This document shows, one piece after another, positions 1 through 64,000 of a stretch of 64,000 bases of DNA (the stretch's first letter is position 1; the number at the start of each line of letters is the position of its first letter). A program made the translations under genes and the position numbers. The notes under the pieces are model-generated. The model made no database searches. It worked only from the letters and a program-made list of their open reading frames with translations, and was not told the DNA's origin. The DNA comes from Calothrix membranacea FACHB-236 (GTDB taxonomy: Bacteria; Cyanobacteriota; Cyanobacteriia; Cyanobacteriales; Nostocaceae): contig NZ_JACJPX010000016.1 in NCBI RefSeq assembly GCF_014696315.1, positions 1 to 64,000 of the forward strand. The letters are read 5' to 3'.

Positions 1-82
1 TGATGCTATCGGGGTCATGTTGAAACTGCTGGAATACTTGTGCAATATAGATTTTCCCAGTTTCTGACTCCGATTTTCTCAT
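1..82 (-). CDS. Possible start of a hypothetical protein cut by the left window edge
   Basis: An ATG on the minus strand at 82-80 opens a frame that stays open for 27 codons to the window edge (starts MRKSESETGKIYIAQVFQQF). No Shine-Dalgarno is obvious. It has the same orientation as the neighbouring minus-strand genes and would belong to the left arm of the Tn554-like element. Too little is visible to name a family, and it may be chance. Confidence 0.25.
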   Translation of the reverse strand, partial: MRKSESETGKIYIAQVFQQFQHDPDSI

Positions 83-283
83 TCTTTGTGAGAAATCCGG
101 GTAATGACTGTTGAAGATATGACAGCAAAAGATTACATTCAAAGCGATCCCTTGATATAGATCACCTTTCCTTTTGACTTGAATAGCTTTTTTAATTTAC
201 TTTAATTATTTGAAATATTAATTTATAGCTAACTAATGAGCATGGAAGTTAGATTGATTTCCATGCTCATTATTTTTGCACTA

Positions 284-496
284 TCATTTTTTCACAGGGT
301 AGAATAAATAAACTATCTTACCCTCAGGCTCACTAGATATACCTTCTTTATATGCCAGCATTTTTTTTCTGACCAATGTCATGGCATGAACTAGTGTTGC
401 ATAAGCAGATAGGCGAAGTTTTTGTGCAAGACGTTTGGGTGTAATTCCTGGGTATTCAGTGACTACTTCCACAATCTTCAAAGCAATCTCTGTCAA
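284..496 (-). CDS. Small winged-helix-like DNA-binding protein
   Basis: A 70-residue protein whose first 50 residues look like a helix-turn-helix: helices around ALKIVEVVTEYP and TPKRLAQKLRL, then SAYATLVHAMTLVRKKM, followed by a short beta-wing-like tail ending in VYLFYPVKK. The only start available is TTG at 496. The frame upstream is closed by the TGA that ends the neighbouring antirepressor gene, so the two proteins share one reading frame separated by that stop plus nine codons. A role as a regulator inside the mobile element is inference; no family is recognised with certainty. Confidence 0.55.
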   Translation of the reverse strand: MTEIALKIVEVVTEYPGITPKRLAQKLRLSAYATLVHAMTLVRKKMLAYKEGISSEPEGKIVYLFYPVKK

Positions 497-523
497 AGAT
501 GTAGATGGTCTATCTTTTAGCTT

Positions 524-1312
524 TCAGTAGTCTGCTTTGTTAATGGATGATGGTAATACTATTCCATTTTCTTGTTGTCCCTGAACTGTATTCGTTGCTT
601 TTTCACGTAAACACTTACGGAATTCAACAACATTTTTCATGATTTCTCCACATTCAGTTTTCACGGGATAATATCCGTGAATATTTTTTATCTGCAAACT
701 TTCCATTTGCATAACATGGGCAAATGATAATGTAGCCTGTTCAGTACTTTCTAAATGATCAACAATTAAATCTGTTTTTGATAGTCCTAACTCTTGTCTT
801 AGTTCTTTTGGACATTTATCCAACAGTATTCTGTAATCTTGCGTGGTTATATGACCTTGTGATATAGGTTGTACTCCATGTTCTTTTAATACTCGTTTTC
901 TATTACTGTAAGAGTTTTTATGTCTTTTACGGGTTTCAGCTTTAAGTAAGTTAACTTGAGTTCTTTGGGCTTTTAATAAATCTTTTAATTGTTTTTCACA
1001 ATTCAGAAAATACTTTCTAACCTCTTTACCTTTGGCTGTTCCAGCTAACATTGCAAAAGATTTAAAACAGTCAACAGTCAAAAATATTTCTTGTCTATTA
1101 TTTGGCTGAAACCCTGATGCAGTCACGTCTCCCGTTTTAGCGGGAGCTTCTATAATGTAATCAGAACTAAGTTCAAAATTAGACACTAAACAAGTTTTTG
1201 CATGTTCTTTTCGACTATAACCCAACCATTGCCATGCATCATCTAAACTAACAGGAAACTCTTTATCAGAATTGAGCATTGAAAAGACTAAATCTAATGA
1301 AAGTTCAGACAT
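524..1312 (-). CDS. Phage antirepressor-like protein (AntA/AntB or MSV199-type N-domain)
   Basis: About 262 residues. The N-terminal 110 residues read like the DNA-binding domain of phage antirepressors: SLDDAWQWLGYSRKEHAK, then the typical FLTVDCFKSFAMLAGTAKGKEVRKYFLNCE run. A basic, coiled-coil-prone stretch follows (residues 115-165) and a C-terminal region of unknown fold. I chose the ATG at 1312 because AGAGG lies six bases upstream; an in-frame ATG at 1357 would add 15 residues but has no Shine-Dalgarno. In phages such proteins bind repressors or DNA. Here it lies in the probable cargo of a Tn554-like transposon, so regulation of the element is a guess. Confidence 0.65.
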   Translation of the reverse strand: MSELSLDLVFSMLNSDKEFPVSLDDAWQWLGYSRKEHAKTCLVSNFELSSDYIIEAPAKTGDVTASGFQPNNRQEIFLTVDCFKSFAMLAGTAKGKEVRKYFLNCEKQLKDLLKAQRTQVNLLKAETRKRHKNSYSNRKRVLKEHGVQPISQGHITTQDYRILLDKCPKELRQELGLSKTDLIVDHLESTEQATLSFAHVMQMESLQIKNIHGYYPVKTECGEIMKNVVEFRKCLREKATNTVQGQQENGIVLPSSINKADY

Positions 1313-1668
1313 ATTAAACCTCTGATTTTTTCTAATTTTTGATTTTACTTTTGTCATGTTGTGATCAGTTGAGTACTTTGTAGATGAAAAACAAATATCC
1401 CTAATATAGTAATAGAAAGCTGCAATCCAAAAACAAATAGTTGTTTTCAGTTATAATTTCTATCTATTAATAGTTGAAAGCCGTATGGAAATGACAGCAT
1501 CTCCTTTTTTAGCGTTGCCTTCAGCACTTTTAGGATGCTTATTTGTCTACTTAGTATCAATCTATGAATTAGACTTTTGGCGGGTTATAGCCATTAATTG
1601 GCATTACGATTTGTGTTGAAGAAGTAGCCTAAAAGCTTTCCATCAATTTGATTTTACTTCTCCAATAT
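1313..1668. other. AT-rich intergenic stretch between the antirepressor-like gene and the HARE-like gene
   Basis: About 355 bases. It holds the upstream region of the antirepressor gene and one short plus-strand frame (1485-1619, listed separately). I see no strong hairpin or recognised site. Confidence 0.5.
1485..1619 (+). CDS. Possible 44-residue hydrophobic small protein
   Basis: ATG at 1485 to TGA at 1617-1619, on the opposite strand to its neighbours. Residues 5-28 are hydrophobic (FLALPSALLGCLFVYLVSIY) and could span the membrane once. There is no clear Shine-Dalgarno (GAAAG lies 5-9 bases upstream). It could be a toxin-like or chance peptide; nothing in the sequence tells which. Confidence 0.25.
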   Translation: MEMTASPFLALPSALLGCLFVYLVSIYELDFWRVIAINWHYDLC

Positions 1669-2292
1669 TTAATGCAAATATCCGTTATTTACTGATAGCG
1701 ATTCAAAATTATTGTTAGGAAAATTACCTTTAACCACATTATTTGAGGCAAAACAACCTCTACCTACTTTTAGCCATTTTCCTTTATTTGCACCAATACG
1801 TAATTGAGCAGACATAGAAGCCTTTGCCCGTTCAAACTCATTCTCAGACTTCGTATCATAAGCAATTTTTGTAACATCTTCATTAGACATCTGTTTTGAG
1901 GCATCATTTAAAATACTCTCTATAATGTCTAACATTGGCATTCCTTGGTATTCTGGACGCAGCATGGACATAGGATCTCGCTGATTCAAGTCGTTTTGAA
2001 GAGATTTATCAGCTTCGTCTCTAGAGAAATCGTTGTCTTCGTCGTCAAATGCGTCCTGACTTTCGTTATAGCCAAATTGCTGATTAAAATTTACTTTTAG
2101 ATATTTAAGGATATTTTCACAATACCCTATGTCAGCTTGCAATTGTTTGATAATCTCTTTAAGCTCATCGAAATCTGGGTGTTGTAATATTAAATTTTTG
2201 GTTGCATCAAGCTTTTTCTGCTGCTGTGTTTTTTTGCTAGTCAACCATTCAAAATGTTCTTGATGTAATCGAGAAGAAACATCTTGGTTCAT
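1669..2292 (-). CDS. Coiled-coil protein with C-terminal winged-helix (HARE-HTH-like) domain
   Basis: 207 residues. The N-terminal 75 residues are charged and likely helical or coiled coil (KKTQQQKKLDATKNLILQH). Residues 78-105 are an acidic linker (DAFDDEDNDFSRDEAD). Residues 110-185 resemble a HARE-type winged helix: GMPMLDIIESILNDASK, MSNEDVTKIAYD, a helix with ARASMSAQLRIG-like spacing, then GKWLKVGRGCFASN, where the WxxVGxG pattern is typical. Such domains sit in chromatin, restriction and regulatory proteins. It lies between the antirepressor-like gene and tnpC, so it is probably transposon cargo. The exact function is unknown. Confidence 0.5.
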   Translation of the reverse strand: MNQDVSSRLHQEHFEWLTSKKTQQQKKLDATKNLILQHPDFDELKEIIKQLQADIGYCENILKYLKVNFNQQFGYNESQDAFDDEDNDFSRDEADKSLQNDLNQRDPMSMLRPEYQGMPMLDIIESILNDASKQMSNEDVTKIAYDTKSENEFERAKASMSAQLRIGANKGKWLKVGRGCFASNNVVKGNFPNNNFESLSVNNGYLH

Positions 2293-2677
2293 ACGGGTAC
2301 TCCATTTTTTTATCTAGAAATTGACCCATTAACCATTAGATGCTCTATAATGTCTATAGTAAGACAAGAGCATCTTACCTCTTGTATCCAAGAAGTAGTT
2401 GCGCCTGTAGAGTAGCTTAAATCCAAAAAACCCGCCTGCAAGCAGGTATTTTGAATCAAAGCTTTACACAGGACTAATAAGTTGTCAGAAGTAGTAGTTG
2501 CACCTTACCTTTACATTGTGGATGGGGCAGCTACTTCTTCATATTGAAGATCATACAGCAAACAAAAAAAAAGATCGAGGAAAAAAGAAAAACAGTTTTT
2601 TTAAACAGATATACTTTTAAAAAAAATACATAAGCAGTAGCGAGAGTTCTATTATCGTCTTTACCTATTTTTCTACC
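2293..2677. other. Intergenic region downstream of tnpC with a weak terminator-like site
   Basis: 385 bases without a convincing gene. On the minus strand, 2447-2424 reads CCTG-CTTG-CAGG, then CGGG and six T, which could be a weak terminator for tnpC transcription about 230 bases past its stop. A purine-rich, A-run stretch lies at 2560-2600. Confidence 0.35.
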
Positions 2678-3640
2678 TTATTTTTTTGAACGCAAGTACT
2701 TGTAAGTCCATCTTGAGGAAAACTCCTCAAACAAAACCCACTGACCAGTATTGTCTTGAACCCAATAACAACCATCATCGTCCTTTCGACTACCAATCAC
2801 GATTCCTTGCTCTCGCGCCAAGTCATACCATTGAGCAAACAGATCTGCTGGATGAATTTCACTAATGGGTTGATTAGGTTGCCATGCGTTATCAATTGCA
2901 TTAGCTAACCAACCACCTGCATTTCTAATGACTTGATGTTGCATCTGCTCTTTGAGTGCTGCGATCGCAGTTAACACAGTCTCTTCATCGGAACTGCGTA
3001 TCTTAGAAGCAAGAGTATTGGTAAGGTTGATACTCAGATCGCTTAACTCTTTTCTAACTTTGTCACTAATCTCGCCTTGTGACCCTTTATTAAGGGGTGT
3101 TACTTTGCTTTTTAAGTTTCTGTCATCACCGCAAACTACTTCTTGTGCCGATATAGGTTGTGAAACTTTTACTCCCTGCTTTATCCTTTCAATTTCAGCA
3201 TTAGCATCAGCAAGTAATTTTTTCAGACGATCGATTTCTCTTTGCTGTGCTTCGTTCGCATCTGCCAACACTCTTTGTCTACCATGAATTGCTGCCAGAT
3301 GTTCTCTCAAACCCCGATTTTCTGCCTCAACATGTTGAAGTCTCTGTTTTAGAGCTTGATACTTGGCATCTTTGGATGCTTCTGTTGCTTTTTGCTGTGT
3401 TGGGACTAGTTTCTGTTTTCTACTTCCTTGTTGCCTAAGATGCTCAATCCGAGACTTGATTTCAGGTTCCTTGTACAACCAAGCAGTAGAAACCTCTGCT
3501 ACTTCAGCAACAGTTTTAAAGTTTACCGCACGTCCTTCTTTGATCAGTTGTTTAATAGCTTCTTCCGTTCTGTCGAAAGCTTCCTGCCTCTTTTTCTGTG
3601 CATTTTGGCGAAGACCTTCAGTGTTTCGTTCATGCATCAT
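2678..3640 (-). CDS. tnpC: Tn554-type transposition protein TnpC (DUF6262-like)
   Basis: About 320 residues; third gene of the transposition operon. Near the N-terminus is a helix-turn-helix-like segment (EEAIKQLIKEGRAVNFKTV then AEVAEVSTAWLYK), followed by a long coiled coil (about residues 90-155, heptads such as LKQRLQHVEAENRGLREHL) and a C-terminal globular part. In Tn554 the much smaller TnpC influences frequency and orientation of insertion. I start at the ATG at 3640 (a second ATG follows directly), because AAGGA precedes it; this start overlaps the last codons of tnpB, which indicates coupled translation. It is longer than Tn554 TnpC (125 aa), as in many Gram-negative relatives. Confidence 0.75.
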   Translation of the reverse strand: MMHERNTEGLRQNAQKKRQEAFDRTEEAIKQLIKEGRAVNFKTVAEVAEVSTAWLYKEPEIKSRIEHLRQQGSRKQKLVPTQQKATEASKDAKYQALKQRLQHVEAENRGLREHLAAIHGRQRVLADANEAQQREIDRLKKLLADANAEIERIKQGVKVSQPISAQEVVCGDDRNLKSKVTPLNKGSQGEISDKVRKELSDLSINLTNTLASKIRSSDEETVLTAIAALKEQMQHQVIRNAGGWLANAIDNAWQPNQPISEIHPADLFAQWYDLAREQGIVIGSRKDDDGCYWVQDNTGQWVLFEEFSSRWTYKYLRSKK

Positions 3641-5501
3641 CTTCCTTAACCTCCAGTGATGCAATGATACGTTCCAAATTCTCTTGGACTTTTTCGTTCA
3701 TTTCAACTTGCCGTTGCCAACCATTTGCCTTAGCAGTTTCAATAATTCGCTTAGTTTGCTCCAATTGTTTTTTGTGATCATCAAGAAAAACGGTTGTTGT
3801 GCGGAAGTGTGTACACGTCAAGCAAGCATTGGCATGAGGGCAGGAACCAGCAATCACAGGGAGGGCACAAGTGCCATTAGGCAAAGCCTGAGTGAGAATA
3901 TTCTTTTTAATCCATTGCAGATCGGCACTGTTAGATTGTGTATCTTCTGACTCAACCACCCGTCCTATAACGTCAACAACTTTGCCTTTAAATTTGGCAA
4001 ACTCTTCTTTGAGAGTCTGGTCGTGAATATAAGCGTAACGTGTTGTCATTTCAGGTGATTGATGCCCCAAATACCTCTGAATTATATGATGAGGCACACC
4101 ATTGTTAGCCATCCTTGTGCCGACGGTGTGACGAAATTGATGCGCTTGAAATCGCCAAAGTTTACCGTTGATATCACAAATATTTTTGTCGAAAGCTAAT
4201 TTATTTAACGCATCAGTAAATGGCTTTTGTTTCATAGGATTCCCTTTTCCATAAGATTTAGGAGTGGGGAATAAATAAGGAAAGTCAAAACCCCATTCTT
4301 CCAAAATAATATTTTGTTGTTCTTGAATTACTAATGCACACTCTTTAGAAATAGGAATTATATGTTCCTTTTTCATTTTAGATTGGTAGTAAAGCAAGAA
4401 CCAATCACCATGAATATCTTGATTTAAGCAGTTAAAAGGCAGTTGGCAAAGCTCACCAATTCGCATTCCACATTCTTGGAGAACCAATGTCATTCGCATA
4501 ATATGAGGAGGTAAATCTTCAATATGTTTATTTAATTGAGACATTACTTCTTCCGGTATATATCTTGGTAAACCCTTAGAAATGCGCGGAAAATCCTCAT
4601 TATAAATTAATCTTTTGTCAGGAACGTTCGCCCATCCTTCTCTGGCGCATAACTCTAAAAAAGTTCTTAAACATCCAATTTGCCTATGTCTGGTGCCTGA
4701 AGCTAATCCTGTTGCTGGTAATTGGGTAATGTATTCAAGAATTATTGGTCTATCAATATCTTCAGGTTTTAGTGAAGGGTGATAATGAGAGATAAATGCT
4801 GAAAAATCTTTCAAAGTACTAATTCTATTTATGCATTCACCTTGAGATAATATAGACAGAGTATAGCGAATAAACTTTTTAGTAGCTTGTAACAACCAAG
4901 GTTGAGTAATGTGTTCAAAATTCAAGTTATATCCTGACTTAGTTTTGTCAATTTCAATGCCTAATTTACGTAAATCCCAAACTGTCTTGTCATACTCATC
5001 TCTATCATCATAAAAATCAGCTATTACTTTATAAATTTGCCGAAGAAGAATAATAGTTGGATCTTGTACTAAGACATTTTTTAACTTCTGATCCCTACCA
5101 AGTCTTTCAGAAGTATATTCTCTCAATAGCTGCCTATCTACTAGATAAGAACGTAAAGATAGAATCCAATACTCTAAGTTTTTATCAATCAACGACTTCT
5201 CATTTTTAATAACTTCATTTAACCAACTAGTAATTTTTTTAATCCTACTTCCTTGTATCCAAAAGCTACTAGTAGACCATGAATTATTTTCTAATTTTTG
5301 CCAACATGCGTATTTTAATTCTGTATTTATTGATGAATAAATACAATTAAAAAAAACATATTTACTTCGATTTGATACTGCCTTTTTATCGATTAAAGGA
5401 CACTCAGCAACATCCCATTTGTCTTTTGTCCAAAAACCTATTACTTGGTTCTCCAAAGCTTGTAATTTAGATGGAGACCATTGAATATTTAGTGCTTCCA
5501 T
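3630..5501 (-). CDS. tnpB: Tn554-type tyrosine recombinase TnpB
   Basis: 623 residues, close to the 630 of Tn554 TnpB. The C-terminal half holds a tyrosine-recombinase catalytic domain: the first Arg in LQECGMRIGELCQLP, the HxxR box in AHQFRHTVGTRM, the LGHQSPEM box and the nucleophile Tyr in TTRYAYIHD. After it comes a Cys-rich tail (CALPVIAGSCPHANACLTC) that may bind zinc. The N-terminal 200 residues are variable. It starts three bases after the tnpA stop and overlaps tnpC, so the three are one operon. All catalytic residues are present, so the enzyme is probably functional. Confidence 0.88.
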   Translation of the reverse strand: MEALNIQWSPSKLQALENQVIGFWTKDKWDVAECPLIDKKAVSNRSKYVFFNCIYSSINTELKYACWQKLENNSWSTSSFWIQGSRIKKITSWLNEVIKNEKSLIDKNLEYWILSLRSYLVDRQLLREYTSERLGRDQKLKNVLVQDPTIILLRQIYKVIADFYDDRDEYDKTVWDLRKLGIEIDKTKSGYNLNFEHITQPWLLQATKKFIRYTLSILSQGECINRISTLKDFSAFISHYHPSLKPEDIDRPIILEYITQLPATGLASGTRHRQIGCLRTFLELCAREGWANVPDKRLIYNEDFPRISKGLPRYIPEEVMSQLNKHIEDLPPHIMRMTLVLQECGMRIGELCQLPFNCLNQDIHGDWFLLYYQSKMKKEHIIPISKECALVIQEQQNIILEEWGFDFPYLFPTPKSYGKGNPMKQKPFTDALNKLAFDKNICDINGKLWRFQAHQFRHTVGTRMANNGVPHHIIQRYLGHQSPEMTTRYAYIHDQTLKEEFAKFKGKVVDVIGRVVESEDTQSNSADLQWIKKNILTQALPNGTCALPVIAGSCPHANACLTCTHFRTTTVFLDDHKKQLEQTKRIIETAKANGWQRQVEMNEKVQENLERIIASLEVKEDDA

Positions 5502-5504
5502 AAT

Positions 5505-6587
5505 TTATTTTTTGCGTTTATCTAGATAATCCTGATAAGCTTCTTTCATATCCTCATCGTTCAAATGAGTATAGGTATTCAGTACAGTTTGTACCTGTGC
5601 ATGTCCCAATCTCTTTTGAACATGAGCAGCATCCCAACCATTACGAATTAATTCCGTAGCATGAGTATGTCTTAAAATATGAGGATGTACATCAATTCCT
5701 GTTTTTTGGCTCAACCTGCGAAATAAATCTGCTATTGCGCTATATTTCATAGGTTGCCCTATGACTCCATCCCAGAGGTTGACAAAGACATAATCACTCT
5801 CAATTTCATCAAATTCTTTAAGTAAATAATCGGTATATAAACCCATTAGTTCTTTAGAAATATGGATATTATATGTTTCCCTAGTTTTTGCTCTTGCTCC
5901 ATTGGCATTATCATATCTAGGAACTATACAAATTACGTTATCCCATGAATGAATATCTTCATGCCTTAATCCTAATGCTTGTCCAATTCGCATACCACTT
6001 TCATAAAGTAGAGCGACTAAAAACTTATCTCTAATTCGATCACAAGCATTAATTAACTGTTTTACTTGCTCTTGAGTTATGGTTTTAGGAATACGCTTTG
6101 GTTCTTTAAGCTTGATTAATTTAGTTCTAATTGGTTTACTTTTATTTATGTGATGTAAAAAGCTTTTATATCGTCTACTATGTTGGATCTGAGAATTATA
6201 AATTGGAATCTCTTGAACAATACCTAATCTTTCTTGGTAATCATATAACATACAAACTGAGGTGATAATTGCATTGATAGTTGCCTCAGTACGTTTTGCT
6301 TGTTGCTGTTGTAGAGATATAACTTCTGGTTGGGGATTTCGTAAGTAAGCTAAAAAATCTGCTAAATCAGATATTCTAATTTTTGTCCAGTCTCTACTGG
6401 TATCTCTAAGATATTCCCAATACAGTTTAAGGTGATAAGCATAAGACCTCACTGTGTTTGGTGAACGCTCAATACTTTCTAGATAACTTATAAACTGTTC
6501 TATTGGACGAATTGGCAAATAATCATCACCTAACACCGTCCACGATATGCGATCGCTGTTGGGAAGATGCACCTTTTGGACTTTCAC
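5505..6587 (-). CDS. tnpA: Tn554-type tyrosine recombinase TnpA
   Basis: 360 residues against 361 in Tn554 TnpA. An N-terminal SAM-like DNA-binding domain (QFISYLESIERSPNTVRSY) is followed by the catalytic domain: Arg in LLYESGMRIGQALGL, HPHILRHTHATELI for the HxxR box, KRLGHAQVQ, and the nucleophile Tyr in LNTYTHLND. It is first in the operon and reads away from the element's right end, which lies about 130 bases upstream at 6717. In Tn554 TnpA and TnpB are both needed for site-specific insertion. The reading frame is intact. Confidence 0.88.
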   Translation of the reverse strand: MKVQKVHLPNSDRISWTVLGDDYLPIRPIEQFISYLESIERSPNTVRSYAYHLKLYWEYLRDTSRDWTKIRISDLADFLAYLRNPQPEVISLQQQQAKRTEATINAIITSVCMLYDYQERLGIVQEIPIYNSQIQHSRRYKSFLHHINKSKPIRTKLIKLKEPKRIPKTITQEQVKQLINACDRIRDKFLVALLYESGMRIGQALGLRHEDIHSWDNVICIVPRYDNANGARAKTRETYNIHISKELMGLYTDYLLKEFDEIESDYVFVNLWDGVIGQPMKYSAIADLFRRLSQKTGIDVHPHILRHTHATELIRNGWDAAHVQKRLGHAQVQTVLNTYTHLNDEDMKEAYQDYLDKRKK

Positions 6588-6714
6588 AGTTTGTACTTTG
6601 TAGATTTTATTTACATTGTAGAAAAGCTTGCTTTAGGAATTCTATAACGTACAGATACAGAAGTCAAGTTGTTGTTGTTTACTTTAAAGAATTGTTTTTA
6701 ATAGCTATAGTTTT

Positions 6715-6720
6715 GATGTA
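6715..6720 (+). other. Tn554-family attachment core GATGTA at the insertion junction
   Basis: The hexamer GATGTA sits exactly where similarity to a phospholipase-D protein begins: it codes for Asp-Val and is followed in frame by FGDYSNPSSLGNANNFLK. An in-frame TAA at 6685-6687 closes the frame just inside the element. GATGTA is the core I recall at junctions of Tn554 and Tn558. The match in both sequence and position is seen; the mechanism is taken from those elements. Confidence 0.65.
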
Positions 6721-7710
6721 TTTGGCGATTACAGTAATCCTAGCAGTTTAGGCAATGCCAATAATTTCTTAAAAATTGAGAGTCCAGAACTAGCAGCTTT
6801 ATTTACAGAAGAGTTTAACACCATGTGGGGGGATGGCCCAGGAGGCAAGCCAGATAGCCGATTTGGTTTGCAAAAACCAGTGCGATCGCCAAAAACCATC
6901 ACTTTAGGTGAAACTAAAATTACTGTACAGTTTTCGCCTACCTCACCCACTCAACCTTGGAGCCAAAGTACCAATGGTTTAATAGGTAATACCTTAGAAT
7001 CGGCTACTAAATATGTGGATATGGCATTGTTTGTGTTTTCTGAACAAAAACTAGCGAATATTCTCGAAAATCGTCATCAAGAAAATGTCAATATTCGAGC
7101 TTTAATCGAGCCACAATTTGCCTATCGTTCTTACAGCGAAGGTTTAGACATGATGGGATTGGCTTTGGCTGAAGAATGTAAATATGAAGTAGATAACCGT
7201 CCGTGGAAAAATCATCTTACTAGCGTTGGTGTACCTACATTAGCTAAAGGCGATTTATTACATCACAAATTTGCTGTAATTGATGGTAACAAAGTAATTA
7301 CAGGTTCTCATAACTGGTCAGAAGCCGCTAATAATGGTAACGATGAAACCCTATTAGTAATTGAAAATCCTAAAGTTGCTGCCCATTATGTACGTGAATT
7401 TGCTCGACTTTATACAAAGGTAAAACTCGGTTTACCACCTACAATTCAACAAAGAATTGCTTCCGAGTCTAAACAATGTCCGCAAATTAAATCTCCAACA
7501 TCCAGTACAAGTCAAATATCTCCTAAAATTAATCTCAACACAGCTAGTCTAGAAGAATTAGCAACTCTACCTGGAGTTGGTAAAAAATTAGCACAACGAA
7601 TAATTCTCGCTCGTCAACAGCAAAAGTTTACATCCTTAAAGGATTTAGAAAAAGTTCCAGGTGTTAGCGGAAAAATGATAGATAAATGGCAAGACAGTAT
7701 CACTTTATAA
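6718..7710 (+). pseudogene. Phospholipase D-like/ComEA-type protein, 5' part cut off by the transposon
   Basis: The frame begins inside the protein (VFGDYSNPSSLGN...) right at the transposon junction. What remains, about 330 codons, holds one HKD motif (HHKFAVIDGNKVITGSHNW) and a C-terminal helix-hairpin-helix pair of ComEA type (INLNTASLEELATLPGVGKKLA, then KVPGVSGKMID) that would bind DNA. PLD-family nucleases or lipases need two HKD motifs; the first should lie in the missing part, just before the SDVFGD-like target. An ATG at 6823 could still start a 295-residue product, but it would be half an active site. No further lesions are seen, so the insertion may be recent. Confidence 0.75.
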
Positions 7711-8059
7711 AAAAGATATTTGCCATTATTACTAATATCAACTTTTTATAGATTGATAATTTTGCACGCACTAATTAGGTAATTTAAATACTTATTAATT
7801 TACATATAATCTATCATAAAATATACGTATGTCTTACACTAAAAACTTCAGTTTATAGCTTACGGACTCCGTCCTCAAGCATCCCACAAATACTGTAGAT
7901 TTTTCAACAATAAGCTTTGCTTTCTATATATTATAGGGTTAATTTGAAAATCGTCTGACTCAGCCAAAAGTATAGTATTTGTATATCTCTGTTAGCAGAG
8001 GAAATGTGATTGTTCAGTTTTTAACATAAATCCCAAGTAAACATGACTAAGGTAGGTTT
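7711..8059. other. Intergenic region between the truncated PLD gene and the chaB pseudogene
   Basis: 349 AT-rich bases with no gene or strong hairpin that I can see. AAGG lies seven bases before the ATG of the chaB remnant. Confidence 0.5.
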
Positions 8060-8304
8060 ATGGCTGATCAGCAGATAGACGAACTACCACAAGATATCAG
8101 AGAACAACTTCCTGAACACGCTCAACAGATTTTCTTTACAGCCTCAATGCTGCTCAAAAAGACGGTATGAGCGAAAATGCAGCGCGTGAAGTTGCTTGGA
8201 ATAGTGTAAAGAATGAATACCAACCAGGTAACGGAGGCTAATGGCAGAGAAAACCAGAAGATCCTCCTATACACAATAAGGCTATCACCACTGGAGGTAA
8301 CTAA
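8060..8304 (+). pseudogene. chaB: Broken chaB-family gene (frameshift plus internal stop)
   Basis: ATG at 8060 starts a protein typical of the ChaB family: IDELPQDIREQLPEHAQQIFFTA. The zero frame then runs into a stop after 15 wrong residues, but the +1 frame continues the family sequence at once (NAAQKDGMSENAAREVAWNSVK), so one base is missing near 8144. This frame meets TAA at 8239-8241 and then reads on sensibly to 8304 (WQRKPEDPPIHNKAITTGGN). Two lesions argue for a decayed gene, although a sequencing slip could explain the first. ChaB was once described as a regulator of cation transport; its true role is unclear. Confidence 0.7.
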
Positions 8305-8356
8305 TTGCCTTTTTGCTAAAAATTAAATTGATTAAATTCCTGGCGGTTTGTCTAAC

Positions 8357-8767
8357 TCACAAACCGTCTTTTGCCAATTCCATAGCAACTGGTAAACCAA
8401 GTACCTCTCTAGAAATTTTTAGTACCATGTTGGGACGGAAAGGCTTGGTTATATATAAATCTGCACCAACATCAATACCTTGTTGTTTATCAAATTCCTG
8501 CCCATTTGCAGTAAGCATCACAATGTAAATATCTGGTATTGCTAGTTTATTCTTAACAGTATTACAAACTTCTAAACCATCCATTTTTGGCATAATTATA
8601 TCCAAAAAGACTAGTTTTGGCTTTTCTGATTGAATAATTTCTAATGCTTCTTCACCATTTTTAGCCGTCAATAATTCTACTTCTTCATCTTCTAGGCTCT
8701 CAAGAACTTCCTCCATCAGCAAACGCATACTAGCGTCATCATCAACAATTAATAGCTTCTTGTTCAT
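8357..8767 (-). CDS. Single-domain response regulator (CheY-like receiver)
   Basis: 136 residues from the ATG at 8767, which gives the usual N-terminus MNKKLLIVDDDAS; an upstream in-frame ATG at 8803 would add 12 residues of no family likeness. All receiver residues are visible: acidic pair DDD after the first strand, phospho-acceptor Asp in LVFLDIIMPKMDG, Thr in IVMLTANGQ and Lys in YITKPFRP. There is no output domain, so it acts by protein contact. The histidine kinase gene that follows on the same strand upstream (9327-11027) is a plausible partner, although 560 bases separate them. Confidence 0.9.
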   Translation of the reverse strand: MNKKLLIVDDDASMRLLMEEVLESLEDEEVELLTAKNGEEALEIIQSEKPKLVFLDIIMPKMDGLEVCNTVKNKLAIPDIYIVMLTANGQEFDKQQGIDVGADLYITKPFRPNMVLKISREVLGLPVAMELAKDGL

Positions 8768-9326
8768 ATAAAATAAATTCTTCCTGATAACTTCTTCATA
8801 CAAGAACCAATAAATATTTAGCTGATTGTTGGGTAATTATTTTTTATCGAGTTGAATAATTAAATAATCAGTTTCAACCATCATCCTCCTTTGATTACTT
8901 GTTAGCAATATTTTAATTTTGGCGTTACTTACAAAACTGCCAATAACATTGTATACCTCTGTATGTAAGATGTCTGTCAGTATTTTTAAGGTCTAGGAGT
9001 TTTTATTTACTACTAAAACTTCTATTTTACAGCCTACGATATCTAGCCATATCCTAAAAACTATTGCGCTATTAAGTACATTATTACTTCACTAATAGAA
9101 AAGATATTTTATTAGCAATGTGGAAACCATGTAGAAAGGAAATGTTTGCACTAGGGTATTTTTAAGTAGAGAATAAAGAAAAATTGATAATGCCATAATT
9201 TAATTTAAGGATAATCGCCACTTGATGAAAAATCATTAATAAATAATGGAGCAAAAATTCCTATTTATTACCTTTTTTATTAACTTAAGTTAGCTAATAA
9301 AATATTCATAAACTGATTGTTAGATT
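8768..9326. other. Intergenic region between response regulator and histidine kinase genes
   Basis: About 560 bases of AT-rich sequence. I see no reading frame with family character, no strong hairpin and no HIP1 site. It may carry the promoter of the response regulator. Confidence 0.5.
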
Positions 9327-11027
9327 TTAGTCAGTAGAACTTTCACCATTGTGCATCACCGGAATTTCAATGCTGAAGGTAGTGCCTTCTCCCATCTGAG
9401 ATAGACAACGCAAGAAACCACCATGTTTTTCGATAATTTGGTAGCTGATAGATAGACCTAATCCAGTACCCTTACCAATAGGTTTAGTAGTAAAAAACGG
9501 CTCAAATAATCGCTCTTGAATATTTTCTGGAATACCTGGGCCATTATCAGCAATTTGAATTTTTAGCCAATTAGAGTTAACTATCTCAGTAGAAATGCGA
9601 ATTTGGTAATTCTCAGGTGTTTTCGCTGCCATAGCTGGCCATGGACAACTGATCATTGACTCCTCTAAAGCATCGATCGCATTCGCAATTAAATTCATAA
9701 ATACTTGGTTTAGCTGATTGGCATAGCCTTCAACTAAGGGAATATCACCGTACTCTTTGATGATTTCAATGCCTAAGTTTTTTTCTCTGGGCTTGAATCG
9801 GCCTTGCAAGATGAGCAAAGTACTGTCGATCCCTTCATGAATGTCAACTGGCTTCATCTCCACCTGATCTAAGCGGGAGAAGTTTCTTAAAGTCAAAGAA
9901 AGTTGGCGCATTCGCCCAACTCCTACAATCATGGAGGACAACATTTTCGTCAAATCTTCGATGAGAAACTCTAAATCGGCATTTTCAATGACAGCTTGAA
10001 TTTCTGGTACTGGCTTGGGATAGTGATGTTGATAAAGTTGCAATAAATTTAAAATTTCTTGCGTAGATTCTTGAATATGGCTGAGGTTACCACTGACATA
10101 GTTAATTGGGTTATTCATGTCATGAGCAACTTCTGTAACTAAATTACCTAGAGAAGACATTTTCTCACTCTGAATCAGCTTTCTCTGTGTTTGCTGAAGT
10201 TCAAACAGAGTTAGCTGGAGTTGCTGCGCCTGTTCTTGGGCGACTTGTGCCGCACTACAGCTTTGCTCATAAAGCAGCGCTTTTTCAATTGCACCTGCTG
10301 CTTGCAATGCCAAAATACTGAGCAGTTTCCCATCTTTAGTAGAGTAAGTTGTGGGAGTCTGATTACACATGACTATTGCCCCAGTTAGCTGCTTTTTAGA
10401 CAATAGGGGGACGCAAATCAGAGAGCTAACCTTAGGTTCCATCTCCACAAATCTAGGATCTGCAAACAAATTGTTGACTATCTCACCTTGACGCGATCGC
10501 AGAATTGTACCGATGATTCCTTGACCTAGTTTGAGGGGTTCTGACCATGAGCTAAGTTCGCCATATTCCCAGAGAATTTTTAGCCAACCAGTTTTTTCAT
10601 CCAACCATAAAATTGCACCACAGGTCGAAGGAATACATTTTCTCGCTTCTTCAATCACCAGGCGGGCAATTTCTTGCACATCTAAGCTGGCGGTAACTTG
10701 TGTAGAAAGATCTTGAAATAAGTCTATTTCTTGATACTTTTCTAACAATTCCTTAGCTAATGACTTTTTCTCGGATTGCTGTTGTGCTAGGTAGGAAATG
10801 AGGGTAGCAATACTAGCGCTTTTTTGGTCACCAACTACCCAACCAATCACTTCTTCTAGCAGTAGCACTGGGTATCTAGATACGCTGACATCACTTTTAA
10901 TACCGATTATTGGTGTGCCATTGATATCTTCAATGCAGATAGTAGCGCCCATCTCCCTTTCCAGGTGATTGAGGATGGCCAGAAATTCTTTTTGGGTGAC
11001 TAACTTACGGAAATTGATTGGAGTCAT
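9327..11027 (-). CDS. GAF-domain sensor histidine kinase
   Basis: 566 residues, soluble (no membrane segment). An N-terminal region (1-90) of PocR/GAF-like character is followed by a GAF domain (about 115-250, ending ALQAAGAIEKALL), a short coiled coil, a dimerisation domain with the H-box EVAHDMNNPINYVSGNL (about 300), and a HATPase domain with N-box NQVFMNLIANAIDAL, G1 DNGPGIPE, F-box LFEPFFTTK and G2 GKGTGLGLS. The HDMNNP H-box is the class common in cyanobacterial GAF kinases. The signal is not evident: no Cys for bilin attachment stands out in the GAF. It may phosphorylate the neighbouring single-domain regulator. Confidence 0.9.
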   Translation of the reverse strand: MTPINFRKLVTQKEFLAILNHLEREMGATICIEDINGTPIIGIKSDVSVSRYPVLLLEEVIGWVVGDQKSASIATLISYLAQQQSEKKSLAKELLEKYQEIDLFQDLSTQVTASLDVQEIARLVIEEARKCIPSTCGAILWLDEKTGWLKILWEYGELSSWSEPLKLGQGIIGTILRSRQGEIVNNLFADPRFVEMEPKVSSLICVPLLSKKQLTGAIVMCNQTPTTYSTKDGKLLSILALQAAGAIEKALLYEQSCSAAQVAQEQAQQLQLTLFELQQTQRKLIQSEKMSSLGNLVTEVAHDMNNPINYVSGNLSHIQESTQEILNLLQLYQHHYPKPVPEIQAVIENADLEFLIEDLTKMLSSMIVGVGRMRQLSLTLRNFSRLDQVEMKPVDIHEGIDSTLLILQGRFKPREKNLGIEIIKEYGDIPLVEGYANQLNQVFMNLIANAIDALEESMISCPWPAMAAKTPENYQIRISTEIVNSNWLKIQIADNGPGIPENIQERLFEPFFTTKPIGKGTGLGLSISYQIIEKHGGFLRCLSQMGEGTTFSIEIPVMHNGESSTD

Positions 11028-11213
11028 CTAAATGTGGCACTACCATTTCACAGTATTGCTGTTTTTCAACTCAGCTGGAAACATTACCAGGTGATATTAG
11101 TAAATTGAGCAGCCTTTGTTGGCCTAAGTTTATTGTTCCCATGCAATAGGCGGAAATAAATCATTACACTGAATGTTAGTTGCCCAATTGGGATGGATAT
11201 TCCCTAATAACAA

Positions 11214-12407
11214 ATGACTCACCGAACTAATAGAATTGTGATCCTGGGTGGAGGCTTTGGTGGTCTCTATACTGCCTTACGCTTGAGCCAGTTACCTTGG
11301 GAGTCTACGCAAAAACCCGAAATTGTCCTGGTAGATCAAAGCGATCGCTTCCTGTTTTCTCCCCTACTCTACGAATTGCTGACTGGCGAACTCCAAACTT
11401 GGGAAATTGCCCCACCGTTTGCAGAATTATTACAAGGCACAGGTGTACGTTTTTATCAAGCTGTGGTGTCTGGGATTGATATCGACCAGCAACAAGTACA
11501 TTTACAAGATGGCCCAGAAATTTCTTATGACAGATTAGTGCTGGCGCTGGGTGGAGAAACACCGCTGGATTTGGTTACCGGTGCAACATCCTATGCATTT
11601 CCCTTCCGCACTATAACTGATGTTTATCGGCTCGAAGAACGCTTGCGAATTTTAGAAGAATCCGATGCTGATAAGATTCGAGTCGCCATTGTTGGCGCAG
11701 GTTACAGCGGTGTAGAGTTAGCCTGTAAGTTAGCTGACAGATTAGGAGAAAGAGGACGTTTCCGGCTGATAGAACTCAGCGACCAAATTTTGCGAACTTC
11801 CCCAGATTTTAACCGCGAGGCCGCAAAGAAAGCCTTGGAAGCGAGGGGTGTATTTATTGATTTAGAAACCAATGTTGATTCTATTGCCCAAGATACTATT
11901 TCCCTAGAGTATAAAAATCAAGTTGATACAATACCCGTAGATTTGGTGATTTGGACTGTTGGAACGCGAGTGGCTCCTGTAGTCAGATCCCTACCTCTCA
12001 AGCAAAATCAACGTGGTCAAATCACAGCTACAACCACTCTGCAAGTTCTAGACCACCCAGAAATTTTTGCTTTGGGAGATTTAGTAGATTGTGTTGATGC
12101 TCAAGGTCAGCAAGTCCCTGCTACGGCACAAGCGGCTTTTCAACAAGCTGATTATACCGCTTGGAATATCTGGGCTTCTCTGACAAATCGCCCCTTGCTT
12201 CCCTTCCAATATCAAAAGCTAGGAGAAATGCTGGCGCTGGGAGTAGACAATGCTAGCCTCACTGGTTTAGGAATCAAACTAGACGGGCCATTGGCATATT
12301 TAGCACGTCGTCTTGCCTATCTTTATCGGTTACCCACTTTCGATCATCAACTCAGAGTTGGTTTTAATTGGCTAGTACGTCCTATTATAGAAACGCTTTC
12401 TAAGTAG
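11214..12407 (+). CDS. Type II NAD(P)H dehydrogenase-like flavoprotein (NdbB-like)
   Basis: 397 residues. The N-terminal FAD Rossmann motif is IVILGGGFGGLYTALRL; the second, NAD(P)H-binding motif is VAIVGAGYSGVELACKLAD (about residue 160); the ALGDLVD motif near 285 binds the flavin ribityl chain. These enzymes pass electrons from NAD(P)H to quinones without pumping protons. Length and lack of a long C-terminal extension fit the cyanobacterial NdbB type, which in Synechocystis reduces demethylphylloquinone, better than NdbA or NdbC; this assignment is inference. No N-terminal signal is seen, so it is a peripheral membrane or soluble protein. Confidence 0.82.
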   Translation: MTHRTNRIVILGGGFGGLYTALRLSQLPWESTQKPEIVLVDQSDRFLFSPLLYELLTGELQTWEIAPPFAELLQGTGVRFYQAVVSGIDIDQQQVHLQDGPEISYDRLVLALGGETPLDLVTGATSYAFPFRTITDVYRLEERLRILEESDADKIRVAIVGAGYSGVELACKLADRLGERGRFRLIELSDQILRTSPDFNREAAKKALEARGVFIDLETNVDSIAQDTISLEYKNQVDTIPVDLVIWTVGTRVAPVVRSLPLKQNQRGQITATTTLQVLDHPEIFALGDLVDCVDAQGQQVPATAQAAFQQADYTAWNIWASLTNRPLLPFQYQKLGEMLALGVDNASLTGLGIKLDGPLAYLARRLAYLYRLPTFDHQLRVGFNWLVRPIIETLSK

Positions 12408-12489
12408 CAAATAGTGCGTAAATATAACTATGCACTGAAGCTCTATCAGGCATAATCTCAAATCCAGGACTCAAAAGCATAACAGTTTG

Positions 12490-13155
12490 ATGGAACGACC
12501 GAAAGTTATTTTTTTAGATGCTGTAGGCACACTCATCGGGGTCAAAGGTAGTGTGGGCGAAGTTTATAGTAAGCTAGCCCAGGAATTTGATGTGGAAGTT
12601 TCCGCTGATACATTAAATAAAACATTTATCGAAAGCTTTAAAGCCGCACCACCACCGATATTTCCTGATGCAGACACCCAAGATATTCTCCAGCGCGAAT
12701 TTGATTGGTGGCGAATAATTTCCCTCAATACTTTTGAAAGCGCAGGTGTTCTCAAGCAATTTTCTGACTTTTCGGCTTTTTTTAGTGAACTTTATATCCA
12801 CTTTGGTACTGCTGAACCGTGGTTTGTCTATCCTGATGTTCTTCCGGCTTTGATTAACTGGCGACGGATGGGAATCGAATTAGGAGTATTGTCTAATTTC
12901 GATTCCCGCATTTATTCAGTTCTGCAAAGTTTAGGACTCAGGGACTTTTTTGCGTCCATCACGATTTCTACTGAAGCACGCGCCGCTAAACCCGATCCGC
13001 AAATTTTCGCTATAGCCTTAGAAAAACATAAGTGTCCACCAGAGGCGGCATGGCACATAGGCGACAGCCCAGAAGAAGACTATCAAGGTGCTAAAGCTGC
13101 TGGCTTGAGAGGCATTTTGATCAACCGCGAGCAAAAGTCAGGACTCAATATTTAG
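12490..13155 (+). CDS. HAD-superfamily hydrolase (REG-2/HDHD3-like)
   Basis: 221 residues from ATG 12490 (a TTG just before it is in frame). Motif I is FLDAVGTLIG, motif II VLSNFDSR, the motif III Lys lies in EARAAKPDPQIF, and motif IV is HIGDSPEEDYQGAKAAG. In motif I the second Asp of the usual DxDGT is replaced by Val, as is common in the REG-2-like group, so ordinary phosphatase activity is uncertain. The C1-type cap lies between motifs I and II. The substrate cannot be read from the sequence. It follows the NDH-2-like gene by 82 bases on the same strand. Confidence 0.85.
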   Translation: MERPKVIFLDAVGTLIGVKGSVGEVYSKLAQEFDVEVSADTLNKTFIESFKAAPPPIFPDADTQDILQREFDWWRIISLNTFESAGVLKQFSDFSAFFSELYIHFGTAEPWFVYPDVLPALINWRRMGIELGVLSNFDSRIYSVLQSLGLRDFFASITISTEARAAKPDPQIFAIALEKHKCPPEAAWHIGDSPEEDYQGAKAAGLRGILINREQKSGLNI

Positions 13156-13157
13156 GA

Positions 13158-13190
13158 GTTCTGAGTCAAAAGTCAAGAGTCAAAAGTCAA
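13158..13190. repeat. Short tandem heptamer repeats (AGTCAAA type)
   Basis: Imperfect repeats of GAGTCAAAAGTCAAG follow directly after the HAD gene. This is one of the heptameric repeat families typical of Nostocales intergenic DNA. Confidence 0.7.
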
Positions 13191-13289
13191 ATAAATTTCT
13201 GAATTTTGAATTGCTTGTCCCCTTTTCTGCCTTAACTTCCCCAGCTTTAAAAGTAATGGGATATTTTTTATTTGAAAGTCCTTGACCCT

Positions 13290-13559
13290 CCTATTTTACC
13301 TACGGTGTACACACAAGTACTATCTGTAAGGGTTTCAGGCGTTATATACCCCTTAAATTGTCATTACGAGCGCAGCGAAGTAATCACATAATCCCGTGGT
13401 TTTTGCGATTGCTACCCTACGGGAAGCCACTTCGTGTCTACGTCGTTCCTCCTCGCTGCGGAAGCCTGTCCGCAGCGAGCGCATAACCATTAGCTAGATG
13501 ACGAAACCAAGCACTAGGGGGAATTTTAAGACTTGTGTGTACACCGTAGCCTATTTTAC
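13290..13559. mobile_element. 250-bp MITE with 19-bp inverted repeats and 10-bp target duplication
   Basis: CTACGGTGTACACACAAGT (13300-13318) is repeated exactly in inverted orientation at 13531-13549. Directly outside lie two copies of CCTATTTTAC (13290-13299 and 13550-13559), which is the structure expected of a transposed element with a 10-bp target duplication. The 250-bp interior has no gene. It contains further Nostoc-type palindromic repeats (TCATTACGAGCGCAGCGAAG near 13360, CGCTGCGG/CCGCAGCG near 13455-13478). It must be moved in trans by a transposase not seen in this window. Confidence 0.8.
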
Positions 13560-13587
13560 GGAGGGCTATTTTTGTGTGATTTTATTG

Positions 13588-13617
13588 TTGACTGTATAGT
13601 CAGTCATAAAATATATT
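13588..13617 (+). promoter_or_regulatory. Promoter with TetR-type operator for the hydrolase-regulator operon
   Basis: TGACTG (13589-13594) and CAGTCA (13601-13606) form a perfect inverted repeat with a six-base centre. It overlaps TTGACT (-35, 13588-13593) and lies just before TATATT (-10, 13612-13617), spacing 18. The arrangement suits autorepression by the TetR-family protein encoded second in the operon, whose first ATG lies about 90 bases downstream. Confidence 0.6.
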
Positions 13618-13703
13618 GAAGATAGTGGTGGCGATCGCATTCACTAAAAAAACGCCATCACCTTATATATGGCTGCAATTGGCGGCTACAGGAGGATGTG
13701 CAA

Positions 13704-14453
13704 ATGGATCTACATTACGAAATCCAAGGAAAGGGCGATGCGATCGCTCTCATTCATAGTGGTGGTGCAGATTTACGTGATTGGCTATTTATTGCCCCAG
13801 AGTTAGCGAAGAAATATCAGGTAATCACCTTTGATGGACGCGGTGCAGGAAAGTCACCACCACCACTGGAACCCGCAAATTATGTTGAAGATTTAAGAAA
13901 ACTCCTCGATCATCTCGGTATTTATCAAGTTACTCTCGTAGGGCATTCCATTGGTGGTGAAATTGCCACTGATTTCGCCTTAACCTATCCTCAGAGAGTC
14001 TCCAAACTGGTGTTAGTAGCTCCGGGATTAACAGGCTTTGAATTCTCGCCCCAAATGCAGCAGTGGTTTGACGAAGTTAGATCTGCGGCTCCAGATGTTG
14101 AGAAAATGGTCAACCTAAATTTGGAACACTCAATCTACCAAACCACCGTAGCCAGTCCCCAGCGCGATTTGCTCTATCAAATGTTCAAGCACAACATAGA
14201 GCGCTACTTTGAGTGGCAAAGCTTCGAGCAAGTCTGGCCCCAGCCACCTGCGATCGCCAGATTGCACGAACTCAAAACCAAGACCTTATTTATGATTGGC
14301 ACAAAGGACAGTGAAGACCTCTTCCGCATAGTAGAGTTGTTTAAACAGGTTCCTGACATTCGCTTTGCAGAGATTGAAGGCGCGGATCATCTACCGACGC
14401 TGACACATCCAGCAGAGGTAACTAACCTGATTAGCGATTTTTTGAACGAGTAA
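13704..14453 (+). CDS. Alpha/beta-fold hydrolase
   Basis: 249 residues. I start at ATG 13704, eight bases after a perfect AGGAGG; a GTG at 13698 is too close. The fold is clear: oxyanion region LIHSGGADLRDW, strand ITFDGRGAGKS, nucleophile elbow VGHSIGGEIA, acid probably the Asp in FMIGTKDSED, and catalytic His in GADHLPTLTHP. It is cytosolic, with no signal peptide. The substrate is not evident; the closest general type is the small esterase, haloperoxidase and lactonase group. It is co-transcribed with the TetR regulator starting nine bases after its stop, so it is likely induced by a small molecule that the regulator senses. Confidence 0.85.
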   Translation: MDLHYEIQGKGDAIALIHSGGADLRDWLFIAPELAKKYQVITFDGRGAGKSPPPLEPANYVEDLRKLLDHLGIYQVTLVGHSIGGEIATDFALTYPQRVSKLVLVAPGLTGFEFSPQMQQWFDEVRSAAPDVEKMVNLNLEHSIYQTTVASPQRDLLYQMFKHNIERYFEWQSFEQVWPQPPAIARLHELKTKTLFMIGTKDSEDLFRIVELFKQVPDIRFAEIEGADHLPTLTHPAEVTNLISDFLNE

Positions 14454-14462
14454 TAATCAAAG

Positions 14463-15050
14463 ATGCCCCGCACCCCAGCAGAAAATGAACGTATCCGTCA
14501 GGCTACCAAGGAGCAAATCTTAAAAGCGGCGATGGAGCTTTTTTTCAGCAAAGGCTATCATGCCACCTCAATTGATGATGTTGCGAAAACGGCGAAGATA
14601 TCCAAGGGACTTCTTTATCATTATTTCAAAGGCAAAGAAGATTTAATTGCAGCACTGGTTGATATACGACTCCAAGATTTATTGTTTGTCATGGAAGCCG
14701 CGGCTGCAAAACCGACACCTGCCGAACAAATCCGGCACATTGCCGAAGGTGCTTTAGAAGATGTCCGCCGAAAACCTGAAGTTTTCCGTTTTTACCTCAA
14801 CCTGTTTACCCAACCCAGACTCGATCCAGTGGTAGCTAAATATAGCCAAAGGTTAATGGATGAGCAAGAAAAGCAGTTTGAGGTGCAAACTGAAATGTTC
14901 ACAAAGCTGGGGGTAGCAAATCCACGCAAGCGATCCATCTATTTTTCCTCAACCTTACAAGGCATCATGCTGATGTTTTCTACCTATCCCAATACTTTTC
15001 CTTTGGATGAGGTGAAGGCGCAAGTAATCGAGGAGTTTTGCAACCCGTGA
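14463..15050 (+). CDS. TetR-family transcriptional regulator
   Basis: 195 residues. The N-terminal helix-turn-helix is classic: ILKAAMELFFSKGYHATSIDDVAKTAKISKG followed by LLYHYFKGKEDLIAAL. The remaining 140 residues form the ligand and dimer domain, resembling the YcdC/TetR_C groups. It is translated as the second gene of an operon with the alpha/beta hydrolase. It probably represses that operon through the TGACTG-N6-CAGTCA site upstream; the ligand is unknown. Confidence 0.88.
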   Translation: MPRTPAENERIRQATKEQILKAAMELFFSKGYHATSIDDVAKTAKISKGLLYHYFKGKEDLIAALVDIRLQDLLFVMEAAAAKPTPAEQIRHIAEGALEDVRRKPEVFRFYLNLFTQPRLDPVVAKYSQRLMDEQEKQFEVQTEMFTKLGVANPRKRSIYFSSTLQGIMLMFSTYPNTFPLDEVKAQVIEEFCNP

Positions 15051-15252
15051 AAATACTCAGTAAGATGAAAATAGTCAAAACACAGAAAAACTGAGACAGT
15101 ATTATTTGTGCTAGTAATACGAGTTTAAAAAGAGAATGCAACAAATACATGAGTAGGGGCGCAAAGCCTTGTGCTTTTACAGATTATTGATGTGTTGACA
15201 AGATTTTTCAATCTCCATAATTCGCAACCAAACTTTATCCTGAAATTGGGCA

Positions 15253-16215
15253 ATGAAAGGAAAAAAGACAAGGCGGAATTTCTTGCTAACGACTGTTGCT
15301 GTAGCTAGCGGCATTGTACAAGCTGATGCGTTGACTCCTAACATATCTCAAACACCATCAGCGAAAATGCCAGAACGCCTTCTAGGAAACACAGGCGTGA
15401 AAGTCCCCATTCTTGGATTGGGGGGTGCAGGTACAAATACACCACTAGACAAAAGCGATCGCGAACGGGAAGCTGTGGCGATTATTGAAAAAGCGATCGA
15501 ACTCGGCATTCGTTACTTTGATACAGCCAGTAGCTACGGTGCTAGTGAAATTCATTTGGGTAGAGTGCTACCAAGTCACCGCGCAAAAGTTTTTTTAGCA
15601 AGTAAAACTGATAAAAGGGATAGAGATGGAGCCTGGCGAGAATTAGAAAGTTCGCTAAAACGCCTGAATACTAATTATCTGGATTTATGGCAGCTGCATC
15701 ATGTTTCTTTTGCCGATGAACTTGACACAATATTTAGTAAATCGGGTGCGAGTAAAGCTTTAGAAGAAGCAATGCAGCAAAAAATTGTGCGGTTTGTCGG
15801 TATTACCGGACACCATGATACACAGATTATTGCGGAAGGATTACGTCGTTTTCCATTTCACACAACACTGATCCCAGTAAATGCAGTAGAAAATCATCAT
15901 CCACAATCATTTATTCCAGCAATTCTGCCATTAGCAAAACAAAAAAATATAGGTGTAATTGCCATGAAAGTTCCTGCTTATGGCAAGTTATTTCAAGCAG
16001 GTGGTTTAAAAAATATCAATCAAGCTTTAGGATATACTTTGTCTCAGCCAGGTGTTCACTGTTGTGTAATTCCAGCTGATAGCGTGCAACAGTTAGAAGA
16101 AAATATTCAGGCAGCACGTTCTTTTCAACCTTTAAATAATCAAAAATTAGCAGAAATTGAGCAACTTACTGCCCAAATCTGGCAAGAAAGTACATTTTAT
16201 CGCTCTTGGCATTAG
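15253..16215 (+). CDS. Tat-exported aldo/keto reductase
   Basis: 320 residues. The N-terminus KKTRRNFLLTTVAVASG is a twin-arginine signal, so the protein probably folds in the cytosol and is exported. The aldo/keto reductase tetrad is visible: Asp and Tyr in YFDTASSYGASE, Lys in FLASKTDKRD, His in WQLHHVSF. The barrel ends with the usual AMKVPAYGK and PGVHCCVIPADS segments. It reduces carbonyl compounds with NADPH in the general family, but NADPH supply in the periplasm is doubtful, so a bound cofactor or a different role is possible. Its gene stands alone, about 200 bases after tetR. Confidence 0.85.
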   Translation: MKGKKTRRNFLLTTVAVASGIVQADALTPNISQTPSAKMPERLLGNTGVKVPILGLGGAGTNTPLDKSDREREAVAIIEKAIELGIRYFDTASSYGASEIHLGRVLPSHRAKVFLASKTDKRDRDGAWRELESSLKRLNTNYLDLWQLHHVSFADELDTIFSKSGASKALEEAMQQKIVRFVGITGHHDTQIIAEGLRRFPFHTTLIPVNAVENHHPQSFIPAILPLAKQKNIGVIAMKVPAYGKLFQAGGLKNINQALGYTLSQPGVHCCVIPADSVQQLEENIQAARSFQPLNNQKLAEIEQLTAQIWQESTFYRSWH

Positions 16216-16266
16216 GATAAAAGCTTCACTTAATCCATACAGAAATGGAGATTTCCAATCCAAAAT

Positions 16267-17250
16267 CTAAAATCCAAAATTCAAAATTTTATGAGCTATA
16301 TCAGGAAAATCACTAAAAACGCCATCAATTCCTAAGCTAAAAAATAGCTCATATTCTTGTTTTGGATTACCTTGAAAGTCTAGAGGTAAAAATACATCTT
16401 CATTCCGAAAAGTCCAAACATGAACCAGCAAAGAAGCTGCATGAGCATCTTTCGCTAAGGATGTAGGTGGCAATAATGTACCTGTGCTATCTCTAGGAAC
16501 AAGGAGATTTTTATGAATTCCTATCGCCTGTGCATATTCAGCGATTTCCCTTAAACCTGAAGCTGTAATTAAATCGCTATATGTGCGCTCATCATCACTA
16601 ACTATAAAATCATAAGGTTTACCCGTATTATTAACTAATTGCACTAAAGGTAAATCAGTTTTTGTTGATAAATATTTGAGGTTGCTGACTTCAAAAGACT
16701 GAATAAAAACTGGTGCATTTGCGCCTTGATAACCGTTAGCTGCTAAAGTTGCCAGTAGGGGTTTTTCTAGGGATAAACTAATCGATTGAAAATAGGTTGG
16801 GTGCTTAGTTTCTGGATAAATGCCAATAGTCCGATTAACTGCAATACTTTTAGCTTGAGCTAAATCAATGATTTCTTGCAGTGTAGGTATTTCAAATAAA
16901 CCATCATATTTTATATTTTGCGATCGCACTTCGGGAATTCGCTCTTTTGCCCGTAGTGTTTTGAGTTCGGCTAGGGTAAAGTCTTCGGTAAACCAGCCTG
17001 TTTTGCTTTCCCCATCAATTATTTTAGTAGTTTGGCGTTGAGCAAATTCTGCATGGCTAGCAACATCAGTCGTTTCTGAAATTTCATTTTCGTGACGCGC
17101 AATTAATATCCCATCTTTAGTAGCAACTAAATCAGGTTCAATATAGTCAGCCCCTAAATCAATTGCTAATTCATAAGCCGCTAATGTATGTTCGGGACGA
17201 TAGCCGCTAGCCCCTCTATGTGCGATGATAATCGGTTTAGTATTTCGCAA
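16267..17250 (-). CDS. Glycerophosphodiester phosphodiesterase
   Basis: 327 residues, GlpQ-like TIM barrel. The active-site strand is IIIAHRGASGYRPEHTLAAY, with metal ligands in GADYIEPDLVATKDG and the second His in IARHENEIS. The C-terminus closes with GIDGVFSDFPDIA. It cleaves glycerophosphodiesters from lipid turnover to glycerol 3-phosphate and an alcohol. The insert between strands is large, as in the periplasmic GlpQ subgroup, but no signal peptide is present from this ATG, so a cytosolic location or a longer N-terminus should be considered. It is convergent with the aldo/keto reductase gene. Confidence 0.9.
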   Translation of the reverse strand: MRNTKPIIIAHRGASGYRPEHTLAAYELAIDLGADYIEPDLVATKDGILIARHENEISETTDVASHAEFAQRQTTKIIDGESKTGWFTEDFTLAELKTLRAKERIPEVRSQNIKYDGLFEIPTLQEIIDLAQAKSIAVNRTIGIYPETKHPTYFQSISLSLEKPLLATLAANGYQGANAPVFIQSFEVSNLKYLSTKTDLPLVQLVNNTGKPYDFIVSDDERTYSDLITASGLREIAEYAQAIGIHKNLLVPRDSTGTLLPPTSLAKDAHAASLLVHVWTFRNEDVFLPLDFQGNPKQEYELFFSLGIDGVFSDFPDIAHKILNFGF

Positions 17251-17346
17251 AATAATAGCTATATTATTATCTTCTTAACTCTATAGCATTCCTATTTAAT
17301 TGGTGAAAGTTAAAGTCAATAAGTAAGTTCTTCTTCGCTGTGTCTT

Positions 17347-19839
17347 TTATGGTTTCTGGGCTTTTTCTTGCAGGAGCGATCGCCAATCAGCAATAGCCTT
17401 TTCTGTCCACAACCAATTTTGACTTAATTTATTTACTTGGAAATTTATCGGATCATCCTTAATCACCATTTGGCGCAGTTTTAGCGCTTCATTCATATAT
17501 TGATACTGTTTCTCATTTGATTGATTATATGCAGATTTATAAAGTCCTAGAGCCAATCCAGCATAAGAAGTCAAAGCCTCTTTAGGAGCGGCACTTTTAG
17601 TAGTTGTTTGTTGTTTGAGAGCTAAATTTAAAGCCTTAAACCAAGAATCATTAGCTCGATTTAAGTTTTCTTCGGCGTAATAGGCAAATCCCAAAGCATT
17701 ATTATATACAAATGAATCTGGGTCTGCTTTTACAGCACTTTCCCAATAACGGCGGGCATCATCAATACTATATTTTTTATCTTTTAACTGCACAGACTGC
17801 CAAGCTAATCTTCCTTTAAAAAAGTTTACAGATGGATTATCAGCTTGCTTTGCTGGTACAAGATTTAACGCTGCTTGCGCGGGAGGAAGCGCGCCACGGT
17901 TAAGTAATTCTTCTACAGCCTCTAGCCCTGCTTGTAAGTCGCCTTGGCTCAATTTTTCCGTAGCGGTAGCAGTCACAATTCCAGTTGCAGCTGTCTTTAA
18001 ATCTACAGGAGGTTGGGCTGTGATTGACTGGGTAGGAATTGGTGGTATGGGAGGTAATTTTGTAGCTTGATGATTTTGCCACCAATTGACACCCACAAAA
18101 ACTGCGATCGCGCTTGCTCCTACGATTCCTACAATCGGCCAAATCTGGCGACGCTGGCGGCGTTTTGGCGAATATGGTTGTGAGCGTCCATAAGAATTAT
18201 TATTCCAATTACCATCAAAACTCGTAGATGATTCATTTGATGTTTCCGGTTCTTCTTCCCAAAAGCTGGCTTCTTGATCTGACGTAGTCAATTCTTGAGA
18301 AAATTGTCTTCCCCGCAGGCTATTGTCATTCAACTGGGGCACAAGTTCCGCCATCATGGAAGATGATTGCTCAGAAGTTCCTTTCTGGGTATCTAGTTGG
18401 CGAAACAAATCTGAAACTAGCGCAGAATCTTCTGCGTAGCTTGGGTCATCATCGTACTCTATTTCATCAACTAGATCGCCCCAAGTATCTTCACCAAGCC
18501 AGTCTAGCCCTGAAGAGTCACGAGCTAAACCAGAAGGGATCATATCCTCCATTAAAGACATATCAGTTTCATCTGCAACATCAGAGTACATTGCTGCAGG
18601 ATTTGCCCTTAAAGCTGGATTATACTCATTGAGTGCTTCCGCACTCTCAGGAATTTCTGGGCTGAGAAAACCATCAAATTCTGGCTGGAGATATAAAATT
18701 GGTAACGCCCAGTACATGTGGTGAGAACCGTAGGCAGATATTAGCCCTTGGCGTACCCGACTCACGCACAAATCTACAGGATATCCTTGATTGAGGTTGC
18801 GGTAAAACAATTGTGTCAAAGTCAGCGCTACTTCATCAGGAATACGTTCTGACATTGCTAAGACGCTTCTAATTCCGCGTTTAACTAGGCTTTCTGTGAG
18901 ATTACGTTCTCCAGTTTCTTCAGTAGTATCGCTGTTAGCGCTGTATGCTCCCAAACAGGAGTTAAATACTGCCATTTGGATATTATTATTGACGAGCAAA
19001 CCTGCGAGATCGTCACCACTTAAGGTTTCCGTCAAGCCAGTTCTGCTACTAACTAAATAAATTTCACCACCGTTAGCTCCAAGGTTGCTATGACCGGAGT
19101 AGTGTAGAACATGATATCGCCCTTGTTCTAGGGCTTGCGTTAATTCTTCGCGCCCTGGTTGGTCTAGTAAGGTAAGTTCAATATCGGGCAGATAATTACC
19201 ACCTTCCGTAGGGCGTGGTATATGACGGTGCAGTTCAGCTTGTAATTTAATAGCCTCATGCTTGAGCAAATCTAGGCGGACTTTATCTGTAGGTGAGGCA
19301 ATCACCATTAATACTTTGATACCACCTTCTTCTAAGGGTTGTGGTATGTTTTTTGATGGCAACCGAGATGCTGGCAGAGTTCCACTTTGGTAGCGAGAAA
19401 AAGCGACATAGGGCCCGGTGGCGAGAGGGCGATCGCTTGCGTGCATGACTTCCCAAGGTAGCCGCGCTAACCTAGTATCTTTCAACCCCAAACGTAGACG
19501 CAACACCTGCTGGTGATTTTGGGCGATACCTTGTGCTGTAATCCAACTATCTCTGAGAGTGCCTTGAAACAGTGCATTATATAGTTGCTGACCCAACGCT
19601 ACTAAATTGACTGAGTTTCTGGCAATGTCGCTTTCAATTCCGCCAAAGGCGATCGCATCTCCTTGCAACACTGACATCAACGGATCGTTCATCAAATGCC
19701 CAGCAGCGGCTAACCAATCAGCTACAGGCCAAGTCACCAATTCTTCTGCTAATGGCACCCCAGGCGCGACTTGTTCCGTCCGCACCAAGTAGTCATTTTG
19801 CCCTACTGGGGTTACGGAAATGTGAAATTCCTGGGTCAC
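17347..19839 (-). CDS. hetF: HetF, CHAT-domain caspase-like protein of heterocyst development
   Basis: 830 residues from a GTG start at 19839 with GAGGAG five to six bases upstream. The first 390 residues form a CHAT (caspase-like) domain with the His of LHYSGHSNLG (about His250) and the Cys of AVFNSCLGAY (about Cys295). Next is an acidic, low-complexity region (400-550), one membrane segment after a basic cluster (RRQRRQIWPIVGIVGASAIA, about 562-587), a proline-rich linker and a TPR-like C-terminal domain (NNALGFAYYAEENLNRAN). In Anabaena HetF is needed for heterocyst formation and affects HetR and PatA levels. Its place next to the nsiR1 array supports the identification strongly. The known target of NsiR1 is the hetF 5' leader. 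Confidence 0.92.
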   Translation of the reverse strand: MTQEFHISVTPVGQNDYLVRTEQVAPGVPLAEELVTWPVADWLAAAGHLMNDPLMSVLQGDAIAFGGIESDIARNSVNLVALGQQLYNALFQGTLRDSWITAQGIAQNHQQVLRLRLGLKDTRLARLPWEVMHASDRPLATGPYVAFSRYQSGTLPASRLPSKNIPQPLEEGGIKVLMVIASPTDKVRLDLLKHEAIKLQAELHRHIPRPTEGGNYLPDIELTLLDQPGREELTQALEQGRYHVLHYSGHSNLGANGGEIYLVSSRTGLTETLSGDDLAGLLVNNNIQMAVFNSCLGAYSANSDTTEETGERNLTESLVKRGIRSVLAMSERIPDEVALTLTQLFYRNLNQGYPVDLCVSRVRQGLISAYGSHHMYWALPILYLQPEFDGFLSPEIPESAEALNEYNPALRANPAAMYSDVADETDMSLMEDMIPSGLARDSSGLDWLGEDTWGDLVDEIEYDDDPSYAEDSALVSDLFRQLDTQKGTSEQSSSMMAELVPQLNDNSLRGRQFSQELTTSDQEASFWEEEPETSNESSTSFDGNWNNNSYGRSQPYSPKRRQRRQIWPIVGIVGASAIAVFVGVNWWQNHQATKLPPIPPIPTQSITAQPPVDLKTAATGIVTATATEKLSQGDLQAGLEAVEELLNRGALPPAQAALNLVPAKQADNPSVNFFKGRLAWQSVQLKDKKYSIDDARRYWESAVKADPDSFVYNNALGFAYYAEENLNRANDSWFKALNLALKQQTTTKSAAPKEALTSYAGLALGLYKSAYNQSNEKQYQYMNEALKLRQMVIKDDPINFQVNKLSQNWLWTEKAIADWRSLLQEKAQKP

Positions 19840-19973
19840 AACTTCTCCTCTTCGCCTCCTAAATCAGGTTTGAAACGCGAAAGTTTCAAGTCGATTTTTC
19901 GCTTCTTCTGATACCTTAGATGCATCTTCCCACTGAATGTTTCTGAATGCTCGTTATTTTGCTTTTTTCAGGG

Positions 19974-20077
19974 ACTTCTAGAAAACAAATTATCCAATTT
20001 ACTCAGATAATTTTTGTCTTTCTCTCCTCTATCCTCTGCCAAGACGGCGATAAGATATTTTTTCAGTTGGCAGTCCC
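19974..20077. repeat. Dispersed ~105-bp repeat, copy A (in the hetF leader)
   Basis: ACTTCTAGAAAACAAATTATC ... AGTTGGCAGTCCC. A related copy is at 33369-33480 (ACTTCCAGAAAATAAATTA ... AGTTGGAATTCCC). The two share both ends and a central CTCCTCTGC-rich part. This copy lies between the hetF start and the first nsiR1 promoter, so it may be part of the hetF 5' untranslated region. Confidence 0.6.
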
Positions 20078-20131
20078 TTAGGCTTTTACAACTTTATCCG
20101 GATTAGTTGACATCTGGGTAGAACAGTTTAT

Positions 20132-20193
20132 TGGTAGATGCACCTTGATCTTCGACTCCCCTAATTGGCGAATGCCCATTAGGGGATTTTTTT
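20132..20193 (+). ncRNA. nsiR1: NsiR1 copy 1 (hetF-proximal, most diverged)
   Basis: Promoter TCCGGA at 20097-20102. The body reads TGGTAGATGCACCTTGATC, so the usual CCCTGATAACT is altered. Terminator stem CCCCTAAT/ATTAGGGG, then seven T. Being nearest to hetF and antisense to its presumed leader, it is the copy most likely to pair fully with hetF mRNA. Confidence 0.85.
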
Positions 20194-20218
20194 ATGTTGG
20201 TGAATCAACTTAACTTAT

Positions 20219-20280
20219 TCCGACACAAGCATTCTTTACTGGAGAAGGTGGTAAATCAAACCACTTTTCTGTGGTTCGTT
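20219..20280 (+). other. Possible decayed nsiR1 unit between copies 1 and 2
   Basis: The gap between copies 1 and 2 is about one unit too long. Inside it TTCCGAC (20218-20224) resembles TCCGGA, and TGGTAAAT begins at 20249, which is 117 bases after copy 1 and 127 before copy 2, in register with the array. A small stem AACCAC/GTGGTT follows, but there is no T-run. Confidence 0.35.
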
Positions 20281-20375
20281 GACTAGCATCCTCTGGGTTG
20301 GTTTTGACACACAACTAAAATACACATTTTAGTAAATTTATCCGGAGCTTGACGGTTCGCCTAAGAACAATTAAG

Positions 20376-20436
20376 TGGTAGATGCACCCTGATAACTAAC
20401 TCCCCTGGTAGGCTAATGTTTACCAGGGTTTTTTTT
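20376..20436 (+). ncRNA. nsiR1: NsiR1 copy 2
   Basis: TCCGGA at 20341-20346; body with CCCTGATAACTAACT; terminator CCCTGGTAG...TACCAGGG with eight T. Confidence 0.9.
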
Positions 20437-20514
20437 CGGCTTTGCAAATCACAATAAAGTTAATACATAGTGAATTTGATCCGGATGAGGCTTGTTATCT
20501 AGAGAACAATTAAA

Positions 20515-20575
20515 TGGTAGATGCACCCTGATAACTAACTCCCCTGGTAGGCTAACACTTACTGGGGTTTTTTTT
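20515..20575 (+). ncRNA. nsiR1: NsiR1 copy 3
   Basis: TCCGGA at 20480-20485; conserved body; terminator CCCCTGGTAG...TTACTGGGG with eight T. Confidence 0.9.
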
Positions 20576-20644
20576 GAAAAAATAGACCGCCACTATTGTG
20601 ACAATTTCATCCGGAGCTTACTTATTTCTTCTAGAACAATTAAG

Positions 20645-20706
20645 TGGTAGATGCACCCTGATAACTAACTCCCCTGGTAGGCTAACACTTACTGGGGGTT
20701 TTTTTT
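20645..20706 (+). ncRNA. nsiR1: NsiR1 copy 4
   Basis: TCCGGA at 20610-20615; the unit from the end of copy 3 to this RNA is nearly identical to the next unit, which indicates a recent duplication. Confidence 0.9.
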
Positions 20707-20775
20707 GAAAAAATAGACCGCCACTATTGTGACAATTTCATCCGGAGCTTACTTATTTCTTCTAGAACAATTAAA

Positions 20776-20837
20776 TGGTAGATGCACCCTGATAACTAAC
20801 TCCCCTAGCTGGTTGGTACCCACTAGGGGATTTTTTT
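20776..20837 (+). ncRNA. nsiR1: NsiR1 copy 5
   Basis: TCCGGA at 20741-20746; conserved body; a different terminator stem, CCCCTAG/CTAGGGG, then seven T after an A. Confidence 0.9.
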
Positions 20838-20907
20838 GTTGTAAACACTAATACACCTCTAGGAAAAATTGATCCGGATAAGGGTAGCTGCACTCAGAAG
20901 ATTTAAA

Positions 20908-20966
20908 TGGTAGATGCACCCTGATAATCCACTCCCCTAGTTGGCTGCCACCACTGGGGGTTTTTT
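20908..20966 (+). ncRNA. nsiR1: NsiR1 copy 6
   Basis: TCCGGA at 20873-20878; body has CTGATAATCCACT instead of CTGATAACTAACT; terminator CCCCTAGTTGG...CCACTGGGGG with six T. Confidence 0.9.
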
Positions 20967-21038
20967 GTGTTTAGGTAATAGCCACCCACAAAGTTAAAAA
21001 TTGATCCGGATAAGGGTAGCTGCACAAGAAGAGTTAAG

Positions 21039-21096
21039 TGGTAGATGCACCCTGATAACTCACTCCCCTGATTATTAAAATCGGCGGGGGTTTTTT
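21039..21096 (+). ncRNA. nsiR1: NsiR1 copy 7
   Basis: TCCGGA at 21005-21010; terminator arms CCCCTGATT and AATCGGCGGGG with six T. Confidence 0.9.
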
Positions 21097-21167
21097 ATTT
21101 TTTAGCCATAATTAGCGATCGCGTCAAAATTGATCCGGATAAGGGTAGCTGCACAAGAAGAATTAAA

Positions 21168-21224
21168 TGGTAGATGCACCCTGATAACTCACTCCCCTGA
21201 TTATTAAAATCGGTGGAGTTTTTT
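21168..21224 (+). ncRNA. nsiR1: NsiR1 copy 8
   Basis: TCCGGA at 21134-21139; terminator as in copy 7, but the 3' arm is AATCGGTGGAGT, pairing with ACTCCCCTGATT with one mismatch. Confidence 0.9.
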
Positions 21225-21284
21225 ATTTTTTAGCCATAATTCCAAATTGATCCGGATACAGGTATTAGCACAAGAAGAGTTAAA

Positions 21285-21341
21285 TGGTAGATGCACCCTG
21301 ATAACTCACTCCCCTGATTATTAAAATCGGTGGAGTTTTTT
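21285..21341 (+). ncRNA. nsiR1: NsiR1 copy 9
   Basis: TCCGGA at 21251-21256; RNA sequence the same as copy 8, with a slightly different promoter spacer (CAGGTATTAGC). Confidence 0.9.
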
Positions 21342-21414
21342 ATTTTTTAGCCATAATTAGCGATCGCGTCACAAATTGATCCGGATACAGGTAGCTGCAC
21401 TCAGAAGATTTAAA

Positions 21415-21472
21415 TGGTAGATGCACCCTGATAACTAACTCCCCTGGTAGGCTAATGCTTACTGGGGTTTTT
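21415..21472 (+). ncRNA. nsiR1: NsiR1 copy 10
   Basis: TCCGGA at 21380-21385; returns to the CCCCTGGTAG...TTACTGGGG terminator type, with a short T-run. Confidence 0.9.
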
Positions 21473-21539
21473 ATTTTTCAACAAGCGATCATGTCAAAAA
21501 TTTATCCGGAGCATCGCAATGTCTTCTAGAACAATTAAA

Positions 21540-21598
21540 TGGTAGATGCACCCTGATAACTAACTCCCCTGGTAGGCTCAAACCTACTAGGGTTTTTT
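21540..21598 (+). ncRNA. nsiR1: NsiR1 copy 11
   Basis: TCCGGA at 21505-21510; terminator CCCTGGTAGG...CCTACTAGGG with six T. Confidence 0.9.
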
Positions 21599-21672
21599 AT
21601 TATTGAAAAAACAACAATCTCCCTTTATCAAAATTTCTCCGGAAGATTGCATTTTAATTTAGAACAATAAAT

Positions 21673-21732
21673 TGGTAGATGCACCCTGATAACTAACTCC
21701 CCTGGTAGGCTCATTCATACTAGGGGTTTTTT
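21673..21732 (+). ncRNA. nsiR1: NsiR1 copy 12 (last)
   Basis: TCCGGA at 21638-21643; terminator CCCCTGGTAG...ATACTAGGGG with six T. No further unit follows. Confidence 0.9.
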
Positions 21733-22119
21733 GAGGAGATAATTTGCCTCTAGCTGCCCACTGATAATTGATGAGGCATATATTCTAGCACAAAAAATGC
21801 GCTGTGAAATTAAATTTCTGATATTGTGTCTTAGCGATCGCTTATCTTGCTGTCACCGTTAATTACATCTATCTTATCATTATTTTTCGATACTCGTTAT
21901 GCCTTTCCCTGACTAAATTTCTACCTTTTTAGGGGTTATTAGGCTGGTACATATTGTTATTCCACAATATATCTGCCAAATTGGCATAATTTTTAATTAT
22001 TTTTCTATAATTTAGCTTGAGTAAGGCTAGTATTTATTACTATTTGCCGCACCATGCTGCTAAGATTCAACATTTTCTGCTAAAATGATTTGCCTATATC
22101 CAAATAGTCGCACAGTCAA
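21733..22119. other. Intergenic region after the nsiR1 array, upstream of the thioredoxin-like gene
   Basis: 387 bases. It holds a HIP1 site, a small stem ATATTGT/ACAATAT (21951-21957, 21964-21970) and the palindrome listed next. No gene is seen. Confidence 0.5.
21974..22012 (+). promoter_or_regulatory. Possible promoter with a 13-bp palindrome for the thioredoxin-like gene
   Basis: TGCCAAATTGGCA (21974-21986) is a perfect palindrome around a central A/T. Its right half TTGGCA could serve as -35 and TATAAT (22007-22012) as -10, although the 20-base spacing is long. The palindrome could be an operator; the factor is unknown. Confidence 0.35.
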
Positions 22120-22443
22120 ATGAATTTAGCAGTAATTAAGTTCTCTTCGGAAGAATGCGGCATTTGCCACAAAATGTCATTTTATGACCAAAAGGTAGCT
22201 GAAGAACTCGGTTTGCAATTCATTGATGTCAAAATGCAGGATACAGCTACTTATCGCAAGTATCGCAAGATTTTGTTAACTCAGTATCCCGATAAATCAG
22301 AAATGGGATGGCCTACCTACATTCTCTGCGATTCTCCTGAAGGAGAGTTTCAGATTATTGGTGAAGTTAAAGGAGGTCATCCTAAAGGTGAATTTAGAAG
22401 CCGTTTACAAGAAGTTTTAGCTTCCGCAGCTAATCAGAACTAA
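22120..22443 (+). CDS. Thioredoxin-family protein (CGIC active site)
   Basis: 107 residues with a thioredoxin fold. The redox motif is CGIC in SSEECGICHKMSFYD, with one more Cys before the final part (LCDSPEG), and the cis-proline loop is MGWPTYIL. The usual WCGPC is replaced by CGIC, so redox potential and partners probably differ from housekeeping thioredoxin. There is no signal peptide. The C-terminus (KGGHPKGEFRSRLQEVL) matches thioredoxin's last helix. It ends 14 bases inside the convergent 77-residue gene. Function is general disulfide exchange; the target is unknown. Confidence 0.82.
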   Translation: MNLAVIKFSSEECGICHKMSFYDQKVAEELGLQFIDVKMQDTATYRKYRKILLTQYPDKSEMGWPTYILCDSPEGEFQIIGEVKGGHPKGEFRSRLQEVLASAANQN

Positions 22444-22663
22444 TTACATCAAAAGATTTTACTTCCAGGACAGGGCCAATCATGGCAGTAGTCATGATAT
22501 CTTCACGTACCTTGCCTGTAACTTTGGCTTTTTGTCCTGCTTTTAATAATTTTTTATCTACACTTCTAGGAAGTTCATAAGTAACGCCTTCATCGGTAAC
22601 TAGCGCCCAAGCGCCCATACCAATGTCGCGGTGTTCGATAGTGCCTGTAACTGTAGTACTCAT
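22430..22663 (-). CDS. Small beta-rich (OB-fold-like) conserved protein
   Basis: 77 residues, ATG at 22663. The sequence alternates in beta pattern: TTVTGTIEHRDIGMGAWALVTD, GVTYELPRSV, KAGQKAKVTGKVREDIM, GPVLEVKSFDV. This suits a small OB-fold or DUF5818-like domain, that is, a possible ligand- or nucleic-acid-binding barrel. The reading frame has good codon character and its 3' end overlaps the thioredoxin-like gene by 14 bases. No function can be given. Confidence 0.65.
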   Translation of the reverse strand: MSTTVTGTIEHRDIGMGAWALVTDEGVTYELPRSVDKKLLKAGQKAKVTGKVREDIMTTAMIGPVLEVKSFDVISSD

Positions 22664-22825
22664 ATAATTGCTGATTGTTATTTGGTGTTGGGTGTTTGGT
22701 ATTTGCTGGGAGGAGATAGGGGATAATTGTGAATTTTGAACTATTTATCCCCTTTTTCTCATCCTCCTTGAGCCTGAATAGCTTGAATAAGAGAATATTT
22801 TCTCTACTACATATCAGCTAATTAA

Positions 22826-24676
22826 CTAAGCTACTTGTCTTTCGTTTTTTAACGCTAACCGAGCTAATCCATAACAAAGCAGGGCATTAGCAATCAAGAA
22901 AACGCGAGCTAAGTGGCTACTGCCCAAACCCCAAACAGTAGGATCGCAAACGGCACTGACTGTTAAACAAGCTGCTACACCAAGGGTAGAGCCAATGGCA
23001 AACCATTTGCCGCTAGGATGTCCCAGCAGTAATGCAACGAGAACTATAGGAATCAATACGCTGGCAAACAATGGATTTAAATCGCCAGTTCCTTGCAGAC
23101 TGTTACCTAATTCGGGAATGGAACTACCCAAAAGCCGGAAAGGCCATTGAGGAAGGTCAAAGATATAAATTCCCTTGAGGAAGAATAATCCTGAACTACC
23201 AGCAATTAAACCACTGGATAAAGACCAACTCCAGGTGAAAGGAAAGTAAACTCTTAAAAACCAAGCTAGTAGATAAGAACCCAGTACCATCAAAATTTTG
23301 GGTAACAGCGCTACAGCACCGCCATCAATCCAAAATCCAGGGTTGAGATAGCCGTTATCCCTTAACCAACGGAAGAAATCAGAGAAGCTAATTTGACCTT
23401 CAGTGGCAAGTTTAACAGCGGCTTCAGCATTTAGTAGCCCAGCACCGTAGTAGTTCAAACCATCCTCTTGAATAACTCTGGAAGACTGTTTGAGGACTTT
23501 TAAAACTTCATCCGGGTCTGTGATACCTTTAGCTCTGATTAATGCCGCTACACCAGCAACGTGGGGAGATGCCATACTTGTACCTTGGAAGCCAAGGAAA
23601 ACCCCTTCACCTTGCTCATTGATGGTTTCTTGCAGAATCTTGCCAGCATCGCTACCACCAGGGGCGGAAATATCAACCCCAGCACCAAAGTTGGAATATG
23701 GGGCTTTTTCACTGTCTGGGCCGTATGCTGAAACACCGATTACATGGGGATAACGCGCTGGATAGCTAGCACCGTTAGCGTTTTCGTTACCAGCCGCAGC
23801 TACAATCACAACACCTTTATTGTGGGCATAGTCAATAGCTTGCTTCATTAACTGACTTTCACCGCCACCACCCAAGCTCATATTGATGACATCTGCACCT
23901 TTATCAGCAGCAAATTTAATCGCTTCGGCAATATCGGCAACTGTACCACCACCATAATCATTCAATACCTTCAAGGGCATGAGATTGGCTTCGTAGGCAA
24001 TACCAGCTACACCATATTTATTATTGGTAGCTTGGGCAATAGTACCGGCAACATGGGTACCATGACCGTTATCGTCTTTGGCTTCTTCTCTATCGTTAAC
24101 GAAATCGTAGCCTTTAACAAATTTCGTTTCATATAAGTCGCGCACGCGAGTGATCCCAGTGTCAATGACAGCAACCGTAATGCCACTACCCTTGGTTTGA
24201 CTCCACGCGCCTTCAATGCCAATATTATGCAAGTTCCACTGCTTACTGTAATACTGGTCATTGGGGCCAGTTAATGAAGGACTTACATTCTCTTCATCTT
24301 CATTGGGTTTTAAAAATTCTCCCAAATAAGCAGCTTTACCCGATTGAGGAATCTTGTAAATATAATTTGGCTCGATAAATTCTGTAGCCGACTTGAATTT
24401 GGATTTTTGCAGTTCTTTCAGCCGTTGGCGATCGCCTTTGATAATATACACATTATCTTTTGCTGAAAATTTATTATCGAGTTGGGGTGTAACCTGGTAT
24501 TGTTGAGCGATCGCTTGCAAATCTTTCTCTACTACCTCTTTAGGTATATCTTCACGAAAATCAAGCAGAATCGTCTCAAACTCACCCTTGGCTGCTAGTC
24601 CCTGAAAATTGAGGAACCCAAATATAGCAGCCCCCAGCCCAATGAGAAACAAGCAAAATAATATAAGCCTTCTCAT
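22826..24676 (-). CDS. Subtilisin-like serine protease (S8) with C-terminal membrane domain
   Basis: 616 residues. The N-terminal hydrophobic segment (LILFCLFLIGLGAAIFGFL) is a signal or anchor. Residues 35-110 resemble an S8 prodomain of fervidolysin type. The catalytic domain has Asp172 (VAVIDTGI), His205 (DDNGHGTHVAG), Asn297 (AAAGNENANG) and Ser367 (GTSMASPHVAG), a complete triad with oxyanion Asn. After about residue 435 come several hydrophobic stretches (ILMVLGSYLLAWFL, SSGLIAGSSGLFFL, SVLIPIVLVALLLG, ARVFLIANALLCYGLA) that look like four or more membrane helices, which is unusual for subtilases. It is probably a membrane-tethered extracytoplasmic protease. Confidence 0.9.
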   Translation of the reverse strand: MRRLILFCLFLIGLGAAIFGFLNFQGLAAKGEFETILLDFREDIPKEVVEKDLQAIAQQYQVTPQLDNKFSAKDNVYIIKGDRQRLKELQKSKFKSATEFIEPNYIYKIPQSGKAAYLGEFLKPNEDEENVSPSLTGPNDQYYSKQWNLHNIGIEGAWSQTKGSGITVAVIDTGITRVRDLYETKFVKGYDFVNDREEAKDDNGHGTHVAGTIAQATNNKYGVAGIAYEANLMPLKVLNDYGGGTVADIAEAIKFAADKGADVINMSLGGGGESQLMKQAIDYAHNKGVVIVAAAGNENANGASYPARYPHVIGVSAYGPDSEKAPYSNFGAGVDISAPGGSDAGKILQETINEQGEGVFLGFQGTSMASPHVAGVAALIRAKGITDPDEVLKVLKQSSRVIQEDGLNYYGAGLLNAEAAVKLATEGQISFSDFFRWLRDNGYLNPGFWIDGGAVALLPKILMVLGSYLLAWFLRVYFPFTWSWSLSSGLIAGSSGLFFLKGIYIFDLPQWPFRLLGSSIPELGNSLQGTGDLNPLFASVLIPIVLVALLLGHPSGKWFAIGSTLGVAACLTVSAVCDPTVWGLGSSHLARVFLIANALLCYGLARLALKNERQVA

Positions 24677-24793
24677 ATAAAGTCATCACCGCTTTTTGCC
24701 AGTTGCTCACTACGATAACTTATCTGTGCCTCTAGTTGGTGTATTTTGCACTTAAGTTAAAACTTTCACTTAGCACTCAGGACTGTTGAAACA

Positions 24794-25210
24794 ATGGAAC
24801 ATGGTCTATTGTGGTTGCCGCTGTTAGCAATGTTTTTCTGGTTGGCTTGGCAAGGCTCAAAAGAGTATCAAAAAGTTGAAGCTTACCGTACTTGGGCAGA
24901 GCAATTTGAACGGGCAAAGTATGATATCTATGCAGTATTGGGTCAAAAAGATAACAATATAACTTGGGGAAAACCTACACCCAAAGGGCCAATTAAACTG
25001 GAGACATTTTCTTTAGATGATGTCCAAACAGTCAATCTTTTAGTCGATGACAAATTATCTAATTTAGAAATCCCACCTGAAAAAGGTCGTCAGATTGAAT
25101 TAGAATTTCTCTTTCCCGAACCTGCCAAATCTGTAAAAGTCCCTTTTACCGAAATCCCCTTAGCAGCAGAATGGGGGAAGTATCTACAAAGTAAATTAGG
25201 GGCTAGGTAA
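24794..25210 (+). CDS. Membrane-anchored conserved hypothetical protein
   Basis: 138 residues. An N-terminal hydrophobic segment (LLWLPLLAMFFWLAWQG) anchors it. The rest is soluble and amphipathic, with strands such as QTVNLLVDDK and IELEFLFPEPAKSVKVPF. The ATG at 24794 gives the usual short N-terminus before the anchor. It is divergent from the protease gene, 117 bases away. No family with known function is recognised. Confidence 0.7.
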   Translation: MEHGLLWLPLLAMFFWLAWQGSKEYQKVEAYRTWAEQFERAKYDIYAVLGQKDNNITWGKPTPKGPIKLETFSLDDVQTVNLLVDDKLSNLEIPPEKGRQIELEFLFPEPAKSVKVPFTEIPLAAEWGKYLQSKLGAR

Positions 25211-25242
25211 TGGGTAATGGGTAATGGGTAATGGGTAATGGG
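25208..25242. repeat. Heptamer tandem repeat TAATGGG x5
   Basis: Five exact copies of TAATGGG. The first overlaps the stop codon of the preceding gene. Confidence 0.92.
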
Positions 25243-25337
25243 TAATGGGAACAAAACATTTAATAATTCAAGTTAAATAAATATACTTAACTCTTGACCT
25301 TTAAGCCTTAACCCTTGACTCTTGACCTTTAAATCAG

Positions 25338-26168
25338 ATGAATGCTGTCACACAATCAAAAATACCTGTTGCTTTAACTATTGCTGGCTCAGATAGTGGT
25401 GGTGGTGCGGGAATTCAAACGGATTTACGCACTTTTGCTTTTCACTGTGTTCACGGAACTAGTGCTATTACCTGTATCACGGCGCAAAATACCTTGGGGG
25501 TAACCCGAGTGGATGCTATGCCTGTTGAGGCTGTAGTAGCACAAATTCAGGCGGTGGTTGAAGATATTGGTGTACAAGCTGCAAAAACAGGAATGTTACT
25601 CAACAAGGAGATTATCTTAGCTGTTGCTCAACAAGTAGAAATTTGGAAAATCAATAACCTAGTAGTCGATCCAGTAATGGTTTCACGTACAGGGGCACAA
25701 TTGATTGATGATGACGCAGTACAGACTCTTTGTAATGCCTTAATACCCCAAGCTGCTATTGTCACACCAAACCGCTATGAAGCCCAAATGATGAGTGGTT
25801 TAGCGATTAATTCCTTGGAAGATATGCAAGCAGCCGCCGAAACCATCCACCGCAAATTAGGTGCAAAAGCAGTTTTAGTCAAAGGTGGAGGTATGCAAGG
25901 AAACTTACGTGGTGTTGATATCTGGTTTGATGGGCAAAATCTAGAAACTATAACTACCCAAGTAGTCGAGACAAAAAATACCCACGGTACTGGTTGTACT
26001 TTATCAGCTGCGATCGCCGCTAATCTAGCTCAAAATAAAGACCTTTTAACAGCAGTGCAGCAAGCAAAAAACTATGTTACAACTGCACTCACTTATTCCC
26101 TCGATATTGGCAAAGGACAAGGCCCTGTGGGTCATTTCTTCCCTTTGCTTCAAACAGAGGCTAAATGA
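25338..26168 (+). CDS. thiD: Hydroxymethylpyrimidine/phosphomethylpyrimidine kinase ThiD
   Basis: 276 residues, ribokinase-like fold. It carries out the two phosphorylations of the thiamin pyrimidine, HMP to HMP-P to HMP-PP. Visible signatures: N-terminal TIAGSDSGGGAGIQTDLRTF, the substrate region GTSAITCITAQNTLGV, VVDPVMVSRTG, and the C-terminal anion hole and catalytic Asp region in TKNTHGTGCTLSAAIAANLA. In that box Asn replaces the first Asp-like position seen in some kinases, but HGTGCT is intact. It is cytosolic. Its pathway partner thiC is at 41.9 kb, not linked; no riboswitch is seen before thiD. Confidence 0.93.
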   Translation: MNAVTQSKIPVALTIAGSDSGGGAGIQTDLRTFAFHCVHGTSAITCITAQNTLGVTRVDAMPVEAVVAQIQAVVEDIGVQAAKTGMLLNKEIILAVAQQVEIWKINNLVVDPVMVSRTGAQLIDDDAVQTLCNALIPQAAIVTPNRYEAQMMSGLAINSLEDMQAAAETIHRKLGAKAVLVKGGGMQGNLRGVDIWFDGQNLETITTQVVETKNTHGTGCTLSAAIAANLAQNKDLLTAVQQAKNYVTTALTYSLDIGKGQGPVGHFFPLLQTEAK

Positions 26169-26195
26169 CAAGGGAGATGAGAGAGAAATAATAAA

Positions 26196-26236
26196 TACCA
26201 ATTACCCATTACCCATTACCCAATCCCCAATCCCCA
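26196..26236. repeat. Heptamer tandem repeats TTACCCA / AATCCCC
   Basis: Three copies of TTACCCA (26202-26222) followed by two of AATCCCC. This is the complement of the TAATGGG family at 25208. Confidence 0.85.
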
Positions 26237-26354
26237 GTTTTTTCTCTATCCAACAATTTTTCAATTATTCTTCAGCATGGTTTCAGAGTTGACTATCTCT
26301 GATACTATCTCTACAACATAATGAATTACTTCGATTTTTAATACCAGGCAACAA

Positions 26355-26987
26355 ATGGTAACAACTACAAGTTCTATTTATTACAATCCAGATGCAGAAA
26401 AGGCTCCAGCGCAGCCGCCATCTGTACCTATGTCAGTATATCGGGAGTTGGCGGATGAGTTAAAAACAGCACAGATACAAATAGATGCACTTACATCTAA
26501 AAATCACAAACTAGTGCAAGAAAATCAACTGCTGCGCCAAGAAATTACTAAAGTAGTTCAGTCTTTATTGCATTTGCAAAAGTTGGTGGATGTACCAACT
26601 CAGCCACCTGCTAAGCCAAGCGATCGCCCAGCACCTAACCCTGAGGTGAAAAATGAGGCGAAAAGTGCAGCCACAACTCAGCCTCCAGCTAAGGAAGCAC
26701 GTCCGCGTCAGCAAGTTGCACGCCCCCGTCCGTCTGCTAAACCCGAAGTTCCCAGCGCTAAAGGCGATCGCACTTCTGTCTCTATACCTATAACAGAAAT
26801 GTTGCCCTCGATACCGCAAACAGTATTAATCGAAGAAGAAGAGGTCAGGTATTATGGCCCTAATGAGTCAGAGGTTAAGGAAGTAAGCGGATGGTGGTTA
26901 GCGATCTCAATTTTATTAATTATGCTAACTGCTTTCACTGCTGGGTATTTGGTTGTGCGTCCTTTCTTTGAACATCAGAGTCGTTAG
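26355..26987 (+). CDS. Coiled-coil protein with proline-rich linker and C-terminal membrane anchor
   Basis: 210 residues. Residues 27-75 form a coiled coil (YRELADELKTAQIQIDALTSKNHKL and on). Residues 80-140 are rich in Pro, Ala, Lys and Arg and probably disordered. Residues 150-175 are acidic (LIEEEEVRYYGP). Residues 182-203 form one membrane helix (WWLAISILLIMLTAFTAGYLVV). The layout is that of a tail-anchored scaffold. It stands alone, upstream of glnB by 340 bases. No function is recognised. Confidence 0.65.
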   Translation: MVTTTSSIYYNPDAEKAPAQPPSVPMSVYRELADELKTAQIQIDALTSKNHKLVQENQLLRQEITKVVQSLLHLQKLVDVPTQPPAKPSDRPAPNPEVKNEAKSAATTQPPAKEARPRQQVARPRPSAKPEVPSAKGDRTSVSIPITEMLPSIPQTVLIEEEEVRYYGPNESEVKEVSGWWLAISILLIMLTAFTAGYLVVRPFFEHQSR

Positions 26988-27665
<678 letters not shown>

Positions 27666-27916
27666 AATTTAAACCTTCAGTTTTTAGAAGCCAGTAAGTT
27701 GCAAAGCCAGCACTGAAAACAGTTTTACCGTTGTAGGTGACTGGCGTTGAGATCATCCTCTTTGCAGCAACTGGCATAGCTAAGTAGTAAACTACCAAAG
27801 CTGATAATTTGACGCTATAGCCGCAAATATAGAACTTAGTTAAGGATTTCACACCATAATTACAAAATAAATCTAATTTAAGACTTGAATTGTAAAATAT
27901 GGCGAATTCATCCACA

Positions 27917-28501
27917 TCAAAATTTAGTACTCATTCCTGTAAGTTTAGGAAGTAAAGATTCAAAAGCCTTTCCTCGATGGCTAATCGACCGCTTCAACTG
28001 TGGTGTCATTTCAGCAAAGGTTAATTGCTTATCTGGAACGTAAAAAATTGGATCGTAGCCAAACCCACGAGTACCACGAGGTGCATGGAGTATTGTGCCA
28101 TGACAAATCCCTTCAGATTGTAAAACGATCGCACCGTTGGGATTAGCGATCGCCACGGCACACACAAATTGCGCTTGACGATTGACTTCGCTACCTAATT
28201 CGTTTAATACCCTAGCAATGCGTTCTGAGTCAGTCTTGCCATAACGCGCAGAATACACCCCTGGAGCGCTATCTAACGCATCTACTTGTAAGCCAGAATC
28301 ATCGGCAATTGCCCAATTTTTTGTAGCTTTGGCAACTTGAGAAGCTTTCAGACAAGCATTCGCAGCAAAGGTATCGCCTGTCTCTTCAATTTCTAATTCT
28401 TCTGGCTTAAGGGTTAGTTGCCAACCAGACTCAACCAAGTATTCTTGCATTTCCCGCAATTTACCTGGATTTCCTGTGGCTACTACAAGCAGTTTAGTCA
28501 T
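27917..28501 (-). CDS. rdgB: dITP/XTP pyrophosphatase (RdgB/HAM1)
   Basis: 194 residues. It hydrolyses non-canonical purine triphosphates (ITP, dITP, XTP) to the monophosphate, keeping them out of nucleic acids. Typical motifs: VVATGNPGKLREMQEYL at the N-terminus, AIADDSGLQVDALDSAPGVY with the catalytic Asp, RGFGYDPIFYVP, and the C-terminal SHRGKAFESLL. The start ATG at 28501 is the family start. Cytosolic. Its gene is the next one downstream of the phosphoglucomutase gene on the same strand. Confidence 0.95.
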   Translation of the reverse strand: MTKLLVVATGNPGKLREMQEYLVESGWQLTLKPEELEIEETGDTFAANACLKASQVAKATKNWAIADDSGLQVDALDSAPGVYSARYGKTDSERIARVLNELGSEVNRQAQFVCAVAIANPNGAIVLQSEGICHGTILHAPRGTRGFGYDPIFYVPDKQLTFAEMTPQLKRSISHRGKAFESLLPKLTGMSTKF

Positions 28502-28503
28502 AT

Positions 28504-28556
28504 GTCAAAGGTCAAAGGTCAAGGGTCAAAGGTCAAGGGTCAAGGGTCAAAGGTCA
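28504..28556. repeat. Heptamer tandem repeats GGTCAAA / GGTCAAG
   Basis: About seven consecutive imperfect copies of GGTCAA(A/G) directly upstream of rdgB, hence in its leader. Confidence 0.9.
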
Positions 28557-28600
28557 AGTATCATGATTTTGGACTCTGGACTCTCGACTTTTGACTAATT

Positions 28601-30037
28601 TTACTCTGCCCAGTGTTTCGCCCACGCAAGAGTTTGATGTACTTGATCAAGTGTCGCTGCTTCGCAGTATAGACGTAATACTGGTTCAGTACCGCTAAAA
28701 CGAATCATTAACCAACTGTTGTCAGCTAAACGGAATTTATAGCCGTCAATGGTTTGACAGTCAACTACAGGTTGTCCAGCAATTTCCGTTAAAGGCTGGG
28801 TTTGCAATTGTTGCAAAAGACGCGATCGCACTTCCATGCTAGCTAAGGGTAAATCAATGCGATCATAGGCAGATGTAAAATTCGCTTTTTGTTGTAAGTC
28901 CTGATAATATTCGCCTAAATCTTTTCCAGATTCCACAATTGCTTCGAGGACATACAAAGCGGATAGCAGTGCGTCGCGTTCAGGGATATGGCTACCATAG
29001 CCAATTCCACCTGACTCTTCGCCCCCTAACAATACCTCTGCGGCTAGCATTCTATCAGCAATGTATTTATAACCAACTGCTGTCTCAAACACTGAGAGGT
29101 TATGTAATTTTGCTACTAAGGGAATTAAGTCAGAACCGCTGACTGTTTTGACGATTTCACCACTAAAATTGCGCCTTAAGGTTAAATGGTCAATTAATAT
29201 CGGGATTAGCACTTGAGAACTCAAAAAATTAGCTGATCCGTCTACGGCTGCAATGCGATCGCAATCCCCATCAAACACTAATCCAACGGCTAAACCAGTT
29301 TTATTGGTTTGGTGATGAGTTTTAATTACCTCAAATAGCTTTGACAGGTATTTAGGTAAGGGTTCTGGTGCGCCACCACCAAATAAAGGATCGCGATTGC
29401 TGTTGATTTCATGGACGCGATCGCCTAGTAATCTAGCTAATCCACCAGCGGCTGCTCCATGCATAACATCGGCAAAAACGGTCAGTTTTCCAGAGGCTAT
29501 GGCATCTCTAAGTTTAGCAATATCAACTTTCTGCTCTAAACCTGCAGTGTAGCTAGGCCAAGGATCAAATGTATCTAATTTGCCAGGAATATCTACTGTT
29601 GGTATTCCTTCCGGTAACAGCGCTTCTATCTCTTTGGTAACTTCGGGTGATACTGAACCCCCAAAATATCCCTTAACTTTTAAACCTAAATATGCGCCAG
29701 GATTATGGCTAGCCGTAATTACCAATGCGCCCAAAGCATTAAGTTGTTTCGCCGCCCAACTAAAAGCTGGGGTGGGTGCATAGGTTTCGCTAAGTAGCAC
29801 ATCAAATCCAACAGCGGTAACAGCATCGGCTACAACACGGGCAAAGTCTTCAGCCATAAATCGGCGATCATAACCAACAATGATCGTCCGGCTACCTACG
29901 CTAGGAAAATACGTATCATATAATACTTTTGCTGCTACTGGTGCAACCAAGGCGAGGCGTTCAAAGGTGAACTCATCACCAATCACGCCTCGCCAGCCGT
30001 CTGTACCAAATTTGATGGAGTTCGCTACAACTGGCAT
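28601..30037 (-). CDS. Phosphoglucomutase/phosphomannomutase family protein
   Basis: 478 residues, alpha-D-phosphohexomutase family. Four domain signatures: IKFGTDGWRGVIGDEFT at the N-terminus, the phosphoserine loop VITASHNPGAYLGLKVKG, the metal loop VFDGDCDRIAAVD, the sugar-binding GGEESGGIGYGSHIPERDA, and the C-terminal phosphate-binding loop RFSGTEPVLRLYCEA. It interconverts hexose 1- and 6-phosphates; whether glucose or mannose is preferred cannot be decided here. Cytosolic. It could feed glucose 1-phosphate to the RfbF enzyme at 60 kb, but cells usually have several such enzymes. Confidence 0.92.
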   Translation of the reverse strand: MPVVANSIKFGTDGWRGVIGDEFTFERLALVAPVAAKVLYDTYFPSVGSRTIIVGYDRRFMAEDFARVVADAVTAVGFDVLLSETYAPTPAFSWAAKQLNALGALVITASHNPGAYLGLKVKGYFGGSVSPEVTKEIEALLPEGIPTVDIPGKLDTFDPWPSYTAGLEQKVDIAKLRDAIASGKLTVFADVMHGAAAGGLARLLGDRVHEINSNRDPLFGGGAPEPLPKYLSKLFEVIKTHHQTNKTGLAVGLVFDGDCDRIAAVDGSANFLSSQVLIPILIDHLTLRRNFSGEIVKTVSGSDLIPLVAKLHNLSVFETAVGYKYIADRMLAAEVLLGGEESGGIGYGSHIPERDALLSALYVLEAIVESGKDLGEYYQDLQQKANFTSAYDRIDLPLASMEVRSRLLQQLQTQPLTEIAGQPVVDCQTIDGYKFRLADNSWLMIRFSGTEPVLRLYCEAATLDQVHQTLAWAKHWAE

Positions 30038-30362
30038 GGAGGTATCCTAAATTTTTTACCTGCGGATTCTACTATTTTATACAGTATCCTGTGTAAAAAA
30101 TTCTAGGGTAATACTAAGTATAATTGCTACTAAGCATAAATAGGGAACTAACACATCCCCTTGCTTCAAAAAAAAATGGCGTTCTTAGTTGGCGAAAAAC
30201 TGCCTTAGACTTTCATGTAACGTCTGCAAGAGAAAGTTTTAGCGCAGCGATCGCATCTTTAGATAAATATTTAAATATATACAAATATTAATAATCCTTA
30301 ATAGTTTTCCCTATTAAGGATTTTAAAAAACAGCACAAGATGCTCAAAACCCTGATGGTAGT
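30038..30362. other. Intergenic region between the parR-like and phosphoglucomutase genes
   Basis: 325 bases. It contains one HIP1-like site near 30247 and the 12-bp hairpin listed next; no gene is seen. No iterated direct repeats of parC type are visible. Confidence 0.5.
30293..30322 (-). terminator. 12-bp perfect hairpin downstream of the parM/parR-like operon
   Basis: AATCCTTAATAG and CTATTAAGGATT with a six-base loop, 41-70 bases past the stop of the parR-like gene. The bases after it on the minus strand are AT-rich but not a clean T-run, so it may be a terminator or an RNA stabiliser. Confidence 0.5.
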
Positions 30363-30872
30363 TTAAAAATCATCGAGAAACTGGCTAAGTCGGCTGATTA
30401 CGGGGTCAACCTCTTGAGGTGGTGGAGGTGGAGAATAAGTATTATTTACTACTTCCACTACTGGGGTTGCTGAGGCTGATGTTGTTGGAGATGAATACTG
30501 AATCACTGGTCGTTCAGCGACCATGATAGCCAAGTGGGCAACTTGTTGAGTAAGTTGCATAATCTGGCTTTCCATTACCTCCAGACGATGAGATTCCTTG
30601 GCAAAAAAACGTTCCTCAAGGTCAGCCAGTTGATTTTGCAGTTTACCGATTTGTTGTTCAACCGCATCTGTTGCTGCTGTTGTTGTTTGCGGAACAGGTT
30701 TGACTGATTCCGGTACACATAAAGATTGCCATAGAGCTTCTTTACACAGGTCGCTGAAAGTTTTATCGACTTGTTTCTCCAAATAGCTTTCTACAAGCGC
30801 CAACAAACTTTCATCAGCGACCCCTGGATTGAACGTGACCGATTTCACTACTTTTTTTGACCATTGGAACAT
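30363..30872 (-). CDS. ParR-like ribbon-helix-helix partner of the actin-like protein
   Basis: 169 residues. The N-terminus has ribbon-helix-helix character: strand VVKSVTFNP, helix ADESLLALVESYLEK, then KTFSDLCKEALWQSL. This is the pattern of ParR-type and CopG-like DNA-binding proteins. Residues 75-125 form a coiled coil (EQQIGKLQNQLADLEERFF), and the C-terminus is a Pro/Thr-rich linker ending in a short helix (DPVISRLSQFLDDF) that could be the filament-binding tail. The gene lies five bases after the parM-like gene. Adaptor function is inferred from domain layout and context, as in plasmid ParMR systems. Confidence 0.6.
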   Translation of the reverse strand: MFQWSKKVVKSVTFNPGVADESLLALVESYLEKQVDKTFSDLCKEALWQSLCVPESVKPVPQTTTAATDAVEQQIGKLQNQLADLEERFFAKESHRLEVMESQIMQLTQQVAHLAIMVAERPVIQYSSPTTSASATPVVEVVNNTYSPPPPPQEVDPVISRLSQFLDDF

Positions 30873-30877
30873 CAGTT

Positions 30878-32029
30878 TTAAGCCCTAGAAGAGCGAACGG
30901 CGGATAATTGCGCCTCTCCATAAATATATTGCCCCAAGGCATTGGCTTGTCTGGAAGGTGCAGCTAAATAAGCGTTAATTTTAGCTTCCTTAAGTAGACG
31001 TTGTACATCTTCCCAGAAGAATTGACCACCACCTCCGGTGATAATTACATCTGTAACCCGCTCTGGCAACCATGCAAGGACGCGACTACAAATTTCTCGG
31101 GAAAACATTTCTGTCAGATTGGGGAGAAAATCATCTAGATTGGTAGGCTTGCTTGCACCTTTGGGACGGTAGAATCTTTCGCCTTTGGATTTGTTGACAG
31201 CAGAAATCAATGCTAGAGATTGACTATCCGCACCTTCGATTTCAGCTGCTACTAGTTCATAAAACTTATTCATCCCGAAATCTTCACTCTTAGAAGCACC
31301 ACGAGCAAAGCGGAAGTTATCTACCATCAACAAATCAATGGTTTGATGCCCGATATCGACAATGGCAACTGAAATTTTCGTAAAATCAGGAACAGTGGCA
31401 CCTTTTTGAGGTTGAGCTTCTGTCCAGAGCAAGCTACCGTAGCCTTCTGGCATGACCCAAACCTTAGTAACGTTGAGTGATACAGATTCTCCACGGAAGT
31501 TGAGAACATGAGGCCCACTTACTAAGCTAATCAGTTGTGATTTTTCCTTTTCAAATTGTTCTAACGAAAGAAAAGGTAGACCGAGAACAACTGAAATCTC
31601 GTCTTTGAGTTTAAAATACCCAGCACTAGCTAGAACTTTTACCAGTGCATCCTCTACTTTTGATTGACCTACTCCTAAATTAGCGCCAAAGTCTGCTGCC
31701 AGTTGACCGACAGCATAGCCACTACCTTGGTACTCCAACCACAAATCCATTAAAGGGTCAGTAGCACGCGCTTCAAACACACCACCACGTACCTGTTCGA
31801 TGGACATTTGTTTGACGTTTGCAGGTACAAAAATGACATTGTTTGGTTCGCGGCTAACGCAAGTCTTAGTAGAGGTTCTACCTAAATCAACGCTAAGAAT
31901 AGCCTTACCTGAATAGGAGGTACCGGGCTTAGGAGTCGTAGTCGCGTTGATTGGGGTAGATGCTGAAACTCTATTCATAGGAATAGCAGCGGCATTCATC
32001 GGGGTGGCAGCGGAAGGTTGGTCTGTCAT
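30878..32029 (-). CDS. ParM/Alp-type actin-like ATPase
   Basis: 383 residues. After a Thr/Pro/Ala-rich N-terminal tail (about 40 residues) comes an actin-fold ATPase: phosphate-1 AILSVDLGRTSTKTCV, phosphate-2 VAIVDIGHQTIDLLMV, and the adenosine motif DVIITGGGGQFFWEDV. It lacks the MreB-type membrane helix at the N-terminus. In plasmids ParM forms filaments that push DNA apart. Here the locus is flanked by chromosomal genes (phosphoglucomutase, dedA), so it is probably a domesticated or separate cytoskeletal system. It forms an operon with the ribbon-helix-helix partner. Confidence 0.75.
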   Translation of the reverse strand: MTDQPSAATPMNAAAIPMNRVSASTPINATTTPKPGTSYSGKAILSVDLGRTSTKTCVSREPNNVIFVPANVKQMSIEQVRGGVFEARATDPLMDLWLEYQGSGYAVGQLAADFGANLGVGQSKVEDALVKVLASAGYFKLKDEISVVLGLPFLSLEQFEKEKSQLISLVSGPHVLNFRGESVSLNVTKVWVMPEGYGSLLWTEAQPQKGATVPDFTKISVAIVDIGHQTIDLLMVDNFRFARGASKSEDFGMNKFYELVAAEIEGADSQSLALISAVNKSKGERFYRPKGASKPTNLDDFLPNLTEMFSREICSRVLAWLPERVTDVIITGGGGQFFWEDVQRLLKEAKINAYLAAPSRQANALGQYIYGEAQLSAVRSSRA

Positions 32030-32240
32030 AAAAGCTCCTAGTCCTAACTTAACTGTAAAAACTTATCCTGCTCAATCTTACAAAAATGGGAGGTACCAAA
32101 AATTTCCAGCTGCGTCAAGTGTAGCTAGAAATACGCAAAAAATTAAGTCAGGCGATCGCGAATTTAGCATTATTTGGGATAGTGTAGGCCAATTTTAGGT
32201 ATCTTTAAAACCTAATTTTGTGGACAAACGCTGGTGTATA

Positions 32241-32855
32241 TCATTTTCTAGTACTTTTTTGTTTACGTTTGAATACCCAAATAAAAAATGCTATGACCAA
32301 GCTCCCAAGTACAATTTTTGATACAGGAGCAAGGTACTTGTCCACAAGTTCATACTGACTACCCAACAAATATCCTGAGTATGTTAGCAAACCTACCCAA
32401 GCAGCGCTACCTAAGGTAGTGTAAAATAAGAAATTTAGCAAGTTCATATTGCTCATCCCTGCCGGTACAGAGATTAAAGTACGAATTCCCGGCACTAAAC
32501 GACCAAGCAATACAGCTTTATTACCTTGCTTGTGAAACCAGTCATTGGCTTTAGTAATATCTTTCCCAGAGATAGCAATCCATTTGCCGTGTTTATCTGC
32601 CAAAGCTTTTAAACGCTTTTCACTTAAAAATTTTCCTGGGTAGTACCAGATGAGTGCGCCTAGTACAGAACCGAAAAGTCCGGCAAGAAATACACCAAAG
32701 ATATTTAGTTTTTCAGGTGTTGCTCTGGCTGTAAATCCTGCCAGTGGCATAATCAACTCTGAAGGAATAGGGGGAAAGAGGTTTTCTAAAAACATTAATA
32801 GAGCAATGCCCCAATAGCCTAGGGAGTTGATAGTATTAGTTATCCATTCAAGCAT
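32241..32855 (-). CDS. DedA-family membrane protein
   Basis: 204 residues with about four to five hydrophobic segments. The family hallmarks are ENLFPPIPSELIMPLAGF near the N-terminus, the GALIWYYPGKF segment, and FHKQGNKAVLLGRLVPGIRTLISVPAGMSNM, where the Arg-rich loop is conserved. DedA proteins are involved in lipid (undecaprenyl phosphate or phospholipid) flipping and membrane homeostasis. The C-terminus is basic (KRKQKSTRK). The gene stands alone. Confidence 0.92.
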   Translation of the reverse strand: MLEWITNTINSLGYWGIALLMFLENLFPPIPSELIMPLAGFTARATPEKLNIFGVFLAGLFGSVLGALIWYYPGKFLSEKRLKALADKHGKWIAISGKDITKANDWFHKQGNKAVLLGRLVPGIRTLISVPAGMSNMNLLNFLFYTTLGSAAWVGLLTYSGYLLGSQYELVDKYLAPVSKIVLGSLVIAFFIWVFKRKQKSTRK

Positions 32856-33368
32856 TGAGTTACTTCCTGCAAATACTACAACAGTCTGATTGCAAAATTC
32901 AGCGTTAACTTTTTTAAACTTTACCGAACTGCAGTACTTGTCATGTTTTTTATCAGTAATGTTGTCAGTTACTGTAGACTTCTGTTTGCTACGCTTTAGC
33001 TTTGCGTCGCTTCCTTAAGGGCGGACTTACCACTAAGATGCTTAACCCTCTTATGTCATACTGGGAAAACTCAATCGCTGAAAGCCTTTCGGAGCTTTGA
33101 TTTTCAGTTTTTGGCTACAAATTTTAGTTTCTATTAGAAAATAAAAGCTCAAAGCTTGATTAGATAAAAGTTCCAGTGTTTCGCTACGATTATTGTTTTC
33201 CGGAAGTGACAGAACAGGGTTAAGGATTAGCTCGCGCCTTAAGTCATATTCAAGGGTCAAGAGTCCAAAATCATGGAACTTTGGATTTTGAACTTTAGAT
33301 TCTGACAAATAATTAAAAAAATATATATGTCAGTTGTATAAGCCCAAATTTGATTATTTGTGCTGATA

Positions 33369-33480
33369 ACTTCCAGAAAATAAATTATCCGATTCTCATA
33401 GTGGCAGATTCTTTTTTCTCTGCTTCCTCTGCCTCCTCTGCATACACAGCAATGGAATACTTTTTTAAGTTGGAATTCCC
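33369..33480. repeat. Dispersed ~110-bp repeat, copy B
   Basis: Related to copy A in the hetF leader (19974-20077); same ends ACTTC(C/T)AGAAAA and AGTTGG...TCCC and the same internal pyrimidine-rich CTCCTCTGC motif. Confidence 0.6.
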
Positions 33481-33569
33481 CTGGCTAGAGCAAGTTAAAC
33501 TTAGTTGCACTAAAACTAGAAATTTCACTTGCAACCAAGTTAAAAGAGTGAAAGTGAAGACAAAAAACA

Positions 33570-33607
33570 AAAGTCAAAAATCTTTCGACTTTTGACTTTT
33601 GACTTTT
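33570..33607. repeat. GACTTTT heptamer repeats with an inverted partner
   Basis: GACTTTT three times (33587-33607), preceded by AAAGTCAAAA, so the two can fold into a stem. It lies just past the stop of the Gfo/Idh gene and might act as its terminator. Confidence 0.6.
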
Positions 33608-33616
33608 GATTTCTTT

Positions 33617-34687
33617 TTAGACTGTTGGAGTGAGTGATTGTACTCTGGGTTCCGATTGCCAATCTAATGGGTTCCAAACTCGCTCTTCCAAAGCCATCTG
33701 CTCAATTAAACTGGCTAATCTTAAAGCTTTAAGAGCTTGTTCTCCACCCACAGAAGGTTGATTGCCTCCGTGTACACAGTTCACAAAATGTTCTAACTCT
33801 GCACTGAGAGGTTGAATATTAGTTGTATACACTTTCTCAATTACACCATCTTGGCGATAAAGTACTTGCCGATGATCGTTTAAAGAGTTGGTATTTGTTT
33901 GCCGATGAATTAAAATTTCATTTTTAAGAAAATCTGCCTCAGTGAATGAATTTTTGCAATGGGCAACAATCCGACGAATTTTTCTATGGGTAACTTTGCT
34001 GGCAGTTAAAGTAGCTACAATCCCATTAGCAAATCCTAAGGTAGCAGTCACGTAATCTAAATAACCAGAATCTAGGGCACGAGTACCGCTAGCAGTTAAT
34101 TTAACTACAGGGGAAGCAGCTAATTCTAGAAGTAGGTCAATGTCATGGATCATTAAATCCAAGACAACAGAAACATCGTTAGCGCGGTCTGAATAAGGAC
34201 TCATACGATGGGCTTCTAGGGCAAGCAATTCCTCAGTTTTTAAGACTTTGCTCAGCTCGCGAAATGCTGGGTTGAAGCGCTCGATGTGACCTACTTGGAG
34301 AATACACTGCGATTCAGCAGCAGCATTAACTAATGATTCTGCTTCGGAAATACTTGCGGCAATTGGTTTTTCAATTAAAACGTGAATTCCCGCTAACAAA
34401 CAGTTAATGCCCACAGCGTAATGTAGGCGGGTGGGAACAGCAATGCAAACTGCCTCCACATGGGGCAAAAGATCGCAATAATCTTCAAAAAATTTGACCT
34501 TATATTTGCTAGCGGTTTCTAATCCTCGCTCGACATTAATATCTGAAACACCTACCAGTTCAACATCTTTCATTGAACTCAGGACTCTGGTGTGATGTTG
34601 CCCCATGTTACCCACCCCAATTACGCCTATGCGAATTGGCCGTGGTTGGTTGCGCTGTGTATATAGATTTGGTTCTGCTACTGACAT
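33617..34687 (-). CDS. Gfo/Idh/MocA-family NAD(P)-dependent oxidoreductase
   Basis: About 356 residues from ATG 34687 (AGGA four bases upstream); GTG codons at 34699 and 34723 could add 4 or 12 residues. The N-terminal Rossmann motif is IRIGVIGVGNMGQHHTRVL; the catalytic Lys lies in HVLIEKPIAAS and the second catalytic motif is LMIHDIDLLLEL. The family oxidises or reduces sugars and their nucleotides; VGHIERFNPA is common in the group near UDP-N-acetylglucosamine 3-dehydrogenases, but the substrate is uncertain. No sugar-pathway gene is adjacent. Cytosolic. Confidence 0.85.
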   Translation of the reverse strand: MSVAEPNLYTQRNQPRPIRIGVIGVGNMGQHHTRVLSSMKDVELVGVSDINVERGLETASKYKVKFFEDYCDLLPHVEAVCIAVPTRLHYAVGINCLLAGIHVLIEKPIAASISEAESLVNAAAESQCILQVGHIERFNPAFRELSKVLKTEELLALEAHRMSPYSDRANDVSVVLDLMIHDIDLLLELAASPVVKLTASGTRALDSGYLDYVTATLGFANGIVATLTASKVTHRKIRRIVAHCKNSFTEADFLKNEILIHRQTNTNSLNDHRQVLYRQDGVIEKVYTTNIQPLSAELEHFVNCVHGGNQPSVGGEQALKALRLASLIEQMALEERVWNPLDWQSEPRVQSLTPTV

Positions 34688-34723
34688 GCTATCCTGCACT
34701 ATGATTCTCTCCTCAACCACCAA

Positions 34724-35213
34724 ATTTAGAGACGCTACGGTCGTTGGCCTTTATACTTAACTGCCAGTGACGATCCGTCTAAAACCATCCAGATGGTAAC
34801 ATAGAGGTTCTATTTATGAAGAATTTCAAAGTTTGTTATGGGTTCCCGCAATCTGAGTATCTTTTGTATAGTCAGTCCCCCATTGATAGATTTTTTACAC
34901 GTTACACAAAATATCTGATGTCTTTTTATTAACTTAATAATCTAAGTAATACCTAAGGGTAATAATTATTTGCATCAATCAGAGATTGATAATTAGAAGT
35001 TAATAATTTTTTGTCAGTAAAATTACGAAAAAACGAAAGTACCACACTGAGACTTTGCCTGAAGAAAAATTTAAAAAATCTACTGATAAAGATCACCAAT
35101 GATACACTTTAATAATTTTTACATAATTATCTGCAACTATTGCAGATTGTGAAGTGCATTTTTCAGCACACTGGTGTAGATATTGGCCTTTGAATTTTTA
35201 GGGCGTAAGAGAG
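34724..35213. other. Intergenic region between divergent Gfo/Idh and queC genes
   Basis: 490 AT-rich bases that must hold both promoters. No strong palindrome or small gene is seen. Confidence 0.5.
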
Positions 35214-35288
35214 ATGCGATCGCCAATAGAAGTCCAAAGGCTCCAGCAATTAGATTTAGCGATTGAAAATCTCAAAATTAAACGCACG

Positions 35289-35969
35289 ATGAAAGCTGTA
35301 ATTCTGTTATCGGGAGGATTAGACTCTTCCACAATTCTCTACCAAGCCAAAGCGGATGGTTATGAGTGTCACGCCCTTTCCTTTGATTATCGGCAGCGAC
35401 ATCAGCGAGAGTTACATTCAGCCATGTTAGTGGCGCAAAAAGCTGGGGCGGCTAAACATCAGGTGGTGAATTTTGACCTACGGCAATGGGGTGGTTCGGC
35501 ACTGACAGATGATGGTATCGATTTACCGGAAGAACGTTCCTTGGATGAAATGTCACAAAGTATTCCTGTCACCTATGTACCAGCCCGGAATACCATATTT
35601 TTAAGTTTTGCTCTCGCCTACGCAGAAGCGATCGCCGCTGAACGTGTTTACATTGGTGTGAATGCCTTAGATTATTCTGGTTATCCTGATTGTCGCCCTG
35701 ATTATATCCAAGCGATGCAGGAAGTTTTTCGGCTGGGAACTAAGCAAGGAAGAGAAGGAGAACCGATTACTATCGCGGCTCCCCTAATTAACTTAAAAAA
35801 AACCGAAATTATCCAGTTGGGTAATCAACTAGGCGTTCCTTGGGAACTTACTTGGTCTTGTTACGCTGGTGCGGATGTCGCCTGCGGAGTATGCGATTCT
35901 TGCCGCCTCAGGCTAGCAGCTTTTGCTGAATTAGGCTTGCAAGACCCAGTTCCTTATGCTCAGGGATGA
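35289..35969 (+). CDS. queC: 7-cyano-7-deazaguanine synthase QueC
   Basis: 226 residues from ATG 35289, the usual family length with MKAVILLSGGLDSSTILY at the front; an in-frame ATG at 35214 would add 25 residues without family likeness. It turns 7-carboxy-7-deazaguanine into preQ0 with ATP and ammonia, in queuosine synthesis. Visible are the PP-loop SGGLDSS, the YVPARNTIFLSFA and GVNALDYSGYPDCRP segments, and the zinc-binding Cys set CYAGADVACGVCDSC. Cytosolic. Neither Shine-Dalgarno choice is good, so the start is open. Confidence 0.92.
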   Translation: MKAVILLSGGLDSSTILYQAKADGYECHALSFDYRQRHQRELHSAMLVAQKAGAAKHQVVNFDLRQWGGSALTDDGIDLPEERSLDEMSQSIPVTYVPARNTIFLSFALAYAEAIAAERVYIGVNALDYSGYPDCRPDYIQAMQEVFRLGTKQGREGEPITIAAPLINLKKTEIIQLGNQLGVPWELTWSCYAGADVACGVCDSCRLRLAAFAELGLQDPVPYAQG

Positions 35970-36030
35970 GAGGATTGGGGACTGGGAAGTGGGGACAAGG
36001 GGACAAGGGGAAATTATCAACATTAAATCC

Positions 36031-36063
36031 CAATTACCAATTACCAATTACCCATTACCCATT
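36031..36063. repeat. Heptamer tandem repeats (AATTACC / TTACCCA)
   Basis: Two AATTACC-type and two TTACCCA-type units between queC and the convergent CNNM-type gene. Confidence 0.85.
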
Positions 36064-37442
36064 CACCTATCCTCTTGCAAGCGCCGGATTTGGACTTGGT
36101 GTAAGCGGGGGCCAATGACGGAAACTATCGTAAATTCGAGATTCTCAAATAAGAAGGTTTCTCCTTTGGCGGGAATTTTTTGGAGATGGTAGAGCAAAAA
36201 GCCTCCTAGTGTTTGATATTCCTTAGTTAAAGGCAAATTCAAATCTAAAACTTGGTTAAGGTCTTCCAAGTTGATTTGTGCTTGTACTAGAAATGTCTGC
36301 TCATTTAACATTTGAATGAGCAAATCTTCAGCGCTATCAAGTACGCCTGTACTACCAATAATTTCCGCTACTACATCTTGTAGGGTTACTAATCCCACAA
36401 TACCGCCAAATTCATTCACTACCATAACCATAGCTGGCTTTTCCTGCCTCATCATGGGTAATAGTTCACTTAATGGGGTATGTTCTGGGACAAAGCGTGC
36501 TGGACGTATCCACGGTTGGATGGGTGATTCTAAAGTCAATTTTCCCACCGCCAAAGGTTGTGCTAAATCTTTAAAGTAAATAATGCCGCGAATGTCGTCT
36601 AAAGATTCGCCCATGATGGGATAGCGAGAGTGACCAGTAGAAGCCATTTCCTTAAGTAATCTTTGAAGGGTAGCGTCTCTGGACAAGGCTACAATGCTGG
36701 TACGCGGAATCATTACCTCTTGCGCCATCACATCCCCAAATTCAAAGACGTTATTGAGCAGTTCGCGTTCTGAATTTTGTAAACCAGTTGATTCCCGTTC
36801 TGTAGAGATAATCAGCTGTAATTCCTCTGGAGTAACAGGTGGTCTCCAGCCTTGACCAGTGTATTCAATCCCAAAGAGTCTTAACAGCCAACGGTTTGAT
36901 TGGTTGAGAATCCAAATGAAGGGACTGAAAAAACGCACGATCGCTTTGACTGAAGGCCCCAAAAATCTTGATAGCTGTTCTGAGTACAGCATCGCTACCG
37001 ATTTGGGGCAAAGTTCTCCTAAAACGATTTGCAGATAGGCTATTAAAAAAAATGTGATGGGGATAGATAAAGAATGAGCCATTAACAAACTCATTCGTTC
37101 AGGTAAAGGCCAGGATTTGAGCCATGTATCCACCAAAACAACAATTGAGCTTTCGCCGATCCATCCCAGCGCCAAACTAGAAAGAGTAATACCTAACTGG
37201 GTGGTAGATAGCAGTCGGTCAATACTACGTTGCAACATTTCCACAGCGATCGCAGGAATGTCACCAGCTTGGACTAACTGATGGATACGCGATCGCCGCA
37301 CTGTCACCATTGAAAATTCAGCTGTGACAAAAAAAGCATTGATGGCAATCAGTAGCAGCACTGATAACAATCGCAGCCCCACATCTGTCCAAATTAAGCT
37401 AGGAAAACCACTCACTGCTAAAGCTCGTGTACAACTACGCAC
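36063..37442 (-). CDS. CNNM/CorC-type (hemolysin C family) membrane protein
   Basis: 459 residues. A DUF21 membrane domain with about four segments (LLSVLLLIAINAFFVTAEFSMV, QLGITLSSLALGWIG, ITFFLIAYLQIVLGELCPKS) is followed by a CBS pair (about 210-340, starting MAQEVMIPRTSIVALSRDATL) and a C-terminal CorC_HlyC domain ending in VSVIGPRLHQVQIR. The ELCPKS motif is the conserved DUF21 signature. Family members affect magnesium export; the old name hemolysin is misleading. The start ATG at 37442 may be long by up to 20 residues. Confidence 0.88.
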   Translation of the reverse strand: MRSCTRALAVSGFPSLIWTDVGLRLLSVLLLIAINAFFVTAEFSMVTVRRSRIHQLVQAGDIPAIAVEMLQRSIDRLLSTTQLGITLSSLALGWIGESSIVVLVDTWLKSWPLPERMSLLMAHSLSIPITFFLIAYLQIVLGELCPKSVAMLYSEQLSRFLGPSVKAIVRFFSPFIWILNQSNRWLLRLFGIEYTGQGWRPPVTPEELQLIISTERESTGLQNSERELLNNVFEFGDVMAQEVMIPRTSIVALSRDATLQRLLKEMASTGHSRYPIMGESLDDIRGIIYFKDLAQPLAVGKLTLESPIQPWIRPARFVPEHTPLSELLPMMRQEKPAMVMVVNEFGGIVGLVTLQDVVAEIIGSTGVLDSAEDLLIQMLNEQTFLVQAQINLEDLNQVLDLNLPLTKEYQTLGGFLLYHLQKIPAKGETFLFENLEFTIVSVIGPRLHQVQIRRLQEDR

Positions 37443-37521
37443 CCACTCTTAAATTGAGAATTTGAGATTCGGGAATTGGGGATAGTGGTTGCGATTTTCG
37501 CCATCCCTGGTGCCCAACTAC

Positions 37522-37560
37522 CCCAGTTACACCTACAGAAGTCTGTTTAACTGGGTTTTT
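37522..37560 (+). terminator. Rho-independent terminator-like hairpin on the plus strand without a known gene
   Basis: CCCAGTTA (37522-37529) pairs with TAACTGGG (37548-37555), followed at once by TTTTT. The plus-strand gene nearest upstream is queC, 1.5 kb away and blocked by an opposing gene. It could end a short RNA starting in 37443-37520. Confidence 0.5.
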
Positions 37561-37722
37561 ATGAAAGCAAATTTGCTTAGTTAGCTTTCGCAGTTCTGTT
37601 GTCTAACAACTTGTCACACTCTACTGCGATTTCTCCTTGACAGAGCAAACTTTTCTTAACAACTCACTGGATTTTTCCTCGCCAATTCCAACCTCAAATT
37701 CCCTATATCAAAATTGTCTCGC

Positions 37723-38424
37723 CTATTTTGCTACAGGGATATCTAACACTTCTAGCTTTAATTGTTGAGCAGGGTAATCTGTTAACGCCAGTGAAACCTT
37801 TTTGACATCATCAAGTAGAGCAGTAGGAATACTCACTGTGCCTGAAAAGGCAGGGCCATTTGCTGGTAATTCTGCTGGTAAACCCTCTGTACTAGCACTG
37901 AGAGTTCGACCTTTGTCATCGGTAACATCTAAAAAACTATACAAAAAGCGCACAGAATCAGCGCCTTTATTCTGCATCTTCACCTTCAGTAGTAGATCTC
38001 CACCTGAATAGCGAGCAGATTGAACAGAGAGAGTTACGCCTTTGTTTTCAGCATTAATGGGAAACCCTTGCTGGAGTTTTTCTTCAGCTACTTCCTGAGG
38101 TTTTTCTTCTGGCTTCTGCTTACTATTATTGGTCTCCTCATCATCTTCCTCTAATTTTTCAGATTTAGCAGCTTTGGTCTTACCCTCAATTCTGGCTTTA
38201 ACAATTTTTAGTATCTCTTCTTCTCTTAATAACGCTAAGGTTCCTTGTTGCGAGTTAGAGGACTTAGCACTGGTAAATTTGGTTGTAGGACGACCATCTG
38301 GTGTTGTTACCCCTTTAAGTGCTGAACTCCCTAGAGTAAACCCCCAAAACGCGCTTACAGAACCTGCCCCTAACATCAGGGTTAACAAAATTAACGTTAG
38401 AAGTACAGTGGAATTTAGTTTCAT
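37723..38424 (-). CDS. Exported or anchored protein with acidic linker and beta-domain
   Basis: 233 residues. An N-terminal signal or anchor (STVLLTLILLTLMLGAGSVSA) is followed by a charged low-complexity segment (KSEKLEEDDEETNNSKQKPEEK, about 85-115) and a C-terminal domain of about 100 residues with strands like GVTLSVQSARYSGGDLLLKVKMQNKG and FLYSFLDVTDDKGR. The latter resembles immunoglobulin-like DUF4352-type domains of cell-surface proteins. No operon partner is near. Function unknown. Confidence 0.7.
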   Translation of the reverse strand: MKLNSTVLLTLILLTLMLGAGSVSAFWGFTLGSSALKGVTTPDGRPTTKFTSAKSSNSQQGTLALLREEEILKIVKARIEGKTKAAKSEKLEEDDEETNNSKQKPEEKPQEVAEEKLQQGFPINAENKGVTLSVQSARYSGGDLLLKVKMQNKGADSVRFLYSFLDVTDDKGRTLSASTEGLPAELPANGPAFSGTVSIPTALLDDVKKVSLALTDYPAQQLKLEVLDIPVAK

Positions 38425-38756
38425 CGCTGACAGGCTATTGCAGAATAATTCTCTTTTATTTAAACCGATTGAAGCTGTTGACTAAAGAAATCTCAAGTTT
38501 AAAGGATTTTTGATCAAGTAAGGACTCAGTATCGCCCACAAGTCGTTTTACCCCTTGCCTTGATGATTAAAGTAATCTCATACTTTATACTTCATACTTC
38601 AGCCTTCCGTTGACCTCAATCCTTAAAAGAACTTAATCAATATTAGTCTGCACTATTCCATAATCAAAATTATGTAGCAAAAAAATCTGCTAAACTCTGC
38701 TAAACTATTTTCGAGGGTATACGAGCTACCAAAATCACGCTACAATTAAAAATCGA
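38425..38756. other. Intergenic region upstream of the tRNA gene
   Basis: 332 bases. TACAAT (38741-38746) just before the tRNA could be its -10 element. Nothing else is recognised. Confidence 0.45.
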
Positions 38757-38829
38757 CCAGGGTTGGCCGAGCGGTTGAGGCAGCGAACTCATAATTCGCC
38801 CAAGGCAGGTTCAACTCCTGCACCCTGGA
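38757..38829 (+). tRNA. tRNA with CAU anticodon, probably tRNA-Ile2
   Basis: A complete 73-base cloverleaf without CCA. Acceptor CCAGGGT/ACCCTGG, D stem GCC/GGC, anticodon stem GCGAA/TTCGC with loop CTCATAA (anticodon CAT at 38790-38792), T arm GCAGG-TTCAACT-CCTGC, discriminator A. The initiator is excluded: the first pair is C-G, and the anticodon stem lacks three G-C pairs. The AACTCATAATT core and the GGTT-A-GC D-arm strongly resemble chloroplast trnI-CAU, so it is probably the lysidine-modified isoleucine tRNA that reads AUA, rather than elongator Met. Confidence 0.93.
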
Positions 38830-38973
38830 TTTAATTAAGACTAAGTTGTGAGTGCTAAGCTACTAAGGGACTAGAGGCTAGGGACTAAGGACTAGGAGCT
38901 AGAAAAACTACCATAATCTCATAGCTAAGTTTTAACTAACTACTAACTACTTATCACTCAGCACTCACCATTC

Positions 38974-39402
38974 TTACCTTGTTGAAGTCTCGAAACGAAA
39001 CTCAGTCCCTACTTTGAGCTGCTCAGCATTTGCACGAGGAGACAACAGTAGTGATGTACCGTATGGGTTGGGTAAATCTGGGGTACGCAGGTAAGGGTCG
39101 TTGGTGGCTTGTTGGTTTAACATATCTCGATAAACACTATTGATCAATTCACCATCACGGGCAATTTCATTTTCTGGAAAAGAATTACCAAAGGAGCCAG
39201 CACCGACAAGGGAGTCTACTTGACGTTGTAAGCTACGATTTTGATAGAAATTAGGATCATGGCGGAAATAAGCTCGCTCCAGTGCCTCACTTGGCGTTTC
39301 ATAATTAGGTGTTGCTGTTTGAGCACTAGCCACAGAGGGAACAGCAATACTAGTAGCTAACAGTAGTAAAAAAACACTTGGGGTCTGAAATTTTATACCC
39401 AT
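38974..39402 (-). CDS. Secreted hypothetical protein
   Basis: 142 residues with a clear Sec signal peptide (VFLLLLATSIAVPSVASA, cut probably before QTATPN). The mature part of about 115 residues is polar, with segments ALERAYFRHDPNFYQNRSLQRQ and NSVYRDMLNQQATNDPYLRTPDLPN, and no cysteines, so it is likely periplasmic. No family is recognised. It is divergent from pyrE. Confidence 0.7.
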   Translation of the reverse strand: MGIKFQTPSVFLLLLATSIAVPSVASAQTATPNYETPSEALERAYFRHDPNFYQNRSLQRQVDSLVGAGSFGNSFPENEIARDGELINSVYRDMLNQQATNDPYLRTPDLPNPYGTSLLLSPRANAEQLKVGTEFRFETSTR

Positions 39403-39503
39403 ATTCCCTACTCCTCAATTTTTGCGCGAATCTTAATTTATGCTTAAATTCAGAACTCTGATGAGTTCAACCTTTGGTGTAGCACAATTTATAACGTCTT
39501 GTA

Positions 39504-40124
39504 ATGACTTATTCTACTGAAACCGCTAACCCATCTAATATTTGGGCAGCTACTGCTGATTTGACCACCCTGCGCCACAATTTACTAGATTTATTTTGTC
39601 AACTTGCTTATCAAGAGGGTGATTTTGTGCTTTCTTCTGGGTTACGTAGTTCTTATTACGTTAACAAGACGCAGGTAACACTACATCCCCAAGGCGCTTT
39701 ATCTGTAGGACGTTTACTGTTTCCTTTATTACCTGTAGATACCCAAGCTGTAGCTGGTTTAACCTTGGGTGCTGACCCCATCGTGACCGCAGTCAGTGTT
39801 GTTTCTGTCTATGAAAACCGACCAATTCCAGCGCTGATTATACGTAAAGAAGCCAAAGGTTATGGAACACGGGCTTATATTGAAGGGCCCAGTTTGCCAG
39901 AAGGCGCAAAAGTTGTAGTTTTAGAAGATGTTGTCACGACTGGACAATCTGCCCTCAAAGCAGTTGACCGTCTCAAAGAGGCAGGTTATACCGTTGACCA
40001 AGTAATTGCACTAGTAGACCGACTGCAGGGAGGCGCTGAGTTATATCAGTCAGCCGGATTAAAGTTTGAAGCGTTGTTCTCGATTGAGGAGATTCAAAAG
40101 CGGTATCGGGAATTAGGAAATTAG
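39504..40124 (+). CDS. pyrE: Orotate phosphoribosyltransferase
   Basis: 206 residues. It joins orotate with PRPP to form OMP in pyrimidine synthesis. The PRPP loop is VVVLEDVVTTGQSALKAV; further signatures are FVLSSGLRSSYYVNKTQVTLHP and the flexible loop with IRKEAKGYGTRAYIEG. Cytosolic dimer in the family. The N-terminal 30 residues before the core are normal for cyanobacterial forms. Alone, no operon. Confidence 0.95.
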   Translation: MTYSTETANPSNIWAATADLTTLRHNLLDLFCQLAYQEGDFVLSSGLRSSYYVNKTQVTLHPQGALSVGRLLFPLLPVDTQAVAGLTLGADPIVTAVSVVSVYENRPIPALIIRKEAKGYGTRAYIEGPSLPEGAKVVVLEDVVTTGQSALKAVDRLKEAGYTVDQVIALVDRLQGGAELYQSAGLKFEALFSIEEIQKRYRELGN

Positions 40125-40395
40125 TAAGGTAATCAAGAATGCGATCGCAAAATTGCTTTGTTGGTAATTAGCTGATAAAAAGTGCGATCGCATTCTTTAA
40201 TATGCAATCACTAGTAGTATGAATTTCTGGAAAATAATGCAGTTTGGTAATTAAGAGTCTACTCTTCGAGAATTACGTAGAACCCATGTCTTAATATATT
40301 ATCTTATTTAGGTTTAGTGAGTATTGATACAAATTAGCTTTACTGATTTATAGATTAGCGATTAAATGTAAAACTGCTCTTAAAGGTTTGATTGC

Positions 40396-40683
40396 ATGGG
40401 TGATGAGGGTGACATTAAACGTCAGCGTGAAGCTGTATTTCAGCCAGAATTTATAGAAGACTTAGAATACTGGGTTAACAAAGACCGGAAAATGGCGCTG
40501 CGTATACTTAAAATAGTCAAAGAAATTTTACGAGATCCTTTTGAAGGCATTGGTAAGCCTGAACCGTTAAAATATGAGTATTCTGGATGTTGGTCGCGTC
40601 GTATCAATCAAGAACATCGGCTTGTTTACCTAGTTAGCAATGACAGAATTGATTTCCTCAAAGCTCGATATCATTACGAATAA
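40396..40683 (+). CDS. YoeB/Txe-family mRNA-interferase toxin
   Basis: 95 residues. Similar along its length to E. coli YoeB, including the block DPFEGIGKPEPLKYEYSGCWSRRINQEHRLVYLV and the C-terminal RYHYE. The residues that correspond to the catalytic Glu (KPEPLK), Arg (SRRI) and His (RYHY) are all present, so it is probably active. It would cleave mRNA in the ribosomal A site when free of antitoxin. It lies upstream of the antitoxin gene, the reverse of the usual order. The start ATG is at 40396; a shorter start is not evident. Confidence 0.88.
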   Translation: MGDEGDIKRQREAVFQPEFIEDLEYWVNKDRKMALRILKIVKEILRDPFEGIGKPEPLKYEYSGCWSRRINQEHRLVYLVSNDRIDFLKARYHYE

Positions 40684-40732
40684 GTATGTAGCTTTAAAAA
40701 GCTAAAAAAATCGTCAAAATCGGTAAATTATT

Positions 40733-41047
40733 ATGTCAATTAAAATAACATCAGAAGAAGCCGCTCAAAATTTAGATAGCATTTGTAATCAAATTATTGA
40801 GACTAATGAAGTAGTCAGAATTAGCCGACCTGATGGTAAAAACGTTGTATTAATTGCTGAAACCGAACTAGAAAGCCTACTGGAAACACTTTATTTACTT
40901 CGTTTTCCAGCAAATTCTACTCGTTTATTTACTGCTTTACAACGTGCAAAAGAAAAAATTGTTGAGCCTCAATCTGTTAGTGAATTATACCAAAAGTTAG
41001 GGATACAGGAAGACGATCAAAGTAGTGATATTAACTTAGCTAGTTAG
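40733..41047 (+). CDS. Phd/YefM-family antitoxin
   Basis: 104 residues. The N-terminal 65 residues show the Phd/YefM fold: ITSEEAAQNLDSICNQIIETNEVVRISRPDGKNVVLIAETELESLLETLYLL. The C-terminal part (LRFPANSTRLFTALQRAKE) is the toxin-wrapping tail typical of YefM partners. It should bind operator DNA and neutralise the YoeB-like toxin 49 bases upstream. The tail after residue 75 is longer than in short YefM forms. Confidence 0.85.
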   Translation: MSIKITSEEAAQNLDSICNQIIETNEVVRISRPDGKNVVLIAETELESLLETLYLLRFPANSTRLFTALQRAKEKIVEPQSVSELYQKLGIQEDDQSSDINLAS

Positions 41048-41239
41048 CGAAAAATTTTATCACCTAGATATATTAGTGTATATAAAAGTTCTGAAATACT
41101 TGCCTAGACTTAGTAGGGTGGTTTATGGACTTTATTCTTAACGCACTAATAAATGGATGGTGCATTACGCTAATTTACAAAACTATGTCTACTATCCCGC
41201 CAATTTGAATGACTCATAACCTTTCACTTTCAGTTTTTC

Positions 41240-41308
41240 GTAGGATGGGCAATCTGAGGTAATGTCTAAAAAGCTGATTTTGAAGTTGCCCGTTATTGCC
41301 CAATCTAC
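41240..41308. repeat. Imperfect 14-bp inverted repeat around 41 bases
   Basis: GTAGGATGGGCAAT (41240-41253) and ATTGCCCAATCTAC (41295-41308) match in 12 of 14 positions. The GTAGG-GGGCAAT ends are typical of Nostoc intergenic palindromic repeats. Confidence 0.6.
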
Positions 41309-41332
41309 ATTTGTGAATAATAGTGCAAGCTA

Positions 41333-41608
41333 TTAAATACCTGTTATTAAATCATAATGTACTCCAGAATGTGTTAGCGCATTTAACAAATCTTGTCTCC
41401 TTATTGAAGTAATTTCATAAAGATGCTGATGTTGCCCAATAAGTTTATCAGGATGAGCAATCCACGTTACTGTGGTATCAGCATACCGATAAGTATCGTT
41501 ATTTTTAGACACATCATTATATAGTCTCCTGGAATTCCATTCTTCTTGTGGAAATAGTTTTTTCAATACTTTTAACAATGCTCTAGTTCTCAACCGTGCT
41601 GTAATCAT
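41333..41608 (-). CDS. Small hypothetical protein
   Basis: 91 residues, basic N-terminus (ARLRTRALLKVLKKLF), then a polar domain (YADTTVTWIAHPDKLIGQHQHLYEITSIRRQDLLNALTHSG). It is in protein-like codon use but no family is recognised. Its closeness to the toxin-antitoxin pair (285 bases) may be chance. Confidence 0.55.
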   Translation of the reverse strand: MITARLRTRALLKVLKKLFPQEEWNSRRLYNDVSKNNDTYRYADTTVTWIAHPDKLIGQHQHLYEITSIRRQDLLNALTHSGVHYDLITGI

Positions 41609-41927
41609 AAGACGATGTTTTAAATAAACATAATTTTAGTATTCCCACAAGCTTAAAAAATTATTACTATGCCACAGCATTTTTAAGTTAAGAGAACTCC
41701 ACAGATATGCGCGAATGTCAATACCTGGCAACAATGTTTTCGGTGCAAGCTTTTATAACAATTTCTACCCAACCAGCTCAGAAAAATTTATAAAAGTCTA
41801 GCTCTTAAGTTCAAAAATAGTTAATAGGATTATGTTACCCTGTGATATCAAAGCAATTTCTGAGGCCGCATTGTCGAACCTAGAAATCAGTAGGGTTGGC
41901 AACGAACGCCCACCCTACTTGAGTAAT
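41609..41927. other. Intergenic region downstream of thiC
   Basis: 319 bases. Contains the short inverted repeat AGTAGGGT/ACCCTACT (41889-41896 and 41912-41919), nine bases past the thiC stop, which might end thiC transcription. Otherwise nothing is seen. Confidence 0.5.
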
Positions 41928-43402
<1,475 letters not shown>

Positions 43403-43676
43403 AGTAGATTGTACCACCTTGCTTATAGCTGTGAGCAAGGCTGTTTACAATTCCTGAAGTGTATGGAATAGAGATTGTTATTTATGGATCACAATAGGGC
43501 ATGGGGCATTGGACACTGGGCATGGGAAAGACAGATTTTCATGCGTGCTGGTGTACACAATTCATGATAGCTGTTGCGGATGAGAGGGATGAAGAGACAA
43601 GGGTAAACACCAAACACCCAAAACCAATTACCAATTACCCATTACCCATTACCGAATGACAAATAACAAACACCAA
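43403..43676. other. Region between the thiC riboswitch and rluE with heptamer repeats
   Basis: It holds the thiC promoter (not resolved) and, at 43624-43653, AATTACC and TTACCCA heptamer repeats. GGTGTACACA near 43549 resembles part of the MITE ends at 13300, but without an inverted partner. Confidence 0.5.
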
Positions 43677-44267
43677 ATGACTTCTATATATAGATATATT
43701 CTTTTTCATAAACCTTATGGCGTTCTTAGCCAATTTACCCAAGAAACTCCCAAACACCGCACCCTCAAAGAATATATAGAAGTTCCAGATGTCTATCCAG
43801 TAGGGCGTTTGGATTGGGATAGCGAAGGGTTACTGTTGTTGACGAACAATGGACAGCTACAACATCGCTTGGCTAATCCAAAATTTGGGCATAAACGTAC
43901 TTATTGGGTACAAGTAGAACGCATTCCGGATGTTGATGCTATAAATAAATTGCAAACAGGTGTGAAGATTCAAGATTACTGCACTCGTCCTGCACAAGTG
44001 CGTCTATTATCTGAAGAACCTCCGGTGTGCGATCGCAATCCGCCTATTAGATTTCGTAAAAATGTACCTACAGCCTGGCTAGAAATGACTCTGACTGAGG
44101 GCAAAAATCGTCAGGTACGCCGGATGACAGCAGCGGTGGGATTTCCAACTTTGCGCCTTTTAAGGGTGAGTATCGCCCATTTACAATTGGACAGTTTACA
44201 ACCAGGTGAGTGGCGTGACCTCACTGACTCTGAACTTAAAATGTTACTTACTGGTTTGAGGGGTTAA
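43677..44267 (+). CDS. rluE: 23S rRNA pseudouridine synthase, RluE type
   Basis: 196 residues from ATG 43677 (family start, before [16 protein letters not shown]); an ATG at 43656 would add seven polar residues. RsuA/RluB/E/F family without the S4 domain, as in RluE, which in E. coli makes pseudouridine 2457. The catalytic Asp is in [18 protein letters not shown]; the other signature is [26 protein letters not shown]. Cytosolic. Substrate position is inferred from E. coli. Confidence 0.9.
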
Positions 44268-44630
44268 GCCCTTATTGTATTGCTGAAAAAAATCATTTAT
44301 TAAGCATAACAATTAGTTAATTATTTATAAGCATTTGTGCTTATTCTCTATTCAGAGATTACTAACTCATACCTTCCGGATTTGGATACTATCATCCTGT
44401 ATATAAAAAATTACTTTTTTCATGACAGGAATATCCAAAAAAATGTATTTTGCTAAACATATTGAGCTATTTTTTTGCATTCAAAACTTAAAAATTAAAT
44501 AAGGATGATTTTTGTTACATAAGTTTTTACTTGTACCCTTTGACAAAAATCAAGCCAGAAGCAGTATAATAATCTTTTTTTATTCCTGCCCATATCCACA
44601 TCAACCCTTGGGTGCAAGTTATTCAGTCTT
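44268..44630. other. Intergenic region between rluE and the PAS histidine kinase gene
   Basis: 363 AT-rich bases. A small hairpin ATAAGCA/TGCTTAT (44327-44344) lies 60 bases after rluE. One isolated TCCGGA occurs at 44375-44380. No gene is seen. Confidence 0.45.
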
Positions 44631-46367
44631 ATGAGCCGTAATCAGCAATCGATCTGGCATAAAAATCGCCATCAACAAGATATCTTGTCTGCAACATCTG
44701 CGCGCTTAGAACTTGTGTCTGAACGAGCCGAAGATTTAGAACTTTGCACAGCAGAAACCCTGCTTCCTACCCAAGAGGAACTGACTTTGTATCGTAGGCT
44801 TTATGAAAATATTCCGTCTGTATATTTCAGTTTGGATATAACAGGAATAATTTTGTCTGTAAATAAATTTGGTGCCAACTGTCTCGGTTACAGCGTTGAA
44901 GAATTGATTGATAAGTCGGTTTTGAATTTATTTGAACAGTCAGATAAAAAAAGATTATCTGATGCTTTAGGGGAATTAGTCAAAACTTCATCCCCTAGTG
45001 AAGTATCTAATTGGGAATTTCGGTTAAATTGTCCAGAGAGCAAGATTGTATGGGTAAAGGTTGTAGCAAGGTTATTACCTGCTGATGATGGAATTTATCC
45101 TCTAGAGTTAGAGTCCAACCCAACAGATAAACACCATCAAAAGCATCCGCAAATTCTAATGGTATTGGAAGATATCACTACTCATAAACAAGCAGAAGAT
45201 GCTTTACGAGAAAGTGAACAAAGGTTTCATTCTATGGCCAATACTGCACCAGTAATGTTATGGATGACAGGATGTGACGGACTTTTTACCTTTTTTAATC
45301 AATCCTGGTTAAAGTTTACTGGACGTAGCATGGAGCAACAGCAAGGTTTAGGCTGGCTAGAAGGAGTACATCCACAAGAGCAAGATTTCTGTCAAGAAAT
45401 CTATGATTCCGCTTTTCATGCTAGAGCCAAATTTGAGATGGAATATCGGCTAAAACGCCATGATGATGAATATCGTTGGATTCTAGATACGGGTATTCCG
45501 AGGTTTACCCCTAATGGTAAATTTGTCGGTTACATTGGCTGCTGTATAGATATTACAGAGCGCAAATCAGCAGAAGTTGCTCTCAAACATAGTCAAGAAT
45601 CAGTGCAAGCACAGTTAGAGGAAATGGAAAGCCTCAATCGCCTTAAAGATGAATTTCTCAGTACTGTATCGCACGAACTACGCACGCCATTAACTAATAT
45701 GAAAATGGCAATTCAAATGTTAGGCATAGCACTCAATCAAGAGCAGAACTTTTTGTCCGAGATGGACAAGCCACAAGCAGAACGCTCTAAAGCATCTCGT
45801 TATTATGAAATTTTAGATAATGAGTGCGATCGCGAAATAAATCTCATTAGTAATTTTCTAGATTTGCAAAGGTTAGATAATAACACTAAGCCTTTGGTAC
45901 TCGAAACTATTCAAGTACAGCAATGGCTCTGGCGGGTAGTAGAACTATTTAAAGCACGTAACCGCAACTCTTGTCAGCAAAAGTTACGCCTGAGCGTTGC
46001 TAGCAATCTGCCTTTATTAACTTGCGATCCATTCAGTCTAGAGCGTATTTTAATAGAACTGCTCACCAACGCTTGTAAATTTAGCCCTCCTGATGCAGAA
46101 ATTACAATTTCTGCTCAAATGAAATCGCAAAATATGCAATTCCAGGTAATTAATTCGGGTGTAGAAATTCCTAGTTGCGAATTACCACGCATTTTCGATA
46201 AATTTTATCGCATTCCTAGTAATGACCCTTGGAAGCAAGGTGGCACGGGTTTAGGTTTAGCACTAGTACAGAAACTTACCAAACTTTTAGGAGGAACAAT
46301 CGAAGTTGAAAGTGGGTCAAACCGTACCTGTTTTGCGATTCAATTACCATTGAGTAATGAGGTGTGA
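44631..46367 (+). CDS. PAS-domain sensor histidine kinase
   Basis: 578 residues, no membrane segment. Two PAS domains (about 52-195 and 205-325; the second has its PAC part YRWILDTGIPRFTPNGKFVGYIG) precede a HisKA domain with H-box FLSTVSHELRTPLTNMK (about 350) and a HATPase domain: N-box LERILIELLTNACKFS, F-box IFDKFYRIP and G2 GGTGLGLALV. The G1 box is reduced (FQVINSGVEIPSCEL, with Ser in place of the usual Asp-Gly), which could lower activity. No regulator gene is adjacent. Signal unknown. Confidence 0.9.
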   Translation: MSRNQQSIWHKNRHQQDILSATSARLELVSERAEDLELCTAETLLPTQEELTLYRRLYENIPSVYFSLDITGIILSVNKFGANCLGYSVEELIDKSVLNLFEQSDKKRLSDALGELVKTSSPSEVSNWEFRLNCPESKIVWVKVVARLLPADDGIYPLELESNPTDKHHQKHPQILMVLEDITTHKQAEDALRESEQRFHSMANTAPVMLWMTGCDGLFTFFNQSWLKFTGRSMEQQQGLGWLEGVHPQEQDFCQEIYDSAFHARAKFEMEYRLKRHDDEYRWILDTGIPRFTPNGKFVGYIGCCIDITERKSAEVALKHSQESVQAQLEEMESLNRLKDEFLSTVSHELRTPLTNMKMAIQMLGIALNQEQNFLSEMDKPQAERSKASRYYEILDNECDREINLISNFLDLQRLDNNTKPLVLETIQVQQWLWRVVELFKARNRNSCQQKLRLSVASNLPLLTCDPFSLERILIELLTNACKFSPPDAEITISAQMKSQNMQFQVINSGVEIPSCELPRIFDKFYRIPSNDPWKQGGTGLGLALVQKLTKLLGGTIEVESGSNRTCFAIQLPLSNEV

Positions 46368-46629
46368 GGGAAATTAAACAATAGACGTTTGGTATTTGGG
46401 ATTTGGTGTTTTTTCCCTGCTTACCCTACTCCCCTGCACCATTGTTGGATAAATTAGCTGGCTGAAATCTGAAATATTAGGCTAATATGCGTCACAATTA
46501 ATACTGCCACCAAAATTTAATAGTGACCACAATTTCTGAGCGGTCTACTGTAGGCAGGGGTAGCCAGTTGTGGCACTTTGAATCTAAGTGGCAAGAAGCA
46601 CCTTGGAATGGGAATGAGGAACTTCCACT

Positions 46630-48636
46630 ATGCTGATTTGCCCTCAGTGTAAATTTGAAAACTTGAACTCTAACAAATTCTGCCAAAATTGTGGTACATC
46701 CTTGACCCACAAGGTCTGTCCCGAATGCAGTACCTCTGTACCTATCAACGCACTAAATTGTCCCAACTGTAGTACAGAATGCGGAACTGTTTGGTGGGCA
46801 ATAATTGCCAAAGCTGCAACTGCAGAAGCGGAAATTGCTAATCAAAATAGTAGCGAAAATGAGGCACGAGAAAAAGATACAGAAGAGGCAGTAATATCTG
46901 CTGTATCTCCTATGCCAACTAGCCCTCAGCTTACAGTAGGCTCTTATTTAGACTTAGAACAGCGTTATCAATTATTAGAGCCACTACCAAATTTAGAAGC
47001 ACTTCCCGTCAACGCTGAGACATGTATTAAGGTATTAGACTGCCAACCATATCAAATTTCACCGCTGGAGGCCATATTAGAAAATTGGCAAAAGGGTTTA
47101 GTAACACCATCTGTAGAAGCTAGTGGAATTCCCCACCTTGCTAAACCTTATATTGCTTTACAATCCCAAGGAAACCCAGGGATACCGCCAATTCATGATG
47201 CATGGCAGCAAGGTGAAATACAAGTGGTAGTTATCCAAAACCGCTCACATTTGCCGCGGTTACTCGACCTGTGGCAAGAAAACACCACAAGTTCGCTCCA
47301 AATAATTCACTGGTGTTATCAGATGACCCAATTGTGGACAGTGCTAGAAACAGTGAATTGTCGTCATAGTCTTTTGGATTTGGCGAATTTGCTCTTGGAT
47401 GAAGACCAAACACTGACGTTAGGACGTTTATATCCGGAATTACCCAATATTCAACTCTCTGGTGATGTGACAGCAGATTTAGCAGACCAGACATCCGATC
47501 AACCAGAGCAGCGTTTAACAATTAAAGCATTGGGGCGGGTTTGGCAGGCATTATTTAGGCAGTCTCAACGCACTCAATTTGGCTCTGTAGTTCAGATGTT
47601 AGGGGATTTGGAAATCGGTAAAATTGAGACGATCGCACAATTGCGATCGCGTCTTGAAGAAATGTCTACTGAATTAGTAGCACCAACTATTGAAACTTTG
47701 CCGCCCAAAGAGGAAAAATATCCCACTGCGCCAACTATGCTGCAATTTGATGACTCAGAGGATTTCAGTGCCAAAAATGATGATATGCCCACAGTGGTGC
47801 TACCAATGCAGCTAAGTAGTCTGCAAGATGCGGGTTCTACTGACGTTGGCAGGCAACGTCATCATAATGAAGATTTCTTTGGCATTGAAACCAAGATTAA
47901 CAAACTAGAGTTACCTAAAACTAGAGTTCTACAAGCCCGTGGTTTGTATATTCTCTGTGATGGTATGGGTGGTCACGCTGGCGGCGAAATAGCCAGTGAG
48001 TTGGCAGTAACTACCCTGCGGCAATATTTCCAAGAACACTGGGTTGCTAACCAGCTACCAAGCGAAGACAGCATCCGGGAAGCAGTATACCTAGCGAATC
48101 AGGCAATTTACGACCTAAATCAAAAAGATGCCCGTTCTGGCGTTGGGCGCATGGGTACGACTCTAGTCATGCTTTTAATCCAGGATAGTCACGCCGCTGT
48201 GGCTCATGTAGGAGATAGCCGCCTCTATTGCGTCACTCATAAGCGGGGGCTGGAACAAATCACAGTAGATCATGAAGTTGGTCAGCGAGAAATTAGCAGA
48301 GGCATAGAACCTACCGTAGCTTATGCCCGTGCCGATGCTTATCAACTTACCCAAGCTTTAGGGCCCCGTGACGAACACTCAATTAATCCCGATGTAGACT
48401 TTTTCGAGATTAATGAAGATACGCTGTTTATCCTAGCCTCAGACGGTTTATCGGATAATGATTTATTAGAAATACATTGGCAGACCCACCTTAAACCTCT
48501 ACTCGGTTCCGGTACCAACTTAGAGTCCGGCGTGATGGACTTAATTGATTTAGCAAATCAATACAATGGTCATGACAATATTACAGCTATACTGATTCGG
48601 GCGAAAGTGCGTCCCAATTTAGACAGCCAAAAATAA
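46630..48636 (+). CDS. PP2C-type protein phosphatase with N-terminal zinc ribbons
   Basis: 668 residues. The first 50 residues carry four CxxC pairs (LICPQCKFENL, KFCQNCGTSL, KVCPECST, LNCPNCST), two zinc ribbons. Residues 100-340 form a domain of unclear fold, similar in style to a degenerate kinase. The C-terminal 270 residues are a PP2C phosphatase with its metal-binding motifs: GRQRHHNEDFFGIE, LYILCDGMGGHAGG, GRMGTTLVMLL, VGDSRLY and GHDNITAILI. It starts 122 bases before the FHA-kinase gene on the same strand; the two probably act on common targets in opposite directions. Cytosolic. Confidence 0.9.
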   Translation: MLICPQCKFENLNSNKFCQNCGTSLTHKVCPECSTSVPINALNCPNCSTECGTVWWAIIAKAATAEAEIANQNSSENEAREKDTEEAVISAVSPMPTSPQLTVGSYLDLEQRYQLLEPLPNLEALPVNAETCIKVLDCQPYQISPLEAILENWQKGLVTPSVEASGIPHLAKPYIALQSQGNPGIPPIHDAWQQGEIQVVVIQNRSHLPRLLDLWQENTTSSLQIIHWCYQMTQLWTVLETVNCRHSLLDLANLLLDEDQTLTLGRLYPELPNIQLSGDVTADLADQTSDQPEQRLTIKALGRVWQALFRQSQRTQFGSVVQMLGDLEIGKIETIAQLRSRLEEMSTELVAPTIETLPPKEEKYPTAPTMLQFDDSEDFSAKNDDMPTVVLPMQLSSLQDAGSTDVGRQRHHNEDFFGIETKINKLELPKTRVLQARGLYILCDGMGGHAGGEIASELAVTTLRQYFQEHWVANQLPSEDSIREAVYLANQAIYDLNQKDARSGVGRMGTTLVMLLIQDSHAAVAHVGDSRLYCVTHKRGLEQITVDHEVGQREISRGIEPTVAYARADAYQLTQALGPRDEHSINPDVDFFEINEDTLFILASDGLSDNDLLEIHWQTHLKPLLGSGTNLESGVMDLIDLANQYNGHDNITAILIRAKVRPNLDSQK

Positions 48637-48758
48637 ATATGAATTATGAAGTATAAATTTTTAATTCTAATTACCGTAACTTCCTAAAATTAAATGTAGC
48701 TAATGCTCAGTTACATTTCTGTTGTTAACCTTTAACCTTCATCCTTTATCTTTGTATT

Positions 48759-50012
48759 GTGGTTACTCTGACACTGCTAGAACCGCAACAAAAAACGCCG
48801 CTGAAACAATGGTATTTCGAGAACTCCTCCGTAATTCGCATTGGACGTGCGGCGGATAACGACGTTGTTTTAACTGATAGCTTAGTTTCTCGCTATCATT
48901 TAGAACTCAAACAAGTCAATTCTGTTAAAAGTGGTGGTTTGTGGCAAGTAATTAGTCAAGGCACTAATGGCACTTTCTTAAATGGTGTGCTTGTGACTCA
49001 GAATCAGCTGCCAGATAATTCTCTGTTGCAACTAGCACAGGGAGGCCCAATACTAAAATTCCAGCTGCAAGAGGTGACAGCACCAGAATCTTGGTTGCGG
49101 CAAACAGAACTACCTGGCTCAATGGAAAAAACCCTCTCGCCTGGATCTGTTCCCTGCACCCATGAAGGTAACTCCCCAAATAATTTATTTTGCATCCATT
49201 GCGGTCAGCCTTTATCAGTGCAAAAGACAATTCGCCAGTATCAAGTCTTACGAACACTGGGACAAGGCGGTATGGGAACTACCTATTTAGCTTGGGATGC
49301 AACAGGTGTGACTGCTAAACACCCTCAACTGTTGGTGTTAAAGCAGATGAATGCCGATATGGTGAAGATTGCTAAGGCCCAGGAATTATTTGAGCGAGAA
49401 GCACATACTTTAAAATCCTTGCATCATGAAGGAATTCCCAAATATTATGACTTCTTTGTGGAAGGCGGCAAAAAATATTTGGCAATGGAGTTAGTTCATG
49501 GACAGGATTTAGAAAAGCGAATTTATACAACCGGGCCAGTGACACCAAACCAAGCGATCGCCTGGATGATCCAAACCTGCGATATATTAGACTATCTCCA
49601 CAGCCAACAACCACCACTAATTCACCGGGATATTAAACCGGCGAATTTAATGGTGCGAAGTTCTAACAATCGCATAGTGGTGTTAGATTTTGGTGCTGTC
49701 AAAGAAATTGGCACAGCACCAGGTACTCGTATTGGTGCAGAGGGTTACTGCGCTCCTGAACAAGAACGCGGACAACCCCTGACTCAATCCGATTTGTATG
49801 CTATCGGCCCAACCTTAATTTTTTTGCTGACAGGTGAAAACCCGTTCAAGTTTTATCACCAACGAGGACGACATTTTCGGTTTGAAGTAGCTACTGTGCC
49901 TACAATCACCCCCCAATTAAGAGAGGTGATTGATCGAGTCACAGAGCCATTGCCACGCGATCGCTATCAAACTGCGAAAGAACTGGCTACAGCATTAGCT
50001 ACTTGCCGATAA
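48759..50012 (+). CDS. FHA-domain serine/threonine protein kinase with zinc ribbon
   Basis: 417 residues from GTG 48759. An FHA domain (about 20-105: RIGRAADNDVVLTD, SRYHLEL, GTNGTFLNGV) that binds phosphothreonine is followed by a zinc ribbon (CTHEGNSPNNLFCIHCGQPL) and a Hanks-type kinase: Gly loop LGQGGMGTTYLA, Lys in LVLKQM, HRDIKPANL, and VLDFGAVKE for DFG. The kinase ends near residue 415 with no membrane segment. Zinc ribbon plus kinase parallels the zinc ribbons of the phosphatase next door. Operon with that gene is likely. Confidence 0.92.
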   Translation: MVTLTLLEPQQKTPLKQWYFENSSVIRIGRAADNDVVLTDSLVSRYHLELKQVNSVKSGGLWQVISQGTNGTFLNGVLVTQNQLPDNSLLQLAQGGPILKFQLQEVTAPESWLRQTELPGSMEKTLSPGSVPCTHEGNSPNNLFCIHCGQPLSVQKTIRQYQVLRTLGQGGMGTTYLAWDATGVTAKHPQLLVLKQMNADMVKIAKAQELFEREAHTLKSLHHEGIPKYYDFFVEGGKKYLAMELVHGQDLEKRIYTTGPVTPNQAIAWMIQTCDILDYLHSQQPPLIHRDIKPANLMVRSSNNRIVVLDFGAVKEIGTAPGTRIGAEGYCAPEQERGQPLTQSDLYAIGPTLIFLLTGENPFKFYHQRGRHFRFEVATVPTITPQLREVIDRVTEPLPRDRYQTAKELATALATCR

Positions 50013-50059
50013 AGTAAATGAGTATCAGGTCTGAAGGTTGAAAATTCATCCTTCATCCT

Positions 50060-50278
50060 TTATTCTTCGTCCCAAGCTTCCACTGCTAACAATTCGCTGA
50101 TTGGATCTTGCATAGTAAATCCAAAATCTAACAGTTCTTGTTTCCAGTGTGGCCAATCGTTGCCATAGAGCAAAGCGATTTTCCAAATGCTATCAGTTGG
50201 CTTGATAATATTTGATTCTACGAGTGATTGCACGTTACGCTGCAATTTCACCATTGGGTGAATTACTTGCTGAGTCAT
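50060..50278 (-). CDS. Small conserved hypothetical protein
   Basis: 72 residues, ATG 50278. Soluble, with helices (PMVKLQRNVQSLVESNI) and a Trp-rich part (IWKIALLYGNDWPHWKQELLDFGF), acidic end (EAWDEE). Looks like a real small cyanobacterial protein, convergent with the kinase gene; no function is known to me. Confidence 0.6.
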   Translation of the reverse strand: MTQQVIHPMVKLQRNVQSLVESNIIKPTDSIWKIALLYGNDWPHWKQELLDFGFTMQDPISELLAVEAWDEE

Positions 50279-51107
50279 AACCTCGATTCAATTCAGATTT
50301 TGTTTAGTAAATACTTAATCAAAACTGCTTTCCGTTTTGTAAATGCTACCGATGCGTAGAGCGTTGTAATCTGGCAAAGCTAGTCTTAACTATTTAACTA
50401 TACCATAACTTACTCTACTAAATTGGCGGACAATCGGTTTTGTACGGTAATTACCACCACAAAACAAAGACGTTTATCGCACAGTCATCGTAGACACTGA
50501 AAGCACAAAACAGCCGTCCTCATCAATGCATGGATCACATAGGCAGACAAGACTTGTAAAACTGTATTGGTTTTAGTCAACGGAATATTTGCAAATTTTG
50601 AAAAACCCATACAATACGGGTAGTTGAGAATTTTTGTTGTGCAACAGCAAAACAATTTTACCGTTTTGTATTTGCATCTTATATAGAATATCGCAAACAT
50701 CTAAACTTCAACAATCAGATTGCAAATCTTTATAAAACTTTCATGTTGCTGCTCAAGTGCGATCGCACAACAGTATCCTAGTTTACGGTTTGCATATATA
50801 AAAATCCTGCTCCAGGTAGATGGAGCAAATAGACATCATAAATCCATGACTCATGCAAATACGATGGATTTGTAATTTTGGCAGAGAATGCGATCGCTGC
50901 TATGCGTCTTGGTTTAGAGTAGGCGATCAGCATGGAAAATCATTACGGCTGCACTAGTATAGATAAAGCTATTCAACACTCAGAGTGAGCTTAGAGACTG
51001 TGTATCAGACATATTTCGCCTAGATGATAGTTTTTGAGAAGTAGTGGGTATGCTCATAACGGGAGGACTGCTATCACCTAAGTATTTACCATAGCATTCA
51101 TTAAAGT
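50279..51107. other. Long intergenic region with two adjacent hairpins
   Basis: 829 bases. TATATA (50795-50800) is followed by TGCTCC/GGAGCA (50808-50813, 50822-50827) and AAATCCAT/ATGGATTT (50840-50847, 50864-50871) and then a short T-rich tail, so a small RNA of about 70 bases on the plus strand is possible. Three HIP1-like sites occur. A minus-strand frame at 50485-50700 looks random. Confidence 0.4.
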
Positions 51108-51530
51108 ATGGCTAGTTCATGGGAACAATACCAAATTAAACGCACCAAGCAAATTAAGCGCCGACAAAAGTTTGTCACAATAGTGTCTCTAGTTTCGTTT
51201 TTAGGTTCCATAGTGTTTTCAGCAGCTCCTGCAATTAAACAGGCTATTCAACCATCCCAGAAAGTAGTAGTATCTCCAGATTCTTCACTACAACAAAGAG
51301 CACAGGGTTTTGAGATGGTTTTAAAACGAGAACCCGAGAATTTAGTAGCGCTAGAGGGGTTAGTAAATGTGCGGCTAAAGTTACAAGATACTCAAGGTGC
51401 TATTCAACCTTTAGAAAAACTTGTGAGTTTACGCCCTGATAAGCCGAATTATAAAGTTATTTTAGAGCGTCTGAGGAAAAAACAAGCTCAGAACAAAACC
51501 CAAATAAATCAACAGCTTAAGCATAATTAA
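51108..51530 (+). CDS. Membrane-anchored TPR-like protein
   Basis: 140 residues. A basic N-terminus (KRTKQIKRRQK) and one hydrophobic segment (FVTIVSLVSFLGSIVFSAAPA) anchor it with the C-terminus outside. Residues 60-130 form about two TPR motifs: RAQGFEMVLKREPENLVALEGL then VRLKLQDTQGAIQPLEKLVSLRPDKP. Probably a protein-interaction adaptor. No partner is evident nearby. Confidence 0.75.
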   Translation: MASSWEQYQIKRTKQIKRRQKFVTIVSLVSFLGSIVFSAAPAIKQAIQPSQKVVVSPDSSLQQRAQGFEMVLKREPENLVALEGLVNVRLKLQDTQGAIQPLEKLVSLRPDKPNYKVILERLRKKQAQNKTQINQQLKHN

Positions 51531-51903
51531 TAAATTCAATACTTTACTTTTAAAAAATTTTTCATTTAATGTTGCAAGGTCAATAGCCTTTTAATATCAA
51601 TAAGTATTTCTTCAATACAGAGAAATATTAATCTTAACCGCTTGCTATTTTTGTTATACCAACTTTATATTAATTTGCATAGAATAATCAGGTTAAAACC
51701 ATTATATGGGCATGGTTATTAACCTCCATAGGTTTCATGCAGCTTCACAATAATTTGCCATTAAATACTAAGCTTGAGCATGAACAATAATAGCCATTTA
51801 AAGACAACACAAGTGGGGAAAATTGAATCTATTATTTGCTCGGGAAAAGGCAGACATAATAACACCGATAGTAAATTCTAATTGCTGTTCATATTTATTC
51901 AAT
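51531..51903. other. Intergenic region separating the core genome from the glycan cluster
   Basis: 373 AT-rich bases, with a small stem AACCAT/ATGGTT near 51695-51715. The genes on both sides end here (convergent). No gene is seen. Confidence 0.5.
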
Positions 51904-54900
51904 TTATCCTCCTATTTGTAATATTGGTAATTTTTCAGCTTGCAATTGTGTGATTACTGATTTGTCTTCTTTTTCTAATACAATTCTACTATGCAGATGT
52001 GGTAATAGATTTCGCCACTGTTTTGTAGTGAGTTTTTCTATCAAAGAAATTTGTATAATTTCAGTAATATCTATTTCATTTTCTATCATTAAATTCATTG
52101 CAATACTAGATAGCATTAAATCTGCATTTTCAGAATCGATATTATCAACATATATTAATAATGTAATTTTATGATGATAATTAGTATCATTAACTAAAGT
52201 TTTGATCACTCCTCCTAAGTGAGAATACAAATCATCTTCTGATTGATTCCAATCAGGAAATATAATTAAATTAATTTCTCTCAGATTAAAAGGTTCAAGA
52301 ATTTTATTAATTAAAACATTGCTGACAATATCGGCCATCTTAGACCAAGAAAACTTCTGAGATTGTACTAATCCAGCTTGAATTAAAGAATTCCTGACTG
52401 TTGGTTTTTGAACCTCACTAAGAGCATCAGTCATACATTCAATATCATTATCTTTAACATATATCACTGCTTGTCCTCCTACTTCAGGTAACGAAGCGTT
52501 AGGAGTAGTAATTACAGGACAACCACAAGCCATTGCCTCAATTATTGGCATTCCAAAGCCTTCATATTGAGACGGATAAACTAATGCCTCTGCTCCAGCA
52601 TAAGCTAGTCTTAATTCTTCATCACTTAATTTTAATGCATGAAAAGTACATCCCGCAGTATATTCTCGCCATTCAGAAGGTAATTGGCTACCTGCACCAG
52701 TCGCTACTATATCGAAATTATGTTTATTGTTGAGTTGAGCAAATGCTTGAAAAAATAGAATTGTATTTTTGTATCCTCCTAAACTACCTAAGAGGAAATA
52801 AGATTTATTTATGCCATATTTATATTTAAAATCTTTGATTTCAGCTTCAGAAGCAGGATGAAAAATAGGATCTACCCCACAATGGGCGACAGTAATTGAT
52901 TCTAATGGTATATCTGTGAAGAATTTACTTAAATCCTTGGCCGTGTTTTCTGATATGGCAATAAAAGCAGAGGCATGCTTAATTGCATGATGTTTTTCTC
53001 TCCACATCGGTTCATTTAAATTACCTCCTAATACTTCTGGTATCATGTCATAAGCCATAAATACAGAAGGGGTATGAATAGGAGTAGTGTAGTAAGTGGA
53101 AATAAATAAATCTGTTTCTTCTTCATCGCAAATTTGTTGCAATATCTGGCGATCAGTATCAGTATTGTTATAGTCGTAAGGGTGTATAGTACGATAACGG
53201 ATACCATTAATTTTTGGTGCAGTGTTAGCCCGATCTAAAACCAAAATATGATCAGCAAATTCAGTATTTGCCCATTGTTCTAAAAGTGATTTCCATACCC
53301 TAGCAATTCCGGTATTAAATAGTTGGAAGAATACCCCGTCAATTAAAATATTTCGATTATGACGATTTTGATATTTTTTCTTTGCTACTTCATAAATTTT
53401 TATAGTCTCTTCAACATACTTATCCCAACTAAATTTCTGAGCTTGTTGAAGAGATTTTTGTGCTAGTTCTTTTCGATATTCAGGTTCTGAATATATCTTA
53501 AAGATAGCCTCACAAAGACCAAGTTCATCATGTGGATCAAGCATAATTCCTGCATCTTCAACTACTTCTGGTAACGAGGAAGTATTAGAAGTAATCACAG
53601 GAGTTCCACACTGCATAGCTTCTAGAGGTGGTAATCCAAAACCTTCATATAAAGATACATATAAAAATGCTAAAGCACCTGAATATAGAGGAGCTAAATC
53701 TTCATCAGGAACATAACCTGTAACAACTATGCGATCTTGTAATTTTCTATTCTTATCTATCTCTTCAAAAATCTCTTCATACTGCCACCCTTTCGTACCT
53801 ATCAATACTAAATTAAGATCATCAATTTGTTTACTTTGAATTAACTTCAAAAAACAACGGATAACATGAGCTATGTTTTTTCTTGGTTCTAAGGTAGATA
53901 AACTTAAAAGATAAGGTTTATCTGGTATATTATATTTTTCCTTTGTTTTGATGATTAACTGCTGATTGTCAGAAGGATAAAACTTTTTTTTATCTGCAGC
54001 TAAATATGTAACAAATACATTATTTTTATTTACACTACTTTTATAGCTGCAAACATCTTTTTTTGTAGACTCTGAAATACAAATTACAATATCATTTTTA
54101 TCAATGTTACCAATACTAGTTTTCAACAAATGATCTTCTTTGTATTCAAAGAATTCTGGATAAAGAATAGGAATTAAATCACAAACTGTAATAATTCTCT
54201 GAGCAAAATAAATATTAGATGGTAAAGGATAAAAAGTAGAATGATAAATATTGATATTGTTATACCTTAATTCGGTAATATCATATAATCTCAAATTATG
54301 CTGAATAAATTCAGAATTTAAATACTCTTGGCAGGCATGAGATAAATTAGGAAGACTTGCATATAAATAGAGTCGACATCTAGATGCAAGAAGTAAACCT
54401 CGCAAAATGTATTCAGTTACTCTAAAAACTCCTGTTTTTGCTCTCTCATATAGATAGCCTAAACCTAATACAGAAATATCTATAGCTATGCTTATAATTT
54501 CTTCATCGGTATGCTGCAATGAATTTGAGCTTGATGAATTCTGAATACTTAAATAGTGCTCAGAGTGAGAATATTGATTAGCCATCTGCCGATAATAATT
54601 ATCAGGAATAAACTTATTCATTTCTAATTGAATATTCATTAAATTCTCTTTACCTGATAAATATTTTGGCTCAAAGTAATTTTTATAAAAGAAATCTCTT
54701 GCCAGAAGATAATTCAAAGAGAAATTTTGCAAAGATTGATAAGTTTCAGAAAATGAAATTGATTGATTTTGTTCTCTGCATAAAACTAAAGGTTCAGGTA
54801 TATTGACGATATAATCATAATTAAATGCAATTAATAAATAAATTAAGCTATCTAATCCAGCACCATGTTGCAAGGCATCTATTATTGGTAATTCATTTGA

Positions 54901-55473
54901 TCTAGCTAAATTAATCAAATTCTCCAAACTTAAAACTAAATCTTTTTTCCTAAAAATACCACATGTTGGCGAACAAGGAACCCCAGAACCTCTCCATGAT
55001 TTTCCTTCAAATAAGCCTTTATATTGAAAAAATAAAGAAGGTACTTTACCTGCAATATCTATATCAAGATAAGATAAAATACTTGCATTAATTGTCTTAC
55101 CACAAAAAGCAGCAGTATAAACAAATCCTACTTCTTCATCCTGGATAAATTCCAAGGTTTTAGTTGTAAAATCTCTTAAAACTAAATCATCAGAAAATAA
55201 TAATTTTACATATTCTCCATTTGCACTTTGTATAGCTTTCAACCAATTTAAAGCAGGACCAATATTCGTATCATTTTTAATGATTTTAAAATTTCTTTTT
55301 GGTTGAAATTTTCTCAAAGTTTCTTGACAAATTGCTATAGTATTATCATGGGAATTATTATCAGATACAATAATTTCAATATCGTCATAATCTTGAACTA
55401 AGACACTTTCTAAACACTCTCTAATAAATCTTTCTGAATTATATGTAGGAATACAAAATGATACTAATGCCAT
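51904..55473 (-). CDS. Three-domain glycosyltransferase (GT2 + GT4 + GT4)
   Basis: 1189 residues. Residues 1-270 are a GT-A domain of family 2: [35 protein letters not shown] and [11 protein letters not shown]. Residues 330-700 are a GT-B domain of family 4 ([63 protein letters not shown]). Residues 715-1080 are a second family-4 domain ([40 protein letters not shown]). The last 100 residues have no clear domain. It may add three sugars in order, or two of the domains may have one role each. It is at the downstream end of the dideoxyhexose cluster, 130 bases after the RfbE-like gene. Confidence 0.92.
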
Positions 55474-55605
55474 AATATTTTACTGCTGAGAATCAATCAA
55501 TATATTTGTCGTTTTTAAGGCAGTCAATCAAAAAAGACTATTTTTGAAGCATAATCTAATTACTGCTAGTCATGAAAATATTTAACTTAAATAAGTTCTT
55601 AGCCA

Positions 55606-56661
55606 CTAATTTAATTCATGAAAATTAGTGAGTGAATTTAAGTATTTTTCTATTCCTATTAGACAACTGGTTCTAGGTTGCCAGTTAATAAATTGATTAA
55701 TTTTATCTACATTGCAAACAAAAAACTTTTGATCGCTATGTCTCCAGTCTTTTGCTTCAAAAATTAACTCAATATCTAAAATTCTAGATAAAATATTAAA
55801 CAGTTCTAACAAAGAAACACTGTTATTAATTCCTCCTCCAATATTAAAAATTTCTCCATGAGAAATATTAGTATTAAGAAAAGATTTTTCATATAAATTA
55901 ATCAAATCATCAATATACAAAATATCTCTTAATTGCTTACCATTACCAGCAATTGTAAAAGGATTTACTCTTTTTCCTTTGAGTAAACACTGCTTTTGTA
56001 ATAGTGCCTGTAATGAAAACCAAGAAATCCAGCCTTGATCAAATGTCCCATATTGTCGTCCTCCATAAATAGATGAATGGCGGAAAACGATTGTATTTAA
56101 ACCATAATTTCGGTGCCAATCTCTTACATATTGATCTGCTGCACCTTTTGAACAACCATAAGGACTAGAAAAATCTAGCTGGAAACTTTCATTAAATCCG
56201 TTAGGAAAATCAGGACTAATGTAGCGCTTTTCTCTTTCTTCTATCTTAACTTGTTTCATTTCTCCATAAACTTTATTTGTGCTTGCATAAATAAAAGTTG
56301 CCTTTGGAGAATAATGCCTAGTTGCTTCTAATAAATTAAAGGTACCGACTACGTTAGTTAAAAAGTCTAATCGTGGATTTTCCATTGATGTTGTCATTGC
56401 TACTTGTCCAGCAAGATGAGCAATTCCATCAAAAGGACCAAATTTTTCAAAAAAGTTGTTAACAGATTTAGCATCAGCAATATCAAATATTTCAATCATG
56501 AGCTGATTTTTCTCTGCCTTCAATTCTAACCATATCTTATTTTTATCAGCACCTAATCTAAACAAACTGTCAATAATAAAAACCTGCTCTTGTTTATCAA
56601 GAGCAGATGCTGCGAGATGAGAACCAACAAAACCACACCCTCCTGTAATTAATAATTTCAT
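55606..56661 (-). CDS. rfbE: RfbE-like CDP-paratose 2-epimerase (tyvelose epimerase)
   Basis: 351 residues from ATG 56661, with GGAG nine bases upstream. Extended short-chain dehydrogenase: LLITGGCGFVGSHLAAS at the N-terminus, YASTNKVYGEM, and the YGCSKGAADQY catalytic Tyr and Lys. RYGTFDQGWISWF-like sequence (residues about 205-220) and HSSIYGGRQ are typical of CDP-paratose 2-epimerases, which turn CDP-paratose into CDP-tyvelose. It is the last biosynthetic gene of the cluster. The epimerase call rests on these motifs and context; a closely related sugar is possible. Confidence 0.75.
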   Translation of the reverse strand: MKLLITGGCGFVGSHLAASALDKQEQVFIIDSLFRLGADKNKIWLELKAEKNQLMIEIFDIADAKSVNNFFEKFGPFDGIAHLAGQVAMTTSMENPRLDFLTNVVGTFNLLEATRHYSPKATFIYASTNKVYGEMKQVKIEEREKRYISPDFPNGFNESFQLDFSSPYGCSKGAADQYVRDWHRNYGLNTIVFRHSSIYGGRQYGTFDQGWISWFSLQALLQKQCLLKGKRVNPFTIAGNGKQLRDILYIDDLINLYEKSFLNTNISHGEIFNIGGGINNSVSLLELFNILSRILDIELIFEAKDWRHSDQKFFVCNVDKINQFINWQPRTSCLIGIEKYLNSLTNFHELN

Positions 56662-56679
56662 AAATATTTTCTCCTTCAA

Positions 56680-57597
56680 TCAAGATAGACATTTCAATTC
56701 ATAATCTATTGTCTTAGACAATGCATCTTCCAAAGAATATTTAGGATACCAACCTATTTGTAGTAAAGGTTGAATTCTGGCTTCTGAAAACATTATTTCT
56801 TTTTTACGGTAGGCTAAATCTCCCAAGCATAACCGAGTTTTTGATTGAGTTAAATTATGAATTATTTCGACAAATTCTTTGATAAGTATGGATTTGCCAC
56901 TGCCAATTTCATATTCAGTAAAAAAAGAAGAAGTTGTTTTAATATGGGATTGAACATGGGATAACAAAACTATATAAGCTGCAATTACATCAGCTATGTA
57001 AATAAAGTCTCTTTTTTGTTCACCTTTAGTTAATTTAAATTCTTCTACATTCTTTAAAAAACTTCTAATAACATTAGTAACAAAATTTTTACTATCATCT
57101 CCCTCTCCAAACATGTGTTCTATTTTAAGATTAATGACATGAATTTTATTTTGCTCTGCTAGTTGTTTAGCCCAGTCTAAAAAGTGATTTTTAGACAAAG
57201 AATAGTAATTTATATCTTTTGATAAGATTGTATCAGTATTTATAAAAATATTAGTGTTGAAATAAATAGCTGTTTCTATTAATTTGATGGGAAAAAGTGT
57301 ATTTGCTTCTAATATATCTATTATATTTTCATTATTTCTACCGTAATTAGTAGCAGTATGAATAACTATATCTATTTGTTTAAAATCCTGAAATGGTTGT
57401 TTTATATCGCATTTATCAATATCGTAGATAATAAGTTCAGATAAAATATCTTTAATTCTTGTAGTGTTGGAAAAACTCCGCTTTAAAATAATTACTTTAT
57501 ATTTTTCTCTTAATAATTGTCTTACTAAATGACTACCAAGAAAACCTGTTGCACCAGTTAATAGTACCAGCTTAGATTTTTGTAAATTTATAAGCAT
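56680..57597 (-). CDS. CDP-4-keto-3,6-dideoxyhexose reductase (RfbJ/RfbS-like)
   Basis: 305 residues, extended short-chain dehydrogenase. Motifs: LVLLTGATGFLGSHLVRQLL, NYYSLSKNHFLDWAKQ with the Tyr and Lys, FGEGDDSKNFVTNVIRSFL, and KRDFIYIADVIAAYIV. GEGDDxKxF is characteristic of abequose and paratose synthases, which reduce the 4-keto group of CDP-4-keto-3,6-dideoxyglucose. As an RfbE-like epimerase follows 18 bases on, a paratose synthase (RfbS) is logical; sequence alone does not decide it from abequose synthase (RfbJ). Confidence 0.72.
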   Translation of the reverse strand: MLINLQKSKLVLLTGATGFLGSHLVRQLLREKYKVIILKRSFSNTTRIKDILSELIIYDIDKCDIKQPFQDFKQIDIVIHTATNYGRNNENIIDILEANTLFPIKLIETAIYFNTNIFINTDTILSKDINYYSLSKNHFLDWAKQLAEQNKIHVINLKIEHMFGEGDDSKNFVTNVIRSFLKNVEEFKLTKGEQKRDFIYIADVIAAYIVLLSHVQSHIKTTSSFFTEYEIGSGKSILIKEFVEIIHNLTQSKTRLCLGDLAYRKKEIMFSEARIQPLLQIGWYPKYSLEDALSKTIDYELKCLS

Positions 57598-57673
57598 AGT
57601 TTATTCATCAATAAAAATATGTAATGTCTTAATTCACCTGATTATTAATTAATATAATCAATGGTAATAAAAT

Positions 57674-58990
57674 TCATATTCTATGTATAAAAAATTCCTG
57701 TATTTTACCTGCAATAAAATTTAATTTTACATGGTCAATTCCAGGGTATACTCCAATCCAAAATGTATTTTCCATTACATAATTAGTATTAGTTAAATTG
57801 CCTAATACTCTATATTGTGCATCTTTATAAGCTGGCTGCTTAATTAAGTTGCCTCCAAATAATAGTCTTGTTGATATTTTATTTACTTCTAAGTATTTTA
57901 CTAATTCATATCGATTAAAACCAGCATTTTCTTTTACTGAAATCAAAAAACCAAACCAACTTGGTTCTGATTCATCAGTAGATTTAGGCAAAATTAATAC
58001 ATCTTGTAAATTTGCTAATTTTTGATATAGAAAATCAAAATTATTTCTTCTTTTTTTCACAAATAGATGTAATTTTTGTAATTGCGCCAAGCCTACCGCA
58101 GCTTGCATATCAGTCATTTTTAAGTTATAGCCAATATGCGAATAAGTGTATTTATGATCATACCCAAATGGCAGATCTCCTAATTGCCAAGCAAATCTTC
58201 TACTACAAGTATTATCTACACCAGGATCACACCAACAACTTCTTCCCCAATCTCTTAAGGATTCTATGATTTTTTTTAATTTAGAATCATTAGTTAATAC
58301 TGCCCCCCCTTCTCCCATCGTAATATGATGAGCAGGGTAAAAACTTGCTGTAGCTATATGGCCAAATGTTCCTGTTTTTTGTCCTTGATATATACTACCT
58401 AAAGCATCACAATTATCTTCTATTAACCATAAATTATATTTTTTAGTAAATTCAATTACTGCTTTTAAGTTAAATGGATTACCTAATGCATGAGCGATCA
58501 TTATCCCACGAGTGCGCTCTGATAAGGCTGCTTCTAATTGAGTTATATCTATGTTATATGTAGGAATTTCTATATCTAAAAATACTGGGACTAATTGATT
58601 TTGGAAAATTGGATTTACTGTAGTAGGAAACCCCGCAGCTACGGTAATGATTTCATCCCCTGGTTTTAATCTTCTATCTCCTAATTCTGGGGATGTTAGC
58701 GCAGTTAAAGCTAATAAATTAGCTGACGAGCCGGAGTTGACTAATAAACAATGTTTAACTCCTAACCATTTGGCGAATTTTTCCTCAAATTCCGCTGCAA
58801 AACGACCGGTTGTTAACCAAAAATCTAGGGATGAGTCTACTAAATACTGTAGTTCTGTTTGATCAAATACTTTTCCTGATACTGGAATAGAGGTTTCCCC
58901 TGGTATAAATTCTTTTTCTGGGAATGCTTCTGAGTAATATTCAGCCACTAACTGGAGAATTTGTGATCGCAGTTGTGTTTTTTTATTCAT
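57674..58990 (-). CDS. rfbH: CDP-6-deoxy-4-keto-glucose 3-dehydrase RfbH (E1, [2Fe-2S], PMP-dependent)
   Basis: 438 residues, DegT/aminotransferase fold. Two features identify it with certainty as the E1 dehydrase rather than an aminotransferase. The catalytic Lys is replaced by His ([15 protein letters not shown]), and the cluster cysteines follow C-X57-C-X-C-X7-C exactly, from IEDNCDALG to [12 protein letters not shown]. It removes the 3-hydroxyl of CDP-4-keto-6-deoxyglucose with PMP and iron-sulfur help. It normally needs the reductase RfbI (E3), which is not in this window. Six bases after rfbG. Confidence 0.95.
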
Positions 58991-58996
58991 TTTTAT

Positions 58997-59977
58997 TTAC
59001 TTTAAAATCTCTTGATACCAATTTATGGTTTTTTCTAACCCTGTATCTAGGTCAAATAGAGGATACCAATTTAATAGCTGTCTCGATTTTTCACTAGATA
59101 GATATTGATTTTTTATTTCATTAGTCGCTTGATTTAAAATTTGTGGTTTTAAATCAGAGTGCATTAATGTGACTATTTTTTCTACTAATTCTAAAACTGT
59201 TAGTTTAACCTCTAAAGAAAAGTTAAATGCTTCACCAGCGAATTCAGGATATTGTGCTAATTTTTCTACTAATAACATGTAAGCTTTAGCACCATCTTCT
59301 ACATATAAATAATCTCTGACAAATGCACCATTAGATCTAATAATAGGAGGTTGCCCTTGGAATATAGATTTAATAGTTCCTGGTACAATTCGGCTCCAGT
59401 TTAAATCGCCTCCACCATAAAAATTTCCACAACGGGCGATCACTACTGGTAAATTATAAGTATGGGCATAAGTTTGAGTAATGAGATCTGCACAGGATTT
59501 ACTGACATCGTAAGGATGAGTACCTTTGAGAGGAGTGTTTTCATCGTAAGGTAACTTTAGCTGTTCCCCATATGCTTTATCTGAAGATGCCACTATAACT
59601 TGTTTAACTTTAGAACTATGCCGACAAGCTTCAAGTAATCGCCAAGTACCAGCAATATTAGTTTCAAAAGTGGAAATAGGGTTACGGTTAGCTACTCCGA
59701 CAATGGTTTGCGCTGCTAAATGAATAACTGTATTAATTTCATATTCTTCTAAAATTCTTTGCAACAGCGCTTGATCAACAATATCCCCTCTAACAACTTT
59801 AACTTTATCTAAAAGTCCTTTTTGTACTAAAAGGCTTTGAGGAATCCAGTCTCTCACTAAACAAACAACATCCGCACCAACACTTAATAGATGTTTAACT
59901 AACCAACCGCCAACTAATCCAGTTGCACCTGTAATAAAAATCGGTCTATCTTGCCAAAAGTTTGAGTTCTGCCTCAT
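58997..59977 (-). CDS. rfbG: CDP-glucose 4,6-dehydratase
   Basis: 326 residues from ATG 59977 (GGAA six to seven bases upstream, two bases after the rfbF stop); a longer frame to 59998 would overlap rfbF. Extended short-chain dehydrogenase: [30 protein letters not shown], and [13 protein letters not shown] with Tyr and Lys. [17 protein letters not shown] and [18 protein letters not shown] are typical of RfbG. It forms CDP-4-keto-6-deoxy-D-glucose. Coupled to rfbF and rfbH. Confidence 0.93.
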
Positions 59978-59979
59978 AT

Positions 59980-60750
59980 TTAATTCCACACTTTCCAAGG
60001 AGGATTACCGCTATCCCATAAATCTTTTAATCTGTATTTATCTCTTAACGTATCCATACACTGCCAAAAATCATAGTGACGATAGGCCGCTAATTGCCCT
60101 TCACTAGCTAATCTTTCTAGTAAAGCAACTTCTAATACTTCATCATCTCCATTTAAATATTTAAAAATACTAGGTTCAAAAACTAAAAATCCGCCATTAA
60201 TCCAGCCTTCTCCGACTTGAGGTTTTTCTATAAATTTGTCTACTAAATCACCGTGAAATCTTAAACTACCAAACCTTGCTGGAGGACGAACTGCGGTTAC
60301 AGTTGCTAAACATTTATGAGATTTATGAAATTCTAACAAGTTTTTAATGTTTAAATTAGCAACTCCATCACCATAAGTAACCATGAATGTTTCATTATCT
60401 AGCCAAGGCTGTAATCTTTTGACTCTACCTGCGGTCATAGTGTCTAAACCTGTGTCCATCAGATTTAGAATCCAATTCTCAGCTGCATTATTATGAATAT
60501 CTACATGACCATCTTGTAAATTAATAGTCATACTAGAATTTAAATTGTAATACTCTAAAAAATAGCGTTTAATATAATCGCCTTTATAACCCAAAGCAAT
60601 ATAAAAATCTTTAAACCCATAATAAGCATATATTTTCATAATATGCCACAGTATAGGGCGACCACCAATTTCCACCATTGGTTTAGGGATGATTTCTGTT
60701 TCTTCTGCTAGACGAGTTCCTAATCCTCCAGCTAAAATTACAACTTTCAT
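59980..60750 (-). CDS. rfbF: Glucose-1-phosphate cytidylyltransferase
   Basis: 256 residues. Nucleotidyltransferase motif [28 protein letters not shown], then [26 protein letters not shown] with the metal Asp, [28 protein letters not shown] and the C-terminal [16 protein letters not shown], all characteristic of RfbF. It makes CDP-glucose from CTP and glucose 1-phosphate, the first step of the cluster's pathway. Confidence 0.96.
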
Positions 60751-61211
60751 TTTGTTTTATTTTTAGCTAATGGACTTCATGGTATACAGATGAATAACAA
60801 TTGGCATCCGTATAAATATCTAGATAGAAAAAATTATGAAGAGTAAGAACAAAAAACTATAAAAGCTAGGATTTTAAATAGTAAGAATTTAGTTGAATTT
60901 TGAAGCAAACAGAACATTGCAAGAGTTATAGCTTGCAAATGATATATTTTGCAATACTTGTAAGTGCTTAAGGTAACTTAATGTACTTAATATATAATGA
61001 GCAAGATTACTTAAGATATGTAGATGTTCATCTGTTATTAATCAAGCCAGCTCATAAGCGTTGGCTTGATTAATAGTTGACTATAAAGTGAAAATACTAA
61101 TATCTAGCTTCTATTACCTTTAATTGCTTGATTATTAACAATAGTCCATGACAGCTACCGAAAAGATTTGAGAAGTGATATTAACGTTCTCGTATTATGC
61201 ACAGGAGCTGA
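60751..61211. other. Intergenic region between OGT-like gene and rfbF
   Basis: 461 AT-rich bases. It holds the 14-bp inverted repeat listed next and must contain the promoter of the rfb genes. No gene is seen. Confidence 0.5.
61036..61075 (-). terminator. 14-bp perfect inverted repeat downstream of the OGT-like gene
   Basis: TATTAATCAAGCCA (61036-61049) and TGGCTTGATTAATA (61062-61075), loop of 12 bases, 137 bases past the OGT-like stop. No T-run follows on either strand. It may stop or stabilise the upstream transcript and separate it from the rfb operon. Confidence 0.5.
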
Positions 61212-63485
61212 TTAACTATCAAGATATTTTTGCCACATTTGCTCGTAAGCTTTTTCCATGTCGCGGGTAAACTGCTTAGCATTCCATAAGGGTGCTGTAT
61301 TTCTTGATTGCCGAAGTTTCCAAGAAATTTGCTGTCTTAATTTCTCATCCTTCCCTAACCGCACACCCCAGTCTATATATTCTTCTTCAGACCAAGCAAT
61401 TCCTTCTGTAATACCTGCATTGATCATCATCGTGTAGCTATTACGTGCAGAAAACTGTTCACCAACTCTCGTAACTAAGGGAGTACCCATCCAGAGAGTT
61501 TCTAATGTTGTTGTGGCACCATTATAGGGATAAGTATCAAGTACAACATCTACAATTCCTAAATTAGCTCTATGAATTAGTTCTGTTGGTGTGCGGGGAA
61601 AAAATTTAATTTGTGATAGGCTAACACCTTCTTCTTCTGCAATACTATTGAAACATTCCTGAAAGGATTTTTCACGAGATTCGCTTTTTATTAATAAATA
61701 ACTATTAGGAACTTTTTTAATAATTTTTAATTGTGAAGCTATAATTTCTCTATTTAGTTTAAATCCTCTTTGAGAAACAAAATAAATAATAGCATCATCA
61801 GGAATATCTAGATCGCTGCGTTTAATATTAGGTATACCAGATTCAAAACCATCAACAGCTATGTAAGTTGTAGGTAATCTCCATATTTTTTCACTATAGT
61901 AATCTTGTGCTGATTCAGGTAAAACATAATTATCTGCAATGTAATAATCTATAGCAGGTATACCAGAAGCATCCCAACCTAACCATGTAGCTTGAATAGG
62001 CGCACTTCTAACTGACATGACAATGCAAGTTTGATCATAGGTAATACTATCTAAATCAATTAATATATCAATTTCATCAGCTTGAATCTGCTCACGAATC
62101 TTATCATAACCATACTGGATAGAGTCAAATTGATAAAATTTTTCTGTATGCTTAACAAAAAATTGTTCAACAAAGTAATTTTTCTCTAAAGCATCTCCTA
62201 AAGAATAAGCATATATTTTAAATTTATCTTGGTCATGATATTTAAAAAGCCAGCGACTTAACCATCCAACTGAGTGTTGTTTTAAACAAGCAGAAATATA
62301 TCCTATATTAATATGTTTTTTAGGTTTAACTCTTGCTTTAGCTTTTCTGTAATCTAATTTTTTTTGATAGCCTGCAGCTAATTCTAGATTATTTTGCAAG
62401 ATATAATCTTGACAAGAATTAGCTAAATAGTTTTGGATATGGCGATTCTTATGAGGATTATCATAAAGATAAGGGAAAAAGAAAGCAGATTGAATAAGAC
62501 GACGACAAGCAGCTTGATCAGGAATTTCTGGTTTTTCTTCAATAAATTTATTTAAAATAGATAACTGATACTTTAACGCTGCATCAGACTCTTCAAAATA
62601 AACGCCAGCAGTCATTAATCCATTAATAGTTATAAAATTAGCAAATATCTTTTCTAATAAAGTGCTAACTAAGACATAAGAAAGTTTAGATACTTCAATT
62701 GACTTATCAAATTCAGTGGTAGTACAATAAAAATGTGATAATTGAAACAAAATTTCACGTTTAACTGTATAGAGATTTTCAGGCACTCTATCTAAACATG
62801 ATTTTGCTAAAGTAGCAGCAATTTCTGCCGAGCGTAGAGCATAAGCAATTCTCACACTCTGAACCATAATTATATCAATAATTGTTTCAATTGAGTCATC
62901 AGGAATATTGTTTAAACAGTTTTGAATAAAGGGAATGACTGATTGCTCTTTAGTCAGATTAACTAAAACTTCTTTAATGACTGAAGCTAAAATTTCTATA
63001 TGGCTTTCTGCCAATTTAGATGACAAATGATTATTAATTATGTCTAAAATTTCTAAATTTTGCTCGTAATTATCTGCTAAGTGAATATTGAACAATATAA
63101 TTTGTAATAAGTTGTTAATATCATCAGGGGCAAGTTCTTTAATATGCTGACTAATTAACCAGGCAGTTTGATAATCTTCTTCTTGAATACAAATTTGAAT
63201 TTGGGTATTTAAGATTTCTAGTAATTCTAGATAATATGTAGATTCTGTTGTATCTTCCTCATTAAACATAGCCATAGACCAAGTTAAATGAGCTTCTTGT
63301 TCTTGACCTTTAAGTAATAATATTAGTCCTAAATACCAATAATATGTATTAATATCAGGATTTATTTCAATAGCTCGTTCATAAAGTGTACTTGCTGCAT
63401 CATATTTCTTCTCTCTTAAATATTGTTCAGCTTGTTTTTGCCATTCATGATTATCAATAATTTCAAGGTCTGGAAGTATAGTCAT
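61212..63485 (-). CDS. TPR protein with O-GlcNAc-transferase-like (GT41/SPINDLY) domain
   Basis: 757 residues. TPR-like repeats at 10-80 (EQYLREKKYDAASTLYERAIEINP) are followed by helical repeats to about 370 and a C-terminal GT41-type domain: NIGYISACLKQHSVGWLSRWL, AYSLGDALEKN, PIQATWLGWDASGIPAIDYYIAD, and VDVVLDTYPYNGATTTLETLWMGTPLVTR. In animals and plants this domain puts GlcNAc or fucose on Ser/Thr; in bacteria members modify surface or flagellar proteins, often with other sugars. It is next to a pilin-like gene rich in Ser/Thr, a plausible substrate. Cytosolic. Confidence 0.88.
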   Translation of the reverse strand: MTILPDLEIIDNHEWQKQAEQYLREKKYDAASTLYERAIEINPDINTYYWYLGLILLLKGQEQEAHLTWSMAMFNEEDTTESTYYLELLEILNTQIQICIQEEDYQTAWLISQHIKELAPDDINNLLQIILFNIHLADNYEQNLEILDIINNHLSSKLAESHIEILASVIKEVLVNLTKEQSVIPFIQNCLNNIPDDSIETIIDIIMVQSVRIAYALRSAEIAATLAKSCLDRVPENLYTVKREILFQLSHFYCTTTEFDKSIEVSKLSYVLVSTLLEKIFANFITINGLMTAGVYFEESDAALKYQLSILNKFIEEKPEIPDQAACRRLIQSAFFFPYLYDNPHKNRHIQNYLANSCQDYILQNNLELAAGYQKKLDYRKAKARVKPKKHINIGYISACLKQHSVGWLSRWLFKYHDQDKFKIYAYSLGDALEKNYFVEQFFVKHTEKFYQFDSIQYGYDKIREQIQADEIDILIDLDSITYDQTCIVMSVRSAPIQATWLGWDASGIPAIDYYIADNYVLPESAQDYYSEKIWRLPTTYIAVDGFESGIPNIKRSDLDIPDDAIIYFVSQRGFKLNREIIASQLKIIKKVPNSYLLIKSESREKSFQECFNSIAEEEGVSLSQIKFFPRTPTELIHRANLGIVDVVLDTYPYNGATTTLETLWMGTPLVTRVGEQFSARNSYTMMINAGITEGIAWSEEEYIDWGVRLGKDEKLRQQISWKLRQSRNTAPLWNAKQFTRDMEKAYEQMWQKYLDS

Positions 63486-63532
63486 AATTCACTTATAAAT
63501 ATGTTCAAAATTTCTACTAAATAAAGTAATTC

Positions 63533-63556
63533 GCCTACCAAAAAACTTTGGTAGGC
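63533..63556 (-). terminator. 10-bp hairpin downstream of the pilin-like gene
   Basis: GCCTACCAAA and TTTGGTAGGC with a four-base loop, 61-84 bases past the pilin stop. The T-content after it is moderate. It would end pilin transcription or partly protect the mRNA, so that pilin is made in excess over the OGT-like protein. Confidence 0.6.
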
Positions 63557-63616
63557 TAATAATTTATCAACATTAAGTTAGAGCAACTAAATGTGACTAA
63601 TTTAAGCAAAAATTAC

Positions 63617-64000
63617 TTACTTAATAAACTTGCCAGTGCTACTACAACCAGTCGAGCCTGTTGTTGTCGGTATAACGCTAGTACCAGCAACATCAACGTT
63701 ATTACTTTCGCACAAGAAAGCTATACTAGTTAATTCATTATTAGTACCAACTTGTTTTAAGTAAACCCGACCGCCGTAGTTTTTCAAACCAGTAACTTTT
63801 TGTACAGAACCAGATGTAGAGTGTAAACCCGTTCCACTACCTGCATTACTAGCAGTTGTATAAGTATAATTACTAGTTTCAGTAGAGATACCAATACCTA
63901 AGTCGTCAATACTGTTAGTAAATGTGTCGTTTTCTGTCATGAATGCTTGCTGACCTCTGTTCATAGAACCAACGTAGGTCTTAGCTTCAGATTGTTTAGC
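63617..64000 (-). CDS. Type IV pilin-like protein, N-terminus outside window
   Basis: 128 residues visible; the frame is open to the window edge (AKQSEAKTYVGSMNRGQQAF), so the ATG at 63964 is internal. AKQSEAKTYVGSMNRGQQAFM is the usual sequence just after the hydrophobic helix of cyanobacterial PilA-type pilins, while the prepilin cleavage site and the helix are missing by truncation. The C-terminal domain is rich in Ser, Thr, Gly and Asn, with two Cys (FLCESNN and TGCSSTGKF) that could form the pilin disulfide. It is the first known gene before the OGT-like gene. Confidence 0.85.
   Translation of the reverse strand, partial: AKQSEAKTYVGSMNRGQQAFMTENDTFTNSIDDLGIGISTETSNYTYTTASNAGSGTGLHSTSGSVQKVTGLKNYGGRVYLKQVGTNNELTSIAFLCESNNVDVAGTSVIPTTTGSTGCSSTGKFIK

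What the first reader, a model, noticed from the sequence alone, without database searches (positions are those of the whole stretch)
17347..21732. hetF with a head-to-head, 12-copy nsiR1 array, all promoters with TCCGGA at constant distance
Each of the twelve RNAs has TCCGGA 34 or 35 bases before TGGTAGATGCACC (seen), which is the DIF+ promoter element reported for heterocyst-specific, HetR-dependent genes (known from Anabaena PCC 7120). The array points away from hetF, so copy 1 would be antisense to the hetF leader. This ties the window to heterocyst control and gives a natural set of 12 parallel promoters for one RNA.
Basis: partly seen in the sequence, partly recalled or inferred. Interest (0 to 1): 0.8.

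Follow-up and report, generated by a model that had tools for sequence, protein, structure and literature searches.

The report
NsiR1 small-RNA array beside hetF
This is the known set of twelve tandem small-RNA genes that helps cyanobacteria make nitrogen-fixing cells, and following it through the genome led to a thirteenth, single relative at another conserved place that may be older than the array.

Summary
Twelve copies of TGGTAGATGCACC lie at 20132-21685, each 34 or 35 bases (start to start) behind a TCCGGA. All twelve pass Rfam's cut-off for NsiR1. The gene they point away from is hetF by NCBI's curated model. The system is already described in Nostoc PCC 7120, also with 12 copies (PMC9045159, PMC8406250), so the array is a new member of a known kind.

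What I add: (1) Copy 1 carries its own seed, present in 12 of 14 hetF leaders and in 0 of 86 other copies. (2) A MITE-like repeat, with 27 matching stretches in this genome (itself included), lengthens this hetF leader by about 112 bases. (3) A 13th NsiR1 with the same promoter spacing lies elsewhere, between cobM and lgt. Its first 19 bases occur exactly once in each of 71 sampled family genomes and beside cobM and/or lgt in 66 of 70 loci examined. The promoter-RNA unit tracks HetR: 211 genomes have both, 5 the unit only, 25 HetR only, 147 neither. No expression was tested.

The parts
17347..19839 (-). hetF, 830 aa, CHAT domain
   Evidence: NF045509 1500.7 bits, cut-off 1200; Pfam CHAT 4.9e-28
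19840..20206 (-). inferred hetF leader; the start point near 20206 is set by homology to -256 in PCC 7120 plus the 112-base insertion, not measured
   Evidence: alignment of 14 leaders; PMC8406250 passage
19968..20080 (.). MITE-like dispersed repeat inserted in the hetF leader, inverted ends AGGGACT/AGTCCCT (ends approximate)
   Evidence: 27 matching stretches in own genome at E <= 0.001, itself included; eight copies printed side by side; present in 3 of 14 leaders
20097..20193 (+). copy 1: DIF1 box 20097-20102, RNA 20132-20193; divergent seed CCTTGATCTTC; opposite to the inferred hetF leader
   Evidence: 59.6 bits RF02399; signature conserved
20341..20436 (+). copy 2: DIF1 20341, RNA 20376-20436
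   Evidence: 62.5 bits
20480..20575 (+). copy 3: DIF1 20480, RNA 20515-20575
   Evidence: 68.5 bits
20610..20706 (+). copy 4: DIF1 20610, RNA 20645-20706
   Evidence: 77 bits
20741..20837 (+). copy 5: DIF1 20741, RNA 20776-20837
   Evidence: 69.3 bits
20873..20968 (+). copy 6: DIF1 20873, RNA 20908-20968
   Evidence: 66.2 bits
21005..21098 (+). copy 7: DIF1 21005 (34 bases), RNA 21039-21098; variant hairpin
   Evidence: 53.9 bits
21134..21224 (+). copy 8: DIF1 21134 (34), RNA 21168-21224; same RNA as copy 9
   Evidence: 47.7 bits; copies listed
21251..21341 (+). copy 9: DIF1 21251 (34), RNA 21285-21341
   Evidence: 47.7 bits
21380..21476 (+). copy 10: DIF1 21380, RNA 21415-21476
   Evidence: 64.7 bits
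21505..21601 (+). copy 11: DIF1 21505, RNA 21540-21601
   Evidence: 66.5 bits
21638..21734 (+). copy 12: DIF1 21638, RNA 21673-21734
   Evidence: 64.8 bits

Best explanation
The array is nsiR1. It is twelve independently promoted, terminated RNAs of about 60 nt, switched on in cells that start to become heterocysts through DIF1 promoters (HetR-dependent, more directly HetZ-dependent by the literature). Copy 1 lies inside the hetF leader and acts on it in cis as an antisense RNA, lowering HetF in the differentiating cell. The other copies act in trans with a different seed. Shown here: sequence identity, promoter spacing, predicted terminator hairpins, orientation, and conservation of copy 1. 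Inferred from PCC 7120: expression, cell type, and repression of hetF. The array is the hetF-side branch of a wider NsiR1 family. A second member sits singly on the opposite strand in the lgt-cobM gap, and the hetF array looks like a tandem expansion of one older copy (inference).
For: 12 of 12 Rfam matches. Constant DIF1 spacing. All 13 sequences folded (12 window copies and the cobM-side one) form a 3' hairpin followed by a run of U; 11 of 13 also form the GGU/ACC mini-hairpin, copies 1 and 6 fold their 5' part otherwise. 13 of 13 HetF loci from named genomes carry NsiR1 on the opposite strand. Copy 1 seed in 12 of 14 leaders, 0 of 86 other copies. Outside the family, 12 of 30 hetF-like loci have 1-3 head-to-head copies, all pointing away from hetF. 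PCC 7120 literature: PMC9045159, PMC8406250, PMC3141674 (passages). Second locus.
Against: No transcript data for this strain. The folding z-scores of copies 3, 6 and 12 are weak, -0.29, -0.05 and -0.29. PMC8406250 saw little change of hetF-promoter GFP when nsiR1.1 lost its -10 box by replacement or deletion. Only one HetP-family protein was found in this genome, and copy 4 pairs with its start region no better than shuffles (252 of 300 as low), so the known trans target alr3234 is not shown here. In 2 of 14 leaders copy 1 is not intact (L016 lost, L018 eroded). Outside the family 18 of 30 hetF-like loci show no NsiR1 within the fetched flank.
Confidence: 0.88

Rival explanations
1. The conserved copy 1 sequence is kept by the hetF leader (its own folding or processing) and not by the antisense RNA.
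For: Any cis-antisense RNA matches its target whatever the sequence, so conservation of the seed in 12 of 14 leaders needs another reason; the hetF-proximal leader is also conserved.
Against: DIF1 and its spacing before copy 1 and a terminator-like end are conserved too in the 12 loci. PCC 7120 work reports repression by NsiR1.1 (PMC9045159, citing a 2020 paper I could not read).
Confidence: 0.15
2. The extra copies of the array are redundant repeats kept by recombination, with only copy 1 and one or two others functional.
For: Exact-pattern totals in 71 family genomes range from 1 to 13 with median 4, cobM-side copy included where it fits; inner copies vary between genomes and L016 has five identical ones.
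Against: Promoter box and spacing are kept in 12 of 12 copies here although hairpins have drifted; the first 30 bases are identical in copies 2-5 and 10-12.
Confidence: 0.3
3. The cobM-lgt RNA is an unrelated terminator or attenuator of the lgt-cobM operon that happens to resemble NsiR1.
For: It lies in the gap of two co-directional genes on the other strand.
Against: Its first 16 bases equal those of array copies 2-12, Rfam scores 51.9 bits over the cut-off of 39, and it carries DIF1 at 34 bases. In HetR-negative genomes the RNA was found in 1 of 20 cobM loci although lgt lay beside cobM in 12 of them.
Confidence: 0.07

Closest known systems
NsiR1 array of Nostoc (Anabaena) sp. PCC 7120 upstream of hetF
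   Same: 12 tandem copies, opposite to hetF, each with a DIF1 promoter, copy 1 divergent (PMC9045159, PMC8406250 passages)
   Different: In PCC 7120 copies 3-9 are identical; here the inner copies differ and only copies 8 and 9 are the same RNA. The hetF leader here holds a repeat of about 112 bases; whether PCC 7120 has it was not examined.
Nodularia spumigena CCY9414 array
   Same: 12 short repeats upstream of hetF (PMC3610870 passage)
   Different: sequence not compared here
Limnospira indica PCC 8005 RNA162
   Same: 57-nt RNA said to resemble NsiR1 in a HetR-bearing genus without heterocysts (PMC8400943 passage)
   Different: its locus is not given in the passage; not compared here
PatX, ancient partner of HetR
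   Same: DIF1 promoter, and reported in all HetR-containing cyanobacteria (PMC7761841 abstract and passages)
   Different: a peptide gene, not an RNA

Membership tests
NsiR1 (Rfam RF02399) | sequence and structure score over the family's gathering score | tested here: met
   12 of 12 window copies and the cobM-lgt copy. Among 14 control genomes one (E. coli) had a match under the cut-off and none over it.
NsiR1 (Rfam RF02399) | nitrogen stress-induced, heterocyst-specific transcription | not testable with these tools
   needs RNA data
DIF1 promoter class | TCCGGA near -35 | tested here: met
   12 of 12 copies, 34-35 bases start to start before the RNA
DIF1 promoter class | activity depends on HetR/HetZ | not testable with these tools
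   hetR itself is present in the genome; hetZ was not searched for
HetF | full-length match to the curated HetF model | tested here: met
   1500.7 bits, residues 1-826 of 830
NsiR1.1 cis-antisense of hetF | copy 1 within and opposite to the hetF leader | tested here: inconclusive
   orientation and conserved position met; start site of hetF not known in this strain
NsiR1.4 repression of alr3234 | pairing at the start of a hetP-like mRNA | tested here: inconclusive
   one HetP-family gene found; pairing no better than shuffles; it may not be the alr3234 orthologue

The most novel reading that the evidence does not exclude
NsiR1 is an ancient HetR-linked RNA family rather than a hetF appendix. 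It has two conserved homes, each opposite to a gene it may silence in cis: the hetF leader, and the gap of an lgt-cobM operon. The single lgt-cobM copy is the near-invariant core member, and under HetR/HetZ control it represses cobM (vitamin B12 pathway) or lgt-cobM read-through in cells that change state, with or without heterocysts. The famous 12-copy array is a late, lineage-specific tandem expansion of the hetF-side copy; similar expansions occurred on the cobM side in other lineages.
Probability: 0.4. Interest if true: 0.65.

Novelty: new member of a known kind. Interest (0 to 1): 0.45.

Why it matters
The array itself confirms in another genome a regulator known from one model strain. 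The 13th copy matters more. If it is transcribed, NsiR1 depletion or probe experiments have one more source to consider, and a single-copy locus can be deleted cleanly, which a 12-copy array cannot. The co-occurrence with HetR in genomes outside the array-bearing family gives a handle on what HetR did before heterocysts existed.

Tried and rejected
Plasmid collection with the array DNA: no match. HetP-family protein as the known trans target: only one in the genome, no convincing pairing with copy 1 (266 of 300 shuffles as low) or copy 4 (252 of 300). The cobM-side RNA reached -19.5 kcal/mol, but 36 of 300 shuffles were as low, so I do not claim it. A covariance model over hetF-side and cobM-side RNAs together was not built, because their stems do not share alignment columns. 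I looked for a name for the cobM-lgt RNA: 'NsiR2' gave 4 papers, three unrelated by title and one cyanobacterial review, PMC6316151, which I did not open. NsiR1 together with cobM, lgt or prolipoprotein: 0 papers of the held library. The terms lgt, cobM, precorrin and prolipoprotein do not occur in the main text of PMC4734099. Of the 32 papers that hold 'NsiR1' I looked at passages of eleven. The primary NsiR1 papers (Ionescu 2010, Mitschke 2011, Muro-Pastor 2014, Brenes-Alvarez 2019 and 2020) were not read; look-ups of PMC4030482 and PMC3250118 failed. The second locus may be described there. Five HetR-negative genomes with a TGCGGA box come from one genus, so they count as one event. The HetR association is clumped by family, so the Fisher value is not a true probability.
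Full report
The observation. The window holds 12 exact copies of TGGTAGATGCACC on the + strand, each preceded by TCCGGA at 35 (nine copies) or 34 (copies 7-9) bases start to start. Successive copies are 244, then 117-139 bases apart. cmscan finds NsiR1 (RF02399) at all 12, 47.7-77 bits. The neighbouring ORF 17347-19839 (-) is HetF by the curated model.

What is known. In Nostoc PCC 7120, 12 tandem nsiR1 copies lie upstream of hetF. Each has its own DIF1 promoter. Copies 3-9 are identical, copy 1 is antisense to the hetF 5' UTR and inhibits its translation, and NsiR1.4 represses alr3234, a hetP-like gene (PMC9045159: outline, abstract and passages). The hetF start site is at -256, nsiR1.1 lies after it, and replacing or deleting the -10 box of nsiR1.1 changed hetF-promoter GFP little (PMC8406250 passages). 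Nodularia also has 12 repeats (PMC3610870 passage). [quoted passage not shown] So the array is a known system in a new genome.

Copy 1. I aligned the leaders of 14 hetF loci (window plus the 13). Copy 1 carries TGGTAGATGCACCTTGATCTTC in 12 of 14; none of the 86 other copies found by the exact 13-mer carries it. Within the first 27 bases, copy 1 of those 12 loci differs from its own array by 4-6 bases at least, but from the first copy of the other loci by a median of 0-1. The exceptions are L016, where copy 1 is lost, and L018, where an eroded remnant remains. In 8 of 14 loci copy 1 starts 180-182 bases from the hetF start; in L021 it is 188, in the window and L009 293 and 292, in L017 359; the first intact copies of L016 and L018 lie at 295 and 493.

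The leader insertion. The extra 112 or so bases in the window and in L009 (more in L017) are a dispersed repeat. The 131-base query 19955-20085 has 27 matching stretches in this genome including itself; some cover only part of it. Eight copies side by side show ends like AGGGACTTCCA and TGGAAGTCCCT, several of them imperfect, so it looks like a MITE. It is absent from the other 11 leaders.

The 13th copy. The whole genome has 13 NsiR1 matches, all over the cut-off. The 13th, L022:2825-2876, 51.9 bits, has TCCGGA 34 bases upstream. It lies between ORFs on the opposite strand that match cobM (TIGR01465, 340.8 bits) and lgt (TIGR00544, 260.3 bits). Its linker and hairpin differ from the array's. 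The exact 19-base start TGGTAGATGCACCCTGGTT was found in 169 of 388 genomes of the order, and in 71 of 71 sampled genomes of the window's family, once in each; the reversed pattern was found in none. Of 70 loci with it that I examined, 66 have cobM and/or lgt in the flank, on the opposite strand in every case. The four without are L046 (contig end 133 bases away), L069 (a different RNA), L072 and L103. All 20 of the family's loci that I fetched have both genes. For 25 chosen sequences, the 9-pair hairpin pairs in 99.1% of cells with 4 pairs changed on both sides (6 cells; 1 of 500 shuffles reached 4 pairs). The 5' mini-hairpin never varies and so gives no evidence.

Anchored test, not chosen by the motif. 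I took 30 HetR-positive genomes of 30 genera from other families; several I had already seen. cobM was found in 28, and NsiR1 beside it in 16 of 28 (one of them, L163, diverged and without DIF1); 12 of 28 lack it. In 20 HetR-negative genomes cobM was found in 19 (20 loci), and NsiR1 in 1 of 20 loci. I estimated the lgt-cobM gap from alignments, so it is approximate. Where lgt lies next to cobM without the RNA it has a median of -3.5 bases (14 loci, 11 HetR-negative and 3 HetR-positive; range -37 to 104). With the RNA it is 120 (13 loci outside the family, one of them HetR-negative) and 199 (20 loci in it). Two co-directional genes with such a small gap look like an operon, so the RNA would be antisense to its spacer; this is inference. 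hetF-like matches came from 30 of 30 of the HetR-positive genomes, none over the model's cut-off and at least two only partial or paralogous (L142, L143). NsiR1 was head-to-head in 12 of 30 (one, L125, diverged and without DIF1; in L121 it lies about 930 bases away), with 1-3 copies, all pointing away from hetF; 18 of 30 show none.

HetR. The exact DIF1-NsiR1 pattern and HetR (PF03574) in 388 genomes: both 211, pattern only 5, HetR only 25, neither 147; outside the window's family 140, 5, 25, 147. Counting the 19-base start as well, outside the family: 149, 10, 16, 142. Three of the five pattern-only genomes are 81-89% complete, two (G144, G174) are 97-99%. Of 64 loci with the 19-base start from HetR-positive genomes, 59 keep TCCGGA at 34-36 (of the other five, L071 has a run of N there); of six from HetR-negative genomes 1 does, and the five with TGCGGA are one genus. 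One HetR-bearing non-heterocystous genus, Limnospira, is reported to have an NsiR1-like RNA (PMC8400943 passage).

Expansion. Six genomes outside the family show tandem copies on the cobM side: five in L029/L065, four in L032/L145, three in L104, three in L062 (at a contig end), two in L099, and four in L165, two of them with changes in the core. The hetF side holds at most three in the 30 genomes tested outside the family, against 3-12 by exact match in the 14 hetF loci, some cut by contig ends. This fits independent tandem growth from single ancestors. Exact-pattern totals in 71 family genomes have median 4, range 1-13; the window's genome shares the maximum. Draft assemblies may collapse arrays, so these may be lower bounds.

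Mechanism. Most likely, early proheterocysts switch on the 12 promoters through HetR and HetZ. Copy 1 pairs along its whole length with the hetF leader and lowers HetF; the other copies act elsewhere in trans. Expression and repression are taken from PCC 7120. The trans target could not be confirmed here. The role of the cobM-side copy is unknown; a cis effect on lgt-cobM is my most novel reading.

Noticed in passing
L022:2825-2876 (G000:C1:213824-213875): Thirteenth NsiR1, single copy, DIF1 at 34 bases, between cobM and lgt on the opposite strand; its 19-base start is in 71 of 71 sampled family genomes.
   Followed up: yes
window 19968-20080: MITE-like repeat with inverted ends in the hetF leader, 27 matching stretches in the genome; in 3 of 14 hetF leaders.
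   Followed up: partly
L026, L028: In two genomes of one family NsiR1 lies next to an ORF that reads like a methionine aminopeptidase (name from my reading, no family search); L028 is an array of four, period 191.
   Followed up: no
L051-L055, L038: HetR-negative family f18: NsiR1 kept between cobM and lgt with TGCGGA in place of TCCGGA in five loci of one genus; L038 keeps TCCGGA but the RNA is altered.
   Followed up: partly
window 44375-44380: TCCGGA followed by an AT-rich stretch, about 250 bases before a PAS/histidine-kinase-like ORF at 44631 (family from my reading); possible DIF1 promoter.
   Followed up: no
window 22120-22443 and 22826-24676: The small ORF (relative beside NsiR1 in L034) and the S8 protease (relatives in L024, L033, L039) keep the neighbourhood of the hetF-side NsiR1 in other families.
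   Followed up: partly
G000:C136:7827-8024: Only one HetP-family protein found in this 8.8 Mb genome by two searches, where PCC 7120 is recalled to have four.
   Followed up: partly
window 43308-43404 (-): TPP riboswitch just upstream of the ORF at 41928-43301, which reads like thiC (my reading).
   Followed up: no
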